62,370 nt of DNA, taken from IMG/VR virus record IMGVR_UViG_3300046457_000066, positions 1 through 62,370 of that record; one strand, 5' to 3'. The position numbers and the translations under genes are program-made. Every line of letters begins with the position of its first letter. Position 1 is the stretch's first letter. Source of the DNA: a virus. Positions 1 through 62,370 of this stretch are shown one piece after another. A model generated the notes under the pieces. That model did not search any database, was not told the DNA's origin, and worked only from the letters and a program-made list of their open reading frames with translations.

Positions 1-168
1 ATGGTCTGAGATCCTGTACGGGTTCCCGTGATTCAACTGGGCCTCAAGGCGGGGGCCTCTCCCTCAGTGTGACGAAGGACACAGGCCGGCTGGAGCCCAA
101 CGGGCACAAGGGCTACTGGCCAGTAACCAGCCAAGAGCGCCCCTGGAGCCAGACTCTTATTCCACAGT

Positions 169-193
169 GGAACACCATGATTACTAGTGAGAG
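169..193 (+). repeat. Direct repeat copy 1 (ATTACTAGTGAGAG-type)
   Basis: A 25-bp sequence beginning GGAACACC and ending ATTACTAGTGAGAG is repeated at 1548-1572 with two mismatches. This copy overlaps the right arm of a small hairpin (160-172) and lies just before the stem-loop array. The two copies bracket the HNH and sigma-like genes. Confidence 0.6.
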
Positions 194-225
194 CTTCGAA
201 CGACAGAGAGAAGCGACACCAAGAC

Positions 226-408
226 GCCGCCAAAACGGCGGCTACCTAGTCAGCGCCCTGAAGGCGCTTCTACTGATGGCGGCCCTCGAAGGCCGCCTAC
301 TAGGTATCTAACTAACTAAGTAAGTCATCGCCCAGAAGCGATGACATTAGTAGGGAGTCATCCTCAGATGGATGACTCTTCTTTATCGGCCAGCGGGCAG
401 AGCTGGCC
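226..408 (+). other. Array of six regularly spaced stem-loops
   Basis: Six perfect or near-perfect inverted repeats follow one another: 226-242 (GCCGCC stem), 252-268 (AGCGCC), 278-297 (GGCGGCC), 325-344 (TCATCGC), 355-378 (GAGTCATC) and 388-408 (GGCCAGC). Stem sequences differ but geometry is kept, with 9-10 nt AT-richer spacers, several containing CTAG or TTAG. Three consecutive loops end in GAA. The conserved shape with unconserved stems suggests selection on folding, as RNA or as extruded DNA. Function unknown. Confidence 0.6.
305..324 (+). repeat. Six-frame stop cassette, copy 1
   Basis: TATCTAACTAACTAAGTAAG, identical to the copy at 25138-25157. The 4-nt repeat places TAA in all three forward frames and TAG on the reverse strand. 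It sits between the third and fourth stem-loops of the left-end array. Other copies directly follow the last gene of a transcription unit. Confidence 0.75.
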
Positions 409-432
409 TCTATTAGGGTTGGTGATTCTCAG

Positions 433-756
433 ATGGCTTGGAGTCTTGATCCCAGTAGTGGGGAATGCCTTCCCTCTAATTGGTCTTCGACCAGATCAAT
501 CATCTGGCGAAGAGATAGTGGTCTCTGTCAGAAGCTCCGGTATGACACCGGAACTCTTTGCCTCGCTCCGGGCGAGGCCGTAGACCATATACGGTCCCGC
601 TCTGAAGGCGGGGACCACAGTCACTCCAATCTTCAGGTGCTCTGCAAGTACCACCACGACCAGAAGACGGCCCAGGAGTCGGCTGCTGGGAAGCAGAAAC
701 AGCGGACCAACGTCCGGCTACCCGTCAGGCGGAATGGCCCGCTGGGGGCCTTGTAG
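433..756 (+). CDS. HNH endonuclease
   Basis: A 107-residue protein with an HNH core in its second half: EAVDHIRSRSEGG, then NLQVLCKYHH followed by DQKT, the normal D-H...N...H layout of small phage HNH nucleases. A cysteine precedes the core and CKYHH supplies the C-terminal part. Such proteins typically lie beside the terminase genes of cos-packaging phages and help cleave concatemers, which fits this position. The start is uncertain; no strong ribosome site precedes the ATG. Confidence 0.8.
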   Translation: MAWSLDPSSGECLPSNWSSTRSIIWRRDSGLCQKLRYDTGTLCLAPGEAVDHIRSRSEGGDHSHSNLQVLCKYHHDQKTAQESAAGKQKQRTNVRLPVRRNGPLGAL

Positions 757-897
757 GTTCCCTGGGCACCCGAGTGCCCCTCAAGCCTTCCAGGCCTGCG
801 AGGCGTGCGCCGAGCTGCTCCAGGCGGCCACCCGCCCTCGACCTGGCCCCGGAGGGGCCTGCATGCGCGTAAGCGCGCGCGGGGCCTTCGGCCCACG

Positions 898-955
898 GTT
901 GACATTCGGATGGAGTCTGAGGGATAATGGAACTAGAGGGACAGGTCGTCCCTCT
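898..955 (+). promoter_or_regulatory. Promoter/operator P1 with 5'-terminal hairpin
   Basis: GTTGACATTCGGA at 898-910 supplies a TTGACA -35 (899-904). Eighteen bases later comes GATAAT (923-928). The predicted transcription start near 935 is the first base of a perfect hairpin, AGAGGGAC / GTCCCTCT (935-942 and 948-955, 5-nt loop). The same site-promoter-hairpin order recurs at 22961, 44102 and 46833. It should drive the sigma-like gene at 978. Confidence 0.8.
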
Positions 956-977
956 CTTTGTTGTCTCTTGAGGATGC

Positions 978-1538
978 ATGGCTGTTAACGAACTGATTCA
1001 GATTGCCGGTGGGGATGTCGCCTTCTACGAGACCTGCAACCAGGTGGCCAAGAATGTCCACTCTAAGTGGGAGTCCATCTCTCCTGACGATCTGACTCAG
1101 ATGATCGCCATCAAGACGATGGAGAACGCGCCGACCCTCGTCAAGAACCTGCGTACGGCTGATGACCCTCTCACGTACCTGGGTCGCTCGATGTACAAGG
1201 CGGGCGTCCTTGGTGCTTCTACCGAGGTGTACGGCCGGAAGGTAGGCGGATTCAGTGCCGCCTCTGACGATAACCCTGACTGGTACGAGGAAGCGTCGTA
1301 TGGGACTCCCGAGGGCATCTACTCCACTGAGGCTATTCGGGCGGCCCTTCAGGCTCTCGACTGGTCCGACCAGAACGACCCACTGATGGTCCTGGTCGAG
1401 GATGGACTACTGAAGCTGAGTGACCGGGATCGCGAGATCATCATCGACTTCTTCGTCAACGGTGAGAAGCCCGCTTACCGAGTCCACGTTACTCGTGCGG
1501 TGGATCGCCTTACTAAGTTCGTCAATGGGTGGGCGTAA
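978..1538 (+). CDS. Sigma-factor-like DNA-binding protein
   Basis: A 186-residue protein. Residues 10-120 are helical with a W...DDL..M pattern like sigma region 2; the C-terminal part (LSDRDREIIIDFF... AVDRLTKFV) resembles a sigma region 4-like helix-turn-helix. Its overall plan matches the 46115-46702 protein, suggesting paralogues. It is the first gene behind promoter P1, so a role in switching on late genes is plausible but inferred. GAGG lies 5 nt before the ATG. It could instead be a structural DNA-binding protein. Confidence 0.6.
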   Translation: MAVNELIQIAGGDVAFYETCNQVAKNVHSKWESISPDDLTQMIAIKTMENAPTLVKNLRTADDPLTYLGRSMYKAGVLGASTEVYGRKVGGFSAASDDNPDWYEEASYGTPEGIYSTEAIRAALQALDWSDQNDPLMVLVEDGLLKLSDRDREIIIDFFVNGEKPAYRVHVTRAVDRLTKFVNGWA

Positions 1539-1547
1539 TTCTTCACT

Positions 1548-1572
1548 GGAACACCTTCATTACTAGTGAGAG
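1548..1572 (+). repeat. Direct repeat copy 2 (ATTACTAGTGAGAG-type)
   Basis: Second copy of the 25-bp sequence at 169-193, lying 10 bp after the stop codon of the sigma-like gene. The hairpin partner present in copy 1 is missing here. Confidence 0.6.
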
Positions 1573-1643
1573 AGGATAACGGCTTGAGTGCGTCAGGGCC
1601 TCTCCACCCATTGATGGGGTTGAGCCACTGGGTTGAGTGTCAT

Positions 1644-1671
1644 AGCCACTCCCCGGTGGCTCCCCCTTTTT
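1644..1671 (+). terminator. Intrinsic terminator after sigma-like gene
   Basis: GCCAC (1645-1649) pairs with GTGGC (1656-1660), followed by a C/T-rich tract ending in five T residues. It closes the P1 unit. Confidence 0.6.
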
Positions 1672-1698
1672 ACGTCTAGGGAGACCAAGGAATGATCG

Positions 1699-1857
1699 AT
1701 GCGTGATCTAGGGCGTTCGCGGCCGAAGGCTTCTTTCGACCAGAAGGCGGACCGTAAGATCCGGGCACGCCGGAAGAACGAACTTCAGATGCATGATGAG
1801 TACTGGGATCTCCGGACTCAGGTCGAGGCTCTTCGCGAGGATGAAGAGAACGACTAG
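1699..1857 (+). CDS. Small basic/acidic protein, unknown function
   Basis: A 52-residue ORF. AAGGA lies 7 nt upstream of the ATG, and a terminator follows the stop at 1873. The first half is rich in arginine and lysine (KADRKIRARRKNEL), the second acidic and probably coiled coil (EYWDLRTQVEALREDEEND). The charge pattern suggests a nucleic-acid or protein partner; no family is recognised. Confidence 0.6.
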   Translation: MRDLGRSRPKASFDQKADRKIRARRKNELQMHDEYWDLRTQVEALREDEEND

Positions 1858-1872
1858 GAGTGCTAGAACACA

Positions 1873-1899
1873 CCCCGTCCCTTGTGGTCGGGGTTTTTT
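1873..1899 (+). terminator. Intrinsic terminator before tRNA cluster
   Basis: CCCCG (1873-1877) and CGGGG (1889-1893) form a stem, followed by six T residues (1894-1899). It abuts the first tRNA-like sequence directly. Confidence 0.75.
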
Positions 1900-1974
1900 G
1901 GGGACTGTACGACTCGGGGGTAAGAGCGGCCGGACGTAATCCGGTGGATGCGGGTTCAAGTCCCGCCAGGACCC
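1900..1974 (+). tRNA. tRNA-Tyr(GTA)-like gene, imperfect
   Basis: The anticodon arm GCCGG-ACGTAAT-CCGGT gives anticodon GTA, and the T arm GCGGG-TTCAAGT-CCCGC is perfect. The acceptor stem has a tandem G-A mismatch in the middle, the D arm pairs poorly, and position 33 is C instead of the near-universal T. It may be a decaying or specialised tRNA. It lies directly behind a terminator T tract. Confidence 0.5.
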
Positions 1975-1978
1975 ACAA

Positions 1979-2052
1979 GCTTCCCTAGCTCAGTTGGACA
2001 GAGCGCCGGAGTGAAATCCCGGAGGTCAATGGTTCGAATCCATTGGGTGGCA
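1979..2052 (+). tRNA. tRNA-Phe(GAA)
   Basis: Acceptor GCTTCCC/GGGTGGC (one mismatch), D stem GCTC/GAGC, anticodon loop GTGAAAT with GAA, and T arm AATGG-TTCGAAT-CCATT. No CCA is encoded. Confidence 0.85.
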
Positions 2053-2147
2053 CGGGGTGATAATGCTGTACCGCACCAGGAGACTTCGCCAAAAAGACAA
2101 CAGAGGTTGCGGTCGCGATTCCCGATTCTGCGATAACGAATCGGACT

Positions 2148-2220
2148 GGTTCGGTAGCTCAGTCGGTAGAGCGGGGGATTCTTAATCCCATGGTCACGGG
2201 TTCAAGTCCTGTCCGAACCA
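2148..2220 (+). tRNA. tRNA-Lys(CTT)
   Basis: Acceptor GGTTCGG/CCGAACC is perfect, D stem GCTC/GAGC, anticodon loop TTCTTAA with CTT, T arm ACGGG-TTCAAGT-CCTGT. Clear cloverleaf. Confidence 0.92.
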
Positions 2221-2228
2221 CAGAGTGC

Positions 2229-2510
2229 CTAGCGCTTCGCTCGGTTTCTCGCATTCATCCTTTCCCTACGACAAGGATTGCAGATCGCTACCTTCCCGTA
2301 AGGAGTGCCTTTGCTTGGTCCGTACTCGGACCATTCCTTGTAAACCTCACAGTTTTTGCAGTACCGGCCCACGTCATCCCATAGCACCGGATCGTGCACC
2401 GTGGGGTCTTCGACGGTTCTGCATACAGTGCAGATCTGATGCTTGGCAGGTGTAGTGAGCCACCATGGGTTTTGATTCATGGCGTCGAGAGTAGCACCTG
2501 AATGCTCCAC
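2229..2510 (-). CDS. Small zinc-finger protein within tRNA cluster
   Basis: A 93-residue ORF on the strand opposite the flanking tRNAs. It has three CxxC pairs: HQICTVC, YCKNC and CNPC followed by RRERMNARNRAKR. The CxxC plus arginine-rich tail resembles the N-terminal half of endonuclease VII-like HNH proteins, but no HNH core follows. The start is uncertain: GTG at 2510 or an ATG at 2480, neither with a good ribosome site. It may be a stand-alone DNA-binding fragment of a homing nuclease. Confidence 0.5.
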   Translation of the reverse strand: MEHSGATLDAMNQNPWWLTTPAKHQICTVCRTVEDPTVHDPVLWDDVGRYCKNCEVYKEWSEYGPSKGTPYGKVAICNPCRRERMNARNRAKR

Positions 2511-2514
2511 CCAA

Positions 2515-2589
2515 TGGTCATTAGCTCAGTCCGGTTAGAGCACCGCCCTGATAAGGCGGGGGTCCCTGGTTCAAATCCAGGATGATCAA
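2515..2589 (+). tRNA. tRNA-Ile(GAT)
   Basis: Acceptor TGGTCAT/ATGATCA, D stem GCTC/GAGC, anticodon stem CCGCC/GGCGG with loop CTGATAA (GAT), T arm CCTGG-TTCAAAT-CCAGG. Clear cloverleaf. Confidence 0.92.
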
Positions 2590-2706
2590 CTGAGACGGTT
2601 CATAACTGTCTCTACTGTAGTGAACTCTTGTGCCGTCCGGAGGCACGCCTACAAAGGCTCTGGTGGCAGACCAGGTGGGTTCGCGAAAGGGGGGTCGCTC
2701 CCCTGA

Positions 2707-2779
2707 TGACTTGTAGCTCAATTGGCAGAGCAACGGATTGTTAATCCGTGGGTTCCTGGTTCGAGTCCAGGCAGGTCAG
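2707..2779 (+). tRNA. tRNA-Asn(GTT)
   Basis: Acceptor TGACTTG/CAGGTCA, D stem GCTC/GAGC, anticodon stem ACGGA/TCCGT with loop TTGTTAA (GTT), T arm CCTGG-TTCGAGT-CCAGG. Clear cloverleaf. Confidence 0.92.
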
Positions 2780-2862
2780 CGATAGGGTTCCCGGCATGAG
2801 CCTAGCGGGATAAAGCAAAGCGGGCGAGGCGGCCCCGCCCTAATCCAGCGAAAGAAGGTTCT

Positions 2863-3237
2863 ATGTGGGATTACAGGGCTTCGGTCCTCAAGGTCAAGGA
2901 TGGTGACACGCTACGTGTTCTCCTCGACCGAGGGTTTGATGAGACCAAGGAGATTGATCTCCGCCTGTTCGACACATGGGCACCCGAGAAGACTGATTCA
3001 GGGGGGCCTGAGACCAAGGCTCACGCCACTGAGTGGGTCGATGAACGATCCGAGGGCCGGTGGCCTTTCGTGGTAATCCTTGAGCGAACTAAGCGAGGAG
3101 ACCACGAGGTCTCGACTCTGGGACGTTATGTCGGCACACTGCTCGACCCTCAGGGGGACAGTCTGAACTCGGCTGTCACAGCATTTGTAAGCGCCCGGGG
3201 ATACGGGCACGGAACAGGATTTGAAGGGGGTGCTTGA
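2863..3237 (+). CDS. Thermonuclease-like (SNase) protein
   Basis: A 124-residue protein with the staphylococcal nuclease fold signature: KVKDGDTLRV at residues 10-19, then LRLFDTWAPE, where R, D and E match the catalytic and Ca-binding positions of the family, and a later GRYVG supplying the second catalytic arginine. Phage SNases may degrade host DNA. GAAGG precedes the ATG. The TGA overlaps the next ATG (TGATG), suggesting coupling to terminase. Confidence 0.8.
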   Translation: MWDYRASVLKVKDGDTLRVLLDRGFDETKEIDLRLFDTWAPEKTDSGGPETKAHATEWVDERSEGRWPFVVILERTKRGDHEVSTLGRYVGTLLDPQGDSLNSAVTAFVSARGYGHGTGFEGGA

Positions 3238-3950
3238 TGATTCGCAGTGGTCCCCCGCCTAAGGACCCGAAGATGAAGCGGAGGCGGAACAAGGATCTGG
3301 TTGAGTCGATCGAGCTTTCCTCCTCCCCTATAGGGTCTGTGAAGTCGAATCCCGCTGTTGACCCTACGTGGCACAGCATTGTCCGTCAGCTCTACATGAG
3401 CTATGCGGCTAGTCCGCAGGCGGTATTCTTCGAGCCTTCTGACTGGGCTCAGCTCCGGTACGTGTGTGCGTTCATCTCCTCGACCCTCTACAAGGGCGAG
3501 TACGACGCTGACTACCCGGACGAGTACAAGATCGGTCTTGATGCTGCGGCCTCCGCCATCTCTGCCCTCGAAGACTTCCTGACGACCGAGGCCACTCGTC
3601 GTCGGCTTCGGGTCTCGATTGATCCGAGTAAGACAGTCTGGACTGAACCGCTCGACTACTGGCATGACCTTGCAACTGACTGGTTCCTGTCTCTTCGGCA
3701 GTCTGGCCAGTCGATGTACTACCAGTCGACAGACATTGCCTTTGCGGTACTCGTCGCTGAGATCATCCATCGCCATGTCGCTTCCGGCATGAACGGAAAG
3801 ATGATGGCCACGATCACCAAGGCTTGCAGTCTCCTTCTGACTACAGAGTCCGCTCGAAGGCTCGCACAGATGGAGCTTGCCAAGGCTGCTGACGATTCGA
3901 TGGACGCCCACATTACTTCGCTTATGGAGGAGTACGCACGAGACATTTAA
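3237..3950 (+). CDS. Terminase small subunit, internally duplicated
   Basis: A 237-residue protein directly upstream of TerL. The basic N-terminus (PKDPKMKRRRNKD) is typical of actinophage TerS. Two halves look like repeats: a WH at the front, FFEPSDWA versus YYQSTDIA in the middle, and LTTEATRRRLRV versus LTTESARRLAQM at the end (roughly residues 44-125 and 141-220). TerS binds the packaging site and regulates TerL. A single unit of this type is about 130-150 residues, so this is a fused duplication. Confidence 0.75.
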   Translation: MIRSGPPPKDPKMKRRRNKDLVESIELSSSPIGSVKSNPAVDPTWHSIVRQLYMSYAASPQAVFFEPSDWAQLRYVCAFISSTLYKGEYDADYPDEYKIGLDAAASAISALEDFLTTEATRRRLRVSIDPSKTVWTEPLDYWHDLATDWFLSLRQSGQSMYYQSTDIAFAVLVAEIIHRHVASGMNGKMMATITKACSLLLTTESARRLAQMELAKAADDSMDAHITSLMEEYARDI

Positions 3951-3959
3951 GGGGGATGA

Positions 3960-5588
3960 GTGAAGCCGGTTCTTACCGTCAAGGATGACTACATTCCCCA
4001 GTGTGACTCGTGCAAGACCTTCGGCAACAAGATGTGCGAACACCGCACTCTTGGGTGGGGGATTCTTCGTTGGGCCGGTGAACACTTCCGGTCTGACTGG
4101 CGGTACACCCGATCACAGCGACGGACAATCCTTCGCTGGTACGAGGTCGACGAGAACGGCAAGTTCGTCTATCAGACGGGCACACTTCAGCTTGCCAAGG
4201 GTTCCGGTAAGGGACCATTCTTCGCGACTCTCGCCGCCGTCGAATTCCTGGGGCCTGTCAGGTTCTCCCACTTTGACGACGACGGTCGGGCTGTCGGCAA
4301 GCACCCCCAGGAGCCCTGGGTTCAGCTCTTCGCCGTGAATCAGGACCAGGTCAAGAACGTGACCCTGACCCTGAACAGTCTCTTCAACCAGGCTGCCATT
4401 GCGAAGTATGCGATGGACCCCGGTATTGAACGCTGGCACGCCCGCCAGACCGACGGCACGTTCTGTCTACTCGAAGCCAAGACGGCTTCTTACCGCTCTG
4501 CGGAAGGTGGCCGACCATCGGCCCTTTTCATGGACGAAACGTGGCACTGGAACGAGTCGAACAACATGGTGAACGTCTACCACACGGCCACGGCTAACGC
4601 CGCCAAGGTCGGCGGACGCACCCTCATGGCTACCAACGCCTACATCGTCGGTGAGGACAGCATTGCTGAACGGGTCCACACGGCCTGGCAGCGACAGCAG
4701 GACGGCAAGCAGCGACGTACCGGCATGTACTACGAGGCTAGGTCCGCTGACCCCACCTTCGACCTGGAGGATGAAGCCCAGCTCCGGGAAGCCATTGCTA
4801 CGGCGTACGGCGACTGCCACTGGGTGAACATCGACGCCATCGTTGACCAGTGCTACTCGGGTGTCATCACTCGGGACGAAGTCCTGAGGAAGTACCTGAA
4901 CCTGGTTACGGCCGCCGAGGACGCCCTAGTCGATCCTGTGGCTTGGGACAACTGCGGGGTCGAACTCGAACTCAAGCGTGGAGACCGGATCGTAATTGGT
5001 CTGGACGGAGGCGAGTCCGACGACGCGACAGCCATTGTGGCTCTCCGCGTGAACGACTCGTTCTTCCAGCCGATAGCCATTTGGGAGAAGCCGGACGGCC
5101 CTGAAGGTCAGCTCTGGCGAGTCGACAAGGAAGCCGTCTCGGAGACTATTGATTGGATCTTCGCCAATTATCGGGTTGTCGGCTTCCTCTCTGATACAGC
5201 CTACTGGGAAACCTACGTTCACCAGTGGAACGAGAAGTATCAGTCTCGGCTAGACGTCAAGGCTTCTGGACGATCCCATGTCGCCTACGACATGCGAGGT
5301 AACCAGAAGGAAATCACCGAGATGAACGTTGCCCTCGTTGGTGCCATCGAGAACGGCATGGTCAAGCACTCAGGTAATTACGGCCTATCACGACACGTCA
5401 AGAACGCTAAGCGCCGGAACAACAAGTACGGCACTTCGTTCGGTAAGGCGAACAGAGACTCGCAGTACAAGGTAGACGCCTATGCGGCTGCCTTGCTCGC
5501 TTTCATTGCCCGTACGCGTCTCATCGCGTCCGGCAAACAGTCGAAGCCTCGAACTGTCGGAAAGCTGCAAACGAGAGGTGGATTCTAG
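3960..5588 (+). CDS. terL: Terminase large subunit
   Basis: A 542-residue DNA-packaging motor. The ATPase half contains a Walker A-like LAKGSGKG (near residue 80) and a Walker B ALFMDET near residue 190. The C-terminal nuclease domain starts at VIGLDGGESDDATAI, with an aspartate matching the RNase H-fold metal site. Starts at GTG, with GGGGG 4-8 nt upstream. It lies between TerS and portal, the standard order. Confidence 0.93.
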   Translation: MKPVLTVKDDYIPQCDSCKTFGNKMCEHRTLGWGILRWAGEHFRSDWRYTRSQRRTILRWYEVDENGKFVYQTGTLQLAKGSGKGPFFATLAAVEFLGPVRFSHFDDDGRAVGKHPQEPWVQLFAVNQDQVKNVTLTLNSLFNQAAIAKYAMDPGIERWHARQTDGTFCLLEAKTASYRSAEGGRPSALFMDETWHWNESNNMVNVYHTATANAAKVGGRTLMATNAYIVGEDSIAERVHTAWQRQQDGKQRRTGMYYEARSADPTFDLEDEAQLREAIATAYGDCHWVNIDAIVDQCYSGVITRDEVLRKYLNLVTAAEDALVDPVAWDNCGVELELKRGDRIVIGLDGGESDDATAIVALRVNDSFFQPIAIWEKPDGPEGQLWRVDKEAVSETIDWIFANYRVVGFLSDTAYWETYVHQWNEKYQSRLDVKASGRSHVAYDMRGNQKEITEMNVALVGAIENGMVKHSGNYGLSRHVKNAKRRNNKYGTSFGKANRDSQYKVDAYAAALLAFIARTRLIASGKQSKPRTVGKLQTRGGF

Positions 5589-5601
5589 GAGGAGATGATG
5601 A

Positions 5602-7089
5602 ATGGCTGCTAAGCAGAAGGTCGATACGAATGCTCGTATCACCAACGCCCTTGCTCAGATCAACAAGGACAAGGATCGACTTGTGATGGTGGACCGCTAC
5701 GTTCGCGGTCTGCATCCCGCTCCTTTCATGCCTCGTAACGCGAACTCTGAGTTCAAGGAACTGGCCAAGCGGTCGATTCACAACATCATCCCTCTACTGG
5801 TTGATGCGCCTACCGATGCTCTCGCTGTAGAGGGTTATCGAAGGCCCGACGTCACCGGTAACCCGGCCGAGTGGAAGTACTGGCAGTCCAATCGAATGGA
5901 TCAGCGCCAGTCTCTCGTTCACCGGGCTGCCCTTGAGTGCGGACAGTCGTACGTCTCGGTCCGTAAGAGCCTTCTCGATCAGAAGGTTCCGGAGATTCGT
6001 ATTCATCCGGCAGTTCGTACGTTCGCCGCCTTCGATGACCCGCTCTTCGATGCCGCCCCTATGTACGCCCTCATAATCGAAGAGGAGTCCAAGGGTGAAG
6101 GCAGTCCTGGTCGAGCTACGTTCTTCGATGAGAAGTTTCAGTACGAGGTCGAGCTGTCGGAGTCTTCCTTCAAGGTAGGCAAGCGTACGGCTCACGGAAT
6201 GCCTCACTGTCCGGTGGTTCGCTTCGTTCCGAAGATGGATCTCCTGGGCCGTGCTTACGGCATCGTCGAGACTGTTGTGCAGATGCAGGACAAGCTGAAT
6301 CAGATGTACCTCAGTCTGATGATTGCCCAGCACTACACCGGCTTCGCCATTCGCACGGCTACCGGCCTCGCGCCGGTCGAGATGCTGGACGACTTGGGTA
6401 ACCCGATGTACGGCGAGGATGGACAGCCTCTGTTCATCGCCCCGGTTATCGACCCTTCGACCATGCTCATCTCTCCGAACCCCGAGACCAAGTTCGGAAC
6501 GCTGCAAGCAGCTCCTACCGAAGACTTCATGAAGGCCATTGAGATGGTGGTCCAGCACATGTGTGCTGTGACCGAGACGCCGCCTCACTACCTTCTGACG
6601 GGAACTCTCTCCAACCTGAGTGCTGACGCCCTGGCGGCGGCCGAGTCTGCCTTCTCTCGCAAGATTGACGAGATCCGGCACTCGTTCGGTGAGTCCTGGG
6701 AACTGGTCCTTCGTCTCTGTGCACTGATTGCCGGTGACCAGAAGGGCTACGAGATCGAGGATGCTCAGGTCCAGTGGGCCGACAAGGGCAACCGCTCGCT
6801 CGCTCAGGCAGTCGACGCCGGACTCAAGCTGACTCAGATGGGGGTCCCGACGACGATTGTCCTGTCCAAGATTCCTGGCTTCACCCAGCAGGACATTGAC
6901 GAGGTCAAGGCCCTCCTGGAGGACCAGGACGGGGTCAACTCGATGGCGGACAAGTTCGCTAGCCGGGTGGCCAAGAACAACGCCAAGGCCGAAGCGAATC
7001 CCGGTACTGCTGCCGTCAAGGCCCCCAAGGAGGGTGCTTCGACAGGCAAGGGTGCCGCTGATCCTTCCCTGGCAGGTAAGGCGGCCTAA
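5602..7089 (+). CDS. Portal protein
   Basis: A 495-residue protein of the SPP1 gp6-type portal family, forming the dodecameric head vertex through which DNA passes. It has a central clip/stem region (QMQDKLNQMYLSLMIAQ) and a hydrophilic C-terminal tail rich in Ala, Lys and Gly. AGGAGGAG precedes the ATG. It overlaps the next gene by one base (TAATG). Confidence 0.9.
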   Translation: MAAKQKVDTNARITNALAQINKDKDRLVMVDRYVRGLHPAPFMPRNANSEFKELAKRSIHNIIPLLVDAPTDALAVEGYRRPDVTGNPAEWKYWQSNRMDQRQSLVHRAALECGQSYVSVRKSLLDQKVPEIRIHPAVRTFAAFDDPLFDAAPMYALIIEEESKGEGSPGRATFFDEKFQYEVELSESSFKVGKRTAHGMPHCPVVRFVPKMDLLGRAYGIVETVVQMQDKLNQMYLSLMIAQHYTGFAIRTATGLAPVEMLDDLGNPMYGEDGQPLFIAPVIDPSTMLISPNPETKFGTLQAAPTEDFMKAIEMVVQHMCAVTETPPHYLLTGTLSNLSADALAAAESAFSRKIDEIRHSFGESWELVLRLCALIAGDQKGYEIEDAQVQWADKGNRSLAQAVDAGLKLTQMGVPTTIVLSKIPGFTQQDIDEVKALLEDQDGVNSMADKFASRVAKNNAKAEANPGTAAVKAPKEGASTGKGAADPSLAGKAA

Positions 7090-7997
7090 TGAGTAAGCAG
7101 ATCGATAGCGACAGGGCAGCGGAACTTTACTCCGCTGCTCTTCGCGACATCAGCGCCAACACTATCGGTCAGGCTCTCAGGTACTTTCACTCAGTCCCTC
7201 CTTCGGCACTACTCAAGGACCCTGACAAGTACTTCGATGAGTGGTTTGAGATTGTCGATGAAGCCAGGCAGCGAGCTTGGAACATCGGGCAGGCTTACTA
7301 CCGCCTCGATACGGCTATCTGGACCGGCACTACGCCGGACGACGGCACAGGTGAATTGCTCACCTTGAAGCAACTCTGGATCTACTTCCTGAAGCGAATT
7401 GGTACTAAGAAGTTTCGTAGTTCACTTCCTAACTCTGAGATCAGTCTGACTGACTCAGTGTGGGACGACTACGACCTTGACTACTCTCGACGTAATGCGG
7501 CGTCTACCTACTACACAAGAGCCGCTTATCGATTGAAGAAGTTTGAGGATGCCAGTCGCCTCAGGGACTTCGTTGATCCTGACGACTACCTCAGGCAGCT
7601 CGACAAGGTCATGCAAACCGTCACTTCGGACATGGCCCGTGAGTCACAGAGGCTCGCCCACAACGGTGGTCGTGATGCAGTCCTTCAGGGTGCCCAGAAC
7701 ACCAAGGCCAAACGAGTCGGGTATCTGCGAGTCCCGCGAGGTCTGTATACCTGCGGGTTCTGCATCATGCTCGCTTCACGTGGGGCCGTCTACAACACCA
7801 AGGCTTCGGCCGGACTCAAGGGTGTTGGTCGTGAATACCACGCTGGGTGTGACTGTGAAGTCCGAGCCATCTACGAGGGACAGGCGCTTCCTGCGGTGAA
7901 TAAGAAGGCCGAGGACGCCTGGAAGGACTTCAGTCGAACTAAGGGTGGAGGAGCCTCCGACTTCAATAAGTGGTGGGCCGAGAAGACTAATGAGTAA
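7089..7997 (+). CDS. MuF-like minor head protein
   Basis: A 302-residue protein. The C-terminal region has the MuF-family core: a conserved Arg/Asn-rich helix (HNGGRDAVLQGA), the cysteine motif TCGFCIMLASRG, and YHAGCDCEVRAIY. MuF proteins are carried with the portal and may be ejected with DNA. It lies between portal and scaffold as expected. Confidence 0.85.
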   Translation: MSKQIDSDRAAELYSAALRDISANTIGQALRYFHSVPPSALLKDPDKYFDEWFEIVDEARQRAWNIGQAYYRLDTAIWTGTTPDDGTGELLTLKQLWIYFLKRIGTKKFRSSLPNSEISLTDSVWDDYDLDYSRRNAASTYYTRAAYRLKKFEDASRLRDFVDPDDYLRQLDKVMQTVTSDMARESQRLAHNGGRDAVLQGAQNTKAKRVGYLRVPRGLYTCGFCIMLASRGAVYNTKASAGLKGVGREYHAGCDCEVRAIYEGQALPAVNKKAEDAWKDFSRTKGGGASDFNKWWAEKTNE

Positions 7998-8008
7998 AAG
8001 GGAGAGAG

Positions 8009-8647
8009 ATGCCTGAAGAGAACGTAGAGGTTGAAGTCGAGATGGCCGAGTCCGAAGAGGGCGTCATGGTCGAGGTCCCCGACGAGGACGAGGGCCAGGA
8101 GCCCGAGGCCGAAGCCGAGGCCGATACCGAGGTCGAGGAAGAGCCGGTCGAGGAGGCCCCTAAGAAGGTCAAGCGCCCCGTTCGTACGCCCAAGGTCAAG
8201 GCCCCCGTCGAGGAGCCCACCGAGGAGGCCCAGGACGAGCCTGAGGCCGTCGAGGAGGAGCCCGAAGAGGAAGAGGCGGAGGAAGAGACAGTTGCCGACC
8301 TGGCGGCCGTCCTCGCCCGCCTGGAGGCCATCGAGGGCCTGCTTACCGCTGAGCCCGTGGAGGTCGACGAGGCCGCCAACGAGGACGCGGTGAAGCGGGC
8401 TGAGACAGCCGAACTCAAGCTACTGGCCTTCAAGGTCGGTACGCGACATGGACTCTCCGAAACGCTTATCGAGCGTCTTCGGGGTGAGGACGAGGAGTCC
8501 CTTACTGAGGACGCCGTGAAGCTCTCCGGTGAGACCGGATCGGGTGGCGGTGGTCTTGGAAAGGGTGGACTCGATCCTGATGAGGATGTTTTCGACCCGA
8601 AGACGTTCATCAAGAACCTTCGGAAGCAGAACAACGGCGGACTTTAA
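8009..8647 (+). CDS. Scaffolding protein
   Basis: A 212-residue, extremely acidic protein (about a third Glu over residues 1-100, with repeated EEP and EEA). The C-terminal part is mixed helical and ends in a Gly-rich linker and a basic patch (KTFIKNLRKQNNG), the usual coat-binding end of scaffolds. AAGGGAGAG precedes the ATG. A terminator follows at 8664, so scaffold and coat can be expressed at different levels. Confidence 0.85.
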   Translation: MPEENVEVEVEMAESEEGVMVEVPDEDEGQEPEAEAEADTEVEEEPVEEAPKKVKRPVRTPKVKAPVEEPTEEAQDEPEAVEEEPEEEEAEEETVADLAAVLARLEAIEGLLTAEPVEVDEAANEDAVKRAETAELKLLAFKVGTRHGLSETLIERLRGEDEESLTEDAVKLSGETGSGGGGLGKGGLDPDEDVFDPKTFIKNLRKQNNGGL

Positions 8648-8663
8648 GCCCAGTCGTAATTGC

Positions 8664-8683
8664 GCCCCTTAGGGGGCTTTTTT
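8664..8683 (+). terminator. Intrinsic terminator between scaffold and coat
   Basis: GCCCC-TTA-GGGGGC stem-loop followed by six T residues. Confidence 0.85.
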
Positions 8684-8712
8684 AATGCCCACTTCCTTTA
8701 GGAGGAATCAGT

Positions 8713-9690
8713 ATGGCTAACACTATCTACAATGGTGAGAAGGTCGCGGCTGCGGCTCTTGCCAACATTGAGGCGTCTGTCGTTCTCGCTGCCACGGTTC
8801 AGAAGACCTCCGGTGCTGAGTTCGTCGGTGCTGCTGGCCACACGGTCAACATTCGTCGGCCGTCGATGCTCACCGGCTTCGAGGAGAACATTGACTGGAC
8901 TGCCGGTCAGCGTCTCGCCGGTGGCGTCATCAAGACCGAGTCTCTGAACGAGCAGGTTCTTCCGGTCGTCCTGGACACTCACGCCTACTCGGCGGTTGAC
9001 CTTTCCGACGCCGAGCTGTCCCTCTCGCTGACCAGCTACCTGTCTCAGGTCATCGTCCCGCAGACTGACGCCCTGGTGAACCGCCTTGAGCGCAAGGTTG
9101 CTGCGGCCCTGGCCTCGCTCCCGGACGACTCGCGAGGTGCGGTCGACATCTCTGCCGCCGTCGCGGCGGGTGACTATGTCAAGGCAGCCCAGCTCATCCG
9201 ATTCCGGATCAGCTTCCTGGCCTCCGACCTGACCGCGAAGAACATTCCGGTCGGCGGTCGCTTCCTGGTCCTGGGTTCCCAGATCGCCGGGTTCCTGATG
9301 AACGACCCGAACCTGACCCAGGTCGCCAACGCCGGTACCGACTCGGCTCTCCGTGAGGCCGTGATCGGCAAGCTGTACGGCTTCACGCTGGTCCAGGACA
9401 ACCGTGTCGACCCGCTCTCGATGTACGCCTACCACCCGTCGGTGATCCAGCTCGTGACTCACGCGCCGGTCGTCCCCGAGTCCGCCAAGGGTTCCAGCCA
9501 GTCTTCGGACGGCTACGCGATCCGCGCCATCAAGGACTACAACTCGTCCACGGCGTCCGAGCGTTCGTTCCTCTCGGCCTACGTCGGTGCCACTCTCGTG
9601 ACCGACCGAGTTCGGAACGCCGATGGCTCGGTCAACCCGACCCCGTCCGTCATCCGTGGCCTCAAGGTGGCTATCGACGTCACCCCTTGA
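8713..9690 (+). CDS. Major capsid protein
   Basis: A 325-residue coat protein of the P22 gp5-like group used by many actinophages: N-terminus entering directly with TIYNGEKVAAAALANIEAS, then HTVNIRRPS, and a D...YSAVDLSDAELSLSL stretch. The codons are strongly biased to C/G third positions and high-expression choices. AGGAGGAATCAGT precedes the ATG and a terminator lies just upstream. Confidence 0.9.
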   Translation: MANTIYNGEKVAAAALANIEASVVLAATVQKTSGAEFVGAAGHTVNIRRPSMLTGFEENIDWTAGQRLAGGVIKTESLNEQVLPVVLDTHAYSAVDLSDAELSLSLTSYLSQVIVPQTDALVNRLERKVAAALASLPDDSRGAVDISAAVAAGDYVKAAQLIRFRISFLASDLTAKNIPVGGRFLVLGSQIAGFLMNDPNLTQVANAGTDSALREAVIGKLYGFTLVQDNRVDPLSMYAYHPSVIQLVTHAPVVPESAKGSSQSSDGYAIRAIKDYNSSTASERSFLSAYVGATLVTDRVRNADGSVNPTPSVIRGLKVAIDVTP

Positions 9691-9845
9691 TGACCCTCTC
9701 TTCCCCGATCCTCGGTGATCTGACCACGATGAGTGCTCCGATTGCCGAGGAAGGAAGCGGAGGGGTTACACCTGCTCCCAAGACTGTACGTAAGCGTGCT
9801 CCTCGGAAGCGGACGACCAAGAAGGATGACACCAAGGAGGAGTAA
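9690..9845 (+). CDS. Small lysine-rich head protein
   Basis: A 51-residue ORF starting inside the coat stop codon (TGATG overlap). The C-terminal half is Lys/Arg/Thr rich (KTVRKRAPRKRTTKKDD). Its position between coat and connector suggests a small capsid-associated or head-completion protein. Function not known. Confidence 0.7.
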   Translation: MTLSSPILGDLTTMSAPIAEEGSGGVTPAPKTVRKRAPRKRTTKKDDTKEE

Positions 9846-10355
9846 TTGATTTGCGACCCGATCGGCACTGTTGCCGAGCTTGAGGCGCGAGTCGGACGAT
9901 CCTTTGTTACGGACGAAGAAAAGGGCATGGCGGTGGCAGCTCTTGAAGATGCTGCCGCCATTGCCCGTGTCTACGGCAATCCCTACTGGGGCTGCTACGC
10001 GGTCAGCACGATGTCTACTGCTGAACCTCTGGTGGTCAACGGGGTTGCCGTCCGTTCTACAGGAATGAACGTTCCTGCTGGAGTCAAGGCCGTAGTACTC
10101 GCAATGGCCGCTAGAGCCATCCGCAACCCGGACGGTTTCGTTTCTGAGACTGCCGGTGAATACACCTACCGGTACAGCGAGAACACGGCCAATGGCATCT
10201 CCCCTTCACAGGGTGAGATCACCATGCTTGAGAAGCTGGCACAGAAGGACAAGATCCGCACTGTTGCATTCGAGCGGGCTATCAAGGTTGCTCGCAGTCG
10301 CGAGTACCCGTACGAGGAGAATGGCAATGTCGTCTGGGATGAGAGTTCCGGATGA
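9846..10355 (+). CDS. Head-tail connector (adaptor)
   Basis: A 169-residue protein starting at TTG immediately after the TAA of the previous gene. It begins with a helical pair (TVAELEARVGRSFVTDEEKGMAVAALEDAAAIARVYG) as in the gp15/gp6-type adaptor family that docks on the portal, and ends with a basic tail. Order and size match the first connector of siphoviruses. Confidence 0.8.
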   Translation: MICDPIGTVAELEARVGRSFVTDEEKGMAVAALEDAAAIARVYGNPYWGCYAVSTMSTAEPLVVNGVAVRSTGMNVPAGVKAVVLAMAARAIRNPDGFVSETAGEYTYRYSENTANGISPSQGEITMLEKLAQKDKIRTVAFERAIKVARSREYPYEENGNVVWDESSG

Positions 10356-10678
10356 GTATTTGGAATCGTGCTCCTGTTGAAGCAGTCCTCTATGAGAGGG
10401 CTGAAGTCGATGATGGCTATGGCGGAACCGTTCCTGGTCTCGGCCCTGGCCATCCTCTCAAGGTTTTCGCACAGCAGATCTCAGACGGAACGGGGTCCGA
10501 TGACAACTGGGCCGCCCCCGTCATGATGAAGATCTACTCAAAGACCAATCCTTGTGACCGATGGTCCGAGGTTCATATGGATGGCGATGTCTGGACGGTT
10601 GTTCAGCAGCCTAAGTGGCGTCGGAACTCTCCGAGAACCACCCACTACGTTGCCACGATCGAAAAGAGGGGTGGCTGA
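10352..10678 (+). CDS. Head-tail stopper
   Basis: A 108-residue beta-rich protein (DGYGGTVPGLG, HMDGDVWTVVQQPKWRR) of the size and position of head-closure (stopper) proteins that plug the connector after packaging. It overlaps both neighbours by 1-4 bases, indicating translational coupling. Confidence 0.75.
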   Translation: MSIWNRAPVEAVLYERAEVDDGYGGTVPGLGPGHPLKVFAQQISDGTGSDDNWAAPVMMKIYSKTNPCDRWSEVHMDGDVWTVVQQPKWRRNSPRTTHYVATIEKRGG

Positions 10679-10983
10679 TGAAGCTCGTTCTCTTCGACTA
10701 CCAGTGCAGAACCGTCCCCGCCAAGGCCATAGAGACTGATGAAGCTCTCCGCAAGGAGGCATTCAAGCGGGCCCACAACACTAAGACGGCTGCTGCCGAG
10801 TTCTCCAACACCGGACACTTCCGAGGGTCTGTTCACGTGAAGAAGCACGAGAAGGGCTACTCGGTTGACATTGACGACGAGGCCGCCCTTTCGATCATTT
10901 TCGGTCACGAATACGACGGCTGGGCCGAAGGTCACGCACCGTTCGAGGGCCACCCCGAAATCATCGCAGCACTACTCGCCTAG
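10678..10983 (+). CDS. Neck/tail-completion protein (HK97 gp10-like)
   Basis: A 101-residue protein; the ATG overlaps the previous TGA (TGATG). Pattern ALRKEAFKRAHNTK... GHFRGSVHVKKHEKGYSVDI... IIFGHEYDGWAEG resembles the gp10-type neck proteins (R+G turn followed by an 'FGHE' motif). It should sit between stopper and tail terminator. Confidence 0.75.
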   Translation: MKLVLFDYQCRTVPAKAIETDEALRKEAFKRAHNTKTAAAEFSNTGHFRGSVHVKKHEKGYSVDIDDEAALSIIFGHEYDGWAEGHAPFEGHPEIIAALLA

Positions 10984-10991
10984 GAGATGCC

Positions 10992-11429
10992 TTGAAGGAT
11001 TCGTATCTACTTCCAGACTCGGAAGCGATCGCTCTTGAGGCACTACGCGAATACGTCCCTCTCTTCAACGACACCGAGATTAAGTATGTCGTCAAGATGC
11101 CGGACGAGTGGCTTCACCTGCTGCCGATTGTGATGGTCAGGCGAACGGCTGGTACTTCCGAGGACCCCAGCTACCTGGACCAAGCAGTCTTCACCGTGCA
11201 CTGCTTTGCGTCGACTCGCCGAGATGCTTCGCTTCTCAGCCGACTGGTTCGTAAGGGACTGGTCGATGCTTCCAAGGCCCCCTTCGTCTCCACGATCGAG
11301 GGCGGATCGATGTTCCGTTTCAGGGAGATCGGCGGTCCTTTCTACTCAGCCGGTAATGACAACGTCCATCACCCTGACGTATTCCGCTTCGTTGCCTCTT
11401 ACCAACTCATGTTCCGCCCAGTCGTCTGA
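10992..11429 (+). CDS. Tail terminator protein
   Basis: A 145-residue protein starting at TTG with GGAG upstream. The alpha/beta pattern with AIALEALREYVPLF... VKMPDEWLHLLPIVMVRRTAG matches tail-terminator (gpU-like) proteins that cap the tube. Its place directly before the tail tube gene supports this. Confidence 0.75.
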   Translation: MKDSYLLPDSEAIALEALREYVPLFNDTEIKYVVKMPDEWLHLLPIVMVRRTAGTSEDPSYLDQAVFTVHCFASTRRDASLLSRLVRKGLVDASKAPFVSTIEGGSMFRFREIGGPFYSAGNDNVHHPDVFRFVASYQLMFRPVV

Positions 11430-11443
11430 CTGGGTTCTTCTAC

Positions 11444-11464
11444 GGGCCTCCGGGCCCTCTTTTG
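11444..11464 (+). terminator. Intrinsic terminator before tail tube gene
   Basis: GGGCC (11444-11448) and GGCCC (11453-11457) stem followed by TCTTTT. Confidence 0.6.
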
Positions 11465-11487
11465 CTGTGCCCTAAAGGAGGACATCT

Positions 11488-12090
11488 ATGACTGCTCCCG
11501 TCAACTCCAGCTCGACTGAGGTCATTGCCCCGGCGACTGGCTTCATCTACGTCGCACCTGCCAACACCCCGGCCCCGACGTGGCCGTTCATTCCGAACCA
11601 CGATGGTCCGGTTGAGACTGCCTGGAAGTCGATCGGCAATACGTCTCTCGACAACGGCGTTGAAATGACGATGGACGGTGATGACCCCGAGGTTCTGGGT
11701 TCGTGGCAGGACCCGGCTCTTATCACGACCAACCCGGCGAAGACCTATAGCCTCACGATGAACCTTGAGGACATCACGATCGAGACCCTGAACCTCTACT
11801 ACGGTGGTCAGGTTTCCTCTTCGGCCGATGTCTTTGTCATTCCGTCTACGCCGACTCCGTCTGAGCGGGCCCTTTTCATTGCGGCCTCTGATGGTTCTCA
11901 GATGGTGGGCTTCCACTACCCGCGTGCGTCGATCATCGGTTCGGACTCCATCACTCTGGACCCGGCCGCGATCACCGAGGTTCCGGTTACCGCAACGATT
12001 CTGTCGGCCGGTTCCGGTGCTGGATTCACTGGCATGGGCCAGGTCTTCAAGAAGTGCGACGTTCCGACTGTCAACCCGACCCTGCCGTAA
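11488..12090 (+). CDS. Major tail (tube) protein
   Basis: A 200-residue protein with N-terminal Thr/Ser/Ala-rich ATGFIYVAPANTPAPTWP and a beta-sandwich tube domain (ALITTNPAKTYSLTMNLEDITIETLNLYYGG). Strong ribosome site (AAAGGAGG) and optimal codons indicate a high-copy structural protein. Flanked on both sides by terminators. Confidence 0.85.
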   Translation: MTAPVNSSSTEVIAPATGFIYVAPANTPAPTWPFIPNHDGPVETAWKSIGNTSLDNGVEMTMDGDDPEVLGSWQDPALITTNPAKTYSLTMNLEDITIETLNLYYGGQVSSSADVFVIPSTPTPSERALFIAASDGSQMVGFHYPRASIIGSDSITLDPAAITEVPVTATILSAGSGAGFTGMGQVFKKCDVPTVNPTLP

Positions 12091-12100
12091 GTGGACCCGA

Positions 12101-12125
12101 CTAACTATCTAACTAAATAAGTAAG
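12101..12125 (+). repeat. Six-frame stop cassette, copy 2
   Basis: CTAACTATCTAACTAAATAA then GTAAG, between the tube stop codon and its terminator. It gives TAA in all forward frames and is a diverged copy of the 305-324 element. Confidence 0.7.
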
Positions 12126-12128
12126 ACC

Positions 12129-12172
12129 AGCCCCCTCTCTCGTTCTCCCTTTCCGGGAGAGGGGGCTTTTTT
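12129..12172 (+). terminator. Strong intrinsic terminator after tail tube gene
   Basis: An 11-bp perfect stem, AGCCCCCTCTC (12129-12139) with GAGAGGGGGCT (12157-12167), followed by a six-T tract. Confidence 0.9.
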
Positions 12173-12214
12173 CATGTCTGAAAGGGAGATTAACGCGATG
12201 AAAGGGAGAGCGTT

Positions 12215-12544
12215 ATGACTAGCCTGAAGTTCACCGACCTTATTGCTGAGGCCGAGAAGTCCGACAAGAACGTTGAGATCGAGGCTGCGGATGGTTCCGT
12301 GGTCAAGCTCCGTGAGTTCTCCAACCTTCCCGGTGCCGACTTCAAGACTGTTCTGAAGTACATCGATATCCTTCAGGACGAAAAGGTGAAGGAGACCTCG
12401 AAGATTGACGCGATGGACCTTTGCCTGATCGCCGCCTGCGACAAGAAGGACACCATGAAGGAAATGCTCGAACTCCTTCCGCTGTCCGGCCGCGAGGCCA
12501 TCTTCAACGCTTGGATGGAGGCGGCTGAGGTCCCGGAATCCTAA
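12215..12544 (+). CDS. Tail assembly chaperone (upstream product)
   Basis: A 109-residue helical protein directly before the tape measure pair, in the place of the gpG-like chaperone. It contains KFTDLIAEAEKS and a SNLPGADFKTVLKYIDIL helix. GGGAGAG precedes the ATG. In most siphoviruses a -1 slip makes a G-T fusion with the next ORF; no classic slippery heptamer is visible at this end. Confidence 0.8.
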   Translation: MTSLKFTDLIAEAEKSDKNVEIEAADGSVVKLREFSNLPGADFKTVLKYIDILQDEKVKETSKIDAMDLCLIAACDKKDTMKEMLELLPLSGREAIFNAWMEAAEVPES

Positions 12545-12555
12545 TTCTCCGCAAG

Positions 12556-13044
12556 ATGCTTGATGACAATGGAGGGGAGATCACTGCTGACCTGATGAGG
12601 TTCTACGGAGTCGATATCCGAGACCTCTTCACGGGCGGCATGTCTCCCCGCTTTTGTCTCGCTCTCGTGGAGAACCTTCCCATCGAGTCTGCTACCTACT
12701 CCAGTCACATTGCCGAAGGTGATCGTGGATCAAGAGGGTGGGACCGCAATACCTATGTGATGGCTGATCTGATCGACGCCATCAACATCCTTCACACGAC
12801 TCTTGTCCGGGTGAACACCAACAACCCGAAGAAGGTTAAGGATCCGGACCCGTACGAGCGTCCTGGAGCCAAGGAACGTACTCGCAAGGCCAAGACTTCC
12901 AATCCGTTCGCCAACGCTCTTTCTGCCAGTGAGTCTGTCGATATCGACGCTGGTGGAGAGATCAAGTCTTTCTCCATATCCCCCGACATTCTCAAGCGCT
13001 CTCAGAAGAGCCAGTCGGAGGGCCAACCATTCACAGTTAATTAG
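12556..13044 (+). CDS. Tail assembly chaperone (downstream product)
   Basis: A 162-residue ORF in the -1 frame relative to 12215-12544. The frame is open from 12529, so only a slip in the last 16 bases of the upstream gene could fuse them. Residues 5-75 (EITADLMRFYGVDIRDLF) match the second chaperone of actinophages; the tail is Lys/Pro rich. No ribosome site is evident at its own ATG, which favours some form of frameshift or reinitiation. Confidence 0.75.
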   Translation: MLDDNGGEITADLMRFYGVDIRDLFTGGMSPRFCLALVENLPIESATYSSHIAEGDRGSRGWDRNTYVMADLIDAINILHTTLVRVNTNNPKKVKDPDPYERPGAKERTRKAKTSNPFANALSASESVDIDAGGEIKSFSISPDILKRSQKSQSEGQPFTVN

Positions 13045-13054
13045 GAGGTGAGAT

Positions 13055-16000
13055 ATGGCTAACGGACCCGGTGGAACCGAAGTCGGTCGAGTCTATATTC
13101 GAGTACTGCCCGACACGTCAGAGTTCAAGGCCAAGCTGAAGGCTGCCCTCAAGGGCGTGAATGAAGAGGTCGAAGTTGACGTCGTCGCCAACACGGCTAA
13201 GGCTGAAGCCCGTATTAAGGCCTTGGGCAAGAGAGCTAAGGTCACTGTAATCGCTGATGCTGACACGAAGATGGCTCAGGCGAAGATTGAGAGGGTTGAA
13301 CAAAGCCGTAAGATGCGACTCCTCGTAGACGCCAACATTAAGGATGCTTCAGCTCGGATCGATTCACTCGTTCGAGAGAAGCGTCAGGCAGTTCTTCGCG
13401 TAATGCTGGAACAGAACGAGGCAAAGGCTCAGCTTGCAGCACTCGACCGAAAGCGCACAACCACGATCGAGGCCCATCTTAATGATGAGTCAATCGCCAA
13501 GGCCGAAGCTCGTATCAAGTCGCTCAACCGTAGACGCGAACTCGCTCTCACTCTCGACACGGCTCAGGTAACCAAGAGGTTCAACCGCCTCAAGGCTCAG
13601 ATGAGGCACCTCACGGCCCAGCTCGACATTGAGACCGATCCTGCTGCCATCGCTCGTATCCGCGCCCAACTTGCTGAAGCATCCCGAGGATTCACCCTCA
13701 TGGGCGACATCAAGATCAAGGGACGAGAGAAGGTTGCTGCTCAGCTCGAAGCACTGAGGAAGCGCTACGAGATTGTCATTGAGGCTCGATCCAATCGAGT
13801 TGATCAGACTCTTGCTGGTCTCGAATCTCGTATGGCCGCCCTGCGGGAACAGGCCAAGGTCACTGTCGACGTTAACTTCAACCGAGCTGAGATCGAGGCT
13901 CAGTGGGAGTCGGTTAAGGCCCAGCTTCAGGACCTTGAACTTCGGGTCTCGACTGAAATGGATGACAGCCGTGCATTCATGGAGTATGAGACTTTCAAGG
14001 CAAAGTTCGAGGATATCCGAGCTGAGATCATTCCCACTCTCAACACTCTTCACGCTAAGGCTGAGACCGAGGAACTTCGGGCCTGGATCAACAATAAGCG
14101 AGTCGAGTTCATCGCCTCGATCAACAGTCGGTTGGCTACTGCTCAGCTTGAGATGCTCAGCCGTGACTACAAGTTGGAACTCAATGCGGTCGTAAGGGAT
14201 GCAGCAGCCAGGGTAACGATCGAGAATCTTGCTCGTGACCGTAATGCGTACTTCAAGGCCGTCCTTGACACCAAGAAGGCAATGGTTCAGTTCGCCACCC
14301 TCGACCATGACCGGATCGCTTCAGTGCATGTCCGGCTTGAGAATGCTCTCAAGGCTCAGGCCGAGCTGATCGCCCTGGGTAAGACTCGCACGGCTGAATA
14401 CAGGGCTGAGGTGAAGAATGCCGGTAAGGCTGAAGCCGAACTGGAATACCTCACTCGGGACCGTACCGTTCACATCAAGCTCAAGAGGGACTGGAGGAGC
14501 AAGCTCTTCGCCGCGCTCTCTAAGGACCTTGAGACCACCGGACGGAAGACGAGGCTCCTTTCAAGGATCTTCACCAATCTCGGTGGGGCCGTCAGTAAGA
14601 CTGCACAACTGATCAGCGGTGGTCTGGTTACCGCCGTTGGTAAGGCGACTACGTTCTTCGGTGGTGCCGGGGAAGGGATAACCGAACTCGGACAGCAGAT
14701 GGTCTCTTCGGCTACTAAGGGCCTGGGAGCCATGGTTGCCTCTGGTGCTCAGGCTGGCATCATCCTGGCCCTCCTGGTCGCAGTCGTGGGCGTCGCTATC
14801 GCCATGTTCGCCGGTCTGACGGCTGCAATCCTTGCGGTTGCTGCTGCCCTTCTCGGCATGGTCCTCGTGATTGCGATGCTGGCTACCGTCCTGATTGGTG
14901 CGGCTCTTGGTGCTGTGGCTCTGGCTGCACTGCCTATCGCATTCATTGCCGGTGCCGCTCTCATGCTGGCCAAGAGCAAGGAACTCAACAAGGAGTTCAA
15001 CAAGCTCACGCAGACCTTCAAGGATGTAATGAAGAAGGCTGCTCGTCCCATGATTAAGGAGTTCCAGAAGGAGCTTCCTAAGCTGCGCAAGTGGCTTTGG
15101 GGTATGGAGGATGACTTCAGCGGAGCTTTCAAGGCTGCGTCTAAGCACCTTGAGGACTTCAGGGTTGGCATCCAGAACTTCGTAGAGGGACTCCTTCCGG
15201 GCCTGACCAAGGGAATGAACTCGGAAGGGTTCGCCAAGTTCACTAAGGCGTTCTCCGGAGCGCTTGGGGACATTGGTAAGGCCATCGGGGACTCGTTCAA
15301 TATTTTGGCTCAGAACGGTGACAAGTTCGCTGGTGTCATCAAGGAAATTGGGCGAGGTCTGGGCGAAGTACTCCCGAGCCTATCTCGATTCCTGTCTTCT
15401 CTGGCCACTGGTGCTAAGTCAACAGGTCAGATCGCTGACGGCGTCGCCGGTATGTTTGATGAGCTTTCCGAGAGCTTCAATAAGGCACTGGCGTCAGACG
15501 GATGGAAGCAGGCTGTTTCCGGATTCTCCGACATGCTCACTGACTTCGGTGATGCCATTGGTGAGGGTTTCGAGACCGCAATGAAGTCTGGCGACAAGTT
15601 CCGGGACGCCTTCAAGGCTCTTGGTGACTTTATGCAGGGGATCTCTGAGCCTCTGGCCGAGTTCACTGGTTCGGCTGCGGGACAGTTCGCTGACGTCATG
15701 CCTTCTGTGACTAAGGGCATGCAGGAGATCATTCCTGCGATGCAGAAGTTCACCGAAGCGTTCGCTGCGTTCGCTCCTGATGTGGTCACCGAGGTCTCGG
15801 ACGCTATTGCCGGTCTGTTCAAGTACCTCGCTCGTCCCGATGTAGCTAAGACGTGCAGGGACATCACGATAGCGTTCATGGAGTTCGCCAGGGAGGCTCT
15901 TGGTCCGGAAACGCTTGATGCGATCCTGGGTATCTCTGACGCGGTTACTCAGGTACTGAAGATCATTGGTCCTCTGCTGCCTTACATCATCAAGCTGACT

Positions 16001-17128
16001 TCAGGGGCTGGTGCCTTCGAGTACATTGCCGACCTGATAAGGAAGCTCGTTGACTGGTGGAACATGCTCCCCGGAGCTATTTCTGCGGCCAAGGATGCTA
16101 TCGGTCAGTGGGCAGCCGAGATGGACGCGAAGCTTTCTTCCACCCTGAAGGGCTGGGAGCAGATCAAGTGGATTTTCAAGGCCATGATCGACTTCATAAA
16201 GATGGAGTTCATGCTTCTCGTCGCGGCGATACAGACTCAATGGATGCTCATCTGGACTGCCGCTCAGATTGTCTGGGCTTTGATCTGGGCAGTCGTTCAG
16301 TCCGCCCTTGCAATCATCGTTGGTCTCTTCAACGTCTTCGTTGACCATATAGTTTCCTCCTGGAATCTCCTGGTCACTGTTGCTGTTACTGCCTGGAACT
16401 TCATCCTGACAACGATCAAGGGTGTCGTCGAAATCCTCAAGGGAATCTTCGCCATCTTTGTCGGCGTCATCACAGGTGACTGGGGCAAGATAAAGCAGGG
16501 AGCCCTAACTGTCTGGTCGGGAATCAAGACGATCGTCAGTGGTGCCATCACCTACATCAAGGGACTTGGCTCCGCCGTGGCTACGTACTTCAAGGAGCGT
16601 TGGAACAGCATCAAGTCTGCGGCCTCTGGGGCCTGGTCCTCGATCAAGAGCGCGTTCTCTGGTGCGATGTCCAGCATTAAGTCTGCCGCAAGTGATGCCG
16701 TTGATTGGATCATCGGCAAGTTCAATTCCTTGAAGGACAAGGCGGGTGACCTCCTTTCGAGTCTCAACCCGGCGAACCTGTTCTCCGCGACGCTTGACCT
16801 GGACGTAAACCTGAATACGGGCTCGATGTCACTTCCCAAGGCACTCTCTGTGCCGATCGGATATGACAGCCCGAGTTCAGGAACGTTCTCCTCGCTCTCT
16901 GCGGATAACCCGTGGAAGCAGGATGTCAGCACGCTTTCGGCTGGTATCGATCAGGCGAACAACGCCTTCAATTCCAGTCTGGCCATTGCCGGAAGGTACG
17001 AACCGTCTAGCTCTACTACCACTGACCTCGTATCTCGTCGGGGCGTCGGAGTCACGGTTTACGCCGAGACCAACGCTGACCCGGTCGAGATCGGACGTGA
17101 AGTGGCTTGGGCACTTAGGAGGAAGTAA
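13055..17128 (+). CDS. Tape measure protein
   Basis: At 1,357 residues, the longest gene. Residues 1-470 are charged coiled coil with loosely repeated units of about 35-40 residues (AxARIxxLxRxR patterns). Residues 560-640 hold several hydrophobic membrane-spanning segments (LLVAVVGVAIAMFAG and similar), and the C-terminal third is amphipathic, with a WNSIKSAASGAWSSIKSAFS repeat near residue 1,190. It sets tail length and probably enters the membrane during DNA ejection. AGGAGG precedes the ATG. Confidence 0.93.
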   Translation: MANGPGGTEVGRVYIRVLPDTSEFKAKLKAALKGVNEEVEVDVVANTAKAEARIKALGKRAKVTVIADADTKMAQAKIERVEQSRKMRLLVDANIKDASARIDSLVREKRQAVLRVMLEQNEAKAQLAALDRKRTTTIEAHLNDESIAKAEARIKSLNRRRELALTLDTAQVTKRFNRLKAQMRHLTAQLDIETDPAAIARIRAQLAEASRGFTLMGDIKIKGREKVAAQLEALRKRYEIVIEARSNRVDQTLAGLESRMAALREQAKVTVDVNFNRAEIEAQWESVKAQLQDLELRVSTEMDDSRAFMEYETFKAKFEDIRAEIIPTLNTLHAKAETEELRAWINNKRVEFIASINSRLATAQLEMLSRDYKLELNAVVRDAAARVTIENLARDRNAYFKAVLDTKKAMVQFATLDHDRIASVHVRLENALKAQAELIALGKTRTAEYRAEVKNAGKAEAELEYLTRDRTVHIKLKRDWRSKLFAALSKDLETTGRKTRLLSRIFTNLGGAVSKTAQLISGGLVTAVGKATTFFGGAGEGITELGQQMVSSATKGLGAMVASGAQAGIILALLVAVVGVAIAMFAGLTAAILAVAAALLGMVLVIAMLATVLIGAALGAVALAALPIAFIAGAALMLAKSKELNKEFNKLTQTFKDVMKKAARPMIKEFQKELPKLRKWLWGMEDDFSGAFKAASKHLEDFRVGIQNFVEGLLPGLTKGMNSEGFAKFTKAFSGALGDIGKAIGDSFNILAQNGDKFAGVIKEIGRGLGEVLPSLSRFLSSLATGAKSTGQIADGVAGMFDELSESFNKALASDGWKQAVSGFSDMLTDFGDAIGEGFETAMKSGDKFRDAFKALGDFMQGISEPLAEFTGSAAGQFADVMPSVTKGMQEIIPAMQKFTEAFAAFAPDVVTEVSDAIAGLFKYLARPDVAKTCRDITIAFMEFAREALGPETLDAILGISDAVTQVLKIIGPLLPYIIKLTSGAGAFEYIADLIRKLVDWWNMLPGAISAAKDAIGQWAAEMDAKLSSTLKGWEQIKWIFKAMIDFIKMEFMLLVAAIQTQWMLIWTAAQIVWALIWAVVQSALAIIVGLFNVFVDHIVSSWNLLVTVAVTAWNFILTTIKGVVEILKGIFAIFVGVITGDWGKIKQGALTVWSGIKTIVSGAITYIKGLGSAVATYFKERWNSIKSAASGAWSSIKSAFSGAMSSIKSAASDAVDWIIGKFNSLKDKAGDLLSSLNPANLFSATLDLDVNLNTGSMSLPKALSVPIGYDSPSSGTFSSLSADNPWKQDVSTLSAGIDQANNAFNSSLAIAGRYEPSSSTTTDLVSRRGVGVTVYAETNADPVEIGREVAWALRRK

Positions 17129-18061
17129 ATGCCAGAACCCAGTGAGGTCCCTAACTGGACCCTGACCCGTGAAGGAGTCCGCCTTGGCGGCCTTCCTTAC
17201 ATGGTGCAGGAAGTTTCGGGCCTCCTGGATCTCCCTGAAGTTCGCAACAATGATGTCGAACTGATTCAGAGGGACGGACTGTGGGCCGGGGAAGATTACC
17301 TCGGCTCACGGTCTATCACCATCACCATTCGCTGTGTCGGTACGTCGGAGGATGACCTTTCCAACAAGGTGGCCATTCTCCGTCGTGCCTTCCGGTCTAC
17401 CCGTACCGAGGTGCCTTTGTACTTCGCGATTCCGGGTATTGCTGATGGGGCCCCCTCGAAGGTCATGGGGAGGACCAGGAAGTTTGAGAGTGTCGCAGAC
17501 TTGAACTATGGACGCTTCAATGCGGCCTTTGATATTCAGATCGATTGCACTGACCCGCACATCTACCCTCTCGCCGGGTTTGGTGTCCGTCGCCACATCT
17601 ATCGAGGCAAGGATTACCACGAGGGTGGAGCCGAATGCCCCTTCCACTTCACAAGCAAGGGCCTGTGGATTCGTGCGACTGAGCCTGGTGAGGATGTCAC
17701 TGCTCAATGCCACAATGGTAGTGAGGACACTGTTCCTCTCACTGTCGCAATCGAGGGGCCCCTAGACGGCCCCGTTTTCAGGAACCTCACCACTGACCAG
17801 TTTGTGAGTGTCCCTAGTCTCCAGTTGGCTACTGGCTCGACTCTGAACATCACGCCTAATGCCACTGGCGACAACTGGCGGATCACGGTTAGCCGACCAG
17901 GAGACGTCTCTTTGATTCCGGAGTCTTCGTGGGGAGATGCCTCTTCTTACTTCAAGCTCCCTCCCGGTCTCACCGAGCTGGCTATCGAGTCAGCTAATGA
18001 GACGGTTGTCGAGTATGAGACTCACGCAGTGGTGTCGTGGGTTCCAGGTGTTTATGTGTAA
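17129..18061 (+). CDS. Distal tail protein
   Basis: A 310-residue protein immediately after the tape measure. It has the distal tail (Dit) pattern: an N-terminal half with RSITITIRCVGTSEDDLSNKVAILRRAF and a later carbohydrate-binding-like beta domain. Dit forms the hub between tube and fibres. AGGAGG overlaps the end of the previous gene. Confidence 0.8.
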   Translation: MPEPSEVPNWTLTREGVRLGGLPYMVQEVSGLLDLPEVRNNDVELIQRDGLWAGEDYLGSRSITITIRCVGTSEDDLSNKVAILRRAFRSTRTEVPLYFAIPGIADGAPSKVMGRTRKFESVADLNYGRFNAAFDIQIDCTDPHIYPLAGFGVRRHIYRGKDYHEGGAECPFHFTSKGLWIRATEPGEDVTAQCHNGSEDTVPLTVAIEGPLDGPVFRNLTTDQFVSVPSLQLATGSTLNITPNATGDNWRITVSRPGDVSLIPESSWGDASSYFKLPPGLTELAIESANETVVEYETHAVVSWVPGVYV

Positions 18062-18072
18062 CGGAGGAATGA

Positions 18073-20598
18073 ATGGATAGCTACGTCAACTTCCAAGACG
18101 ACGCGTATTACCCCGCTGACCAGTTCAGGCGGATGATTGGCCGAACTCAGGACAATGCAACGGGATTTGATGGGATCGACTCCTTCAAGCCGACTAACAC
18201 TGCTGGGCTCACTTGGGCCGTCGAGGTTGCCCGAGGCCGGGCCCTCGTGTCGGACAATGCCGGTGGTACCTACTGGGTCGAGAAGACCACCAGTTCTACG
18301 GTTCCGACTCACGGAATTGTCGACGGCTACGTGGTCCTGGTCGTGCTCGACAAGAAGGCTGGCGACACGTCCAATGCCATGACTCTCGACGTGATCCGTA
18401 CTACCGATCCGATTCCGGCTCGCTCCCTGATGATCTGCAAGTTCCATGACACGGGCACCGGTATCCGGATCGATGAGGACAGCCGCTATACGACCGCTGG
18501 ACAGTTCGTGGTCTCCCCTTCCGGCCCTGCTCGATTCGGTCCTCCGACCGACACCATGGGACTCGGTCAGTTCTCCCCTGGCTCCCAGTACACGGACCTT
18601 GTGGCGGGTGTTCGCTGGATCAAGGATCAGAACGGCACCTGGGTACGTAGTGATGCTGGGGCGGGCTCTATCGACTCGGTCAATGGCAACTTCGGCCCGA
18701 ATGTCACACTGACTGCTGCCAACGTTGGTGCCGTGCCGGATGTCATTCCTCGGGTGACGACCAACGATAAGAACCTCTCGACCGACACCGCTAAGTGGAA
18801 CGGCTTCTCGGGTGGTGGGTACACCACCATTACGGGTGCCGGTGGTATTTCCACCAACGTGGAAGCCATCGTCAAGGATCTCCGTCTTGGCACTGGTGGT
18901 TCTCTCGCTGGAGGTAGCGGAGGTGTCGTAGCTTTCCCCAATGCCACTGTTGCCCCGACTGGCACCCCTGCTGGTGCTGTCATGTGGGCCCAGGGCGGGA
19001 AGCTCTACTTCAAGAACGCTACCGGCTCCGCCTCTGCCGTTGGTCAGTCCGCCTCAGGTATCGACGTCAAGAGTTACGGAGCCGTGGGCGATGGCGTCAC
19101 CGACGACGCTCCAGCCATTCAGGCCGCCCTCAATGCGGTCCGGGATGCCGGGGGTGGGATGGTCACGGTTCCTTATGGGACTTACAAGCTCACTACCCTG
19201 CCTCTTCGTATCTACAAGAACACTCACCTTCGTCTCGTCAATGGTGCGACGTTCGTTCGCGGAGACGTAATCAAGACGATGATCGTCAATGGTATTGCTG
19301 ATGCTTCCGGCTACAACGGCCAGGGAAACATCATCATTGAGGGTGGCGTCTGGGATATGCGAGGTACCGGACTGACTAGCCCGGCAAACTGCATTTCGAT
19401 CGGTCACGCTACGAATGTTCGCATCCGGGACGCACAGTTCAAGGACATCCCTGGTTATCACGGTATCGAGTTCAACTCGACTCACACCGCCATTGTCGAG
19501 AACTGCCGCTTCGAGGGATTCACCGACACCGGAGGCCGTGACTTCTCTGAGGCCATTCAGATCGACCTTGCCAAGGGATCTGGTCAGTTCGGTAGCTTCG
19601 GAGTCTACGACAGCACTCCTTGCGTTTTCGTTTCGGTGACGAACTGCTACTTCGGTGCGGGCTGGCCTCGCGGAATCGGATCTCACTCCACGGTAAACGG
19701 AAAGACCCACAAGGACATCAACATCGAGGGGAACTACTTCTACACTCTCCAGCAGATGGCGATTGCCTCGTACAACTGGGACAACGTCACGATCGCCAAC
19801 AACACGATCGACTTCTGTGGTGCAGGTATCCGAATCAAGAACATCAACGGAAGTGTTCCTGCCGATACTCAGGACTCCACCGGAACGGTTACCAACCGGA
19901 GTATGGCTAACTACGGGATCACTATCACCGGAAACACGATTCGAAGCACAGGATCTTACGCTCCTGCTATTCGAGTCGCTGGAGACACAGACACCGACGG
20001 AACTGAGCGTTGGATCAACTATGTGACGATCACCGGAAACACGATCAACGGTACCGACGGAACTGGTGACACCGGTAGCGGTATTCAACTCTCCTATGTG
20101 TGGGGTGCCACTGTAACCGGCAACTCTATTGCCAGTACTGGCGGTAATGGTATTCAGGCGGCCTACGGCGGCAACGTCATCATCTCTGACAACATCATCA
20201 GTTCTTCCGGTAACTACGCCCTCCTCTCTCGAATGATCAACATGTCCAAGCTTCAAGGCAACATCGTCAAGACGTGTTCTACATACGGGATCATGGTCAG
20301 TGGTGGCAGTTACGCAATGGTGATGGACAACTTCGTGCGAGATGCCACGACCTACGGAATCCGCGTCTCGGGCTACGACCCTGACGGGGCCGGGCCCAGT
20401 GGTGTTTCCCCGGTAAATGATGTCGTAGTTGTCGGCAACTCCGTGTCCGGTAGTTACACGGTAGGGATCTCTATTGCCTCTTCGACTAACTACTCCCGTC
20501 GATACGGAAACGACTGCCGCTCGTCCACTATTGAGGACTGGTCGGAAACGATCCGAAGCAACCCTAAGGACACCAACTCTGTGGTTGGAAAGGACTAA
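18073..20598 (+). CDS. Tail fibre with pectate-lyase-like beta-helix
   Basis: An 841-residue protein. Residues 1-190 form an anchor shared with the next gene (NFQDDAYYP, FRRMIGR, TAGQFVVSPSGPA). From about 335 (DVKSYGAVGDGVTDDAPAI) a right-handed parallel beta-helix of the pectate lyase 3 type runs to the end, with repeated NN.TI.. coils. It likely binds or degrades cell-surface polysaccharide. GGAGGAATGA precedes the ATG. Confidence 0.85.
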   Translation: MDSYVNFQDDAYYPADQFRRMIGRTQDNATGFDGIDSFKPTNTAGLTWAVEVARGRALVSDNAGGTYWVEKTTSSTVPTHGIVDGYVVLVVLDKKAGDTSNAMTLDVIRTTDPIPARSLMICKFHDTGTGIRIDEDSRYTTAGQFVVSPSGPARFGPPTDTMGLGQFSPGSQYTDLVAGVRWIKDQNGTWVRSDAGAGSIDSVNGNFGPNVTLTAANVGAVPDVIPRVTTNDKNLSTDTAKWNGFSGGGYTTITGAGGISTNVEAIVKDLRLGTGGSLAGGSGGVVAFPNATVAPTGTPAGAVMWAQGGKLYFKNATGSASAVGQSASGIDVKSYGAVGDGVTDDAPAIQAALNAVRDAGGGMVTVPYGTYKLTTLPLRIYKNTHLRLVNGATFVRGDVIKTMIVNGIADASGYNGQGNIIIEGGVWDMRGTGLTSPANCISIGHATNVRIRDAQFKDIPGYHGIEFNSTHTAIVENCRFEGFTDTGGRDFSEAIQIDLAKGSGQFGSFGVYDSTPCVFVSVTNCYFGAGWPRGIGSHSTVNGKTHKDINIEGNYFYTLQQMAIASYNWDNVTIANNTIDFCGAGIRIKNINGSVPADTQDSTGTVTNRSMANYGITITGNTIRSTGSYAPAIRVAGDTDTDGTERWINYVTITGNTINGTDGTGDTGSGIQLSYVWGATVTGNSIASTGGNGIQAAYGGNVIISDNIISSSGNYALLSRMINMSKLQGNIVKTCSTYGIMVSGGSYAMVMDNFVRDATTYGIRVSGYDPDGAGPSGVSPVNDVVVVGNSVSGSYTVGISIASSTNYSRRYGNDCRSSTIEDWSETIRSNPKDTNSVVGKD

Positions 20599-20601
20599 CG
20601 A

Positions 20602-22956
20602 ATGCCTTCGTACATCAACTTTCAGGATGACACTACTTACCCTGGAGCCAAGTTCCGCCGAATGGTGGGTAGGCAGCTTGATCTAGCCCAGGGGTTTGAC
20701 GACCCCGCCTCGTTCAAGGTCAAGGTGTCTAACGACAATCCCGGCAAGCTTGAAGCTGCTGTCGGTGTTGCTTGGATTAAGGATCAGGTCGGAGGCATCT
20801 ACTTCGTAGAACGGGACCTGTCCCCTCTCTACGTAGCGACGTCGGGCACTTCGGGGACCATCGTTCTCCGGGTCAAGGACTCGGCCCTTTTCGACGGCCC
20901 CAATGAACTCCTGTTGCAGGCCATTCCCACTGGGTCCGCGATTCCTGTCCGGTCGCTTCTCCTCGCCACCTATACAGGTTCGGGGTCGGATGCTGTTCTG
21001 ACTGATGTTCGTTTCACTACTCCGGGGCAGTTCATCGTGTCCCGGAGTGGTCCAGCGAACTATGGGGTCCCGAATGTGGTTGCAATGGGACTGGACGCTT
21101 TCTCTCCCGGTACTCAGTACACCAATCTCACTACCGGCCTCCGGTACGTGAAGGCGACTGATAACACCTGGAAGATCGATCAGGGGCAGAAGGGAGACAC
21201 GGGCTCTCAGGGGCCCGCAGGTCCCACGGGTGCTACGGGGCCTGCTGGGGCTACTGGACCCAAGGGCGATAAGGGAGATCCGGGTAGTGCAGTTCTCCCC
21301 GGCGCTCTGCTCGTGGCCTCTTTCCAGGCCTCCGCGAAGGACAAGGCTGCTGCTGATTACCTCTGTGACGGCGTCGCGGACGACGTCCAGCTCCAGGCCG
21401 CCATCAACGCCGCCAAGGCTGCGGGTGGTGGCGTCGTTCAGCTCACGGGCGGCATCTTCAACGTGGCCGCCACGCTGACCATTACCGGCAACGCCGACGA
21501 GGACAATGCCGACACGATCACCCTTCGAGGTGTGGGGGCTCAGGCCACCACTCTCGATATGGCTGCCAACGTCAACGGTATCGAGCTGACCAACTGGGCC
21601 ATGGCCAACATCGAGGATCTCGGTATCGTCGTATCTGGTTCCGGTAGCGGTATTCACAGCACTGCTGTTCTTGCCGGTAACGAGGTCAGCTTCTGGCACT
21701 CCTCGTTCAGGAACCTCCGTCTCAATGGTGGGTTCACTTCGACCAACACTGGTTGGGGAATGGACCTGTCGATGCCTTGGCGCTCTTCGTTCGAGAACAT
21801 CGAGATCGAGGGAACCAGGAACGGGATGCGCCTGAGCAATCAGGGAACTGTTCAGAACGCGGGAGACTGCACGTTCACTCGCATGTTCATTGAGATCGTC
21901 GGTACCGGTGGTACGGCTATCCACATCTCGTCTCCATCGAACAACATGAACCAGAACAACTTCAGCATGGTTGAGATCGGGGCCAACGGATCGGGATGCA
22001 CCGGCATTCTGATTGATGGTGCCAGTGGTGGTGCTAGCCAGCGCTTCTGGGGACTCAACATGGAACAGTTCCAGACTGGCATCAACGTTGCTAGCGGCGA
22101 GTCCAACGTCTTTGAGTGCAACTACATCACTGGTGACACTGGTGACGCTACCAACAGGATGTTTGTCTGTGGTTCGAACGCCTACGGCAACACGTTCAGT
22201 GCTAAGTGGTGCAATGTCGAGTCCAACGGAACTCTCAAGGTGATCGAGGACAACAACACCACTTCGAATGTACCGAACATCTTCGAGGGTATTCGGATCG
22301 AGAACAACAACAGTGGCACCGTTACGTACTCCACCAGTAGCAGCACTGTTCTTCGTGACATCACCACGTTCAACACCGGCAATGCGATGCCTGCCGGACT
22401 GCTCCGCTACCCGGTGAGTGACGTCAACCTGTCCGAGTTCCACCAAGTCGACCAAGGCTTCCTGGCCTGGACTGCTGACCCGGCTGTGATCTCGGGATCC
22501 GGGTTCGTCCTCAACAGCGGAGTCGTGTACCTGTCGAGGATCAAGGTCGTCAACCGACTGACTGTCATCTCTAACCTGATGTACTACGTTGCCGTCGCCG
22601 GTACGAGCCTGACGGCTGGGCAGAGCTTCGTTGGCCTGTACAACTCCAGTGGCACCCTGCTGGCCAGCTCTGCTGATCAGACCTCCGCCATGGGGACGAC
22701 CGGTGCCAAGACGGCGGCTATCACGCCCCAGACCCTTTCGGTTGGGTACTACTACGTCGCCTTCCTAGCCAATGGCACGGGCACGGCGGTGAACGTCTCC
22801 GGTGCTGGTGGAAACACTGGCGTGACCAACATCAACTTGGCTACCGGCTCCAGCCGGTCTCTCCAGACGGCAGCGGGCAACACTGCGCTTCCGGCGTCCA
22901 TCACTCTGGGGTCTCAGACGCCGAACATTGCGGTCCGCTGGGCTGGTCTCAAGTAA
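20602..22956 (+). CDS. Tail fibre with collagen repeat and beta-helix
   Basis: A 784-residue protein. The first ~195 residues are paralogous to the fibre upstream (NFQDDTTYP, FRRMVGR, TPGQFIVSRSGPA). Residues ~197-230 are a Gly-X-Y collagen-like stretch, followed by a pectate-lyase-like beta-helix (from LCDGVADDVQLQAAINAA) and a C-terminal beta domain. A receptor-binding role is inferred. It lies 3 bp downstream of the previous gene. Confidence 0.85.
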   Translation: MPSYINFQDDTTYPGAKFRRMVGRQLDLAQGFDDPASFKVKVSNDNPGKLEAAVGVAWIKDQVGGIYFVERDLSPLYVATSGTSGTIVLRVKDSALFDGPNELLLQAIPTGSAIPVRSLLLATYTGSGSDAVLTDVRFTTPGQFIVSRSGPANYGVPNVVAMGLDAFSPGTQYTNLTTGLRYVKATDNTWKIDQGQKGDTGSQGPAGPTGATGPAGATGPKGDKGDPGSAVLPGALLVASFQASAKDKAAADYLCDGVADDVQLQAAINAAKAAGGGVVQLTGGIFNVAATLTITGNADEDNADTITLRGVGAQATTLDMAANVNGIELTNWAMANIEDLGIVVSGSGSGIHSTAVLAGNEVSFWHSSFRNLRLNGGFTSTNTGWGMDLSMPWRSSFENIEIEGTRNGMRLSNQGTVQNAGDCTFTRMFIEIVGTGGTAIHISSPSNNMNQNNFSMVEIGANGSGCTGILIDGASGGASQRFWGLNMEQFQTGINVASGESNVFECNYITGDTGDATNRMFVCGSNAYGNTFSAKWCNVESNGTLKVIEDNNTTSNVPNIFEGIRIENNNSGTVTYSTSSSTVLRDITTFNTGNAMPAGLLRYPVSDVNLSEFHQVDQGFLAWTADPAVISGSGFVLNSGVVYLSRIKVVNRLTVISNLMYYVAVAGTSLTAGQSFVGLYNSSGTLLASSADQTSAMGTTGAKTAAITPQTLSVGYYYVAFLANGTGTAVNVSGAGGNTGVTNINLATGSSRSLQTAAGNTALPASITLGSQTPNIAVRWAGLK

Positions 22957-22960
22957 GTGG

Positions 22961-23022
22961 GTTGACATTCGGATGACCTTGCTGTCATGATTAGAAGAGA
23001 GGGGCCGCCAAGGTGGCCCCTC
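22961..23022 (+). promoter_or_regulatory. Promoter/operator P2 with 5'-terminal hairpin
   Basis: GTTGACATTCGGA at 22961-22973 gives TTGACA (22962-22967); an 18-bp spacer leads to CATGAT (22986-22991). The predicted start near 22998 is at the base of a perfect 8-bp hairpin GAGGGGCC/GGCCCCTC (22999-23006, 23015-23022). It would drive the baseplate and lysis genes from 23045. Confidence 0.8.
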
Positions 23023-23044
23023 CTTCCCTAGCGAGAGGAGAAGT

Positions 23045-24187
23045 GTGGCTGCAAGTACATACAAGGTGCTTCTGTATGACATCAGAACTCAAGAGATCTA
23101 TGCCGAGATCCCAACCTCGGACATACAGTACGACTATGAGTTGGATGCCGATGGTTCCGCAACTATCTCTTTCCCTCTGACTGCCACCAAGGTAAACGGC
23201 AACCAGATCAAGCCTGCTGACATCTTTCCTGTCCGGACTGCTGTTGCTATCCAACGAGGAAGCGAACTGGTATGGGGCGGGTTGGTCTGGCAGTACAAGG
23301 TTGACCTGTCGAACGGGTTCATCACGATGGATGCGGGCGGGTACTTCTCCTACTACAAGTACCGTCATACGCCCACCGCAGGCAAGCGATTCCGCCAGAC
23401 GGAAACCGTCGACATCATCAAGTCGTTCCTCCTTGACATCAACTCACGCAATGGAATCCAAACAAACCTCTCCGGTCTTCAGCAGGTCGATGCGAGACGA
23501 AATAAGTACTGGGCTCCTTACGAGTATGTTTCGATCGCAGATGTGATTGTCGATATGGCTGATGAAGTACTTCCAGCCCGCGCCTGGGATCTAATCTGGG
23601 GCTTCGGAGGGGGATTCTTCTTCTACTTTGAGCCGTACTTCGTCAACTCTACGCACATCGGCAACCGGATGTGGAACACGCTTGACCGTAAGCCGACATA
23701 CAACGGAGTCACTCTCGTACAGTCAGAGAACTGCGAATTCACCGAGCTGAGTGTCGACGGAAACTCGATGGCGAACCTGTCGTTTGTAGTGGGAGCGTCC
23801 GGCACGGACGTGTCACAGACCCGCCACTACGAAGCTCGTAACATCGCCCTCTCCTGGTCGCTCCCCTACTTGGAGAAGGTCACATCCGTATCAGGCGAGA
23901 AGGAACAGTCAACCCTCCCTATGAGGGCCAAGTCGGAACTGACCGCTGCGTCGATTCCGATCATCATGCCCACAGCAGTCACGTACCCGAATGCATTCAG
24001 CCCTAAGCAGTTCAAGCCGGGGGATCAGATCAAGGTAACCACCAATGACGAGTTCCTAGAGCTGGACCAGGCCGAGTACGTAGTCACCAAGGTAACTGTC
24101 GACGTTTCGTCGGACGGCAGTGATCGGATATCCCTGGATATGATCCAGGCTGAGCTTTTCAAGGATGTGGATACAGCAGATGCCTAG
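23045..24187 (+). CDS. Minor tail protein (Gp37-like)
   Basis: A 380-residue protein starting at GTG with GAGAGGAGAAGT upstream. It begins with YKVLLYDIRTQEIYAEIP and has a hub-like middle (LVWGGLVWQYKVD), as in the ReqiPepy6 Gp37-like tail proteins of actinophages, which form the tail-tip hub. It is the first gene behind promoter P2. Confidence 0.75.
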   Translation: MAASTYKVLLYDIRTQEIYAEIPTSDIQYDYELDADGSATISFPLTATKVNGNQIKPADIFPVRTAVAIQRGSELVWGGLVWQYKVDLSNGFITMDAGGYFSYYKYRHTPTAGKRFRQTETVDIIKSFLLDINSRNGIQTNLSGLQQVDARRNKYWAPYEYVSIADVIVDMADEVLPARAWDLIWGFGGGFFFYFEPYFVNSTHIGNRMWNTLDRKPTYNGVTLVQSENCEFTELSVDGNSMANLSFVVGASGTDVSQTRHYEARNIALSWSLPYLEKVTSVSGEKEQSTLPMRAKSELTAASIPIIMPTAVTYPNAFSPKQFKPGDQIKVTTNDEFLELDQAEYVVTKVTVDVSSDGSDRISLDMIQAELFKDVDTADA

Positions 24188-24860
24188 GCCCGGACAAACG
24201 AAGCCGGATCTCGTGTCCGAGCTGAGGCGAATGCAGGACCGGCTAAGTGCCGTCGAAAGACGTCCCGTCCTTGGTTCGGCATTTGATACGTACCCGTGCA
24301 TGGAATGGGAGACGACTTCTCGTCCTCGACAGGCAGGGAACGTGTGGACATCATGTGGCATCGCCAACGTGACTGGAGTGAGCTTCGATCGAGTTGAAGC
24401 CAAGTTCACAGCCGACCGGATCATCCCCGCACGCAGTGAAGTCGAGATTCGCATTGCAGCATTCCGGCACCCGCACGACACCTTTGCGAAGGAATGTATC
24501 GGGGCCTCTAGCGCTGTCCGACTTACCGGCAACTACAGTGTCGTCGGCACGAAGTCTGGAATGGGCGGAGGTAAGTGGCGATGGATTCACGGCCTCCCGT
24601 ACGGATGGGATGCCGATGAGACTGGGGACAGCAGCTCGATCTACACGATTGAGCTACAGCATCGTAATCCTGATGACTGCACTCAGACCTCAGACAGCAC
24701 ATGGGACGGTGCCTACAAGATCTCCAATATGCACTATTGCGCTGGCTTGCCCGAGGAGCAGATTCCGGATGCCAGCGAGTCTGGCTGGTTCTGGTACGCC
24801 GGAGGCGATTACGAGGTGGTTCGACAAGCGGACACCGAAGAGGCATTCATGACCTACTAA
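24165..24860 (+). CDS. Minor tail protein, unknown
   Basis: A 231-residue protein overlapping the previous gene by 23 bases. A short helical N-terminus (LVSELRRMQDRLSAVERR) is followed by a beta-rich domain with a Trp/Tyr-rich end. An internal ATG at 24180 is an alternative start. Its position suggests a tail-tip or fibre-associated component. Confidence 0.7.
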   Translation: MWIQQMPRPGQTKPDLVSELRRMQDRLSAVERRPVLGSAFDTYPCMEWETTSRPRQAGNVWTSCGIANVTGVSFDRVEAKFTADRIIPARSEVEIRIAAFRHPHDTFAKECIGASSAVRLTGNYSVVGTKSGMGGGKWRWIHGLPYGWDADETGDSSSIYTIELQHRNPDDCTQTSDSTWDGAYKISNMHYCAGLPEEQIPDASESGWFWYAGGDYEVVRQADTEEAFMTY

Positions 24861-24868
24861 GGAGATCT

Positions 24869-25126
24869 ATGAACTGGATTGAAGTTTTTTTGGGAGGAGG
24901 AGCCGGTGCAGTAATTACCGGCCTTGGGGCTCTATACAAGTCCGTAAAGGATGAGTCCACAAAGGAGAGATCAGAGGTACTTGAGTGGAACGACCGCCTT
25001 GAGCACAAGGTGAACGCACTCATGGAGAGCAATGACCTACTGGTTCGGGAAGTCCATGGACTGAGAACCCGCGTGTTCGATCTGGAGCTGTTCATCCGTA
25101 AGCACGATCTTGAGCCGCCCGAGTAA
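24869..25126 (+). CDS. Membrane protein with coiled coil
   Basis: An 85-residue protein with GGAGATCT before the ATG. Residues 6-23 (VFLGGGAGAVITGLGALY) form one membrane segment; the rest is a charged coiled coil. The layout resembles small actinophage membrane proteins near lysis genes (DUF2746-like), possibly a spanin or holin partner. Function is inferred from position and shape only. Confidence 0.7.
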   Translation: MNWIEVFLGGGAGAVITGLGALYKSVKDESTKERSEVLEWNDRLEHKVNALMESNDLLVREVHGLRTRVFDLELFIRKHDLEPPE

Positions 25127-25137
25127 GTCCTCCCAAG

Positions 25138-25157
25138 TATCTAACTAACTAAGTAAG
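25138..25157 (+). repeat. Six-frame stop cassette, copy 3
   Basis: TATCTAACTAACTAAGTAAG, identical to copy 1, placed between the last gene of the P2 unit and its terminator. Confidence 0.8.
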
Positions 25158-25183
25158 GGGTCCTGCCTGCCCAGGGCCCCTTT
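25157..25183 (+). terminator. Intrinsic terminator before endolysin
   Basis: GGGGTCCTG (25157-25165) pairs with CAGGGCCCC (25172-25180), followed by TTT. The short T tract may allow partial read-through into the lysis genes. Confidence 0.7.
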
Positions 25184-25207
25184 GGTGTGTTCGAGAAAGG
25201 AATATGT

Positions 25208-26677
25208 ATGACTAACGGTGTCAAGGAACTCATAGCACTAGCGGTGTCTCAGGTGGGCATCAAGGAGAAGTACTCCAATGGCCACTGGGTCAATAACTCC
25301 AAGTACAACCAGTGGTTCGGACGCATTCCGGGTTACGGCGAGGACGGCTACGGCTATCCCTGGTGTGCTGCATTTCAGTCGTGGCTTCTCGACAAGACCG
25401 GCCTGAAGGCTCTAGGTCCTCGAACTGCCTCTTGCCTGGCTACGGTGGCGTGGTTCAAGGCTCGCAAGCGATGGTCTGCCTATCCCGCTCTGGGAGCACA
25501 AATTCTCTTCGGTCCCGGAGGCGGAACTCACGTCGGTCTCGTAGTCGGATACGACCGGAGCTACGTCTACACCGTGGAAGGAAATACCAACGTCTCGGGT
25601 GGGGCAGAAGGAGATGGAGTCTGGCGTAAGACTCGGGTACGTCGAGATACAAACGTCTACGGCTACGGGTATCCGGACTACTCTGGTGGGTCCCTCTCTG
25701 CTGATCCTGATGCCAGTAAGTTCGGCTACAAGTACAAGGAAGTCGCCACTGTTGCCGACCTGACTCCGAAGGCTACTGCCCCGGCTAAGACTCGGGTTGT
25801 AACCGTCAAGGCTGGCCAGACTCTCAGCGCGATTGCTGTTGCGGCTGGAATCACTCTCGCCACCCTTCTCAGTCTGAACACTGGGATCAAGGACCCCGAC
25901 AAGGTCCAGGCCGGGGACAAGGTCACTCTTCCGGCCGCTGTCCCTTCTACTCCGAAGGTGACCACTACTCCCACTCCTAAGGTCACACCCAAGCCGACTG
26001 TAAAGCCGAAGCCGAAGCCGACCAAGACCACCCCCAAGTTCACTGCTTTCCCTGGGGCTAAGTACTTCGGTCCCGGCAAGAGCAACAAGTATGTCACTCA
26101 GCTCGGTACCGCACTGATCAAGCACGGCTACAAGGACTTCTACAAGGTCGGGGCCGGGCCCAAGTGGTCTGAGTCTGACCGGCAGGCCGTTCAGGCTTTC
26201 CAGCGTTCTCAGGGATGGTCTGGCACCTCTGCCGACGGTATCCCCGGTAAGGAGACCTGGGATCGACTGATCACCGGCAAGAACATTCAGCCCCGAGTGA
26301 AGGCAGTTCGGGCTACGAGGATGAGTGCCTCTACCGGAAGGGCTTCTCTCACCTACTCGAACAACCTCGATGGGTGGATTCGTGAAGCTCTCGTCGTCAT
26401 GAAGGCTCACGGGATTCCCGGTACCTACGAAGGTATCCACCGGAACATCATCCGGGAGTCTGGTGGCAATCCTCGGATCTGTAACACCACTGACATCAAC
26501 GCTCAGAGGGGAACGCCTAGTTGCGGTCTTCTCCAGACCATCGCCCCGACGTTCAAGGCTTATCACGTCTCGGGAACTTCCTGGGATGTGTTCGACCCGG
26601 TAGCGAACATCGCCGCCGCTTGTAACTACGCCGCTCACAACTACGGGTCTATCGACAACGTGAACGGCCCTTACTAA
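25208..26677 (+). CDS. Modular endolysin (CHAP + LysM + PG-binding + SLT)
   Basis: A 489-residue enzyme; AAAGGA lies 6 nt before this ATG, preferred over an in-frame upstream codon. Order: a CHAP-type amidase/peptidase domain (YPWCAAFQSW with catalytic Cys, later GGTHVGLVVGY with His), LysM (VVTVKAGQTLSAIAVAAG), a Pro/Thr/Lys linker, a peptidoglycan-binding-1 domain (DRQAVQAFQRSQGW), and a lytic transglycosylase-like domain (IIRESGGNP, CGLLQTI). Two catalytic domains and two binding domains are unusual. Confidence 0.9.
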   Translation: MTNGVKELIALAVSQVGIKEKYSNGHWVNNSKYNQWFGRIPGYGEDGYGYPWCAAFQSWLLDKTGLKALGPRTASCLATVAWFKARKRWSAYPALGAQILFGPGGGTHVGLVVGYDRSYVYTVEGNTNVSGGAEGDGVWRKTRVRRDTNVYGYGYPDYSGGSLSADPDASKFGYKYKEVATVADLTPKATAPAKTRVVTVKAGQTLSAIAVAAGITLATLLSLNTGIKDPDKVQAGDKVTLPAAVPSTPKVTTTPTPKVTPKPTVKPKPKPTKTTPKFTAFPGAKYFGPGKSNKYVTQLGTALIKHGYKDFYKVGAGPKWSESDRQAVQAFQRSQGWSGTSADGIPGKETWDRLITGKNIQPRVKAVRATRMSASTGRASLTYSNNLDGWIREALVVMKAHGIPGTYEGIHRNIIRESGGNPRICNTTDINAQRGTPSCGLLQTIAPTFKAYHVSGTSWDVFDPVANIAAACNYAAHNYGSIDNVNGPY

Positions 26678-26690
26678 AAAGGAGATCATC

Positions 26691-26990
26691 ATGTCTGTTC
26701 TTAACTGGGTCAAGAAGAACCCCACTCTCGTCTACGCTGTCGCTGCTTCTCTTGTTCCCCTTGTCGCTTCGTTCGGTCTCCACTTCGACCAGGAACGAGT
26801 TCTCGGCATCGTGTCGGCCGCCCTGACCCTGGTTGCCGGTGGCTTCGTTCGTCGGTCGAGCCTGAAGGCTACGGCTGAGGCCCTGAAGAGGGTTCCTGCG
26901 GGCTATCTCAAGCTCTCCGACCTCTTCCCCCAGGCCGAGTACGGGACGCCGAACAACTACCTGTCCGAGGACGCCGAGGAGACTAAGTGA
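26691..26990 (+). CDS. Holin candidate
   Basis: A 99-residue protein between endolysin and protease. Two hydrophobic segments (LVYAVAASLVPLVASFGL and VLGIVSAALTLVAGGFV) are followed by a charged tail. Size, topology and position fit a class II-like holin that opens the membrane for the endolysin. AAAAAGGAG precedes the ATG. Confidence 0.75.
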   Translation: MSVLNWVKKNPTLVYAVAASLVPLVASFGLHFDQERVLGIVSAALTLVAGGFVRRSSLKATAEALKRVPAGYLKLSDLFPQAEYGTPNNYLSEDAEETK

Positions 26991-27838
26991 GGAAGCTTGC
27001 TGTGGGGGCCGCTGGCGTTGTGCTGGCGGCCTCCGGGCTCGTAGCCCAGTCCATCCCCTCCGAGGCCCCTGACGCGTCCGTGAAGGACGCTCGCAAGGTG
27101 CTGAAGCAAGAGGCAGCCATCCCCGGTACGTCGTGGTCTGTGGACCCTGAGACAGACAAGCTCGTCGTCACGGCCGACAAGACAGTCAAGGGTGATGACC
27201 TCGATCAGCTCAAGGACGTCGTAGACGAGCTGGGGGACAACGTCGAGCTAGAGCAGTCCAAGACTGTCATTCAGCCGTACGCCGTTGGTGGTGACGCTAT
27301 CTACGCCTCGGAGCGATGTTCGGCCGGACTCAACGTCCTCATGGCCGGTAACCCGTTCCTCCTGACGGCAGGCCACTGCGGTAAGACCGGAAGCCTCTGG
27401 AGCGATAAGAAGGGACTCACGGTCGGAACCATGGTCGAGAGTGTCTTCCCTGTCGATGACTATGCACTCATCAAGTACGAGGATTCCACTACCCCTGAAA
27501 GTGCAGTGAACCTGTACGAGGGGGTCAACAAGGTCTTCACGGTCGGCACTCCCACTGAAGGAATGCAGGTCGAGCGAAGCGGTTCAACGACCGGTGTTCA
27601 GCGAGGCCGCATCACTGGTCTCAATGCCACGGTGAACTACGGCAACGGTATCTCCGTTGACGGGCTCATTCAGACTGATGTCTGTGCTGAACCTGGGGAC
27701 AGTGGTGGTCCTCTCTTCTCGGGAGGTATGGCACTCGGTCTCCTGTCTGGTGGTTATGGCAACTGCAAGACTGGTGGCGCTACCTACTACCAGTCCCTCA
27801 ACGAGGTGTTCAGTAAGTACAACCTGACGCTCCCGTAA
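26987..27838 (+). CDS. Secreted streptogrisin-like S1 serine protease
   Basis: A 283-residue protein with a signal peptide (residues 1-~21), a short pro-region (SWSVDPETDKLVVTADKTV) and a chymotrypsin-fold domain. The catalytic triad is visible: H130 in LTAGHCG, D158 in VDDYALIKY, S239 in EPGDSGGPL. Cysteines 111 and 131 match the His-loop disulfide of streptogrisins. GTG start overlaps the holin TGA (GTGA), so it is co-translated with the lysis genes. Probably host-derived; may help lysis, prey on surface proteins, or act from the prophage. Confidence 0.88.
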   Translation: MRKLAVGAAGVVLAASGLVAQSIPSEAPDASVKDARKVLKQEAAIPGTSWSVDPETDKLVVTADKTVKGDDLDQLKDVVDELGDNVELEQSKTVIQPYAVGGDAIYASERCSAGLNVLMAGNPFLLTAGHCGKTGSLWSDKKGLTVGTMVESVFPVDDYALIKYEDSTTPESAVNLYEGVNKVFTVGTPTEGMQVERSGSTTGVQRGRITGLNATVNYGNGISVDGLIQTDVCAEPGDSGGPLFSGGMALGLLSGGYGNCKTGGATYYQSLNEVFSKYNLTLP

Positions 27839-27842
27839 CGAG

Positions 27843-27848
27843 TACACT
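27843..27848 (+). promoter_or_regulatory. -10 box of leaderless promoter
   Basis: TACACT ends 8 bases before the ATG at 27856, so transcription should start at or next to the start codon. No good -35 is seen. Confidence 0.45.
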
Positions 27849-27855
27849 GCCGACC

Positions 27856-28014
27856 ATGGAATTCACAGGAGATATCCAGGACATCGAGGTTCGGTATACC
27901 TGCCGGGCATGCCTCGAAGACTTCACGAACACATTTACGCCTGGGAAAGCCATCCCCGAACAAGTTGTGCACGAGGAGTGCCCAGAGGACCCGTCCTGGC
28001 AAACCAGTAAGTAA
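27856..28014 (+). CDS. Small zinc-finger-like protein
   Basis: A 52-residue acidic ORF with CRAC near residue 16 and a further Cys near 42. No ribosome site is present, but a -10 box sits at leaderless spacing. It ends the lysis region just before a two-way terminator. Function unknown. Confidence 0.6.
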   Translation: MEFTGDIQDIEVRYTCRACLEDFTNTFTPGKAIPEQVVHEECPEDPSWQTSK

Positions 28015-28028
28015 CTGAAGCACAAGAA

Positions 28029-28077
28029 AGCCCCCGCCTTCCCGGATGATCTCCAGGAGGACGGGGGCCTTTTCTTT
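28029..28077. terminator. Bidirectional terminator
   Basis: GCCCCCG (28030-28036) pairs with CGGGGGC (28062-28068), with A-rich and T-rich flanks on both sides, separating the convergent (+) lysis genes and (-) operon. Confidence 0.8.
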
Positions 28078-28078
28078 G

Positions 28079-28399
28079 TTAGGCAGTTCGTTCGATCAGG
28101 AACGGCGTCTTCTCATTGTTTCCCCTGACTCCGGAAACCGACTGCCGGGAGAAGATGTGATCCAACACGATCTCTACGGCCAATCCCTTACGAGGACCCT
28201 TGCACTTGATGAGAGTGCTGTCGGCCGGGCAACCGCACTCCGGATTGCAGTTCATCATCTTGTCCAGAGTTACAGCGGTTCCGATGTCGACCGAGTCTCG
28301 CCACTCTTCGATGTGAGCAATGACGGCTTTATCGATGTCCGGACGCGTTTCGTATATGTCCTGAGTGGTCACCGTGATGTGAGCCTGGAACTGATTCAT
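28079..28399 (-). CDS. Hypothetical protein with Cys cluster
   Basis: A 106-residue protein. N-terminal beta segment QAHITVTTQDIYE, then a helix and a CNPECGCP cysteine cluster that could bind a metal. It overlaps the upstream gene by four bases (ATGA) and is the last gene of the 28-32 kb leftward operon. No family recognised. Confidence 0.65.
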   Translation of the reverse strand: MNQFQAHITVTTQDIYETRPDIDKAVIAHIEEWRDSVDIGTAVTLDKMMNCNPECGCPADSTLIKCKGPRKGLAVEIVLDHIFSRQSVSGVRGNNEKTPFLIERTA

Positions 28400-29070
28400 G
28401 CTCTTCCCCCTGGATACCAGTGCTTCTTACGGAGGTACTCTTCCATGCCGTGTTTTCTGGCTCCGAGCCTCAGAGCCCCTTCGCTGACCCTGGTAAGGCT
28501 GCTCCATTCGGCAATCGTCTTACTCATTCCGAAGGCCGTGAAGAGTTCAAGGCCCATCGTGACCTTTCGCTCTTCCCCGTCGACGTTCATCATTCCGAAT
28601 CCGGGGTGGTCTGGTGCCCGTATAGATCCTGCTCTGGCAGCGAGGGGAGTAGTCGTCGCCCTCTCCTCGTCCCACCCCATGGCAAGCCTTCGAGCAAGAA
28701 CATCGTCAGGGACTCGACCCTTCTGCTTTGGTATGAGCCTCTCAGAAACCTCCCGGATTACCGGGCGATCGACGTTCCCACTGAACCACCAAACCTCGGT
28801 GGGTTTCCCCGAGGGCACCTCATTACCCCTGACTCTCCAGATGACCATCTGAGCGTCATCGGTAGCCTCGGGCCACTCATCCTCTGAGGACGCCGCGAAG
28901 GCGGCCTTGTAGCTGATCTCGTCCATCTCGCGAACAAGGCGGGTCCTACCTTTGCCGGTACGGACCCGAGAGGCCAGTTCCCTCTTTACACTCTCGGCGT
29001 TGGGCGAGTACTCCATGTCGTCCATAGAGTACCCACCCCCGTCCGGAACGTAGATATAGAAGACGGACAC
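28396..29070 (-). CDS. HTH-containing DNA-binding protein
   Basis: A 224-residue protein, GTG start overlapping the upstream stop (TAGGTG). The C-terminal 50 residues (SKTIAEWSSLTRVSEGALRL, then KHGMEEYLR) match the small helix-turn-helix often attached to phage HNH nucleases and homing proteins. The first 150 residues are unrecognised and contain many Trp and charged residues. Confidence 0.65.
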   Translation of the reverse strand: MSVFYIYVPDGGGYSMDDMEYSPNAESVKRELASRVRTGKGRTRLVREMDEISYKAAFAASSEDEWPEATDDAQMVIWRVRGNEVPSGKPTEVWWFSGNVDRPVIREVSERLIPKQKGRVPDDVLARRLAMGWDEERATTTPLAARAGSIRAPDHPGFGMMNVDGEERKVTMGLELFTAFGMSKTIAEWSSLTRVSEGALRLGARKHGMEEYLRKKHWYPGGRA

Positions 29071-29718
29071 CTACACGCCCCTTCGAGAACCAGGACTTCC
29101 GATGGTCTTCGGCTTCGGAGGGATCTTCAGTTCGTAAGGGCCGACCGGGTTGGAGGCCAGGTACTTGACGTACAGCTCTCGGAGTTGGCTCCGAACGGCT
29201 CGCCTGATCACTGCTGGAAGATCCTTGTTAACGCTGTACTCAGAAGCCATGGCCATATCCAGCATCTTGGCCAGGCTCTTACTCTTCACTGTCTGCTTGC
29301 AGGCGTCACAGCAGTTCCACGGGGAGGAGTAATCAAGGTCCACTCCGGGATTCACCGGGTCCACCATCCGAATCGGCTTCCGAGGGATGAATACCCACTT
29401 CGATTCCGGAGAGTGGCAGAAGTCGCAGGTTGTTTCCGCGCTGACTGGGTCTCCCTCTACCGGTACCGCTTCATGGCCGTAGTCGTATTCGGCGGAAGAA
29501 AGTACCTGTCCGTCTGGAGTGATGTACTCAAGGGAGTGGATGTAGACGATCTTCTCTTCATCGAACTCGTTTGTCCGATCGACGATAGAGAAGAGAGTCA
29601 GAGGATTCTTGCACTCACGGCAGACCATGAAGGGGCCGATCTGACCGAGCCTGGCCTTACCCTTCGGCTCCTGCTGCTCGCCGCCCTCGCGGGCCTTCCT
29701 GCGTCCACGCTTGCCCAT
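29071..29718 (-). CDS. Zinc-ribbon protein, unknown
   Basis: A 215-residue protein. Basic N-terminus (MGKRGRRKAREGG), then CxxC pairs at CREC (~33), CDFC (~98) and CCDAC (~137), suggesting zinc-binding ribbons, and a helical C-terminus ending in a Pro/Lys tail. Part of the DUF3987 ATPase operon. A DNA-binding or helicase-accessory role is plausible. Confidence 0.65.
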   Translation of the reverse strand: MGKRGRRKAREGGEQQEPKGKARLGQIGPFMVCRECKNPLTLFSIVDRTNEFDEEKIVYIHSLEYITPDGQVLSSAEYDYGHEAVPVEGDPVSAETTCDFCHSPESKWVFIPRKPIRMVDPVNPGVDLDYSSPWNCCDACKQTVKSKSLAKMLDMAMASEYSVNKDLPAVIRRAVRSQLRELYVKYLASNPVGPYELKIPPKPKTIGSPGSRRGV

Positions 29719-29719
29719 A

Positions 29720-30049
29720 TCAGAAGCCTTCCATGCGGAACAGAGTCTTGATGTTGTGACGGGTGACCGTCAGGTTGGCTTCTGCCAGGGTGATTGCTTC
29801 GCTGTAGGCCGAGAGGTGCGAGAGAGCCCAGGCCGCCCAGTCCTCGTTAGAGACCTCCTCCGAGAAGACAACCTCTCGAAGCTCCTCCCTGGCGTCACCC
29901 TCGACCTTCATGGCCTGCATTGCCAGGACCACCGAGGGAGACTCCTTGCGGAGGGCTGCTTTCTTGGTGCGCTCCCCCTGAGACTGCAACTGGTCGAACA
30001 GTTCCCTGACCTGCTCTTCCGGACTTCCGACCTGCTCTTCGTCGCTCAC
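29720..30049 (-). CDS. Hypothetical acidic helical protein
   Basis: A 109-residue, mostly helical protein (EEQVRELFDQLQSQGERTKKAALR; EANLTVTRHNIKTLF). Starts one base inside the stop of the DUF3987 ATPase gene, so it is probably co-translated and may act with it. Confidence 0.6.
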   Translation of the reverse strand: MSDEEQVGSPEEQVRELFDQLQSQGERTKKAALRKESPSVVLAMQAMKVEGDAREELREVVFSEEVSNEDWAAWALSHLSAYSEAITLAEANLTVTRHNIKTLFRMEGF

Positions 30050-31350
30050 TACGCCCCCTTGATGGCGAGTTCCGGAAGGTAGACCCTCTCGACGGGACGC
30101 CCCCCAGCACTCGGAATCTTTCGCACCTTGGCTCCGACCTTCGTAATCAGAGCGTCTACTTCATGCCTGTGCCTACGATAGCTGAACACCTTGGTTGTCA
30201 GGTGCGTTCGCGTGAGTCCGTCTTCTCCTGCCTGCTCCAATGCCTTGGTGAGGAGTTCAGCATCCTCTTCGAGAGTGATCTTACTCTTCGGAGTAGAAGA
30301 GATGGTAGTGATGTTCTTTTCAATGTACCGAGCGGATTCAATCGAGTAGTCGACGATGGCCTTGGCCGCTTCGAGGTCTTCCTTGTAGATGTGCTGCCTC
30401 TCATTCATCAAGGCATATACGGCCGCGATTCGCATCACGTAGGGAAGGCGACGTGTAGTGAACTGCTTCATCGTCTCGGAGTCACCTTGAGTGTCATTGT
30501 ACTCGGGGTAGATTTCGGAGATGTAGAACTGCTTGGCATCCTCGGTGAACGTCACTACTCCCTCTTCCTGGGCGAACGGAAGAGCCATGCGAAGTCGGTC
30601 AGTGATCTCACTCAGACGCTCATCGTAGTCAGAGGGGCGCTCAGGCCAGGGAAGCTCGTGAGGCATCTCAACGAACATCGGAAGGAAGCGGTTGTACGTA
30701 CCGCCTGCCATGTCGTGAGACTTGAGCTTGGCACCAAACTCGGTAGGAGTCACATGTCCGAGGACAGTGATGTGAGGGTTGGTCGAGTGGTACGCGTCCT
30801 TGGTGTGGATCGCCAAGTCCTTGCCGTCCCAGGCGTCCCGCAGTACGGGGCCGAGGGTTCCACCCTGAGACTTGGACATGACGGCCGCGAACTCGGTAGA
30901 CGTCACAAGCATCTGCTTGATCGACTCGACTTCGGGCAGTCCATCTACCATTTCAAGGTTCTCGCCAACACCCATGTTGTCGCTGAGCTTGACGTCACGA
31001 ACCGAGTAGGTGAGGCCCTCCCCCGTAGAGAGGGAAGGAGTGCGGCAGTTGGCCCAGAAGTACTCGTCAACGCCTGCCATGAACGAGGCAGTCACGTTGT
31101 CGGCGGTTCCCTTGCGGCCGATGCCGGTCTCTCCCATGAGGATGAACCAGACGTTGACCGGCTGAGTGATGGGACCAGTGACCCTGCGACCGGTACCGAT
31201 CATGCACGAGTACGTAGCGAGAGTGGTTGCCAGGATTCCGGCCGGGTCCGCCTCGGTGTGCGGGGTGACCAGATCGAGTATGTCTCCTGCGATCCCGTGC
31301 CACGCCTTACGCGAAAGAACCGGTCGATCCTTAGTGGGCTCGAAGGCCAC
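30049..31350 (-). CDS. DUF3987-type primase/helicase ATPase
   Basis: A 433-residue protein with a RecA/AAA core: a P-loop region FILMGETGIGRKG near residue 70, later TSTEFAAVMSKSQ and HITVLGHVTP strands, as in DUF3987 proteins found in phage and mobile-element replication modules. The last 80 residues form a winged-helix-like domain (LTRTHLTTKVFSYRRHRHEV). It may unwind or load at an origin. This is a second replication-type gene separate from the main cluster. Confidence 0.75.
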   Translation of the reverse strand: MAFEPTKDRPVLSRKAWHGIAGDILDLVTPHTEADPAGILATTLATYSCMIGTGRRVTGPITQPVNVWFILMGETGIGRKGTADNVTASFMAGVDEYFWANCRTPSLSTGEGLTYSVRDVKLSDNMGVGENLEMVDGLPEVESIKQMLVTSTEFAAVMSKSQGGTLGPVLRDAWDGKDLAIHTKDAYHSTNPHITVLGHVTPTEFGAKLKSHDMAGGTYNRFLPMFVEMPHELPWPERPSDYDERLSEITDRLRMALPFAQEEGVVTFTEDAKQFYISEIYPEYNDTQGDSETMKQFTTRRLPYVMRIAAVYALMNERQHIYKEDLEAAKAIVDYSIESARYIEKNITTISSTPKSKITLEEDAELLTKALEQAGEDGLTRTHLTTKVFSYRRHRHEVDALITKVGAKVRKIPSAGGRPVERVYLPELAIKGA

Positions 31351-31565
31351 TACTTCACCTCGTCTTTAAGAGATTCGAACTGGAACTGATGAACTACTCG
31401 ACCCACGTAGCCGTAAGGGGACCCTATCGGCTTCCTCCTGACGGCGATGTTGACCCACACATCCCCATCGAACTCCGTCATCTCATGCTGAAAAACGTAG
31501 ACCCAGGTTCCATACGTCTTCTTGAACTTCGTCACCGTTCGGCGTTCAAGACTCTCGCGGGCCAC
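31350..31565 (-). CDS. Hypothetical beta-rich protein
   Basis: A 71-residue protein, basic then aromatic (WVYVFQHEMTEFDGDVWVNI). GTG start overlaps the upstream TAG. Unknown function; part of the same operon. Confidence 0.6.
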   Translation of the reverse strand: MARESLERRTVTKFKKTYGTWVYVFQHEMTEFDGDVWVNIAVRRKPIGSPYGYVGRVVHQFQFESLKDEVK

Positions 31566-32119
31566 TACTTCATCCCCTTGAACTCTTCGTAGATGGAAGG
31601 CCAGTCGGCATCACGAAGGTGCGCCCCCTCGATCTCGGTTGCATCTCCGAGCTTTGAGGTAGCCGACTCGATGAACGCTTCGAGCGAAGTGTAGGTCATG
31701 GCCTCCCACCACTCACTACCCATCTCCCTGTCGGAGAGGAGAGCCCGGATGACTCCTCGGGTGGCTGCGCTTTCCCCAGTCATCTCCTCGGTGATGCGCT
31801 CGATGCCTTCACGAGTGTGAGTGCGAGCGATGGACTCGGCAGTTACGTTCTTCTCCTTGACCCTCAAGAGGCCGTTGTCGAACGCGTACTTCTGAGCACT
31901 GTCGAAGGAGTCGAAACGAACCCCGTTGTGTACCGGGTGCTTCACGGTCTGGAAGTCCACACCGGTCGGCTTGCCGACACTCAGTTCCACACGGCCCTTG
32001 TGTCCCGCCTCGTTCCTCGCGATGGCAGGAGAAGTGACACCGACGTTCGTGTCAATGAACTGGTACCAGACGAGCCAGTCAGTTGCGTAGACGATTTCAG
32101 TAGCCAAAGGGACCCCCAC
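31565..32119 (-). CDS. Hypothetical protein, first gene of DUF3987 operon
   Basis: About 184 residues. N-terminus ATEIVYATDWLVWYQFIDTN looks conserved; residues 105-150 are helical. The start is uncertain: GTG at 32119 or TTG at 32107, the latter behind GGGGGTCCC. A terminator hairpin lies just upstream, so a promoter between 32120 and 32136 is implied; TATCTA at 32122-32127 could be a -10. Confidence 0.6.
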   Translation of the reverse strand: MGVPLATEIVYATDWLVWYQFIDTNVGVTSPAIARNEAGHKGRVELSVGKPTGVDFQTVKHPVHNGVRFDSFDSAQKYAFDNGLLRVKEKNVTAESIARTHTREGIERITEEMTGESAATRGVIRALLSDREMGSEWWEAMTYTSLEAFIESATSKLGDATEIEGAHLRDADWPSIYEEFKGMK

Positions 32120-32135
32120 ACTAGATACGACAGAC

Positions 32136-32159
32136 GAAGGACCCCGGTTGGGGCCCTTC
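32136..32159 (-). terminator. Terminator after surface-protein gene
   Basis: GAAGGGCCCC and GGGGTCCTTC form a stem with one mismatch and a 4-nt loop. On the minus strand it lies downstream of 32218-33138. Confidence 0.65.
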
Positions 32160-32199
32160 GAGCTGTCTATGACTCTAGTACCTGGCGAGCCAAGTTTCA

Positions 32200-32214
32200 A
32201 ACTAACTAAGTAAG
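32200..32214. repeat. Six-frame stop cassette, copy 4 (partial)
   Basis: AACTAACTAAGTAAG, lacking the TATC part, between the stop codon of the minus-strand gene at 32218 and its terminator. It is oriented against that gene, yet TTAGTTAG still provides TAG codons on the minus strand. Confidence 0.65.
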
Positions 32215-32217
32215 TTC

Positions 32218-33138
32218 CTAGGTCGCTTCTGGGCCAGGCTCCGGGGTGGGCTCCTCGCTCGTCGCTTCCGGCGTCGGCTCCTCCTGGGGGACATCCCGGG
32301 GAGCTGCCTCGGTGAGAACGTCGGCGGCCTGGGCTGACTCCACTGTCTGTTCGGTCAGTTCCTCGGTGACCTCGGCGGCCTTCTCAGGCTCGGTGATCAC
32401 TGCCGTCTCGGTGACCGACTCGTGGGTCTCAGGGTTGGTCACGGTGACCTCGACCTTGGCCGGTTCCTCGGGTGTTGCATTGGTCGGGTCCTCGACCACT
32501 GCTGTGACGTTGACCAAGATCGGCTCCTCGTAGGCGACAAGGGTAAGTTCGCTGTCCGCCTTGGGTCCGGGCTGAGCCAAGACCGTGCCGGATATGACGG
32601 CTCGTCCCTGTGCGTCCATGTGAACCTTGACGACCGTGCCGGGGGTCTTGCGCTCCTCGGCCCTGGCCACGATCGGGAGCACCCAGTTAGGGACCTGTTC
32701 GAGGCCGGGGACTATCTCTTCCAGTCCTTCTCGGAGCTGGGACTTCGGAGTCTCAGACGGCGACGGCTTGGGGGTCTCGTCGTCGTCTGTCAGGAAGTCT
32801 GAGACGGCGTCGGCGATGCCACTGAAGAGGCCGCCATCGTCGTCCTCGTCCTTGCCCTTGTCCTGTTCCGGCTTGGGCCACAGTGAGGGACTCAGGGGGA
32901 CCATCGGAACCTGTGGGGCTACCCAGCCGCCGTACGGTCTGATGTTGTTGGGGCCTTGGAAGGTCCCTGGAACATCTGGGTTGGGGTAGGGGGTCATTCC
33001 GGGCTTGGAAGACTCGTGAGAAGCGTCGTCCTTAGTCAGCCGGGTTCCGGCGCTGAGTTCGATCGCTCCCATCGAGACCAGGAGCAGGCATCCGAAGACG
33101 CCTGCCGAAATGAGCACCGGTGTGGGGGGTCTACGCAC
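32218..33138 (-). CDS. Membrane-anchored, Pro/Glu-rich surface protein
   Basis: A 306-residue protein. RRPPTPVLISAGVFGCLLLVSMGAIEL is a short cytoplasmic end plus one membrane segment. The rest would be outside the cell: a Pro-rich spacer (50-95), an acidic stretch, a possible beta domain (165-215) and a C-terminal Glu/Pro/Thr-rich tail (PTPEATSEEPTPEPGPE). GTG start with AAGGA upstream. It has its own terminator and lies beside the integrase, the place for lysogenic-conversion genes. Superinfection exclusion is possible. Confidence 0.7.
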   Translation of the reverse strand: MRRPPTPVLISAGVFGCLLLVSMGAIELSAGTRLTKDDASHESSKPGMTPYPNPDVPGTFQGPNNIRPYGGWVAPQVPMVPLSPSLWPKPEQDKGKDEDDDGGLFSGIADAVSDFLTDDDETPKPSPSETPKSQLREGLEEIVPGLEQVPNWVLPIVARAEERKTPGTVVKVHMDAQGRAVISGTVLAQPGPKADSELTLVAYEEPILVNVTAVVEDPTNATPEEPAKVEVTVTNPETHESVTETAVITEPEKAAEVTEELTEQTVESAQAADVLTEAAPRDVPQEEPTPEATSEEPTPEPGPEAT

Positions 33139-33355
33139 TGGTGGTCCTTGTGGGGGTGGGGCTGTGGTACGGCGCTGTTGTCGTTGGTCAACGGTTCAAC
33201 CATGGTGCCACAGGCATATGCATCCAATGCTCAGATTTTCACTATATGAAAACACTGTTGCCAAAGTCTTATCGGCATCCTGACCAGGAACGTCCTCAGT
33301 TTCCTGAACTCGGTTTCAGGTGTCGGCTCGGGCGGCATGGTGGGACCCTTGAGAT

Positions 33356-33637
33356 ATGGGCGTAGGGATGTCGTGGGGAGCCCTGGGGCACGGACAAGCC
33401 TGGGGCGAGTACCCATCGGTGGAAGAGTGCGCACGGGCCTTGAACCGCTCCTTGCGGCGCACGTTGTCCTACATGGGCCCGGACTTCCGGGGGTGCTTCT
33501 TGAAGCACTCGGTGCACGTGCTGAGAGTGGAGATGTGCACAGAGGGGCTGCATAGCGTCTGCCGTGGGAGGCGATGGCATGGGAGTCACGGGACGGCTTG
33601 GGTCGCTCTGTATCCCCACGGTGGAGGGGCAAGCTAG
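33356..33637 (+). CDS. Hypothetical protein near attP
   Basis: A 93-residue ORF with strongly G/C third positions, which marks it as coding rather than the antisense ORF on the other strand. It has WGEYPSVEECARALNRSLRRTLS, a probable helix, and four Cys. No ribosome site is evident. Between 33140 and 33355 I see no convincing gene. Confidence 0.5.
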   Translation: MGVGMSWGALGHGQAWGEYPSVEECARALNRSLRRTLSYMGPDFRGCFLKHSVHVLRVEMCTEGLHSVCRGRRWHGSHGTAWVALYPHGGGAS

Positions 33638-33639
33638 AC

Positions 33640-33828
33640 CTACCTGAGAGGTACACGCCGGACCCGGTAGGTGGTGCCCTCAGGTTCCTCGGCAGGCTTG
33701 CTCCGGGTGGTCCTGGGGCGTGCCGGGCCGTCCTTCATGCCCAGCTCTTCGGTCACTCTGGTGCGCTGCTCAGGGGGCAGGGCAAAGATCATTTCAGCTA
33801 GGGCCGCCGTGTCGACATTTGGCATCAT
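33640..33828 (-). CDS. Small hypothetical protein upstream of integrase
   Basis: A 62-residue ORF divergent from the integrase: a helical N-terminus (NVDTAALAEMIFALPPEQRTRVTEEL) and a basic Pro/Arg tail. It sits beside the candidate attP, where a recombination directionality factor could be, but there is no sequence evidence for that role. The start may be the second ATG (33825). Confidence 0.55.
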   Translation of the reverse strand: MMPNVDTAALAEMIFALPPEQRTRVTEELGMKDGPARPRTTRSKPAEEPEGTTYRVRRVPLR

Positions 33829-33879
33829 GCCTGGTCACCGGCCTGTTCCTGCTCCTTCTTGTACCTCTGCTCCGCTTGG

Positions 33880-33915
33880 TAATTGATGTAGTTGTAGACC
33901 CACAACTAGCCCAAG
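33880..33915. other. Candidate attP site
   Basis: A perfect 7-bp inverted repeat TAGTTGT / ACAACTA (33889-33895, 33902-33908) around a 6-bp centre AGACCC lies 35 bp before the integrase start. Serine integrases of streptomycete phages often have attP directly upstream of the gene, with imperfect dyads around a 2-bp crossover core. Extent and core are not known. Confidence 0.5.
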
Positions 33916-33930
33916 TAAGCCGAGCCGAGG

Positions 33931-33942
33931 TATCTTGGCTGC
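33931..33942 (+). promoter_or_regulatory. Leaderless promoter -10 for integrase
   Basis: TATCTT at 33931-33936 is followed by six bases and the ATG, so transcription would begin at the A of the start codon. It supports the chosen start. Confidence 0.55.
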
Positions 33943-35586
33943 ATGACCACCACCACCGACGTGCCAGGGCTCGTCGACCCCTGGAACGAAGACACCCTCG
34001 ATGCCCTCGGATGGGGCGAAGCCGAGATCCTTGAACTGAGGGACCTGAAGCGCCGGGCGGCATTGCTTCCCGCGAACGCGACCAGGGCTCTGCTGTCCCT
34101 GCGCCTGTCGGTCCTGACCGAGGAGACAACCTCTCCGGTACGCCAGGAACTCGACCTGTACCGGATGGCCGTCGAGCGCAACTCTCGGCCGGTCGGTGTG
34201 GCCCGAGACCTTGGCGTGTCGGCAACCAAGGTGCCGCCATGGAAGCGAAAGGAGCTGGGCGACTGGATTAAGAACCGGTCCCCCGAGTTTGACGAGATCC
34301 TCTTCTGGAAGCTCGACCGATTCGTTCGCCGGATCTCTGACCTTCACCTGATGATCGGCTGGTGTAAGGAATACGAAAAGACCCTCGCTGCCAAGCACGA
34401 TCCGATTGACCTGAGCACTGAATTCGGTCAGTTCATGGTCACGATCATTGCCGGTATGGCTCGTATCGAGGCAGCCAACACGGGTGTCCGAGTCGAGTCC
34501 CTGTGGCAGTTCGCCAGGTCTTCAAGGCGATGGGTCATCGGCAAGCCGGTCTACGGCTACACCACCGAGAAGGACGCCGAGGGGCACCGAATCCTCGTCA
34601 TCGAGCCCACTCAGGCTCGTGTCCTCAGGTGGGTCTACCGAGCAGTGACCAGGTACAAGAACCCCATCTCTCTGTACCGGGCCTGCAAGATCCTTACGAG
34701 GGCAGGCATTCTTCCCCCGAACAAGGGGGCCTGGAGTTCAGGGAACCTCAAGGTCATCCTGATCAATCCGGCACTGATGGGATACCGGGTCTATCGTCCG
34801 AAGGGGCTCAAGCAGGGGAAGCCGTCTCTCATCTCCTACGACACAGACGGAACACCGATCAAGATCGCCGAGGGGATCTTCACTCCGGAAGAGTTCGCCA
34901 ACCTTCAGAAGGTACTTACCGATAGGGCGAATAAGGGAATCAAGACCCAAGGCAAGAATGCGACCCCTTATCTCGACATCATGAAGTGCGGACGATGCGG
35001 CTCGAACTGGTACCTCTCTCAGAAGACTTGGACTCTCAGGGACGGAACCAAGAAGACTGAACCCCGACTTCGCTGCGCTTCGTTCGTCGGTGGTAACGCC
35101 TGCGGTATGGCTGCATTCCATGAGCCGGACAAGGTCTTCTCTCTGGTCAAGGACACCATCCTTGAGGACATCGGAGACTACGAAGTTGTTCATCGCGAGT
35201 ACGCCAAGGGAAGTGAGAACCTGGCTCGAAAGCTCGAACTCGAAGCGTCGATCAGTCACTACATGAAGGAGCTGGAGCCGGGCGGAAGGTTCAAGGTCGG
35301 TGGCTTCATCGAGAGGCAAGCCATGGAGACCCTGACTTCCATCAACAATGAGCTGGAGCAGATTGACCCTGACTCTGTTGAAGACCGTTGGATCTATGAG
35401 AGCAAGGGAATGACCTACCGAGCCCACTGGGAAACCGAGGGCCGAGTCAAGATGGAGGAAGACCTCAGGCGGGCCGGTATCACCTTCGTGATCCAGGAGG
35501 ACGGGTACGGAGACCTACTCATCCCCGAGGACGTCAAGGAACGACTGATCGTCAGGCGGGACTACTTCCAGGAACAGAAGATCTAG
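33943..35586 (+). CDS. int: Large serine integrase
   Basis: A 547-residue site-specific recombinase. The catalytic serine is probably S56 in LRLSVLTEETTSPVRQ; FWKLDRFVRR is the conserved arginine motif; a recombinase domain follows (GKPVYGYTTEKDAEG...). The zinc ribbon begins CGRCGSNW (~347) with later Cys pairs, then a coiled coil (~420-470). The catalytic Ser is usually near residue 10-20, so this protein carries ~40 extra N-terminal residues. It inserts phage DNA at attB. Confidence 0.93.
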   Translation: MTTTTDVPGLVDPWNEDTLDALGWGEAEILELRDLKRRAALLPANATRALLSLRLSVLTEETTSPVRQELDLYRMAVERNSRPVGVARDLGVSATKVPPWKRKELGDWIKNRSPEFDEILFWKLDRFVRRISDLHLMIGWCKEYEKTLAAKHDPIDLSTEFGQFMVTIIAGMARIEAANTGVRVESLWQFARSSRRWVIGKPVYGYTTEKDAEGHRILVIEPTQARVLRWVYRAVTRYKNPISLYRACKILTRAGILPPNKGAWSSGNLKVILINPALMGYRVYRPKGLKQGKPSLISYDTDGTPIKIAEGIFTPEEFANLQKVLTDRANKGIKTQGKNATPYLDIMKCGRCGSNWYLSQKTWTLRDGTKKTEPRLRCASFVGGNACGMAAFHEPDKVFSLVKDTILEDIGDYEVVHREYAKGSENLARKLELEASISHYMKELEPGGRFKVGGFIERQAMETLTSINNELEQIDPDSVEDRWIYESKGMTYRAHWETEGRVKMEEDLRRAGITFVIQEDGYGDLLIPEDVKERLIVRRDYFQEQKI

Positions 35587-35593
35587 AACGACA

Positions 35594-35634
35594 AAAAGCC
35601 CCCACCTAGCCACAGAGGCCGGGTGGGGGCTTTG
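35594..35634. terminator. Bidirectional terminator after integrase
   Basis: GCCCCCACC (35598-35606) pairs with GGTGGGGGC (35622-35630), with A tract before and T tract after. It serves both the integrase and the tiny minus-strand gene. Confidence 0.85.
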
Positions 35635-35645
35635 TTGTATTGGTG

Positions 35646-35720
35646 TCACTGAGAGACACGGATCAGAACCTTCTCTCCGTTCTCCATGACCTTGTAAACG
35701 CGCACACCTTTGAGTTCCAT
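35646..35720 (-). CDS. 24-residue microprotein under operator site
   Basis: An ORF of 24 codons plus stop, beginning MELKGVRVYKV and ending IRVSQ. The operator-like site at 35727-35739 ends 6 bases before the ATG, and its GGAG can act as ribosome site. A terminator follows. Having its own operator and terminator argues it is real. Beta-hairpin character; function unknown. Confidence 0.5.
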   Translation of the reverse strand: MELKGVRVYKVMENGEKVLIRVSQ

Positions 35721-35726
35721 ACTATC

Positions 35727-35739
35727 TCCGAATGTCAAC
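35727..35739 (-). promoter_or_regulatory. Stoperator-like site (GTTGACATTCGGA)
   Basis: Exact consensus on the minus strand. The base positions 18 bp downstream read CTCAAA, so no -10 is present. Probably an operator-only site, next to the integrase terminator. Confidence 0.65.
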
Positions 35740-35793
35740 TAGAGGGGGAAACGAAAGGGGCCCCCGGATGTTCCGGAGGCCCGTGGGCGTGCG

Positions 35794-35799
35794 TACCCT
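35794..35799 (+). promoter_or_regulatory. -10 box of leaderless promoter
   Basis: TACCCT, with six bases to the ATG at 35806. TTCCGG 17 bp upstream is a weak -35. Confidence 0.5.
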
Positions 35800-35805
35800 G
35801 TCGCC

Positions 35806-36048
35806 ATGACAGGTATCGATGGGGAAGCCAAGGCACGCACCTTCGCCACCAGGGCGGAACTTCTAGACAAGTTGGGCCGCAAAGAGGCCCTGTGGCACCG
35901 TGCGGCGATCGACGCGCAGGAGCGGCGGGCAGAGTTCGACAAGGCTGCGCAAGACGTCATGGCGGGTGCCAACAGCGTCACCGTTGGGCGGACGACGTAC
36001 ACCGTTGTGGTTGACGAAGATACTGACGTGACGACAGATCACAGCTAA
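35806..36048 (+). CDS. Small hypothetical protein, leaderless
   Basis: An 80-residue protein: a charged helix (ARTFATRAELLDKLGRKEALWHRAAIDAQ split by Ala) then a beta segment (SVTVGRTTYTVVVDED). No ribosome site; the -10 box is at leaderless spacing. Lies between integrase and the leftward replication operon, a region likely active in the lysogen. Confidence 0.65.
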   Translation: MTGIDGEAKARTFATRAELLDKLGRKEALWHRAAIDAQERRAEFDKAAQDVMAGANSVTVGRTTYTVVVDEDTDVTTDHS

Positions 36049-36107
36049 CCTGGGTCAAGTGCCCGGTAACAGGGCCGGGCATGACACCCAGTTAGGACAA
36101 TCGAAAA

Positions 36108-36452
36108 ATGACCCAAGCGGACAACCCTTCGGGGTTGGGAATGTCGCTTGACTCTCGCCCCACCCAAGGCCAGAGGCAAGCATCTGTCGATGTCACAACG
36201 CCACTGCCTCCCGGGTGGGGTTCGTTCTGTTCAGTGCCAGATCCTCGCCGTGAGAACTCGTTCGGTCGCTGGTACGCCTGCGCTCCTTGGCTGGTGCACC
36301 CCTTGCAGAGGGCGGCCGAGGGCGCACTGAGCAAGCAGTTCTCAGAGATGCTGGTTCAGACCGTAGTTGCCGCCACGTGGATCGAGCTGCACGCCGCTGT
36401 GGCGGACCAGATGGACATCTACGAGACCCTCATGGGGCGGGCATGGGAATGA
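36108..36452 (+). CDS. Hypothetical protein
   Basis: A 114-residue protein: disordered N-terminus, then WYACAPWLVHPLQRAAEGALSKQ (split) and a helical C-terminus ending in a Met/Glu helix. Preceded by a GCCCGG hairpin at 36060-36080. Overlaps the next gene by four bases (ATGA). Confidence 0.6.
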   Translation: MTQADNPSGLGMSLDSRPTQGQRQASVDVTTPLPPGWGSFCSVPDPRRENSFGRWYACAPWLVHPLQRAAEGALSKQFSEMLVQTVVAATWIELHAAVADQMDIYETLMGRAWE

Positions 36453-36709
36453 CCCACAACCCCCCTGAGACAGCCTCCAGTGCCCTCCCACGGGTGGGAC
36501 CGCGCTACCTACCAGCCGCACTCTCCGGTGAGCTTCACTGGGGGATCTGGGACCGCGAATTGGACTCCTGGTGCTCCCTGCACGACGGCGGAGTGTTCCT
36601 GCCGTTGGAGTGGAAGACCAAGGAAGAGGTGGAAGCCTGGTTGTACCTCTGCCGGATGACATGGCGGAGTGGCCTGGTCGACTCTCCAGAAGGCTGGGAC
36701 GGCTACTGA
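36449..36709 (+). CDS. Hypothetical Trp-rich protein
   Basis: An 86-residue protein; ATG overlaps the previous TGA. Seven Trp, including LHWGIWDRELDSWCSLHDGG and the helix KTKEEVEAWLYLCRMTW. A strong terminator follows. Unknown function. Confidence 0.65.
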   Translation: MTHNPPETASSALPRVGPRYLPAALSGELHWGIWDRELDSWCSLHDGGVFLPLEWKTKEEVEAWLYLCRMTWRSGLVDSPEGWDGY

Positions 36710-36726
36710 ACCAGAGTGCACGCCAA

Positions 36727-36755
36727 GAGGCCCCAGGGAGATCCCCTGGGGCCTC
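36727..36755. terminator. 12-bp perfect inverted repeat terminator
   Basis: GAGGCCCCAGGG (36727-36738) and CCCTGGGGCCTC (36744-36755) with a 5-nt loop, between convergent genes. No long T tract, so it may act on both strands by stem strength. Confidence 0.7.
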
Positions 36756-36768
36756 TAGCGTTTGGGTC

Positions 36769-36945
36769 CTACTTCACCAGGTCCTGATTCCTGAGGAGCG
36801 ATTCGAGGTCACTGTCGGGATCGAGGAGCCAGTCAACTACAGCGATGATCAGCTCTCCGTCTTCCTCCACGGTGAGGCCGTCAGCGTCCTGAAGCTCGTA
36901 GACCTTGGCTCGGAGCTGTTCAGCCTTCGTCCTGATGTCACTCAC
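36769..36945 (-). CDS. Small acidic protein downstream of Lsr2-like gene
   Basis: A 58-residue protein with GTG start overlapping the Lsr2-like stop (GTGA). Helical (RTKAEQLRAKVYELQ; ELIIAVVDWLLDPDSD). Possibly a partner of the Lsr2-like protein. Confidence 0.65.
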   Translation of the reverse strand: MSDIRTKAEQLRAKVYELQDADGLTVEEDGELIIAVVDWLLDPDSDLESLLRNQDLVK

Positions 36946-37391
36946 TTCTCGTCCTCGTTCAGCTCACCCTTGCTCTTGGCGGCCTCGTACTTGTCCCGGA
37001 TCTCCCCCGGGATCATCCCCTGGGCGTTGACCTCGATACCGACCCGGTTCGCCCAGCGACGGATCTTCTTGGCGTCAGACGTCTTCGCCTTGGTCGGCTT
37101 CTCGGGCTCGATACCAAGCTCCTCCAGCTTCTCGACAAGTTCCTGAGTGAGCTTCTGGTAGGCGGTCTGCGCCTCGTCCCAGTCAGCGGCGATCTTGTCG
37201 AGTTCTTCGAGCTGCTCGGAAGTGACTTCAACGTCGCCCTCGTACTGGACTCCATCGACCTCAAGGGACAGAACCGTACGGGTGGAACGCTTGATCGGGG
37301 ACACTCGGTTGCTCTCTTCCGGCTTGGGGTCGGTGGTCTTGCTGGCAGTGGTCTTCTTAGCGGCTGTCTTCTTAGCTGCGGTCTCGGCCAT
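36942..37391 (-). CDS. Lsr2-like nucleoid protein
   Basis: A 149-residue protein. The C-terminal region KKIRRWANRVGIEVNAQGMI followed by PGEIRDKYEAA is the Lsr2 DNA-binding domain (helix, turn with a G-based AT-hook-like clamp, then IP..I...Y). Residues 38-60 (LSLEVDGVQYEGDVEV) resemble the Lsr2 dimerisation strand. The N-terminus is an AAKKTAAKKT basic tail. Lsr2 silences AT-rich foreign DNA in actinobacteria, so a phage version could protect or silence phage DNA, or antagonise host Lsr2. Confidence 0.82.
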   Translation of the reverse strand: MAETAAKKTAAKKTTASKTTDPKPEESNRVSPIKRSTRTVLSLEVDGVQYEGDVEVTSEQLEELDKIAADWDEAQTAYQKLTQELVEKLEELGIEPEKPTKAKTSDAKKIRRWANRVGIEVNAQGMIPGEIRDKYEAAKSKGELNEDEK

Positions 37392-37449
37392 GAGAGAAAC
37401 CTATCCCCTTCAGACTCAGAAGACAACTCCTAATGAGATGTGAACCAGC

Positions 37450-37863
37450 TCACAGGCTGATCTCTGCCTTCTTTCCGTTCTCTCTCCAGACCACACGCGC
37501 CACACGCGCGATGCGAAGGAGTCGACCACACCCGTTGCAAGGTGCACGAGTCAGGTAGACAGTCCCACCGATCAGGTCGTTCTCCGTACTGTTGATCAGA
37601 AGGTTGTTCTCGGCATGGACTGAGATGCAGTTCCCGTAGCTACCTCCCGGAGGCTGTTCCTCATAGGAGAGGAGTCCCCGAGGGCAGGCCCCGTCGAGGC
37701 ACGAAGCCTCGCCCGGAGCCACACCGTTCACACCGGAGCCTCGAAGGCGTCCCAGCTTGTTGACCAGGAGAGCGCCCACCTTCGAGCGCAGACACTCTCC
37801 TCGGGCAGAGATGCCCTCTACTACGTCGAGCCAGTAGGTGTCGACGTCTGGACGAACGCTCAT
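37450..37863 (-). CDS. Deoxycytidylate deaminase
   Basis: A 137-residue zinc enzyme converting dCMP to dUMP for dTTP supply. It has HAENNLL (zinc ligand plus catalytic Glu) and PCNGCGRLL (two Cys ligands), with RGECLRSKVGALLVN before them. ATGA overlap with the redoxin gene upstream. Works with ThyX and RNR in this window. Confidence 0.88.
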   Translation of the reverse strand: MSVRPDVDTYWLDVVEGISARGECLRSKVGALLVNKLGRLRGSGVNGVAPGEASCLDGACPRGLLSYEEQPPGGSYGNCISVHAENNLLINSTENDLIGGTVYLTRAPCNGCGRLLRIARVARVVWRENGKKAEISL

Positions 37864-38090
37864 ATCATCAGTGCGTCTTTGATCTCGCCGGTTCCAACGA
37901 ACTGCTTGAACGAGCCGTCGTCCTGGTGGACGCGCACGGTCGGCACAGCAGAGACCCCGTCGGGGATGCCCTTCTCCCGGATGTTCCACTCCTCGACAGT
38001 CCAGTCCCGGTCGACGGCCGCCTTGAACAGAGCAGGCTTGAGCTGTCGGCAAGGCTGGCAAGTAGGACTGGTGTAGATAGTGATGTTCAT
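37860..38090 (-). CDS. Glutaredoxin/NrdH-like redoxin
   Basis: A 76-residue thioredoxin-fold protein: NITIYTSPTCQPCRQLK with a CxxC active site, cis-Pro region SAVPTVRV, then VGTGEIKDAL. Likely reduces the class II ribonucleotide reductase encoded at 44105. Overlaps the polymerase stop. Confidence 0.88.
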   Translation of the reverse strand: MNITIYTSPTCQPCRQLKPALFKAAVDRDWTVEEWNIREKGIPDGVSAVPTVRVHQDDGSFKQFVGTGEIKDALMI

Positions 38091-40198
38091 TAGTGCTTGC
38101 TCGCTTCCTCAAGTTCATAAATGGAGCCCCAAGACTCCCTAGCGATTTCAGGGTCAGTCGGGATCATCAGACCCCGCACCTCTTCCTGCATCATCTTGGC
38201 CGTGAGGTTGGCCCCGAATAGGGACTTACCCTTCGGCAACGTGAAGAGGATTTCGTCGTGGATCGGGAGCAACATCCGCTCCTTGAGCCCGGCCGCAGCG
38301 AGACGGAGAATCGCACGGCACGTAATGTCGCGAGATCCAGACTGAACGAAGTAGTTCGTGCCACGGAAGGCAGAGCGACGATCGACCATGAGACGACGAC
38401 CCGAAGGCGTCGTGATGAAGCCCTGTCGACGGGCCTCCTTAGTCTTGTCCTCCATAAACTTGGCGACGCCGGGGAACGTCTTCTTGAACGACTCGATAAT
38501 CTCGGATGCCTTCTCAAGACTGATACCAGCCTGAGTAGCCAGAGCGGGCGGGCCTCCCCCGAACACGACGAGGAAGTTACACATCTTGCCAATCTTGCGA
38601 GATACACCCGCACCATCAGCGGTGACCTGGTGAAGGTCTTCATCATTGGCGAACGCGGCCAGCATTCGTTCGTCGCCAGACCAAGCGGCCAGGAACCGAA
38701 GTTCCATGTTCGCGTAGTCGGTCGAGCAGATGACCTCTTCGAGATCTGCCAGGAAGCAGTTACGAATCTCGGCCTCACCGGCCGGGAGCGTCTGTGCTGG
38801 AATCCCCTGAATAGACATCCTTGCCGTGGTGGCCTGGATGCTATTTATCGACGGGTGTACGTATCCCTTCGAGTCGACCTGACTGAGGAAGTTTTCCAGC
38901 CATGTCGTCCGTTTCTTGCGGGCCGACTTGGCACGGCGAACCGCCATAGCCATCAAGTCGCCTACCTTCTCCATCTGCGCGAGAAGGTCATCACTCAGGC
39001 TTAGTGCACCGGTCTTCTTAGACCGACTGATCCACGACTGATCCCCCTTGTGCATGTCTCCGTCGATGTAGAACACCTCAGGGTGCCTACGATCAAATGC
39101 TTCATCTCCCCCATCCCCCAGCCAGTAGTCCATGAGCTGCTTGATGGACCAAGGATTCTCGACACCCAGGTCCCGACAAACCTGAGTCCACTCGACCTCT
39201 CGCTGATAGAGAGTATCGACCAGGTTCTCGGTGTACTCCTTATCCAGTCGAATACCTCGACGGGACATGTAGGAGCAAGCCTCAGCAACCTTGTGCTCGA
39301 AGGTCGGGAGGTCCATCCATCCGATGCCCTCACCAATCCACGAACGCTTGTAGACGCTTGAGGGCAGGTTCTTCTTGAGGATACGGAACAGGCGGAAACA
39401 AAGGACCGGATCGAGTCCGGCGTACGTCATGTAGCCGCCATGATTCCAAGGCACGTACTTCCATACGTTTTCCTTGGTTATCCGAACCTCAGCCGGACGA
39501 AACACTTCCTCGACCGCGTCAGGATCAGTGACGAGAGTTGCCATAGCCGAGACGAACTTGTCGTCGTCCGGAGCCAGCATTCCCGTCTCGTCGGCCGCCC
39601 TCATGTGGTCGGCAGAGACCGAGACCTTAGCCCCAGACTCCAGCGTCACAACATAGTGAGAGAGGATGACTCCAGACTTCTGGGAATTCATCGAACGAGC
39701 AATGTCGTTCATCGAACCCTTGATCTTGGCAGCCATACCGTTATCGATGTAAGCCTTGGTCAGACTGAACAACGAATGACCAGTACCGCCTTCCATCTCC
39801 TGACGGTTATCAACAAGGTGGGCGTAGATCTTGGTGTCGCGGACCTTAGGCCACAGCTCCTCCATCGTCAGAGCAGTAGTGGCATCGAGCACCAACAAGT
39901 CGTACGGGGCGTTCTGGAAGATCAGTGTCTTGATATGCCTCAGGGCACCCACAGCGGCGGCCAGGAGCGCGCCGTGCAGCTCCACAGGGATGACATAGCT
40001 CTCGGTGGCATTGCCGAACTGGACCGTGCGGAGGCGGAAGGAGTCGGCCCACCAATCGAGGCCGGTGGTCTCGGTGTCGCAGCCGAGGAGCTGCTCGTTC
40101 AGCCGTACCCAGGTCACGAACTCGGGGATGTCCTCGGGGTTGTCGAGGACGTTGATGTTGATCACGTCGCCCGCAATCTTCGTACAGAACCGAATCAA
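38090..40198 (-). CDS. DNA polymerase I (family A)
   Basis: A 702-residue replicative polymerase with a 3'-5' exonuclease domain (GCDTETTGLDW near residue 40; FQNAPYDLLVL) and a polymerase domain: motif A STDYANMELRFLA, motif B RKIGKMCNFLVVFGG, motif C LPIHDEILF. No 5'-3' exonuclease domain. TTG start with a strong AAGGAGGAG four bases upstream. An operator/promoter lies at 40246-40276. Confidence 0.93.
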   Translation of the reverse strand: MIRFCTKIAGDVININVLDNPEDIPEFVTWVRLNEQLLGCDTETTGLDWWADSFRLRTVQFGNATESYVIPVELHGALLAAAVGALRHIKTLIFQNAPYDLLVLDATTALTMEELWPKVRDTKIYAHLVDNRQEMEGGTGHSLFSLTKAYIDNGMAAKIKGSMNDIARSMNSQKSGVILSHYVVTLESGAKVSVSADHMRAADETGMLAPDDDKFVSAMATLVTDPDAVEEVFRPAEVRITKENVWKYVPWNHGGYMTYAGLDPVLCFRLFRILKKNLPSSVYKRSWIGEGIGWMDLPTFEHKVAEACSYMSRRGIRLDKEYTENLVDTLYQREVEWTQVCRDLGVENPWSIKQLMDYWLGDGGDEAFDRRHPEVFYIDGDMHKGDQSWISRSKKTGALSLSDDLLAQMEKVGDLMAMAVRRAKSARKKRTTWLENFLSQVDSKGYVHPSINSIQATTARMSIQGIPAQTLPAGEAEIRNCFLADLEEVICSTDYANMELRFLAAWSGDERMLAAFANDEDLHQVTADGAGVSRKIGKMCNFLVVFGGGPPALATQAGISLEKASEIIESFKKTFPGVAKFMEDKTKEARRQGFITTPSGRRLMVDRRSAFRGTNYFVQSGSRDITCRAILRLAAAGLKERMLLPIHDEILFTLPKGKSLFGANLTAKMMQEEVRGLMIPTDPEIARESWGSIYELEEASKH

Positions 40199-40217
40199 GC
40201 GGCTCCTCCTTATCTCG

Positions 40218-40230
40218 TTCGAATGCCAAC
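40218..40230 (-). promoter_or_regulatory. Variant operator (GTTGGCATTCGAA)
   Basis: One mismatch from the 13-bp consensus, 20 bases before the polymerase start and within the predicted transcript of the promoter at 40246-40276. Confidence 0.5.
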
Positions 40231-40231
40231 C

Positions 40232-40276
40232 GGGGCCCTGCTCTCATGATGCAGGGTCCCCGATCCGAATGTCAAC
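40232..40276 (-). promoter_or_regulatory. Promoter/operator for polymerase operon
   Basis: GTTGACATTCGGA (40264-40276, minus) with TTGACA, an 18-bp spacer and CATCAT (40246-40251). The -10 lies in the loop of an imperfect inverted repeat (GGGGACCCTGC / GCAGGGCCCC), which may also terminate upstream transcription. Drives PolA, redoxin, deaminase, Lsr2-like gene. Confidence 0.7.
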
Positions 40277-40285
40277 CTACCCGAG

Positions 40286-40486
40286 CTAGAACGGTGGCTC
40301 GAACGCCTGCTTCGGTACCTCGGTCTCTGTCAGCAGCCACAGCAGGCTCCCGTAAAACAGGTAGCCGGTCGCTCCGTCGATGTCGTACACCACCACGTAC
40401 TTGTCGTGGAAGACGACCTCGCCAACGCTCGCAAACTCCTCACCGTTGTTGAACTTGGCCGTAACACGGGTCGTAACTTCACTCAT
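40286..40486 (-). CDS. Small hypothetical protein
   Basis: A 66-residue beta-rich protein (RVTAKFNNGEEFASVGEVVF; YVVVYDIDGATGYLFYG). The ATG overlaps the upstream TGA (ATGA). Unknown function. Confidence 0.65.
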   Translation of the reverse strand: MSEVTTRVTAKFNNGEEFASVGEVVFHDKYVVVYDIDGATGYLFYGSLLWLLTETEVPKQAFEPPF

Positions 40487-40700
40487 CCTCGGACGAACCC
40501 CCAAGGACCAGATCCAGGTACACCAGCGTCAGATCCCCGGCCAGTAGTTCGGGCAGGCCGATGCCGACAGCGTGTCCGAAGATCTCTGCCGCAGAATCAA
40601 CAGCCTTCTTGAACGTCTCAGCGGTCTCGGCGAGAGAGACGACGATCGGGTCAAACGAACCGTTCATGATGCTCTCAAACTCGTTCTCTTCCATACTCAC
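40479..40700 (-). CDS. Small hypothetical protein
   Basis: A 73-residue helical acidic protein (AETAETFKKAVDSAAEIFGH). GTG at 40700 overlaps the upstream TGA; an ATG two codons later is an alternative. Part of a tightly overlapping run of small genes. Confidence 0.65.
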   Translation of the reverse strand: MSMEENEFESIMNGSFDPIVVSLAETAETFKKAVDSAAEIFGHAVGIGLPELLAGDLTLVYLDLVLGGSSEDE

Positions 40701-40861
40701 TTCTCCCTCTCGTAGACAAGCCTGGTGGATTCGATCTGAACCTTCTGAAGGTTCGGATGCATGTAGTCATTCGTGGCAGCACGTACAGCGTCTACGAACT
40801 TTTCAAGGTCACCGACGTCTATTGCTTCGCCGTAGTACTCCTGCTCGATACGAACCCTCAC
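40697..40861 (-). CDS. Small hypothetical protein
   Basis: A 54-residue protein, MRVRIEQEYYGEAIDVGDL then VDAVRAATNDYMHPNLQKV. GTG start and stop both overlap neighbours (GTGA). Too short for the usual cut-off but clearly fits the operon. Confidence 0.65.
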   Translation of the reverse strand: MRVRIEQEYYGEAIDVGDLEKFVDAVRAATNDYMHPNLQKVQIESTRLVYEREK

Positions 40862-41127
40862 AGGACCTCACTCGGAGCCTTGGGAGTGATGCTGTCGAAG
40901 TAGTGAGTTTCGATGGCGTCGAGTAGCTGAGTCACCAGTGATGCAGCCGCCAACATGTCGAGTTGGATAATCTCCTCAGTTGACCCACCGAACCCGTCTC
41001 GCCAGAGGGCCGAGGCAGAGATCGTGCGTTCACCGTTTCGGCTCACGGTCGGCTTTGCTTCAACCTCGGTGTATGTGACTCCGAGTTGGGTCGGAAACTG
41101 ACTCAAAGGTTTCGCTCGCTCTCGCAT
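40858..41127 (-). CDS. Hypothetical protein
   Basis: An 89-residue protein with RTISASALWRDGFGGS and a C-terminal helix (LDMLAAASLVTQLLDAIE). Starts inside the Cys-rich ORF upstream (25-base overlap). Confidence 0.6.
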   Translation of the reverse strand: MRERAKPLSQFPTQLGVTYTEVEAKPTVSRNGERTISASALWRDGFGGSTEEIIQLDMLAAASLVTQLLDAIETHYFDSITPKAPSEVL

Positions 41128-41258
41128 GTGTTGCAGTTGGGTTCGTGCTCGTGAATGAGAATGCTGTGCTCGTCGGGGTAGACGTCGTCACACGTCTCGC
41201 TGATGAACCCACAGTTGGGGCACTTGAATCCGAACTTGACGTAGATGGCTTGGATCAG
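41103..41258 (-). CDS. Zinc-finger ORF without a standard start
   Basis: A frame open for 50 codons: KFGFKCPNCGFISETCDDVY then EHSILIHEHEPNCNTCESE. CPNC, two His and CNTC form a plausible zinc site, so it looks coding. No ATG, GTG or TTG lies between the upstream in-frame stop and the finger. CTG at 41258 or ATC at 41255 would be the start. Alternatively it is a remnant. Confidence 0.4.
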   Translation of the reverse strand: MIQAIYVKFGFKCPNCGFISETCDDVYPDEHSILIHEHEPNCNTCESERNL

Positions 41259-41288
41259 TAACTCACTCTCTAGGGGAACTAACTCAGG

Positions 41289-41501
41289 TCAGTAGGAGAG
41301 CCCCCGCCTGCGGGCGGCCTCCTTGATCAGGGACCCCATGGCTCCTAGGGCCTCCTGCTTGTCGTGGTCGTAGCCCCAGCCCCCTGCCAGCTCCCCATGC
41401 CGGTCCTTGTCCCAAAAGTCGTCCACCATGTCTGTGAGGACGTCTAGCCAGTCATAGTCCATCCCCAGGAAGGGGTTCTCCTGCTCAGCAGGCTGAGTCA
41501 C
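41289..41501 (-). CDS. Hypothetical protein
   Basis: A 70-residue acidic protein (MDYDWLDVLTDMVDDFWDKD) with a basic end (EAARRRGLSY). Overlaps the upstream stop by one to three bases. Confidence 0.65.
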   Translation of the reverse strand: MTQPAEQENPFLGMDYDWLDVLTDMVDDFWDKDRHGELAGGWGYDHDKQEALGAMGSLIKEAARRRGLSY

Positions 41502-41836
41502 TAGCGGTACGTCTCCAGTTCGATGGTGAGTGAGTTTGAAGCACAGGGACGGACGATGAGGGCGTAGTCGCCCTGCACCCTGAGTCGCCCTGACTCGCAG
41601 TACACCTGGATCTGTTGCCTCAGGTGGTCGCTGTCGGGCCGTGGGTAGAAGCCGATGCGTGAGCCCCGGGGCAGGGGTGCATTACTACGGAGGTAGTCAA
41701 TGACGAAGGTGTCTGAGTCGGGGATGTTCCCCTTCAGCTCCTCGACCTGCTGACACTCAGCGGCTAGGTCACGACGTAGGCGGTGAAGCTCTTCCTGGGC
41801 CCACTTAGGCAGGCGTGACTCACGCGGGTCAGGCAC
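41501..41836 (-). CDS. Hypothetical protein
   Basis: A 111-residue protein: coiled-coil N-terminal half (WAQEELHRLRRDLAAECQQVE), beta-rich C-terminal half (GSRIGFYPRPDSD; YALIVRPC). GTG start overlapping the gene upstream. Confidence 0.65.
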   Translation of the reverse strand: MPDPRESRLPKWAQEELHRLRRDLAAECQQVEELKGNIPDSDTFVIDYLRSNAPLPRGSRIGFYPRPDSDHLRQQIQVYCESGRLRVQGDYALIVRPCASNSLTIELETYR

Positions 41837-42050
41837 TGGCGTCCTCCGACTTCCCGACGTTCGCCAGGGCGAGGATGCCCAGAGCGACAGCCGACGCGAA
41901 GCCCTCTGCGTACGAAGCCTTGATCAGGTCGAGCATGTCAGTCACGAAGATCTCTACGTCATCGGCCCACTCAGTGAAGTACTTCCCTTCGGCGTGCATC
42001 ATGCGAGCGTTCTTCTCGATCTCGGCAATCGTCTCTGCGTCCATCAGCAC
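41829..42050 (-). CDS. Hypothetical helical protein
   Basis: A 73-residue protein, MLMDAETIAEIEKNARMMH then FTEWADDVEIFVTDMLDL. Overlaps neighbours by 7-8 bases. Unknown. Confidence 0.65.
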   Translation of the reverse strand: MLMDAETIAEIEKNARMMHAEGKYFTEWADDVEIFVTDMLDLIKASYAEGFASAVALGILALANVGKSEDASA

Positions 42051-42298
42051 TCCTCGTAGGTACTCTCGAATACATCACGCTTACAGGGGTAAAACTCTCC
42101 TTGGACTCCACAGATGATGTAGTCCCCGTACTCGAACTTGACCCAGGTGTCGTGAAGCCGGTCATAGACAAAGAACAACCTGTCTACGTCATTCAGCTTC
42201 ACCAATCCATTAGTGAACTCCGCCAGGGCCGACATAGAGACGTCTTCGGTCCACTGCATAGCCTCGACGGGGATTGGCCTCTTTACATAGCTGGGGAT
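42044..42298 (-). CDS. Conserved phage protein, possible ATC start
   Basis: About 84 residues; the core YVKRPIPVEAMQWT is a widespread phage N-terminus (K-x-I-P-V-E-A-x-Q-W). The only standard in-frame start is GTG at 42334, which has no ribosome site and would add 12 unlikely basic residues. An ATC at 42298 lies 4-6 bases after AGGAGGGG and just past the upstream TAA, giving PSYVKRPIPVEAMQW, the expected N-terminus. Confidence 0.65.
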   Translation of the reverse strand: MPSYVKRPIPVEAMQWTEDVSMSALAEFTNGLVKLNDVDRLFFVYDRLHDTWVKFEYGDYIICGVQGEFYPCKRDVFESTYEEC

Positions 42299-42299
42299 A

Positions 42300-42464
42300 T
42301 TACCCCTCCTCGTATTCCTCGACTTTGATCTCACCGCTCGGATACATGAAGAAGTCTTGGTGCTTGTCTCCGTGAATTAGGGCCATGTTGACGAACTGCT
42401 CAGGCGTACGCCATTCCAAGTCATCGACACTGGAAATCGTGCACTGGAAAGTCAGTCGCTTCAT
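42300..42464 (-). CDS. Small hypothetical protein
   Basis: A 54-residue ORF: MKRLTFQCTISSVDDLEW... VNMALIHGDKHQDFFMYPSG. Overlaps the upstream TGA (ATGA) and ends with the AGGAGG used by the next gene. Confidence 0.65.
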   Translation of the reverse strand: MKRLTFQCTISSVDDLEWRTPEQFVNMALIHGDKHQDFFMYPSGEIKVEEYEEG

Positions 42465-42553
42465 TCGCCGCCCTCTCGGTTAAGCCAACGCTGAACCAGG
42501 TCCCTCAGGCTCTCGTTCTGCTCCTGGTCTATGAGTTCTTCGTCTTCATTCAT
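42461..42553 (-). CDS. 30-residue acidic helical protein
   Basis: MNEDEELIDQEQNESLRDLV then QRWLNREGGE. Starts and ends by ATGA overlaps, which supports it being translated. Confidence 0.55.
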   Translation of the reverse strand: MNEDEELIDQEQNESLRDLVQRWLNREGGE

Positions 42554-42756
42554 CGGGCACCTCCCGGAACGAAGTCAGACGTAACCTCGTGGGTAAGGTG
42601 CAGTAGGAACACCTTGACTTCAGCGTCTGGATACCTAAGCAGGATTCCCTTGACTCGGTTGCGTACGTTCTTCTCGTCAGAGGCGAACCTCAGATCTCCC
42701 GAGCCGTGGTTATACCCATTCTGAGAAGACCAGATAAGGAACTTGGGGTAACTCAA
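42550..42756 (-). CDS. Hypothetical protein
   Basis: A 68-residue protein, TTG start overlapping the ThyX stop. SYPKFLIWSSQNGYNHGSGD then a basic helix. Unknown. Confidence 0.6.
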   Translation of the reverse strand: MSYPKFLIWSSQNGYNHGSGDLRFASDEKNVRNRVKGILLRYPDAEVKVFLLHLTHEVTSDFVPGGAR

Positions 42757-43451
42757 GGTGCAACACGTCCATTCACGTTGAATGCCTTCATTGCTTCAGG
42801 GGCCACCAGATTGGTGATGACTTCCTCCACCTTCATGGCGGCCTGCTCGATCTCGTACAGGGGGAACGTCGGAACCGTGGAATCAGGGTGAGCCCAGCGG
42901 AGCGACAGGAAGTTCAGTGCCGACCGCAGGTTCACGGTCCAGATAAACGAGGTGTAGAGGCTCAGAGGAAGCACGTTGCGGGCCACCTCTCGGGCAATGC
43001 CACGGTCAAGCTGGAACTGGTATTCCTCCCATGAAGTCTTGGCAGCCCTCATGCCACAGGCCCTGGCAATGTACTGCTGCTGGTAATCCCCCGGCTCGAA
43101 CGAGTAGGCACCCGGCTTACCGATCTGCCGTAGAGGCCGCTGCATGTCCGGAACATAGAAGACCGGCTCCAGGACCTTGTATCGACCGGACACCTCATTG
43201 AATGAGGACATCCGATGCCGGAACCATTCACGGGCAACGAAGATCGGAACATCGATCTTGAACTGCATTGTCACAGCCTCGAAAGGCGAACCGTGCCGAT
43301 CACGGGCCAGCATATTGAGGAGGCCCTTATTGGCCTGCTCGCTACCGGTACTGCCAGAGGAGACACGGGCTGCTCGAACGATCGAGTCGTCGTCACCCAT
43401 GTGGTCGAGGAGGTCTACGCCCATATCCGAGCGGAAGGTAATGCCAGTCAT
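42753..43451 (-). CDS. thyX: Flavin-dependent thymidylate synthase
   Basis: A 232-residue enzyme that methylates dUMP to dTMP using FAD and folate. The ThyX signature RHRMSSFNEVSGRY (RHRxxSxxExSxR) is present, followed by the C-terminal LRSALNFLSLRWAHP. AAGGG five bases upstream favours the second of two adjacent ATGs. A hairpin and operator site lie upstream. Confidence 0.92.
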   Translation of the reverse strand: MTGITFRSDMGVDLLDHMGDDDSIVRAARVSSGSTGSEQANKGLLNMLARDRHGSPFEAVTMQFKIDVPIFVAREWFRHRMSSFNEVSGRYKVLEPVFYVPDMQRPLRQIGKPGAYSFEPGDYQQQYIARACGMRAAKTSWEEYQFQLDRGIAREVARNVLPLSLYTSFIWTVNLRSALNFLSLRWAHPDSTVPTFPLYEIEQAAMKVEEVITNLVAPEAMKAFNVNGRVAP

Positions 43452-43468
43452 CATTTCCCTTGGGGTAA

Positions 43469-43509
43469 CGGAGGGGCAGGGGAGTCGTCCCGCCCCTCCG
43501 AATGTCAAC
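43469..43509 (-). promoter_or_regulatory. Stoperator-like site with hairpin upstream of thyX
   Basis: GTTGACATTCGGA (43497-43509, minus) overlaps a perfect 9-bp inverted repeat CGGAGGGGC/GCCCCTCCG (43469-43477, 43492-43500). The expected -10 position reads CTCCCC, so this is not a sigma-70 promoter. The repeat may be a terminator or attenuator. Confidence 0.6.
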
Positions 43510-43534
43510 CTAGTAGATCAAGAAAAGGTGAGGC

Positions 43535-44032
43535 TTAGCCCCAGATCGGCTTCTCGTCGGAACCCTTCGGCGGGAACCAACCCGACCACGCCTTACCGTT
43601 CTTGTTGCCGGACTTGTAGGAGAAGTGGGCCGGAACGTTGTCCGGTCGAGCCGGGCCGTTACCGCCACCGCCGTTGTTGTACTGGACCTGGCCGTTCTGG
43701 AAGGACGGCTTACCGGCAGGCTGCTCCGGGGTGTTGATGGTGGTGCTGTACTTCTGGATCTTCGCCGCCTTGTCCATGAGGGCCGCCAGTTCACCGCCCT
43801 CCTCGTCGAGCTTGGCGTTCATCTCGGTGATGTTCGCGGCGCGAATGACGAGAAGCGATGCGTCGTAGCCCGCGCCGCCCTTGAAGGAGAGGGTGACGCC
43901 CTCCGGGGCAGTGGTAGCGACGGGGGCGGCGTTGGTCTCAGTCACAGGCGTGGTCTCCTCAGTGTTGGTGGTGAACTCGTCGTTGGCCGGGGCAGTGGCG
44001 AACGGGTCAGTGTAAGTCAAGTACAGCTCCAT
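43535..44032 (-). CDS. Possible ssDNA-binding protein
   Basis: A 165-residue protein. Residues 1-45 are Thr/Ala-rich; 48-105 form a compact domain (VTLSFKGGAGYDASLLVIRA); then a Gly/Asn/Gln-rich stretch (NNGGGGNGPARP) and a final WSGWFPPKGSDEKP. The Gly-rich tail and acidic-aromatic end recall SSB-like proteins, but the OB core is not clear. First gene after the 44102 promoter. Confidence 0.5.
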   Translation of the reverse strand: MELYLTYTDPFATAPANDEFTTNTEETTPVTETNAAPVATTAPEGVTLSFKGGAGYDASLLVIRAANITEMNAKLDEEGGELAALMDKAAKIQKYSTTINTPEQPAGKPSFQNGQVQYNNGGGGNGPARPDNVPAHFSYKSGNKNGKAWSGWFPPKGSDEKPIWG

Positions 44033-44043
44033 AAGCGTTAGTT

Positions 44044-44102
44044 GAGGGGGTCTCTCTCCCCCTCTATTTCCATTATGACATTCAGTTGATCCGAATGTCA
44101 AC
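44044..44102 (-). promoter_or_regulatory. Promoter/operator with 5' hairpin and inverted half-site
   Basis: GTTGACATTCGGA (44090-44102), 18-bp spacer, CATAAT (44072-44077). Predicted start near 44065, one base before a perfect 7-bp hairpin GAGGGGG/CCCCCTC (44044-44064). A second inverted half-site TGACATTC lies at 44076-44083, across the -10. Confidence 0.85.
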
Positions 44103-44104
44103 CA

Positions 44105-46102
44105 CTACTTGATAGGGCAAGCCCCGGTAGCACAGTTCTCATCGACTCCGTCCCCGATCTGGGTGACGACAGCTTCTTCGAACTCTTCTCGGGTCAGGCG
44201 CTGGTAAGGGGCCTGCTCGTACGAACCTTCAGGAAGAACGGTGCTCCCCTTGAGTCGCCGCAGGTATCGAAGGATCGACCGGGACAGGGATTCCTTGGTC
44301 ACCTCGTTCGGATCGAAGTTGACCGTGAACGAGACTGCACTGTCTACGAAGTTCTCCTGGTAGAACGCCTGCACTGCAAGCATCTGATCAGCCTTGAGAT
44401 CAGCCGCAGACTCAACGATCTCGTCAGGGTCCAGTCCGAGCTTTGCGACCTCTTCCATCAGGAGATCCTTGGTCGGGATCGTCACCACCTTCGTGAAGGG
44501 GGCGTAGACACAATCCTCAACGTGGTAACCCTGGGCTTCATACTCGGCAAGCTGTGCGATCTGCTTCGGGTCCGTAGACGAGAAGCGGATACGCCGCAGG
44601 AAGTACCGGGCGAAGATCGGGTGGATACCCTCACTCACTCCACTCAGCTTGGATATGGAGCCCGTTGGAGCAATCGTCGTCAGCTTGACCGGAACCGGGA
44701 TACGAAGTTCCCGAGCGTACTCCTGGGCGCTCTTCTCGACGTGCTTGTACAGATCCCTGAGAAGGCTCCTCATCCAACTACCGGGGATGTCAGAGAACTT
44801 CAGACCGTTCAGATTGGCGAACCACTGAACACCCAGATGTCCAAGACCGATTCGCCGGTCTCGCTCCATGACCTTCTGCTGTTCGGGATAGGTGATGTCC
44901 CCGAAGGTGGCACGCACCAGGTACCGAGTCATGAGCCGATGAGCGGCATACAGCTTGCTCTCGTCCTCGCCCCTCCAAAGGGCTGCGAGGTTCACGTGCC
45001 CGAGCGTGCAGGAACCCAGCTCGGGAAGCGGCTGCTCGCCACACGGGTTGGTCGCTACCGTCTTGTTGGGCTCGTCCACATTGGACAAGTCCTCGTTCCA
45101 GAATCCAGGTTCGCCGTTGTGGTGCATTCCATCGATCACGGCTTCATAGACCGCCTGGGCATGACCCCAGGTCCGATAGCCCATAGCCTCAACGAAGTCG
45201 TTGTCGATAACAACACTGATGTTGGTTGTCCAGTGGCCGCCATCCTTCTTGGCGTTGATGAACTTGAAGATCTCCGGATCGGTCCAATGCATCATCGCCA
45301 TTCGTGCGCTTCGGCGATTACCTCCCGAGACGACACACTCAGCAATGTAGTGATCGATTTCCATGGCCTCGACGCCGGTAATCGTCCGGCCTTCCGAACC
45401 GGCATAGTTCATGATGGCCGCAACCTCGTGCAGCATCTTGGCCAGAGGCAGAGGACCTGAAGCCGTACCGCCGAACGTTCGGAGAGGGGCACCAGCGTGC
45501 CTGACTCCCGACACGTCATAGACCCGGTTCGAGTTCTTCACGTCGGGCCGCAAGTACGTCTCGATCAGGTCGACCAGGGCTGCTGCCCAACCCTCTCGGG
45601 AGTCCTCAACCTTGTAGGTGCCAGGCCATTCATGGGAGTAGTCGTCGGACAGCAGTCCGGCCGAATCCATGGCATGGAAATCGAGGTGGTCAGGGTCGGT
45701 GACGATGTGCACGTTCAGCTCACGAAGTACGTCCTCCGGAGGCTGACAGTCGAGTCCGTATCGGGAACCGACTCCACCACCCTCCATCAGTCGCATGAAG
45801 GTGAACATGACGTGATCGGCCAGGCCCTTACTCCACGGAGCGACATGGCAGTTGTAGAGGAACTGCCGACCAGGAACACCCGAGGCCCAGAGGTGACGAC
45901 CAGCCGGAATGATCTCCAGATTGGTCATCATCTCGATGAGCTTTTCCCGCTCACCCTCTTCGATGAACTTGCTATCAACGAGACCGAGGTTCCCGTCGAC
46001 TACGCGCTGAACTGTCTGCGGCCATTCTTCCAACGTGCCATCCGGAAGGGGACGAGCATAGGTGCGCTTGAAGACGTCATTACCGGTCTGCGTGAACTTC
46101 AA
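44105..46102 (-). CDS. Class II (B12-dependent) ribonucleotide reductase
   Basis: A 665-residue monomeric reductase making deoxynucleotides. Signature elements: NPCGEQPLPELGSC with the catalytic Cys, SGGNRRSARMAMM, PTGSISKLSGVSEGIHP, and C-terminal CATGACP supplying redox Cys. No NrdB-like subunit is present, consistent with a cobalamin-dependent enzyme. Likely reduced by the redoxin at 37860. Confidence 0.9.
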   Translation of the reverse strand: MKFTQTGNDVFKRTYARPLPDGTLEEWPQTVQRVVDGNLGLVDSKFIEEGEREKLIEMMTNLEIIPAGRHLWASGVPGRQFLYNCHVAPWSKGLADHVMFTFMRLMEGGGVGSRYGLDCQPPEDVLRELNVHIVTDPDHLDFHAMDSAGLLSDDYSHEWPGTYKVEDSREGWAAALVDLIETYLRPDVKNSNRVYDVSGVRHAGAPLRTFGGTASGPLPLAKMLHEVAAIMNYAGSEGRTITGVEAMEIDHYIAECVVSGGNRRSARMAMMHWTDPEIFKFINAKKDGGHWTTNISVVIDNDFVEAMGYRTWGHAQAVYEAVIDGMHHNGEPGFWNEDLSNVDEPNKTVATNPCGEQPLPELGSCTLGHVNLAALWRGEDESKLYAAHRLMTRYLVRATFGDITYPEQQKVMERDRRIGLGHLGVQWFANLNGLKFSDIPGSWMRSLLRDLYKHVEKSAQEYARELRIPVPVKLTTIAPTGSISKLSGVSEGIHPIFARYFLRRIRFSSTDPKQIAQLAEYEAQGYHVEDCVYAPFTKVVTIPTKDLLMEEVAKLGLDPDEIVESAADLKADQMLAVQAFYQENFVDSAVSFTVNFDPNEVTKESLSRSILRYLRRLKGSTVLPEGSYEQAPYQRLTREEFEEAVVTQIGDGVDENCATGACPIK

Positions 46103-46114
46103 AGTGTGGGTCTC

Positions 46115-46702
46115 CTAAAGGTTGTTCATGTGGTGGGTAAGCATCTTGACCGCGAAGGCAAGCTGCTTGGCATTGGTCCGGCATCGCCGGGGGAACCGGT
46201 ACAGCTTGGTCAGCTCTGCACGAGAGGCAGTGTCGAGACGAGAGAACGCGATGTTCAGGTCAGCCTTGTCCGAGTAGGACACCGAGTCGGGGTTCTTGTA
46301 GTCCCGCTTGTTGGCGGGCTGCTTGCCCTGCTCCAGGAGAGGCAGCAGGTACCCGGCCTCCAGGAGCTTCCAGACGTCGATCTCCTGGTACGTGTACTGG
46401 CCGTACACGGCCCTCTCGCGGGCCTCGAAGTCCAGCTCCTTGGCCAGGGTCTCGGCGCGACGTACAAGCGCCCCGAGGGCGGCCACAGGGTCCAGGGCGT
46501 GTGCCTGGGCCAGTCGCACCGCTCGGTCCTGGCCCTCGTCCTCATCGAGGAAGGTGTCCATCAGTCGGCCGACCAGGTCACCGACGGCCACCGAGCCGTA
46601 CCACTTCTCGGAGACGCGCTCTGCGGCCTTGATCGCCAGGGTGTACGTGGTGTCGAAGGCGTCAGCCCTGACTTCCTCAGCGGGGTTGGTCCAGGTGATC
46701 AC
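46115..46702 (-). CDS. Sigma-factor-like protein, paralogue of 978-1538
   Basis: A 195-residue protein with the same plan as the left-end protein: VSEKWYGSVAVGDLVGRLMD (region 2-like), a middle with AETLAKELDFEARE, and a C-terminal helical part LDTASRAELTKLYRF... LAFAVKMLTHHM. GTG start with AAAGGAC upstream. Directly behind an operator site. Confidence 0.55.
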   Translation of the reverse strand: MITWTNPAEEVRADAFDTTYTLAIKAAERVSEKWYGSVAVGDLVGRLMDTFLDEDEGQDRAVRLAQAHALDPVAALGALVRRAETLAKELDFEARERAVYGQYTYQEIDVWKLLEAGYLLPLLEQGKQPANKRDYKNPDSVSYSDKADLNIAFSRLDTASRAELTKLYRFPRRCRTNAKQLAFAVKMLTHHMNNL

Positions 46703-46712
46703 TTGCAGTCCT

Positions 46713-46725
46713 TTCGAATGTCAAC
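46713..46725 (-). promoter_or_regulatory. Stoperator-like site (GTTGACATTCGAA)
   Basis: Exact consensus 11 bases before the start at 46702. The -10 position reads GATCAC (weak). It lies inside the transcript of the promoter at 46833 and beside the 3' arm of that leader's long stem. Confidence 0.6.
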
Positions 46726-46726
46726 C

Positions 46727-46833
46727 GAGGGGGCCGAGAAAAGGCGCTAGGCTCACTGCCGTTGCGCCGCTTAGCCGGATGCTTCCCGGCCCCTCTACTT
46801 CGAGTATGTCAGCCGTCAGATCCGAATGTCAAC
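46727..46833 (-). promoter_or_regulatory. Promoter/operator with structured leader
   Basis: GTTGACATTCGGA (46821-46833), 18-bp spacer, CATACT (46803-46808). The start is predicted at 46796; the RNA would begin with GAGGGGCCG (46795-46787), able to pair with CGGCCCCCTC at 46736-46727, enclosing further hairpins. The TTGA of the -35 also provides the stop codon of the upstream exonuclease gene. Confidence 0.8.
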
Positions 46834-47578
46834 CTTGGTGGCGTGCAGGGGAGATCGCCGAGCCGTCGAGCCTCTGGTTGCCTCGCGACCACTTCCCACA
46901 GTCGTCACAGCGGTAGCGCTGGAACACCGAGACCGAGGTGTAGGCCTTGCCTTCCTTACGGAGAGCCTTGCTGCCACAGTTCGGGCAGAGGTCATCGACT
47001 CCCCCGTGATACAGCCGGTAGTTCGGGTGCGAGGGGATCCAGGGAAGGAGAGCGTCATAGACCTTCTCGGTAAGGACGACGTCCTGTTCGTTGTAGGTCT
47101 TCATCAGCTCCCAGGCCTCTTCGTTGCCTGCCATACAGTCGATCCAGAGCTGGAAGCCAGTGTGAGAAGTCTTAGCGCCAAGTCCGAGTTGCTGGGCCAC
47201 ATGATCCAGCTTGTTGGACGTAAACCGGAACTGCTTCTTTGCAACGTTCAGAAGGTCGACGTGAGCGAAAGGCGAAGGCGGAGTAAGCCCTTCGGCAAGG
47301 AACTCTCGATTCAGGTGAGGGATATCGAATCGCTTGCCGTTGTAGTGGATCACAGCATCTGCATCGTCCAGGATCTCGTGAGCAGCCTCGACCATGGCCG
47401 TCTTGCCGTGGTGGTGCGTGCTGTAGAAGCTCACCGGCTCCTGGCCGTACCACTTGGCGGAGAAGCACATCACCTCCCCAGTCTCGACGAGCTGAGCGAG
47501 GCTGACGTTCTGCTTGAACATCCCCCACACATAGGCGAGATTCGGACTGGTCTCGATGTCTAGCGTAACTATCTTCAT
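46829..47578 (-). CDS. DnaQ-like 3'-5' exonuclease with zinc ribbon
   Basis: A 249-residue protein. RNase H-fold exonuclease motifs: TLDIETSPN (Exo I), VIHYNGKRFDIPHL (Exo II) and YNEQDVVLTEKVY (Exo III). The C-terminus is a zinc ribbon (LCPNCGS...YRCDDCGKW). Likely acts in replication or recombination. Its stop codon is shared with the downstream -35 box. Confidence 0.85.
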   Translation of the reverse strand: MKIVTLDIETSPNLAYVWGMFKQNVSLAQLVETGEVMCFSAKWYGQEPVSFYSTHHHGKTAMVEAAHEILDDADAVIHYNGKRFDIPHLNREFLAEGLTPPSPFAHVDLLNVAKKQFRFTSNKLDHVAQQLGLGAKTSHTGFQLWIDCMAGNEEAWELMKTYNEQDVVLTEKVYDALLPWIPSHPNYRLYHGGVDDLCPNCGSKALRKEGKAYTSVSVFQRYRCDDCGKWSRGNQRLDGSAISPARHQG

Positions 47579-48213
47579 GCGTTCTCCTTCGTGTTATGCC
47601 TTTTCAGGTACTCGGCCCCGGCTATCAGACGGCTGATTTCATCATTCGCATTTCCTAGCATCAAGTTGCAGCCGTTACACAAGATGCTGCGAACGCACTT
47701 TCCGCAAGAGCCACTATCCGGACAACAAGAATGGTCGTGATCAACTACCCATCCATTCTTATGAGAGCTGACATCTGTCCCGCAGCACGCACAGCGGCTC
47801 CCCTGCGATTCGAACAGCTCTCGCCACGTGTGCCGGTTTAGTCCGTACTTCGACACACCGTTGCACTCCTTACAGTAAGTGTTACATCCGGTCCTGGTTT
47901 GATTGCTCGGATAGAAGTCAGATCGGTCTCTCCACTCGTCGCACAATGAACAGAAAGCTAGGCCGTCTCTAATCTCTCGCCTAGCCACCTTTAGAGGTGT
48001 GAGTGGTCTACCTTCCCATTGTTGTGCATAGTGTCCCTTACAGAACCCCTTAGAGTAGTGGACTTTTTCGCAACCATCGAAGGAACAACCGACGAGCCCT
48101 TTTTTACGAAGTGGAGTAAGGGGCCTGCCCTGATGTTGTTGCCGATAGTGTCCCGAACAGTACCCCGTATACCTTAGCGGTTTATCGCACTCAGGGAACG
48201 AACAGACCTTCAC
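47575..48213 (-). CDS. Endonuclease VII-like HNH protein
   Basis: A 212-residue protein. Two N-terminal repeats (CSFPECDKPLRYTGYCSGHY and CSFDGCEKVHYSKGFCKGHY) look like zinc modules; then CSLC/CKEC, and the endonuclease VII core CACCGTDVSS... VVDHDHSC...VRSILCNGCNLMLG. Lower GC than its neighbours suggests a mobile homing nuclease inserted in the operon. Confidence 0.85.
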   Translation of the reverse strand: MKVCSFPECDKPLRYTGYCSGHYRQQHQGRPLTPLRKKGLVGCSFDGCEKVHYSKGFCKGHYAQQWEGRPLTPLKVARREIRDGLAFCSLCDEWRDRSDFYPSNQTRTGCNTYCKECNGVSKYGLNRHTWRELFESQGSRCACCGTDVSSHKNGWVVDHDHSCCPDSGSCGKCVRSILCNGCNLMLGNANDEISRLIAGAEYLKRHNTKENA

Positions 48214-48428
48214 TTGCCCTCGGCCCTCTTGATGGCGGCCTTCAGCTCCTTGCGAATACGCTTGGCGTCGTCAACGGTTATGTTCTGGTAGAGGCTGTTC
48301 GCGTCCATGCTGACGTTTCGGTGAGACTTGTTTCGAACCTTGAGGTCGAAAATGATAGGGGCAGCATCAAGGTAGTCATGCCCGGAAACGGAAACCTCGA
48401 CGTCGTTGTACATCTTGATCTCAGACAT
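48210..48428 (-). CDS. Hypothetical protein
   Basis: A 72-residue protein: VEVSVSGHDYLDAAPIIFDL beta segments and a basic C-terminal helix (DDAKRIRKELKAAIKRAEG). Overlaps the HNH start by four bases. Confidence 0.65.
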   Translation of the reverse strand: MSEIKMYNDVEVSVSGHDYLDAAPIIFDLKVRNKSHRNVSMDANSLYQNITVDDAKRIRKELKAAIKRAEGK

Positions 48429-48437
48429 GCGTTTCTC

Positions 48438-48635
48438 CTACTTGGTGTAGTCGTCCAGAAGGTTTCGACAGAAGTTTTGTGCACTCACGAGCTGAGTCGA
48501 ATCAGGCTGATTCGCAGCCCAACCGATGGTGTCGAGAATCCACCGAATATCGTCTTCGGCATCAACCAGCCAACTGGCCAAGGCTCGGGCTGAAGAGTGG
48601 TAGTACTCCTCTTCTCGTTCCTCTCGACTTTTCAT
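48438..48635 (-). CDS. Hypothetical protein
   Basis: A 65-residue, mainly helical protein (REEREEEYYHSSARALASWL). Unknown function. Confidence 0.6.
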   Translation of the reverse strand: MKSREEREEEYYHSSARALASWLVDAEDDIRWILDTIGWAANQPDSTQLVSAQNFCRNLLDDYTK

Positions 48636-48663
48636 GTCTCGTTCTCCTACTTCAGAAGGAAGG

Positions 48664-48780
48664 TCACCAAAGACCTAGGGCGTGCTCGACGAACAGCCCT
48701 ACAGGGACGATGACGCCGAAGGTGATGGCAGCGGATACCAGGAACTCTTTAATTGATGGACTCCAGTCGAGCGATCTCAC
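48664..48780 (-). CDS. Tiny single-pass membrane protein
   Basis: A 38-residue ORF, GTG start inside the upstream gene: a short polar end then FLVSAAITFGVIVPVGLFV, a clear membrane segment. Could be a small toxin-like or exclusion peptide; function unknown. Confidence 0.45.
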   Translation of the reverse strand: MRSLDWSPSIKEFLVSAAITFGVIVPVGLFVEHALGLW

Positions 48781-49267
48781 GGTTGATGTAGAACTGGGCC
48801 TTCTTCAGGTCCTCAACCTCTCGGTCCTGGTCCTTCTTTCCGGCCCGCGCGATGTACTTGACGGCATTGCCACGGTTGAAATTCAGGTTCTCGGTGATGT
48901 CGATGACCTCGGCCCCGTTGGACCAGCCGTCGGCATAGTGGCTCGGGTGGTTGACGACGTCCGTCTCCTGGGCCGCCTCTTCGAGGATTTCCTTCTCCCA
49001 GTCGGCAAGCTCCTCGATTCGAATGTCAACCTTGTGCGCAAAGAGATAGGACTCGGAACTGTCCTGGTGTCGCATCTCCTCGGCATTGAATCCCGTTTCC
49101 GCGCCATCGTTGAAGTGGACCGCGTAGGGGTACAGGTCACCCTCGGCAATCTTGGTGATGCAGCCAAGCTCCCCGGCACGAGCCTTCAGGATGACACTGT
49201 CACTGTTCTCGGTGGGGGTGATCACCACCCAGTCGCCAACCGCAAAGCCATTCAGAGCGTCAGTCAC
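48749..49267 (-). CDS. DUF3310 protein with N-terminal extra domain
   Basis: A 172-residue protein. Residues ~105-172 (VNHPSHYADGWSNGAEVID, then GNAVKYIARAGKKD) are the DUF3310 domain of phage nucleotide-kinase-like proteins. Residues 1-75 are a separate beta domain (FAVGDWVVITP... LGCITKI). The linker KVDIRIEEL is encoded by an operator-like site (49018-49030), suggesting two genes fused across a regulatory sequence. Confidence 0.75.
   Translation of the reverse strand: MTDALNGFAVGDWVVITPTENSDSVILKARAGELGCITKIAEGDLYPYAVHFNDGAETGFNAEEMRHQDSSESYLFAHKVDIRIEELADWEKEILEEAAQETDVVNHPSHYADGWSNGAEVIDITENLNFNRGNAVKYIARAGKKDQDREVEDLKKAQFYINREIARLESIN
49018..49030 (-). promoter_or_regulatory. Operator-like site inside a coding region
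   Basis: GTTGACATTCGAA in frame within the DUF3310 gene, encoding VDIRI. No -10 box follows (CCGACT). Confidence 0.55.
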
Positions 49268-50016
49268 TTCATTCCTACCTTCTCACGGAGGAAGTCTTCT
49301 CCGTGTGCCTTAACCGACTTGTTTACGTCCAGTCCCGGATCCATCGGGATGATTCGAGCTACCGGAATCTTCTCGGCAACGAACGTCGCGAACTTCATTC
49401 CGGCGTCATCACCATCGGCCAGGACCCACACGATTCGGTAACCCTCGAAGAGTTCCGTGAAGTGAGGCTTCCAACCATTGGCACCCTGGATTCCCACAAC
49501 AGGAATCCCGCACTGCTTAGTGGTCCAGGTGTCAGGCTCTCCCTCACAGATGGCGATCTCGTCGTGATACCGAGCGAGATCAGACGTGTTGTAGATGTGG
49601 CCTACGTCGCCCGGCATCGAGTTCATCTTGCCGTGGCCGACATGAGTTTCCTTCTCCAGGAACTCACCGTTCTGGTCCTTCACACACTCAGACCGGACGC
49701 ACCGGAACCTGAGCTGTGCAACCGACAGTTCCCCGAGCGGGCCGTAGCGAAGGTAGGGAACCGCCATCATCCCCCGGTACATCTCAAAGCCACTAGGAAC
49801 GGAAGCCCCTACGAACCCCAGCCCCATGGTCTTTCCGGTCTCCGGGGATATCCCCCGATGCAGCTCCAAATACTCTGCTGCTGGGCTTGCTTCGAACTGT
49901 CCGCTGAATATCTTGCTGGCTTCCAGGTGAAAGCTCGCCCGCGATGCGCTGGGCCTCACTAAAAGTGCACCCTTCCTTATCTCTAATGATCGAGTAGGCG
50001 TCGCCAGAGAAACCAC
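49264..50016 (-). CDS. Primase TOPRIM part (downstream of frameshift)
   Basis: An open frame of 250 codons carrying the catalytic half of a DnaG-type primase: AAEYLELHRGISPETGKTMG, GMMAVPYL, then TOPRIM motifs IAICEGEPDTWT and WVLADGDDAGMKF. The first ~25 residues are out-of-frame overlap with the upstream ORF. It lacks a believable start of its own; it continues 49793-50233 by a +1 shift. Confidence 0.75.
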   Translation of the reverse strand: MVSLATPTRSLEIRKGALLVRPSASRASFHLEASKIFSGQFEASPAAEYLELHRGISPETGKTMGLGFVGASVPSGFEMYRGMMAVPYLRYGPLGELSVAQLRFRCVRSECVKDQNGEFLEKETHVGHGKMNSMPGDVGHIYNTSDLARYHDEIAICEGEPDTWTTKQCGIPVVGIQGANGWKPHFTELFEGYRIVWVLADGDDAGMKFATFVAEKIPVARIIPMDPGLDVNKSVKAHGEDFLREKVGMK

Positions 50017-50233
50017 ATGCCTGGCACTTGACGGCCCCTCGATCGAAGTTCACTGCGGCCGATGGCCGCTCCTCGACGTGTGATGGGCACAGGCAGGAAA
50101 TCCATCCGTCCTTGTACTCAGGCTCTTCCCAGTCCGGGTAATACCTCAGCAGTACGGCCCTGATGGGTCCTCCGTGCTTTTGCTCAGTACTCGATCCGAA
50201 GCGCATAAGCGATGTCCTCACGGTCTTCGACAC
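49793..50233 (-). CDS. Primase zinc-binding part (upstream of frameshift)
   Basis: An open frame of 146 codons whose first ~100 residues are a DnaG zinc domain: CLCPSHVEERPSAAVNFDRG, KCQACGFSGDAYSIIRD and FSEAQRIAGE. After about residue 100 the sequence loses family character while the +1 frame gains it. A shift at CTTT (49933-49930) would join the two into a primase of about 325 residues. Confidence 0.75.
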   Translation of the reverse strand: MSKTVRTSLMRFGSSTEQKHGGPIRAVLLRYYPDWEEPEYKDGWISCLCPSHVEERPSAAVNFDRGAVKCQACGFSGDAYSIIRDKEGCTFSEAQRIAGELSPGSQQDIQRTVRSKPSSRVFGAASGDIPGDRKDHGAGVRRGFRS

Positions 50234-50339
50234 GGCCGACGATCACCGGGAACTTGCGCCCGGCCTGGCTCATCAGGTTCCACGTGGGGTCGAGCTGGCT
50301 GCGGTCGATCGGCTCGCCGGGGATGGTCAGGTTCTGCAT
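50184..50339 (-). CDS. Small hypothetical protein
   Basis: A 51-residue protein, QNLTIPGEPIDRSQLDPTWN then KFPVIVGRVEDREDIAY. Start behind GAGGGCAGAGAC, 12 bases after the predicted transcription start at ~50351. Overlaps the primase start. Confidence 0.65.
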   Translation of the reverse strand: MQNLTIPGEPIDRSQLDPTWNLMSQAGRKFPVIVGRVEDREDIAYALRIEY

Positions 50340-50357
50340 GTCTCTGCCCTCATTCTC

Positions 50358-50388
50358 ATGGTAGACATTCGTAGATTCGAATGTCAAC
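50358..50388 (-). promoter_or_regulatory. Promoter with perfect operator dyad
   Basis: GTTGACATTCGAA (50376-50388), 18-bp spacer, TACCAT (50358-50363). Within it GACATTCG-6-CGAATGTC (50364-50385) is a perfect inverted repeat, covering the whole promoter spacer. Confidence 0.8.
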
Positions 50389-50410
50389 TGACTGCCCTAA
50401 AAAGAAGGAC

Positions 50411-50848
50411 CTACTTAGGTCCGTTGGGGGTGTAGCGACGGCCGAGGATCGTATCGACCGGGTAGTTCTCTAGGTAGTTGGCTGCACTACGCAGAGTCTC
50501 AGGGTTGTCTCTAGCGCTACGCAGGATGCCCTTGTTGCATGCCTTGCAGAGAAGACCTCGTACGGCTTCTGTCCGGTGACAGTGGTCGACCTGAAGGTTG
50601 TACTTCCGGGCACCACCGCAGATCGCACAGCAGCCTCGCTGAGCATCCAAGATGGCCTGATACTCCTCCTCGGAGAGCCCATAGGTCTCCAGTAGATGAG
50701 CCGACCGGTTATAGACGCGACTCCGAGACCTCTTGCACGTAGCGCATACTCGACCTCGTTCACCCTGGAAGAACTTCTCCGCTCGATTCCGGCTGCACTT
50801 GATGCAGGTTCGATATCCCTTACGTGTCACTCTTACTTCCTCCACCAA
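50411..50848 (-). CDS. Endonuclease VII-like HNH protein
   Basis: A 145-residue protein: CIKC/CATC zinc pair in the first 40 residues, then CCAICGGARKYNLQVDHCHR and VRGLLCKACNKGIL, the endonuclease VII family core. Second such gene in the window. Ends just before the 50358-50388 promoter. Confidence 0.87.
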   Translation of the reverse strand: MVEEVRVTRKGYRTCIKCSRNRAEKFFQGERGRVCATCKRSRSRVYNRSAHLLETYGLSEEEYQAILDAQRGCCAICGGARKYNLQVDHCHRTEAVRGLLCKACNKGILRSARDNPETLRSAANYLENYPVDTILGRRYTPNGPK

Positions 50849-50927
50849 TGCAGATCAGTACGAACATCGAATACACTCCGGCCACAAAACCGACGAACAG
50901 TAGTCCCACCACTTGTGTTGCATGCAT
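50820..50927 (-). CDS. Tiny membrane protein
   Basis: A 35-residue ORF, MHATQVVGLLFVGFVAGVYS then a second hydrophobic run and a polar end. One membrane segment. Overlaps the HNH gene start. Unknown function. Confidence 0.5.
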   Translation of the reverse strand: MHATQVVGLLFVGFVAGVYSMFVLICIGGGSKSDT

Positions 50928-50932
50928 TACTC

Positions 50933-51121
50933 TTACTCGCTTTCATGGTCTACCAGTTCCAGGCGATACAGGGGCATGACGCGATTCCTCACTCGAACCT
51001 TCCGACGACGGACCGCATAGCGAGGAGTCTTGCCCGTACGGCGAAGGATCTCCGCGTATTCGAGCCACATCCTGTCGCATTCACGCTTATCGGTATAGGT
51101 ATCAATGACTGTCACGTTCAT
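50933..51121 (-). CDS. Small basic hypothetical protein
   Basis: A 62-residue protein with VTVIDTYTDKRECDRMWLEY and an Arg-rich middle (YAVRRRKVRVRNRV). Possibly nucleic-acid binding. Confidence 0.6.
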   Translation of the reverse strand: MNVTVIDTYTDKRECDRMWLEYAEILRRTGKTPRYAVRRRKVRVRNRVMPLYRLELVDHESE

Positions 51122-51130
51122 AACTCCACC

Positions 51131-51943
51131 TCAGTAAGCGGCTGTACTGAACGGCGCGTCCGTAATGGACATGTGCTCTCCGTCCCATCCAAGCTCAACA
51201 TAGTTCTGGCCGCTTGGGTCTGCACGTCCGGCACGGTTCTTCACGGCCGAGACTCCGAGGGTTTCGGCGTCAGGCTTGAACAAGGTCAGCACCAGGGCTG
51301 GCACTCGGGTGATCTGGCCCTTGACGCCACTCATCGGGATCGGCGCATTGCCGTCGTTGTTGGGGCCGGTCACATGGTGCAGGCCGGTCACGTTGGCCTG
51401 GGTCTGTCGGGCCATGTCAGCGGCCCAGTCCATCAGGCCCTCAAGGCCCGAGAAGGGGTCGTCTCCGTCTCCTCCACCGGCACGGATATTGGTGACGTTG
51501 TCGAGGATGATCTGATGGGGGTACTGGTTGTATAGCTCGAAGTAGGACTGAAGAGAATTCTCGACGTCGGCTTGCGAAGGAGAGGCCGCGTAGTTGAAGC
51601 GCACAGGGTGCGCATTCAGGCCGGGGATAAACTCGTCGATGCTGTTGTTCTTGACCGCATCCATGGCCTTGTCCATGGAGATCTCACCGATGATGGCGAT
51701 AGATCGTGAGAGCTGAACGAATGCGTCAGAGTCGCAGGAGAAGTAGAGAGCCGGGATCGGACTGCTGGCCTTGAGAAGGTTGTTGAGGACGAAGGCACTC
51801 TTGCCGGTTCCGCCTGCGGCGCAGACCAGGGCGAGTTGTCCTCGCAGGAACCTGATTCCCGCCTTGTCGAGTGCCTTGTAAGCCGGGGGCAACGGGTGTC
51901 CCGCGTCGCCCTTTGCTCGGATGCTCTGTGTGAGTGAGTAGAT
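51131..51943 (-). CDS. RecA-fold replicative helicase, possible ATC start
   Basis: About 270 residues. Walker A CAAGGTGKSAF, Walker B HQIILDNV, and a C-terminal NRAGRADPSG: a DnaB/RecA-type ATPase that should unwind DNA with the primase and PolA nearby. The only standard start is TTG at 51892, but in-frame sequence upstream (YSLTQSIRAKGDAGHPLPPA) reads as protein, and an ATC at 51943 sits 7 bases after GAGAAGGG. An in-frame TAG lies in the stop cassette beyond. Confidence 0.8.
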   Translation of the reverse strand: MYSLTQSIRAKGDAGHPLPPAYKALDKAGIRFLRGQLALVCAAGGTGKSAFVLNNLLKASSPIPALYFSCDSDAFVQLSRSIAIIGEISMDKAMDAVKNNSIDEFIPGLNAHPVRFNYAASPSQADVENSLQSYFELYNQYPHQIILDNVTNIRAGGGDGDDPFSGLEGLMDWAADMARQTQANVTGLHHVTGPNNDGNAPIPMSGVKGQITRVPALVLTLFKPDAETLGVSAVKNRAGRADPSGQNYVELGWDGEHMSITDAPFSTAAY

Positions 51944-51960
51944 GTTTGGACCCTTCTCGA

Positions 51961-51980
51961 TATCTAACTAACTAACTAAC
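51961..51980. repeat. Six-frame stop cassette, copy 5
   Basis: TATCTAACTAACTAACTAAC on the plus strand. It begins at the stop codon of 51976-52386 and ends 17 bases before the helicase start; on the minus strand (TTAG)4 puts TAG in every frame. Confidence 0.75.
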
Positions 51981-52386
51981 CGACAGACCCTGTAGCGACC
52001 CGGCCGTAGAAGTCGGGGATTGCACCCTCGTGCGGAACATCTTCCTTGTCCCGGACGTGAGGACCGGTGTCAGGGAGGTCCGACAGGAGGCCCTTGGCGT
52101 GGAGTACCCGAGTCAGGTTGGTCATCTTGCTCAGAGTCTCATCGATCGTCTTCTGCATGACCTCGATGGTTCGCTCCTGCTCGGCAACCTTCTCCTGAAG
52201 AGTGAGGACTTCAGCTTCCGCATCGAGCTGGGCGTACACCCCGTACTGCATGGCCTGTGCCACCTGCGCGGCGGCTTCTCCGCGAGTAATCAGACCGGTC
52301 GGGTCGGGGTCGGACTGGTAAGCGATCTCGGCAACAGTCTCGATGTCGGTCTCGTCGGTGATGAGTTCGATGAAGTCGTTGATCAT
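51976..52386 (-). CDS. Leaderless coiled-coil protein
   Basis: A 136-residue protein: helical N-terminus, a central coiled coil (LTLQEKVAEQERTIEVMQKT), and a polar tail. Its ATG coincides with the predicted transcription start of the promoter at 52393-52423, so the mRNA should be leaderless. Unknown function. Confidence 0.65.
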   Translation of the reverse strand: MINDFIELITDETDIETVAEIAYQSDPDPTGLITRGEAAAQVAQAMQYGVYAQLDAEAEVLTLQEKVAEQERTIEVMQKTIDETLSKMTNLTRVLHAKGLLSDLPDTGPHVRDKEDVPHEGAIPDFYGRVATGSVG

Positions 52387-52392
52387 AATCTC

Positions 52393-52423
52393 AGCCTAGC
52401 TTCTCTTCGATCCGAATGTCAAC
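52393..52423 (-). promoter_or_regulatory. Leaderless promoter/operator
   Basis: GTTGACATTCGGA (52411-52423), 18-bp spacer, TAGGCT (52393-52398), start at 52386, which is the A of the ATG. Confidence 0.8.
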
Positions 52424-52439
52424 CGTGCCGGTCGATCAT

Positions 52440-53261
52440 TCAGGCCTCGCTCTTGTAGTCACATGACATCTGCACCGGGCATCGTGCACACGCTTCGCCT
52501 GGGTTGGGCCGGAACTCGCCCGCCTTGACTCCTTCGTCCATCTTGCCGAACCACTCGACCAACTTGTCTCGATCGGGATTCAGCGGGATCGAACGCGAAG
52601 TCCTCCCAGTCTTGCCCAGCCAATAGTCCCCCCACTCGACTCCAGCGTCATGCAACTCATTCATAGCGAGTGCGTAAAGCTCTAGCTGAGTGTGTTCGGT
52701 TGGCTTGAGTCCAGTCTTAACATCCCGGACACCAGGTCCCTTCTTCTTCGGGTGGTTCACTATCTGGTCGATGTATCCGAGGACGTTCACTTCCCCCAGC
52801 GACAGTTCAAACTTTATCTCGACCGAACCGTTCCAGATAGTCTGTTCGGGTTGATCTTCTGTCCACCTCAGGTATGACGTGACCTGCTCTTGTCCTACCT
52901 TGAAGCGACGTTCGATGTCCTGGGGTAGCCCCTTGTAGGGCCCTGAGTTGAACCACATGTCCGGGTTCGGCTGCTTTTCGAGTGACTTGTTGATCATCGC
53001 GCTGTACGCATCCTGGTACTTGGTGCGTAGTACCTCCTCGGTGAGCGTGCGCCCCGAGTTCTCGAAGTCCTCAACCACCGCATGTACAGCCACACCCTGT
53101 TCGAGCCAGGCACCACGTATCTCGGGCACCCGCTTGACGCGGGCCAGGAGGAAGCCGTACCCGCACTCCCACCATTGCCGGGTCTGCGAGTAGGACCGAG
53201 CCCGGCTCCTGTAGGACTCGTACCGCTTCTGCTCGTCGTCGGTCAGTTCCAAATGCCACAC
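52440..53261 (-). CDS. RecB/Cas4-like PD-(D/E)XK nuclease
   Basis: A 273-residue protein. Motifs in order: GVAVHAVVEDF (GxxxH), VNVLGYIDQIV (the D), VRDVKTG (DxK), QLELYALAM (QxxxY). The C-terminal EACARCPVQMSCDYK adds Cys for an Fe-S cluster, as in AddB/Cas4-like nucleases. Probably trims DNA ends for recombination. GTG start. Confidence 0.85.
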   Translation of the reverse strand: MWHLELTDDEQKRYESYRSRARSYSQTRQWWECGYGFLLARVKRVPEIRGAWLEQGVAVHAVVEDFENSGRTLTEEVLRTKYQDAYSAMINKSLEKQPNPDMWFNSGPYKGLPQDIERRFKVGQEQVTSYLRWTEDQPEQTIWNGSVEIKFELSLGEVNVLGYIDQIVNHPKKKGPGVRDVKTGLKPTEHTQLELYALAMNELHDAGVEWGDYWLGKTGRTSRSIPLNPDRDKLVEWFGKMDEGVKAGEFRPNPGEACARCPVQMSCDYKSEA

Positions 53262-53273
53262 CCTCTCAACAAA

Positions 53274-53302
53274 GAAGGGGCCCCGTTACTGCGGGCCCCT
53301 TC
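53274..53302 (-). terminator. Terminator after repressor gene
   Basis: GAAGGGGCCC / GGGCCCCTTC, a 10-bp perfect stem, separating the repressor gene from the nuclease gene. It makes the repressor an independent unit. Confidence 0.8.
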
Positions 53303-53318
53303 GCCTTAACGCATCCTG

Positions 53319-53870
53319 CTAGATGCTCGCCCAGTTCACTGGGCGGACGTACACACGCTTCTGCTCTTCGGTCAGCTCGTCAGAAGTCCGGAGGATCAGG
53401 TCCCCGTCCGACTCCTCGCGGTCGACGTACTTCCATCCGCCAGTCGAGGACCACTGGTTCGGAGGCTCGTTGCGGTCGTAGGTCAGTACCTTGTCCTGCG
53501 GGTCCCCTAGCTCTCGGTAGAAGTAGCGCAGACGAGACATCTTCCAGTCTTCGAGCTTCTTGAATCCGGACAGCACGTACTCGATGTGGTGGGCGATGTA
53601 CGCCCTCTGTCCGGCCTTGGCGTGCTCTGGTTCCACGTCTCTCCATGGACTGAGACGCATGATCTCTGACTTGAGATTCTGGGGAAGTACCTCCTTTCGG
53701 TTCTTCGTGTGCTTGTAGATAGCTGCTCGGGACACCCCGAACTCCTTCGCCACCTTCACGACGTTCATTCCGTCGATAGAGAGGAGTTCGTAGACAGCCT
53801 CGCTTCGGATGTGCCCGTTCTCGTCACGGCCTCGCGAAACGATCTTCGCGATTAGCGCATCCTTATCCAT
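53319..53870 (-). CDS. Probable immunity repressor (L5 gp71-like)
   Basis: A 183-residue protein with an N-terminal helix-turn-helix (NVVKVAKEFGVSRAAIYKHT, residues ~35-54). The rest follows the layout I recall for the mycobacteriophage L5 repressor gp71, also 183 residues: a PW near 74, HIEYV, a W..LR helix, D.VL.YD, GGWKYVDR.ESDGDLILR. It has its own terminator. It is the natural candidate to bind GTTGACATTCGRA sites. Assignment of the target is inference. Confidence 0.7.
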   Translation of the reverse strand: MDKDALIAKIVSRGRDENGHIRSEAVYELLSIDGMNVVKVAKEFGVSRAAIYKHTKNRKEVLPQNLKSEIMRLSPWRDVEPEHAKAGQRAYIAHHIEYVLSGFKKLEDWKMSRLRYFYRELGDPQDKVLTYDRNEPPNQWSSTGGWKYVDREESDGDLILRTSDELTEEQKRVYVRPVNWASI

Positions 53871-53891
53871 AACAGGATAATTCCTTCTCTT

Positions 53892-53999
53892 CTAGTAGTC
53901 CGAGATCCATTCACCTCGCGACCACTTGGACACTAGGCGACTGTACCGCCCCTGAATGTATACCGGACTTCGTCGGCTCGGAATGTCTAGCGGAGTCAT
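53892..53999 (-). CDS. Small basic protein upstream of repressor
   Basis: A 35-residue ORF, TPLDIPSRRSPVYIQGRYSR then WSRGEWISDY. GGTAGGATC precedes the ATG. The frame is open upstream to 54104, but that part overlaps a tRNA-like fold. Unknown. Confidence 0.45.
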   Translation of the reverse strand: MTPLDIPSRRSPVYIQGRYSRLVSKWSRGEWISDY

Positions 54000-54057
54000 G
54001 ATCCTACCATCCTTACTACCGATGAGTAGTCTCACCGGGCTGGCTATTTGCTTGCGT

Positions 54058-54115
54058 ACTCCAGGCCGGATTCGATCCGACTGCATCACGCATGAGGCGT
54101 TCACCTCACCGGAGC
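54058..54115 (-). other. Truncated tRNA-like structure
   Basis: On the minus strand GCTCCGG pairs with CTGGAGT over seven positions (two wobbles) and a perfect T arm GTCGG-ATCGAAT-CCGGC abuts it, as in a tRNA. The D arm is short and the anticodon arm has only a 3-bp stem with a 5-nt loop, so the total is 58 nt. Likely a decayed tRNA or a mimic. Confidence 0.4.
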
Positions 54116-54122
54116 CCCTGAT

Positions 54123-54479
54123 TCAGTAGATGATGCGACCGTGAATCACGACCTGAAGGAGTACATCGATGTCGAACGCATCGAGGTCCACTTCATCCAC
54201 ATCGAACATCACGAACCTGCAATGCGTGACCAGTCGCGCACTCGCCCCCTTGACCTCCCCTTTGGCGATGAGTCGAACAGCACGCATCACCATCTCATGG
54301 GTGATGCACCACGGCTTCCAGCACTCTTCGTATGCGTCCCAGTTCTCGACAATGAACTCCCACCCTTTCGGACCGGAGACAACCGGGCTAAGTGCACCCC
54401 AGTGTGCGTAGTTACTGAAGCCACTACCCACGATCATCATCTCGGTGTGCTCGGGTGTCGCGGCCTTGACGCTGCTCAT
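54123..54479 (-). CDS. Leaderless hypothetical protein
   Basis: A 118-residue protein (TPEHTEMMIVGSGFSNYAHW; WEFIVENWDAYEECW; CRFVMFDVDEVDLDAFD). Its ATG is the predicted transcription start of the promoter at 54486-54516. Unknown function. Confidence 0.65.
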   Translation of the reverse strand: MSSVKAATPEHTEMMIVGSGFSNYAHWGALSPVVSGPKGWEFIVENWDAYEECWKPWCITHEMVMRAVRLIAKGEVKGASARLVTHCRFVMFDVDEVDLDAFDIDVLLQVVIHGRIIY

Positions 54480-54483
54480 GTTC

Positions 54484-54741
54484 TTAACCTATCCCCTCAG
54501 AGATTCGAATGTCAACTGGCAGCGCAAGATCAAAAAACTCCTGCCCCTGATCCCACCCCTGGAACAGGGCATCGGTCAGCAGGCAGGCAACCGTGTGAGG
54601 GACGGCGTACGCCTGTGCGTCCACCTCGATGGCGGCCAGGGCCACGGCCAGGGCGAAGATGTCGTTGTCGATCCCCGCATCCAGCCCGGCCTTGTAGGCG
54701 TACGCCTCGTCCTCCATGAACGCCTTCATTGCCGACATCAT
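54484..54741 (-). CDS. Hypothetical protein carrying a promoter in its 3' end
   Basis: An 85-residue acidic helical protein (MKAFMEDEAYAYKAGLDAG). It ends VDIRISEGIG, encoded by the operator/promoter for the next gene; its stop codon TAA overlaps the -10 box TAGGTT. ATG overlaps the upstream TGA. Confidence 0.7.
   Translation of the reverse strand: MMSAMKAFMEDEAYAYKAGLDAGIDNDIFALAVALAAIEVDAQAYAVPHTVACLLTDALFQGWDQGQEFFDLALPVDIRISEGIG
54486..54516 (-). promoter_or_regulatory. Leaderless promoter/operator inside a gene end
   Basis: GTTGACATTCGAA (54504-54516), 18-bp spacer, TAGGTT (54486-54491), start at 54479, the A of the ATG. Confidence 0.8.
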
Positions 54742-54929
54742 GCATCGCCCTTCGCGTCCAGGGCCTCGTCCAGGGCCTCTTCCCACGTGTCCCCCAGGGC
54801 GTGAGCGAACTCCTCACTTACGCCGAACATGCGAGCCGACACCTTATCTCCGGGGGAGATGTAGACCTCTCTCCCGATCTCCTCGCACCGACACCGGATC
54901 ATCGGATTGTCCGAACTGATCGTCTCCAT
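54738..54929 (-). CDS. Hypothetical protein
   Basis: A 63-residue protein: METISSDNPMIRCRCEEIG then a helical acidic half (ALGDTWEEALDEALDA). Overlaps both neighbours (TGATG). Confidence 0.65.
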   Translation of the reverse strand: METISSDNPMIRCRCEEIGREVYISPGDKVSARMFGVSEEFAHALGDTWEEALDEALDAKGDA

Positions 54930-55558
54930 CACGCATCCGCCATTCGCTTCTCGACATCCTTGAGCGAGACCAGGTTGGCCCGCCCACGCATCCCCTTGAC
55001 CGGCAGGTGACCCCGGCCGATCCAGGTCCGTACCGTCCGAATGTTGACTCCGGTAAGCACGTGAGCCTCTGTAGCTGTCACCAGCGCGTCAGGCTCAGGT
55101 ACGGGCTCCTCCTCCTGGTCCTCCTCGGCCTGGTCCTCCTCGGCCTGGTCCTCCTCGACGTCGGGCACCAGCTCCTCGTCGGCAGGCTTCTTACTCTGCG
55201 CATGGACCATGAAGGCTCCACCCAGGAAGGCCACAGCAGGCCACCCAGCAACAAGGACGCGAAGCCACACCGGAAGGTTGCTCAGGTCCAGAACCCCGGC
55301 CGTCGCCACGTTGGCTCCCAGCGAAGCGGCCAGCGACAGAGCGAACCAGACCCAGGCACCACGCTTCGACGCATCGGTCCGGATCATCTTCCAGGCCATG
55401 ACCATGAGCAGGTCGACCGAGACGGGGTAGGCCCACGCCTTCCATCCGTGCTGTCCCGCCGCATCGGCTATGTCATGGATGTGAGAGAACGAGAGGGCTG
55501 CCGCAATGGTGGCCTGAATCAGGATCGGGTCACGAAGTCTTCCCAGAACCTTACGCAT
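54929..55558 (-). CDS. DUF2637 membrane protein fused to HTH domain
   Basis: A 209-residue protein. Residues 12-120 match DUF2637 (SpdB-like): ALSFSHIHDIADAAG, YPVSVDLLMVMAWKM, ALSLAASLGANVATAG, VAGWPAVAFLGGAFMVH, giving four membrane segments. A Glu/Asp-rich linker (130-155) leads to a MerR/excisionase-like HTH (TATEAHVLTGVNIRTVRTWI, then GRGHLP). DUF2637 proteins are known from Streptomyces conjugative plasmids; a phage copy could tether DNA to the membrane. Confidence 0.8.
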   Translation of the reverse strand: MRKVLGRLRDPILIQATIAAALSFSHIHDIADAAGQHGWKAWAYPVSVDLLMVMAWKMIRTDASKRGAWVWFALSLAASLGANVATAGVLDLSNLPVWLRVLVAGWPAVAFLGGAFMVHAQSKKPADEELVPDVEEDQAEEDQAEEDQEEEPVPEPDALVTATEAHVLTGVNIRTVRTWIGRGHLPVKGMRGRANLVSLKDVEKRMADA

Positions 55559-55758
55559 CACTCAACCCCTCCCAAACGGGAATCCCACGAGTCTCCCGGC
55601 AGTCTGTGAAGCCACACGGCAATGCACTTACGCGCCTCCTCGGCACTGCACGGAGGCTCTTCGCCCACCGACGCATACCGCTGATCCCACATTTCGATCA
55701 GGTCCCCGGCCGCCTCAATCAGCTTGTCAGCAACGGCCTGCTTAACTTCTCGCTTCAC
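55558..55758 (-). CDS. Hypothetical protein
   Basis: A 66-residue protein, GTG start overlapping the upstream TGA. KREVKQAVADKLIEAAGDLI, then PPCSAEEARKCIAVWLH. Unknown. Confidence 0.65.
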   Translation of the reverse strand: MKREVKQAVADKLIEAAGDLIEMWDQRYASVGEEPPCSAEEARKCIAVWLHRLPGDSWDSRLGGVE

Positions 55759-55967
55759 GACGCATCCCAATCTCTGAAGAACCAGCCGATCATAATTGCC
55801 CGGCCATCCCGATCACACCAGACTCGACGGGTAACTCCGTTGTCGTACCGGTGTCCTACGAACTTGGGAAGCGTCTGGAACTTGTTCATGTAGTCAGGGT
55901 GGAAGTATCCGACTCCGATTCTCACACCCCTTCCGTTACGAAGGGCTTGGACTTCCCAATCAGCCAT
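55755..55967 (-). CDS. Hypothetical aromatic-rich protein
   Basis: A 70-residue protein with many Trp, Phe and Tyr (VGYFHPDYMNKFQTLPKFVG; IGWFFRDWD). Unknown. Confidence 0.65.
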   Translation of the reverse strand: MADWEVQALRNGRGVRIGVGYFHPDYMNKFQTLPKFVGHRYDNGVTRRVWCDRDGRAIMIGWFFRDWDAS

Positions 55968-56045
55968 TGCGCATCAACCTCCATAGGTAAGCCAGGATGA
56001 CAACAGGCGGAGTTGCCTCCGCCTGTCATCAACTAAGCATCACGC

Positions 56046-56498
56046 TTAGAAGTTGCCGTTACTCAGCATCTCGCCCTTGACGTTATAGACCGTGACAAGA
56101 CCGTTGTCCGACTCCTTCCAGTCAGCGAAGGCCGAGGCGAGGAGCTTTCCCGTCGGCGCATCATCACTGACAAAGTCACCCTTGAAGTCGGTGTAAATCG
56201 ACGCAGTGTCCAGGATGTCATTGAACTTGTCGGCACCCTGAACCTTGGTGACATGCTTCACCGCAGCCTTTTCGGCCGGAGTCCCGTTCTTGTTGACGAA
56301 CTCCTTGAACTGCTCGGTCTGCGACTTCTCGACAGGCGTCTCCTTGACGGCCTCCTTCTTCGAAGGCTTGACCTCCGCACTCTGCTCGACGGAAGGCTTC
56401 GACGCATCCGAAGTCGTGTCTTCGCCGCCACCAGATATACCGGCAACCACGATGACAGCCACGACGCCGCCGAAGATCCATGCAGCCTTGCGAGCCAT
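56046..56498 (-). CDS. Membrane-anchored extracellular protein
   Basis: A 150-residue protein. RKAAWIFGGVVAVIVVAGIS is a signal anchor, then a Ser/Lys/Glu-rich linker (30-65) and a folded C-terminal domain (EKAAVKHVTKVQG... FADWKESDNGLVTVYNVKG). Probably displayed outside the host cell; the C-terminal pattern recalls actinobacterial small secreted domains. GGGAGAG precedes the ATG, downstream of a repeated stem-loop. Confidence 0.7.
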   Translation of the reverse strand: MARKAAWIFGGVVAVIVVAGISGGGEDTTSDASKPSVEQSAEVKPSKKEAVKETPVEKSQTEQFKEFVNKNGTPAEKAAVKHVTKVQGADKFNDILDTASIYTDFKGDFVSDDAPTGKLLASAFADWKESDNGLVTVYNVKGEMLSNGNF

Positions 56499-56541
56499 TA
56501 CATACTCTCCCGAGTTGTTCTTGGTCCCACACTCATTAATG

Positions 56542-56594
56542 CAGGATGAAGAGGGACCGGTCCCTAAGAACCGGTCCTTCAACACCACGCATCA
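56542..56594 (-). repeat. Repeated stem-loop element, copy 1
   Basis: On the minus strand TGATGCGTGGTGTTGAAGGA then CCGG, loop, CCGGTCCCTCTTCATCCTG. Outer parts are identical to 58985-59035, the loop differs. Lies upstream of the 56498 gene. May be a terminator or a 5' leader element. Confidence 0.7.
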
Positions 56595-56595
56595 C

Positions 56596-56895
56596 CTAGA
56601 TATCGCTGGCCGCTCGCTCTTTCTCGTCGGCCTCCCAGGCCCGGTCATACCGTTCCTTGTCTCGCCGAACTCGCTTCTCAGGGGCGATTTCCTCTTCCGC
56701 ATACTCGTAGTTCTTGGCGACGATGATTGCAGCTCGCTCATAGATGCGAGCCTCAGCCCTTATCTTTCGCGCCATGGCGGGCTTGAGGTTCTTCTCTGCA
56801 TTCTTGGCCCGCGACCAGCCCTCGCTAAGGATCGCCGCATAATCCTTATTGACCTCGTCCTCAAGTTCCGAGAACAGGTGCTGACGTTCGTTCAT
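56596..56895 (-). CDS. Hypothetical charged helical protein
   Basis: A 99-residue helical protein (NERQHLFSELEDEVNKDYAA; ARKIRAEARIYERAAIIVA). TGATG overlap upstream. Unknown. Confidence 0.65.
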   Translation of the reverse strand: MNERQHLFSELEDEVNKDYAAILSEGWSRAKNAEKNLKPAMARKIRAEARIYERAAIIVAKNYEYAEEEIAPEKRVRRDKERYDRAWEADEKERAASDI

Positions 56896-57113
56896 CACGC
56901 ATCCCAACCGGCGATAACCTCACCCAGCTTGGCGTGAAGCTCCCGAACGTCCGACTCATCGAGTTCGACTCCCGAAGACCGCTGCTGCCCGAGAGTGTTC
57001 CAGGACAGTGGGCTATTCGGGTAGACCGTTCCGTCGGGCTCATGGAACACCACATCCACAGCCTTCACCGAGGGGTGGGACGCATAGCTGATTCGCTTGT
57101 ATCGACTCATCAT
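56895..57113 (-). CDS. Hypothetical protein
   Basis: A 72-residue protein: RYKRISYASHPSVKAVDVVF then VELDESDVRELHAKLGEVI. Two overlapping ATGs; either is possible. Unknown. Confidence 0.65.
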   Translation of the reverse strand: MMSRYKRISYASHPSVKAVDVVFHEPDGTVYPNSPLSWNTLGQQRSSGVELDESDVRELHAKLGEVIAGWDA

Positions 57114-57415
57114 TCTTCCGTTTCGCTGATACCGAGGTGACGCATGATCTTGTCGATGTTCTGAGTCAGGAGATCGACCTTACCTTCTACGAACTCAACC
57201 GATTCCGCGACGGTAGCCATTCTTTGGATGTACTCCGCGTGTCGCGCATCGCTCTTCTCCTCCTGGCGGGCCGTCCAAGAGGCCAGGCCCCGTGTCTCAG
57301 CGAATATGTGCCCGATCTCGGTACGCAGCTCGGCCAGGGTCCGGCCGCTACGGAAAGCGTCGGCCTCCAGGGCCTCAAGGCGCTCTTCGGGGGTCTGTTC
57401 TGACATGCTGAGCAT
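57110..57415 (-). CDS. Coiled-coil protein
   Basis: A 101-residue protein, coiled coil throughout (EERLEALEADAFRSGRTLAE; VEFVEGKVDLLTQNIDKIM). GAGGGG lies 6 bases before the ATG. Confidence 0.65.
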   Translation of the reverse strand: MLSMSEQTPEERLEALEADAFRSGRTLAELRTEIGHIFAETRGLASWTARQEEKSDARHAEYIQRMATVAESVEFVEGKVDLLTQNIDKIMRHLGISETEE

Positions 57416-57424
57416 GATATCCCC

Positions 57425-57595
57425 TCAGCCCTCGTAGGTGCGGCCCGAATCGATGTCCTCGGCGTATACGTCGTTGCGCCCCTCGGCCGTCAGTCGGTCG
57501 ACCAGCTCCCGCGCGGCCTCCTCGGTCATGTCGACGCCGATAGGCTCCGACGCGTCCCCGAACACGGCCCACAGAACGGCCCAGGTCTTCGGCAT
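57425..57595 (-). CDS. Small hypothetical protein
   Basis: A 56-residue protein, KTWAVLWAVFGDASEPIGVD then EEAARELVDRLTAEGRNDVY. AAAGGGAATGCGCA precedes the ATG. The 57596-57688 stretch upstream has no other gene. Confidence 0.6.
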   Translation of the reverse strand: MPKTWAVLWAVFGDASEPIGVDMTEEAARELVDRLTAEGRNDVYAEDIDSGRTYEG

Positions 57596-57688
57596 TGCGC
57601 ATTCCCTTTCGAATTCCATCACTACAGCAGTGATGCCGGGAAGGCGTACGTTCCGGGGAACGCACACCAACCGTGGTCACTGACGCAT

Positions 57689-57898
57689 TCACACAGCCTC
57701 GAAGGTGTAGTACTCGTTACCGACCCAAAGACTCGCCACCGGTCCTTGATTCAACTCATCGAGAAGCCATTCAACTACTTGCCCGGCCGCCTCGATCGAG
57801 CCTCCGTTCTGCACCCAGGCCCCGTACACGAAGAACCTGATGAACTGCCGGTCGATTTCCCACGGGGTCTGGTCCCCCTGAAAGACTCGGAACCACAT
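57689..57898 (-). CDS. Hypothetical protein
   Basis: A 69-residue aromatic-rich protein (IRFFVYGAWVQNGGSIEAAG; VVEWLLDELNQGP). Overlaps the gene upstream. Confidence 0.65.
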   Translation of the reverse strand: MWFRVFQGDQTPWEIDRQFIRFFVYGAWVQNGGSIEAAGQVVEWLLDELNQGPVASLWVGNEYYTFEAV

Positions 57899-58161
57899 TA
57901 CGCATACTCCAGTTCGTCAGCTCGGAATTCGTACTGTTCATCCTTGACCGTGGCCCACGCCTTGACGCATTCCTCACGTGTCGTGAACTCTTCGGCCGTG
58001 ACGTGTCCCTGAAAGTCGACACTCAGAATCGAGCGCTCTTGAGGGAAGTACGCATACCATCCCCCGAACGACTTGACGTCGCCTACCTCTTCGGCCTGCC
58101 ACCACTCACGAGTCAACCGGTAAAGGTAGCTGGCCCACTCAGAGCCGTAGGTGTTACTCAT
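57898..58161 (-). CDS. Hypothetical protein
   Basis: An 87-residue protein, WASYLYRLTREWWQAEEVGD then FTTREECVKAWATVKDEQYE. Unknown. Confidence 0.65.
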   Translation of the reverse strand: MSNTYGSEWASYLYRLTREWWQAEEVGDVKSFGGWYAYFPQERSILSVDFQGHVTAEEFTTREECVKAWATVKDEQYEFRADELEYA

Positions 58162-58355
58162 CGAGAAATCCTCTCCTGCGCTTCCTTGAAGGAGGAGAAC
58201 TCTTCAGGGAGTGCATTGGTCTCGTAGGTCAAGGCGCATGAACTGCACACGACAGTAAACCGGTAAGGCTTCAAGGGGACCGGAAGGAAGGCCAGAGTCG
58301 CAACCTCACCAGTGCTCCAGCAGTACATTCCCTCACGAACAACGATCCCAGTCAT
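58158..58355 (-). CDS. Hypothetical protein with CxxC
   Basis: A 65-residue protein with FTVVCSSCALTYETNALPEE, a possible half zinc finger. ATGA overlap downstream. Confidence 0.65.
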   Translation of the reverse strand: MTGIVVREGMYCWSTGEVATLAFLPVPLKPYRFTVVCSSCALTYETNALPEEFSSFKEAQERISR

Positions 58356-58690
58356 TACGCATTTCCCTTCGGGTTACGGATCAGGGTATTGGATATCGAA
58401 GTGTCACGGTTCCTGATGAATCCGAGTCGACCGTAGAAACGCACCAGACCGGCCTTACTCGACCCCCAAGAGGTATCCGGGGTGAGGGCGATACGGTGCC
58501 CTTTCTCGTCGGCCACCGCACAGATACGACGCATGACCTCAGTGCCCGTACCCTGTCTCTTGTTCTCTACCTGAATGCTCATCACCTTGACGACATGGGT
58601 GATCTCACTCCAATAGATGTGCAGTCGCACTCCGGGAAACTCCCGTTCGAGAGCATCGGACAGATTCGCATAGAACTCGTCGTCAGACAC
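58355..58690 (-). CDS. GNAT-family acetyltransferase
   Basis: A 111-residue protein. The acetyl-CoA loop is visible as IQVENKRQGTGTEVMRRIC (Q/RxxGxG/A), with a following strand HRIALTPD and GLVRFYGRLGFIRN, the typical C-terminal GNAT helix-strand. Substrate unknown; phage GNATs can modify host proteins or act against toxins. GTG start overlapping the upstream TAG. Confidence 0.82.
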   Translation of the reverse strand: MSDDEFYANLSDALEREFPGVRLHIYWSEITHVVKVMSIQVENKRQGTGTEVMRRICAVADEKGHRIALTPDTSWGSSKAGLVRFYGRLGFIRNRDTSISNTLIRNPKGNA

Positions 58691-58956
58691 TACGCATTGC
58701 CCTTCTCGAATCCTCGGAATGCTCCGCCGAATACCTGCCCGACCGGTTCGAACCAACCGGCCCCGTTCATCCGGTAAGCCAGCACCTCACCCGTCGACAG
58801 TTCCCGGGCATGGAACATCACGGCCCACTGGTTCTCCAGGTGAAGCGCATGTATTGCCCTGGTCAGTCCTCGCCGGTCGATCTCCTCGTGAATACCGAGG
58901 CTCTCTTCCCACTCCTGCTTTCCCTGGCTCATCTTCGCCGTGATCCTGAAGCGCAT
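58690..58956 (-). CDS. Hypothetical protein
   Basis: An 88-residue protein (RITAKMSQGKQEWEESLGIH; AVMFHARELSTGEVLAYRM). Directly downstream of repeated stem-loop copy 2. Confidence 0.65.
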   Translation of the reverse strand: MRFRITAKMSQGKQEWEESLGIHEEIDRRGLTRAIHALHLENQWAVMFHARELSTGEVLAYRMNGAGWFEPVGQVFGGAFRGFEKGNA

Positions 58957-58984
58957 TACCTATCTGCCCTTTCGTTGGCTGATA

Positions 58985-59035
58985 CAGGATGAAGAGGGAC
59001 CGACCCGAGAGCCGGTCCTTCAACACCACGCATCA
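58985..59035 (-). repeat. Repeated stem-loop element, copy 2
   Basis: Same outer sequences as 56542-56594 (18 and 24 identical bases) around a different loop. Between the secreted-protein gene at 59033 and the gene at 58956. Confidence 0.7.
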
Positions 59036-59305
59036 GGCACCGTTACGGCAGCCCTGCTTGACGTAGCTGATCTGCGCCTTGACTGTGCGCTTACGGCCGT
59101 CATCCCAAGTGTCCGAAACCATGTCCCGGTACATCAGACGCCCGGCCTTAGTGGCACGCATGTCGATGCACGGCGCATAGTGGTGAGTCCCGATAATCAC
59201 CTGAACTCGGTAAGAGGGACCGGAGTTGGCCGAGGCCGAGGAGACACCTCCGACCGTGGTGAGAAGTGCCGTGAGCGAAGCGAGAGTTGCGAGCGTCTTA
59301 CGCAT
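59033..59305 (-). CDS. Small secreted protein
   Basis: A 90-residue protein with a signal peptide (RKTLATLASLTALLTTVGGV, cleavage after SASA) and a mature domain with two Cys (CIDMRA, QGCRNG) that could form a disulfide. Exported early protein of unknown role. Confidence 0.7.
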   Translation of the reverse strand: MRKTLATLASLTALLTTVGGVSSASANSGPSYRVQVIIGTHHYAPCIDMRATKAGRLMYRDMVSDTWDDGRKRTVKAQISYVKQGCRNGA

Positions 59306-59328
59306 GTTCAGTTCCTTTACGTCGGAAG

Positions 59329-59865
59329 TCAGTTCGAGAAGATGTGGTAGATGCCGTCGCCCTCGTACTCAATGCAGAACACGCCCCCGTTGATGTCACC
59401 CTGCGCCTTGTCACGCATGACTGCGTCGTAGTGACCCTGGGCCCACTCGGGAAGTTCGGACTGGTCGTACTGCCCGGACTGTTCGTAGTGCGCCATCAAC
59501 GCATCGACTTCGCCCCCGAACAGTTCGGTCTCATACTTGCCGAGGTATCGCTCTTCGATTCGCTCCCTAGCAGAGTCCGGGTCATTCCCTTCCTCACTCA
59601 TGGCGTATGCCGTGACGAAGTACCCGTGCTCTTCGATCAGCTCAGCAGTAGCGACGACAGTCTCAGTCGACGCATATTCCCCCAGGTTGACCATTCCGTC
59701 GTAGTCGTGGATTGCCCACTTTTCGGCACCCTGGATCGGAGATTTTTCGAGCATCAGCTCGATTGCGTGCTCGATCGACTCCTCATCCTGCGACGCATCT
59801 ATCCACTCGCCGTGCAGAGTTCCGGCGTTGTAGGAAGCGAGGCAGGCCACGTAAATCTGAATCAT
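59329..59865 (-). CDS. ardA: ArdA antirestriction protein
   Basis: A 178-residue acidic protein. IYVACLASYNAGTLHGEWID is the ArdA N-terminal signature; the central and C-terminal acidic segments (EEHGYFVTAYAM; FGGEVDALMAHYEQSG) fit the elongated DNA mimic fold. ArdA blocks type I restriction enzymes and must be made first on entry, consistent with its place in the early right arm behind an operator dyad. Confidence 0.9.
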   Translation of the reverse strand: MIQIYVACLASYNAGTLHGEWIDASQDEESIEHAIELMLEKSPIQGAEKWAIHDYDGMVNLGEYASTETVVATAELIEEHGYFVTAYAMSEEGNDPDSARERIEERYLGKYETELFGGEVDALMAHYEQSGQYDQSELPEWAQGHYDAVMRDKAQGDINGGVFCIEYEGDGIYHIFSN

Positions 59866-59912
59866 GGTGAACCTTCCATCTGCACATCGACTATTCGATA
59901 TGACGTGACGGA

Positions 59913-59933
59913 AGACATTCAGAGCGAATGTCT
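59913..59933 (-). promoter_or_regulatory. Operator-like inverted repeat upstream of ardA
   Basis: AGACATTC-5-GAATGTCT. Variant of the 13-bp site in dyad form, 48 bases before the ardA start; no clear -10 at 18 bp. Confidence 0.55.
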
Positions 59934-59964
59934 ACCATCATCACGCATCAAGCAGTCCAGGGAC

Positions 59965-60774
59965 TTAGTCCCGACCGTACGGGTACTTATCCTGGTAGCA
60001 CGGCTCGCAGAGCCCGCCGCATTTGCACTCACACTTGCACTCGATCGCTTCCAGTTCGTCACTGGTCATGAACCCGACCGAGTAGGTGGTGTCGATTGCG
60101 ACCGATGCGCATTCGCCCTCGCAGACCGAGTAAGAGTCGGCGCACTCACGGCACACCGCACCGTCAAGCTCAGTCTTAAGGATCTCGTGGCACTCAGCGC
60201 ATTCACGACGACCCAGGCTTTCGAGTGCAGCCTCAACGTCCCAGGACTCACAGTCCGGGCAGTCACCGTGACCCGCATCGTGAAGTGCTTCCATCACCTC
60301 AGAGGCAAGATCCTCAGGGATGTTGTAGCAGTTCTCCAGAACCTTGAGAGCGTTCTCGTGCTCCAGTTCTGAGAGACGCATGTCATCGAGAACCGGGTAA
60401 TCCGAGAGTGCGCGCTCAAAGCTCGCAACCTTGTTGCGGATGCCAATGTTGCCGTAGTCGTAGGCAATCTTACCTTCGTACTCTACGCATCCCTCGTAGA
60501 ACTCGATGCCCTTACGCTTGGTCTTTTCGAGTTCCTGGGTGATGACTTCCCAGTTTGTCTTCTCCAGGGCGAACGTGCAGAAGTGGCCGTAGGACACATC
60601 CGACGCATCCTGCCATGCGACCGGTCCCGAGTTGTCCATGACGAACGCGAAGCCGGTCCAGTCGTGTTCCTGGGCAAGCTCGATCGCGCCCTGCTCAGAG
60701 TAGTAGCCACCCCCATACCGCTGGTTGAAGTAGTTGAGTGCAGAGTCCTGGATCTTGACAGTCCTGGTGTGCAT
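59965..60774 (-). CDS. Cysteine-rich protein, unknown
   Basis: A 269-residue protein. N-terminal two thirds alpha/beta (YFNQRYGGGYYSEQGAIELA; VSYGHFCTFALEKTNWEVIT). The C-terminal third has repeated Cys pairs (CPDC, CAEC, CREC, CEGEC, CKCECKCGGLCEPC) that would bind several zinc ions. AAGGG lies before the ATG. Its size and position beside ardA suggest host take-over or anti-defence; no family recognised. Confidence 0.65.
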   Translation of the reverse strand: MHTRTVKIQDSALNYFNQRYGGGYYSEQGAIELAQEHDWTGFAFVMDNSGPVAWQDASDVSYGHFCTFALEKTNWEVITQELEKTKRKGIEFYEGCVEYEGKIAYDYGNIGIRNKVASFERALSDYPVLDDMRLSELEHENALKVLENCYNIPEDLASEVMEALHDAGHGDCPDCESWDVEAALESLGRRECAECHEILKTELDGAVCRECADSYSVCEGECASVAIDTTYSVGFMTSDELEAIECKCECKCGGLCEPCYQDKYPYGRD

Positions 60775-60823
60775 AACGCATCCCTTCGAGAGCAAATAGG
60801 CATCCTGAAATGATGTGGAGGCA

Positions 60824-60842
60824 AACATTCGTTTCGAATGCT
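60824..60842 (-). promoter_or_regulatory. Operator-like inverted repeat
   Basis: CATTCG-TTT-CGAATG (60826-60840) with imperfect flanks, 50 bases upstream of the 60774 gene. A weaker relative of the 13-bp site. Confidence 0.45.
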
Positions 60843-60857
60843 TACCCCCAAGACACA

Positions 60858-61004
60858 TCAGACTGCGAGAATGGCCGTGACTTCGGACTCCGGGTACCAG
60901 CCGATAGCGTCGTCCTCCCACAGAATTGCGATCTCAACCGAGTTCTTGATGGTGCGGCGGCCGACCGTGAGACCGGACATGGTGGCGTTCTGGACCTTAC
61001 GCAT
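60858..61004 (-). CDS. Small hypothetical protein
   Basis: A 48-residue protein, RKVQNATMSGLTVGRRTIKN then VEIAILWEDDAIGWYPE. Overlaps the gene upstream. Confidence 0.6.
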   Translation of the reverse strand: MRKVQNATMSGLTVGRRTIKNSVEIAILWEDDAIGWYPESEVTAILAV

Positions 61005-61212
61005 TGGTGTTCTCCTCGATCTTGGTGTAACGAACCTTGGTATAGACGGACTCGTTCTGGTGGACGACTGCGAGGTGCTCTTCACAGAGGTCGGAGACCT
61101 CGCCATTCCAGATGCCACCCCAGACCTCAACGTGAGTGGTGGCGGGAACCGCCTGCCATCCGTGAAGGTGAACGTCGCAGTTGTAGCCGGTCGGGCTGTT
61201 GCTGTTACGCAT
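60997..61212 (-). CDS. Hypothetical protein with Cys/His pattern
   Basis: A 71-residue protein, YNCDVHLHGWQAVPATTHVE then NGEVSDLCEEHLAVVHQ. A metal site from Cys and His is possible. Confidence 0.6.
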   Translation of the reverse strand: MRNSNSPTGYNCDVHLHGWQAVPATTHVEVWGGIWNGEVSDLCEEHLAVVHQNESVYTKVRYTKIEENTNA

Positions 61213-61430
61213 CAGTGGTGTCCTCCGTGAACGGCGTCGCAAGTGCCTTCGGTGTACGCATTGGGGCAGGAGATCAGACCGGCCGCGTAGCGGAACTGGT
61301 TACGCAGCTTGTCATTCGATCGGGCCGCACGTCGGGCCATGACCCGAGCGTGATAGGCATCGTAGGACTCTTGGTTGTCGGTCTTGCGAGGGGCGATCTC
61401 GTCGCGTCCCTTGACGATGGTCACAGCCAT
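61212..61430 (-). CDS. Hypothetical protein
   Basis: A 72-residue protein: basic helical middle (YDAYHARVMARRAARSNDKL) and a C-terminal Cys/His end (CPNAYTEGTCDAVHGGHH). GGAG lies 7 bases before the ATG. Confidence 0.65.
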   Translation of the reverse strand: MAVTIVKGRDEIAPRKTDNQESYDAYHARVMARRAARSNDKLRNQFRYAAGLISCPNAYTEGTCDAVHGGHH

Positions 61431-61444
61431 GTCGCTACTCCAGT

Positions 61445-61861
61445 TCAGGAAAGCTGTTCGGATACCGGGCGGCCAACAGAGTAGGGATACATTGCGCATC
61501 CAGTGTCTTCGGTCTCGGTAATGCAGTAGCCAGAGAGGCGGACGTGAGCCCGGCCCTTGGTTACCTGCCTCACACTCTCTACCTCGTAACGCAGCTCGTA
61601 AGACTTGCCCTCGATTACCTGAGTTACGGTCCGGATCTCACCGACGAAGTAGATAAGCTCTTCGTCTTCCTCGTTGTCGGCCACCAATACCGGCCCACTC
61701 GGAACGAAGAACTCAAGCCCGGTAGAGTATTCACGCATTCCATCGCTGAACGTCGTCACGGTCACCGTTTCCCAGTGGCCGAGACTCCCGTCATTGAACT
61801 TGGAAGGGACGAAGATACGCATCCCAGACACAAGCTCACGGGCGCTCAGTTCACGCAGCAT
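61445..61861 (-). CDS. Hypothetical beta-rich protein, first early gene
   Basis: A 138-residue, mostly beta protein (ELVSGMRIFVPSKFNDGSLG; ELIYFVGEIRTVTQVIEGKS). It is the first gene of the right-arm operon, about 430 bp from the predicted promoter. Confidence 0.65.
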   Translation of the reverse strand: MLRELSARELVSGMRIFVPSKFNDGSLGHWETVTVTTFSDGMREYSTGLEFFVPSGPVLVADNEEDEELIYFVGEIRTVTQVIEGKSYELRYEVESVRQVTKGRAHVRLSGYCITETEDTGCAMYPYSVGRPVSEQLS

Positions 61862-61917
61862 GTTGAATCCTTACGCTAGTTGGGGTCAGCAGGTACGTCC
61901 TAGACGCATCCCGCAAT

Positions 61918-61938
61918 CCCCCCGCTAGTGCGGGGTTT
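61918..61938. terminator. Hairpin upstream of first early gene
   Basis: CCCCGC-TAGT-GCGGGG followed by TTT on the plus strand. On the minus strand it lies in the early leader and could act as an attenuator. Confidence 0.5.
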
Positions 61939-62275
61939 CTCTCGGTTGCTTATTGGTGCGCCTGACTTTTCAGCGGGAGACATCTTCCCAATGCCATCTT
62001 CGCCGGTCGTTACGGGCCGCATAGAGCGGGAGTCCGTTTCCGAGCTTCGAAGCCTGGGGAAGGCTGCCACTTAGATTATGTCTTTGAGACTCCCGAGAGA
62101 GGGAGTCCTGTCCTCCCGTGAGGGAGGCATGATCGCGGCGCACACTATTTAGCTATCAAGGATCGAGCGCTTCCTTTGTACTCACCCCTTTCGGGGGCTT
62201 TCCTCCGGGCATTCAGGCATTCGGCGCTTCCGAATGTTTACTGCGTTCCCTCCGTTCTTCCGACTTCGTTTCCGA
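61939..62275 (-). other. Structured early leader, no gene
   Basis: No ORF with a believable start longer than ~20 codons. Minus-strand RNA would carry hairpins at 62185-62197 (CCCC/GGGG), 62112-62127 (CCTCCC/GGGAGG) and 62088-62107 (GACTCCC/GGGAGTC). A variant site GTAAACATTCGGA lies at 62229-62241. Confidence 0.55.
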
Positions 62276-62306
62276 CTCTATCACCTTCGGGCCTTCGAAT
62301 GTCAAC
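62276..62306 (-). promoter_or_regulatory. Early right-arm promoter/operator
   Basis: GTTGACATTCGAA (62294-62306) with TTGACA, then GATAGA or ATAGAG at 17-18 bp spacing (62276-62282). It is the only consensus site that could feed the 54.5-61.9 kb early operon. Confidence 0.65.
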
Positions 62307-62370
62307 CCTTGGTTTCTAGCGTTTGGGCCGTTCTTTCTGGCCCGGTTGAACCGTATCACGCTCGGTTTAC

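Follow-up and report, generated by a model that had tools for sequence, protein, structure and literature searches.

Streptogrisins, which we take to be MEROPS S1E, include SGPA, SGPB and the Streptomyces fradiae serine proteinase 2sfa. These enzymes have their pre-pro-mature anatomy, catalytic triad, two disulfides and fold in common with the protease described here, which in contrast is encoded by a virus, has a GC3 of 0.70 and carries the substitutions T253L, S257Y and P270S. The long-pro streptogrisins of Streptomyces share its mature domain and the C-terminal part of its pro-region, but have about 75 more N-terminal pro-region residues. A secreted actinobacterial protease from Salinispora mooreana with antiphage activity resembles it by description, including the GDSGGP motif, but is a bacterial gene located near defence systems and has a Tat signal (PMC13175485). 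Among actinophages, the peptidase S1 of Gordonia phage Yvonnetastic (gene 59) has an S1-like fold and follows the structural gene block; it differs in its length of 195 aa, its 19% identity in the structural match and its distance of about 8 kb from the main lysis genes. Mycobacteriophage LysB is likewise an additional lysis-module hydrolase that acts on the envelope, but it is an esterase rather than a proteolytic enzyme, and Streptomyces lacks the layer on which it acts. We know of no described lysis scheme that includes a protease for a protein layer outside the wall.

The window, meaning the whole stretch of DNA that we analysed, is the entire IMG/VR virus record IMGVR_UViG_3300046457_000066 (62,370 nt). 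It encodes siphovirus proteins (terminase, portal, capsid, tape measure and tail) as well as a serine integrase, a DNA polymerase, a ribonucleotide reductase and four tRNAs. Since the portal and capsid are nearest to those of Streptomyces phages such as Shady and Shaeky (about 41-42% identity), and the best endolysin matches are likewise from Streptomyces phages, we infer that the host is Streptomyces or a near relative. The phage is temperate, as indicated by the serine integrase and by a near-identical provirus.

We observed that the open reading frame at 26987-27838 (+ strand) encodes a streptogrisin-type preproprotease of 283 aa, with a GTG start, 283 codons and a TAA stop. No longer start is possible because an in-frame TAA lies directly 5' of the GTG, at 26984-26986. 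Two Pfam families scored above the cut-off, namely Pro_Al_protease (4.8e-10, residues 34-80) followed by Trypsin (5.3e-10), and a phmmer search against the PDB returned 2sfa at 4.9e-49 and SGPA and SGPB at about 1e-44. The family match is far beyond chance. Identity to the streptogrisin chains in the PDB was 46-48%. In alignments with these chains and with 31 Streptomycetaceae proteins, H130, D158 and S239 fell in invariant columns, as did the cysteines of both disulfides (C111/C131 and C233/C260), and the triad motifs of streptogrisins (TAGHC, DY and GDSGG) are all present. The corresponding codons are at 27374-27376 for His130, 27458-27460 for Asp158 and 27701-27703 for Ser239, the last within CAEPGDSGGP. 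In the AlphaFold model (mean pLDDT 79.7) the pro-domain is folded and the mature domain forms two barrels; for the latter, the top solved structures in Foldseek were 2sfa, 3sgb (SGPB) and 2sga (SGPA), with a TM-score to the target of 0.91-0.92.

The N-terminus is hydrophobic over residues 4-20 by hydropathy, consistent with a signal peptide. We place this putative signal peptide at about residues 1-21 (26987-27049), a segment of low pLDDT for which the cleavage site is an estimate. It is followed by the pro-region, residues 22-98 (27050-27280), with an alpha-lytic-type pro-domain (PF02983) modelled as helix-strands-helix-strand at residues 30-90. The mature S1 protease domain, delimited by phmmer, alignments and Foldseek, covers residues 99-283 (27281-27835), and alignment of the mature PDB chains makes autocleavage at Y98|A99 likely. 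The triad motifs, pro-domain, two disulfides and fold together identify the predicted protein as a streptogrisin of the S1 alpha-lytic/streptogrisin group, and apparently a complete and catalytically competent one. The signal-like N-terminus and the Tyr98 at the expected cut predict secretion, self-activation and cleavage after large hydrophobic residues. The earlier note had described a complete zymogen here, with signal peptide, pro-region and intact triad, and Pfam, phmmer, alignments and hydropathy all bear this out.

We then compared the protease with its chromosomal relatives. As the earlier note had supposed, the family is typical of Streptomyces: streptogrisins occurred in 296 of 296 genomes searched, with one to eight scored homologues each. 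None of these was more than 56% identical to the phage protease, and the closest were long-pro streptogrisins at 54-56%. Ahead of the equivalent of residue 29, the phage protein has 28 residues, compared with a median of 103 in the closest host kin. It thus lacks about 75 N-terminal pro-region residues of the long-pro enzymes and is not of long-pro length. A phylogeny against host proteases, put forward as a check in the earlier note, gave a partial answer. In a tree of 59 rows the phage protein stood beside the long-pro enzymes with a support of 96/65 and a branch length of 1.2, but the short-pro SGPA/B-like clade is also a tenable place for it (AU p 0.20, not rejected).

The GC3 of the protease gene (0.70) lies within the range of the other phage genes (0.64-0.81) and below that of host streptogrisins (mean 0.90, minimum 0.76). 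This argues against both a recent capture and a chimeric join, and together with the limited identity to the Streptomyces copies it indicates that the gene belongs to the phage. An assembly chimera was ruled out by the phage-like GC3, the overlap with the holin gene and the absence of a close host match. When the phage DNA was searched in 393 Streptomyces genomes, the only matches lay inside the protease region and had about 65% DNA identity, the level that chromosomal streptogrisins should give. The phage DNA was not found in a plasmid search, and streptogrisins on Streptomyces plasmids matched at best at 49%. We take the gene to be phage-resident and descended from a chromosomal Streptomyces enzyme.

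Despite the very long end branch, the protein retains 39 of 42 near-invariant family positions (conservation of 99.5% or more across the host rows), a pattern consistent with an ancient capture that was kept for its activity. The altered near-invariant residues are T253L and S257Y, and also P270S. Residues 253 and 257 presumably correspond to positions 213 and 217 in chymotrypsin numbering, near the S1/S3 cleft, and their replacement suggests an altered specificity.

Next, we set out the gene order around the protease, in which the genes given up to the terminator are on the + strand. A small membrane-associated protein of 85 aa (24869-25126), in the same position as the membrane/DUF2746 proteins of phages Ponzi and Alvy, precedes the endolysin (25187-26677). 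By Pfam, PHROGs and NCBIfam, the endolysin combines CHAP, LysM, PG-binding and a C-terminal SLT transglycosylase; this last domain resembles those of tape-measure proteins, and its fusion with CHAP, LysM and PG-binding is unusual. The holin (26691-26990) is a protein of 99 aa with two hydrophobic segments, identified by a PHROG holin match (0.0035), by hydropathy and by its likeness to an open reading frame in the holin place of the IMG/VR record L165 (52% over 62 aa). The protease follows, and a possible 52-aa open reading frame with a CxxC motif, putative and read off the sequence, closes the operon at 27856-28014. A strong terminator hairpin at about 28024-28079 (fold -33.5 kcal/mol, z -4.1; also a scan hit) lies between convergent gene blocks and sets the lysis operon apart from the convergent early genes.

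There is neither a terminator nor room for one among the endolysin, holin and protease genes. A promoter scan for sigma70-like sites, which cover part of the Streptomyces promoter types, returned no + strand site in these three genes or near the protease. The arrangement indicates that the protease is co-operonic with the endolysin and holin and that no other large gene follows it in the late lysis operon. A Shine-Dalgarno motif, GAGGAG (26976-26981), lies within the holin gene five bases ahead of the protease start, and the two genes overlap by four bases, GTGA (26987-26990), in which the protease GTG occupies 26987-26989 and the holin TGA 26988-26990. The earlier note had called the protease translationally coupled to the holin. 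The overlap and the ribosome-binding motif are there as claimed, and from them coupling may be inferred. The overlap alone is not special: a comparable one joins the portal stop and the next ATG at 7089. This is ordinary phage packing, yet it links expression of the protease to the lysis genes.

In the related phages Ponzi, Alvy and Shady the holin ends the lysis genes or precedes other genes, none of them annotated as a protease, and tblastn found no streptogrisin in these three records. L165, which has the 52%-identical holin segment in common with our phage, as well as a DUF3987 protein at 48%, has a convergent DUF3987 gene directly after the holin. With this slot unoccupied in Ponzi, Shady, Alvy and L165, we conclude that the protease was inserted where the late operon ends, as an addition to a cassette that works.

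The suspicion that this family is out of place in a phage lysis cassette was well founded. A tblastn search (E up to 10) of 50,697 phage records returned no streptogrisin and nothing better than E 0.2, and motif-based, alignment-based and single-protein scans of IMG/VR, which look for exact matches to a pattern and could overlook divergent copies, found no other phage streptogrisin. The E 0.2 match, in Mycobacterium phage Adler (L166, 4860-5558), is a hypothetical protein that weakly resembles S1 proteases and lies away from the annotated lysis genes. In IMG/VR, L003 and L169 encode different trypsin-fold proteins (V8/HtrA-like), and L084 and L085 are chance pattern matches on the wrong strand. 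L002 (41% identity) has a streptogrisin with a long pro-region at the contig end, past a serine integrase. There, at 8817-10378 of this provirus end, it accompanies a protein that, judged by eye, is sphingomyelinase/DNase-I-like, and the segment is probably host flank at the attachment site. A literature search on phage and streptogrisin found nothing relevant. The gene was thus seen in one record only. It is unique in the data searched: enzyme family and gene slot are both known, and their combination was not found elsewhere.

We regard the identity of the streptogrisin zymogen and its place in the late operon as near certain. As to its role, our preferred explanation is that the host-derived protease is exported late and digests host-surface proteins at release. 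The protease would be translated along with the holin late in infection and exported by the Sec route before the holin fires; the pro-domain would then fold it outside the membrane, and a cut after Tyr98 would mature it. Once the endolysin opens the wall, the protease would act as an accessory to it, digesting proteins on and around the host hyphae and easing detachment of virions from wall, sheath and debris. Export, late timing and self-maturation are here read from the anatomy of the gene and its product, and on this reading the protease probably acts outside the cell, on host surface proteins at release. The specific target is our guess, the one that best fits the operon, to which we commit under uncertainty. 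Mycobacteriophage LysB offers a precedent for a third, envelope-specific lysis enzyme (PMC8309991). Two points weigh against the proposal: related phages lyse without such a protease, and a broad protease freed with the progeny would put the phage at risk because secreted actinobacterial proteases can also harm virions (PMC13175485). We favour the explanation as a whole tentatively, at somewhat less than an even chance.

Several other roles have to be weighed against release. The protease might be cargo, a secreted enzyme that aids the lysogen in nutrition or development. Exotoxin and enzyme genes adjoin lysis cassettes in streptococcal and staphylococcal prophages, and here the phage is temperate and the late-operon end is a usual moron slot. 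However, Streptomyces already has its own streptogrisins, which makes the benefit uncertain, and the overlap of the protease start with the holin stop argues against expression in quiet lysogens. Expression by the lysogen, which the earlier note had entertained, finds no support in this anatomy, as the sigma70-like scan also gave no promoter-like site in front and the gene is located before the operon terminator; we consider such a role unlikely. The gene could also be a near-neutral passenger retained by chance, and it is indeed missing from related phages. But the phage-matching GC3 signals a long residence, over which the triad, the two disulfides and 39 of the 42 near-invariant positions have stayed intact. 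This makes a passenger very unlikely, and the same features speak for the release explanation as signs of maintenance under constraint. Even less probable is a processing enzyme that would trim tail fibres, the multidomain endolysin or other phage proteins once they are released. Its gene does share a late block with the endolysin and tail genes, but the signal peptide would remove it from intracellular assembly, and a separate protease (7089-7997) serves head maturation.

A serious rival is a weapon against competitors: in the surroundings of the lysing mycelium or lysogen, the exported enzyme would cleave the host receptor, or the tail or other surface proteins of rival virions, and the phage's own particles would be resistant. 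We take it seriously because the Salinispora protease, secreted and of the GDSGGP type, lowers the titre of two siphophages when present in S. coelicolor; the effect is extracellular and active-site-dependent, and escapers mutate a tail-associated protein (PMC13175485). The changes at the two cleft positions, T253L and S257Y, would also suit such a use. On the other hand, the authors of that study say that the effect may be a side effect (PMC13175485), the protease matched none of the families in the PADLOC models, and its gene lies in the lysis operon rather than in a lysogeny-expressed module. We judge this rival unlikely. A form of it in which the phage deploys the host-derived protease at lysis, so that rival virions, or the receptors of nearby hyphae, are destroyed and its own particles are resistant, is a shade more doubtful. 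If true, that form would amount to a virus-encoded, extracellular form of superinfection control.

If late export holds, a protease directed at the protein layer beyond the wall can be part of the lysis module in phages whose hosts are filamentous Gram-positive bacteria. It would also mean that virus pipelines can hide host-derived cargo, as the near-identical IMG/VR provirus was cut just before the holin and protease. This provirus, G301 (IMGVR_UViG_2634166429_000004), matches the window mostly at 97-100% DNA identity with a few divergent blocks, and its record name, which we read as that of an isolate genome, supports a temperate life. The record runs exactly to the stop codon of the endolysin (26677) and starts at the stop of the open reading frame at 40286-40504. 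Evidently it was trimmed at gene boundaries, with loss of the polA, integrase, holin and protease region, and the protease, if in that provirus, falls in the trimmed-off part. Because of this trimming, host-like provirus cargo is likely under-counted in IMG/VR.

G301 also joins the end and start of the window through about 1.33 kb absent from it (L139, 4256-5582). The window therefore represents almost the whole of a circularly permuted genome of about 63.7 kb. Mosaic blocks between the two lie at 47.6-48.8 kb and 57-59.3 kb, with about 74-92% identity or no match. Near the integrase, at 32218-33138 (- strand), we observed a 306-aa protein without a family match in Pfam or NCBIfam. With its hydrophobic N-terminus and Pro/Glu-rich tail, it is possibly a second exported or anchored cargo protein.
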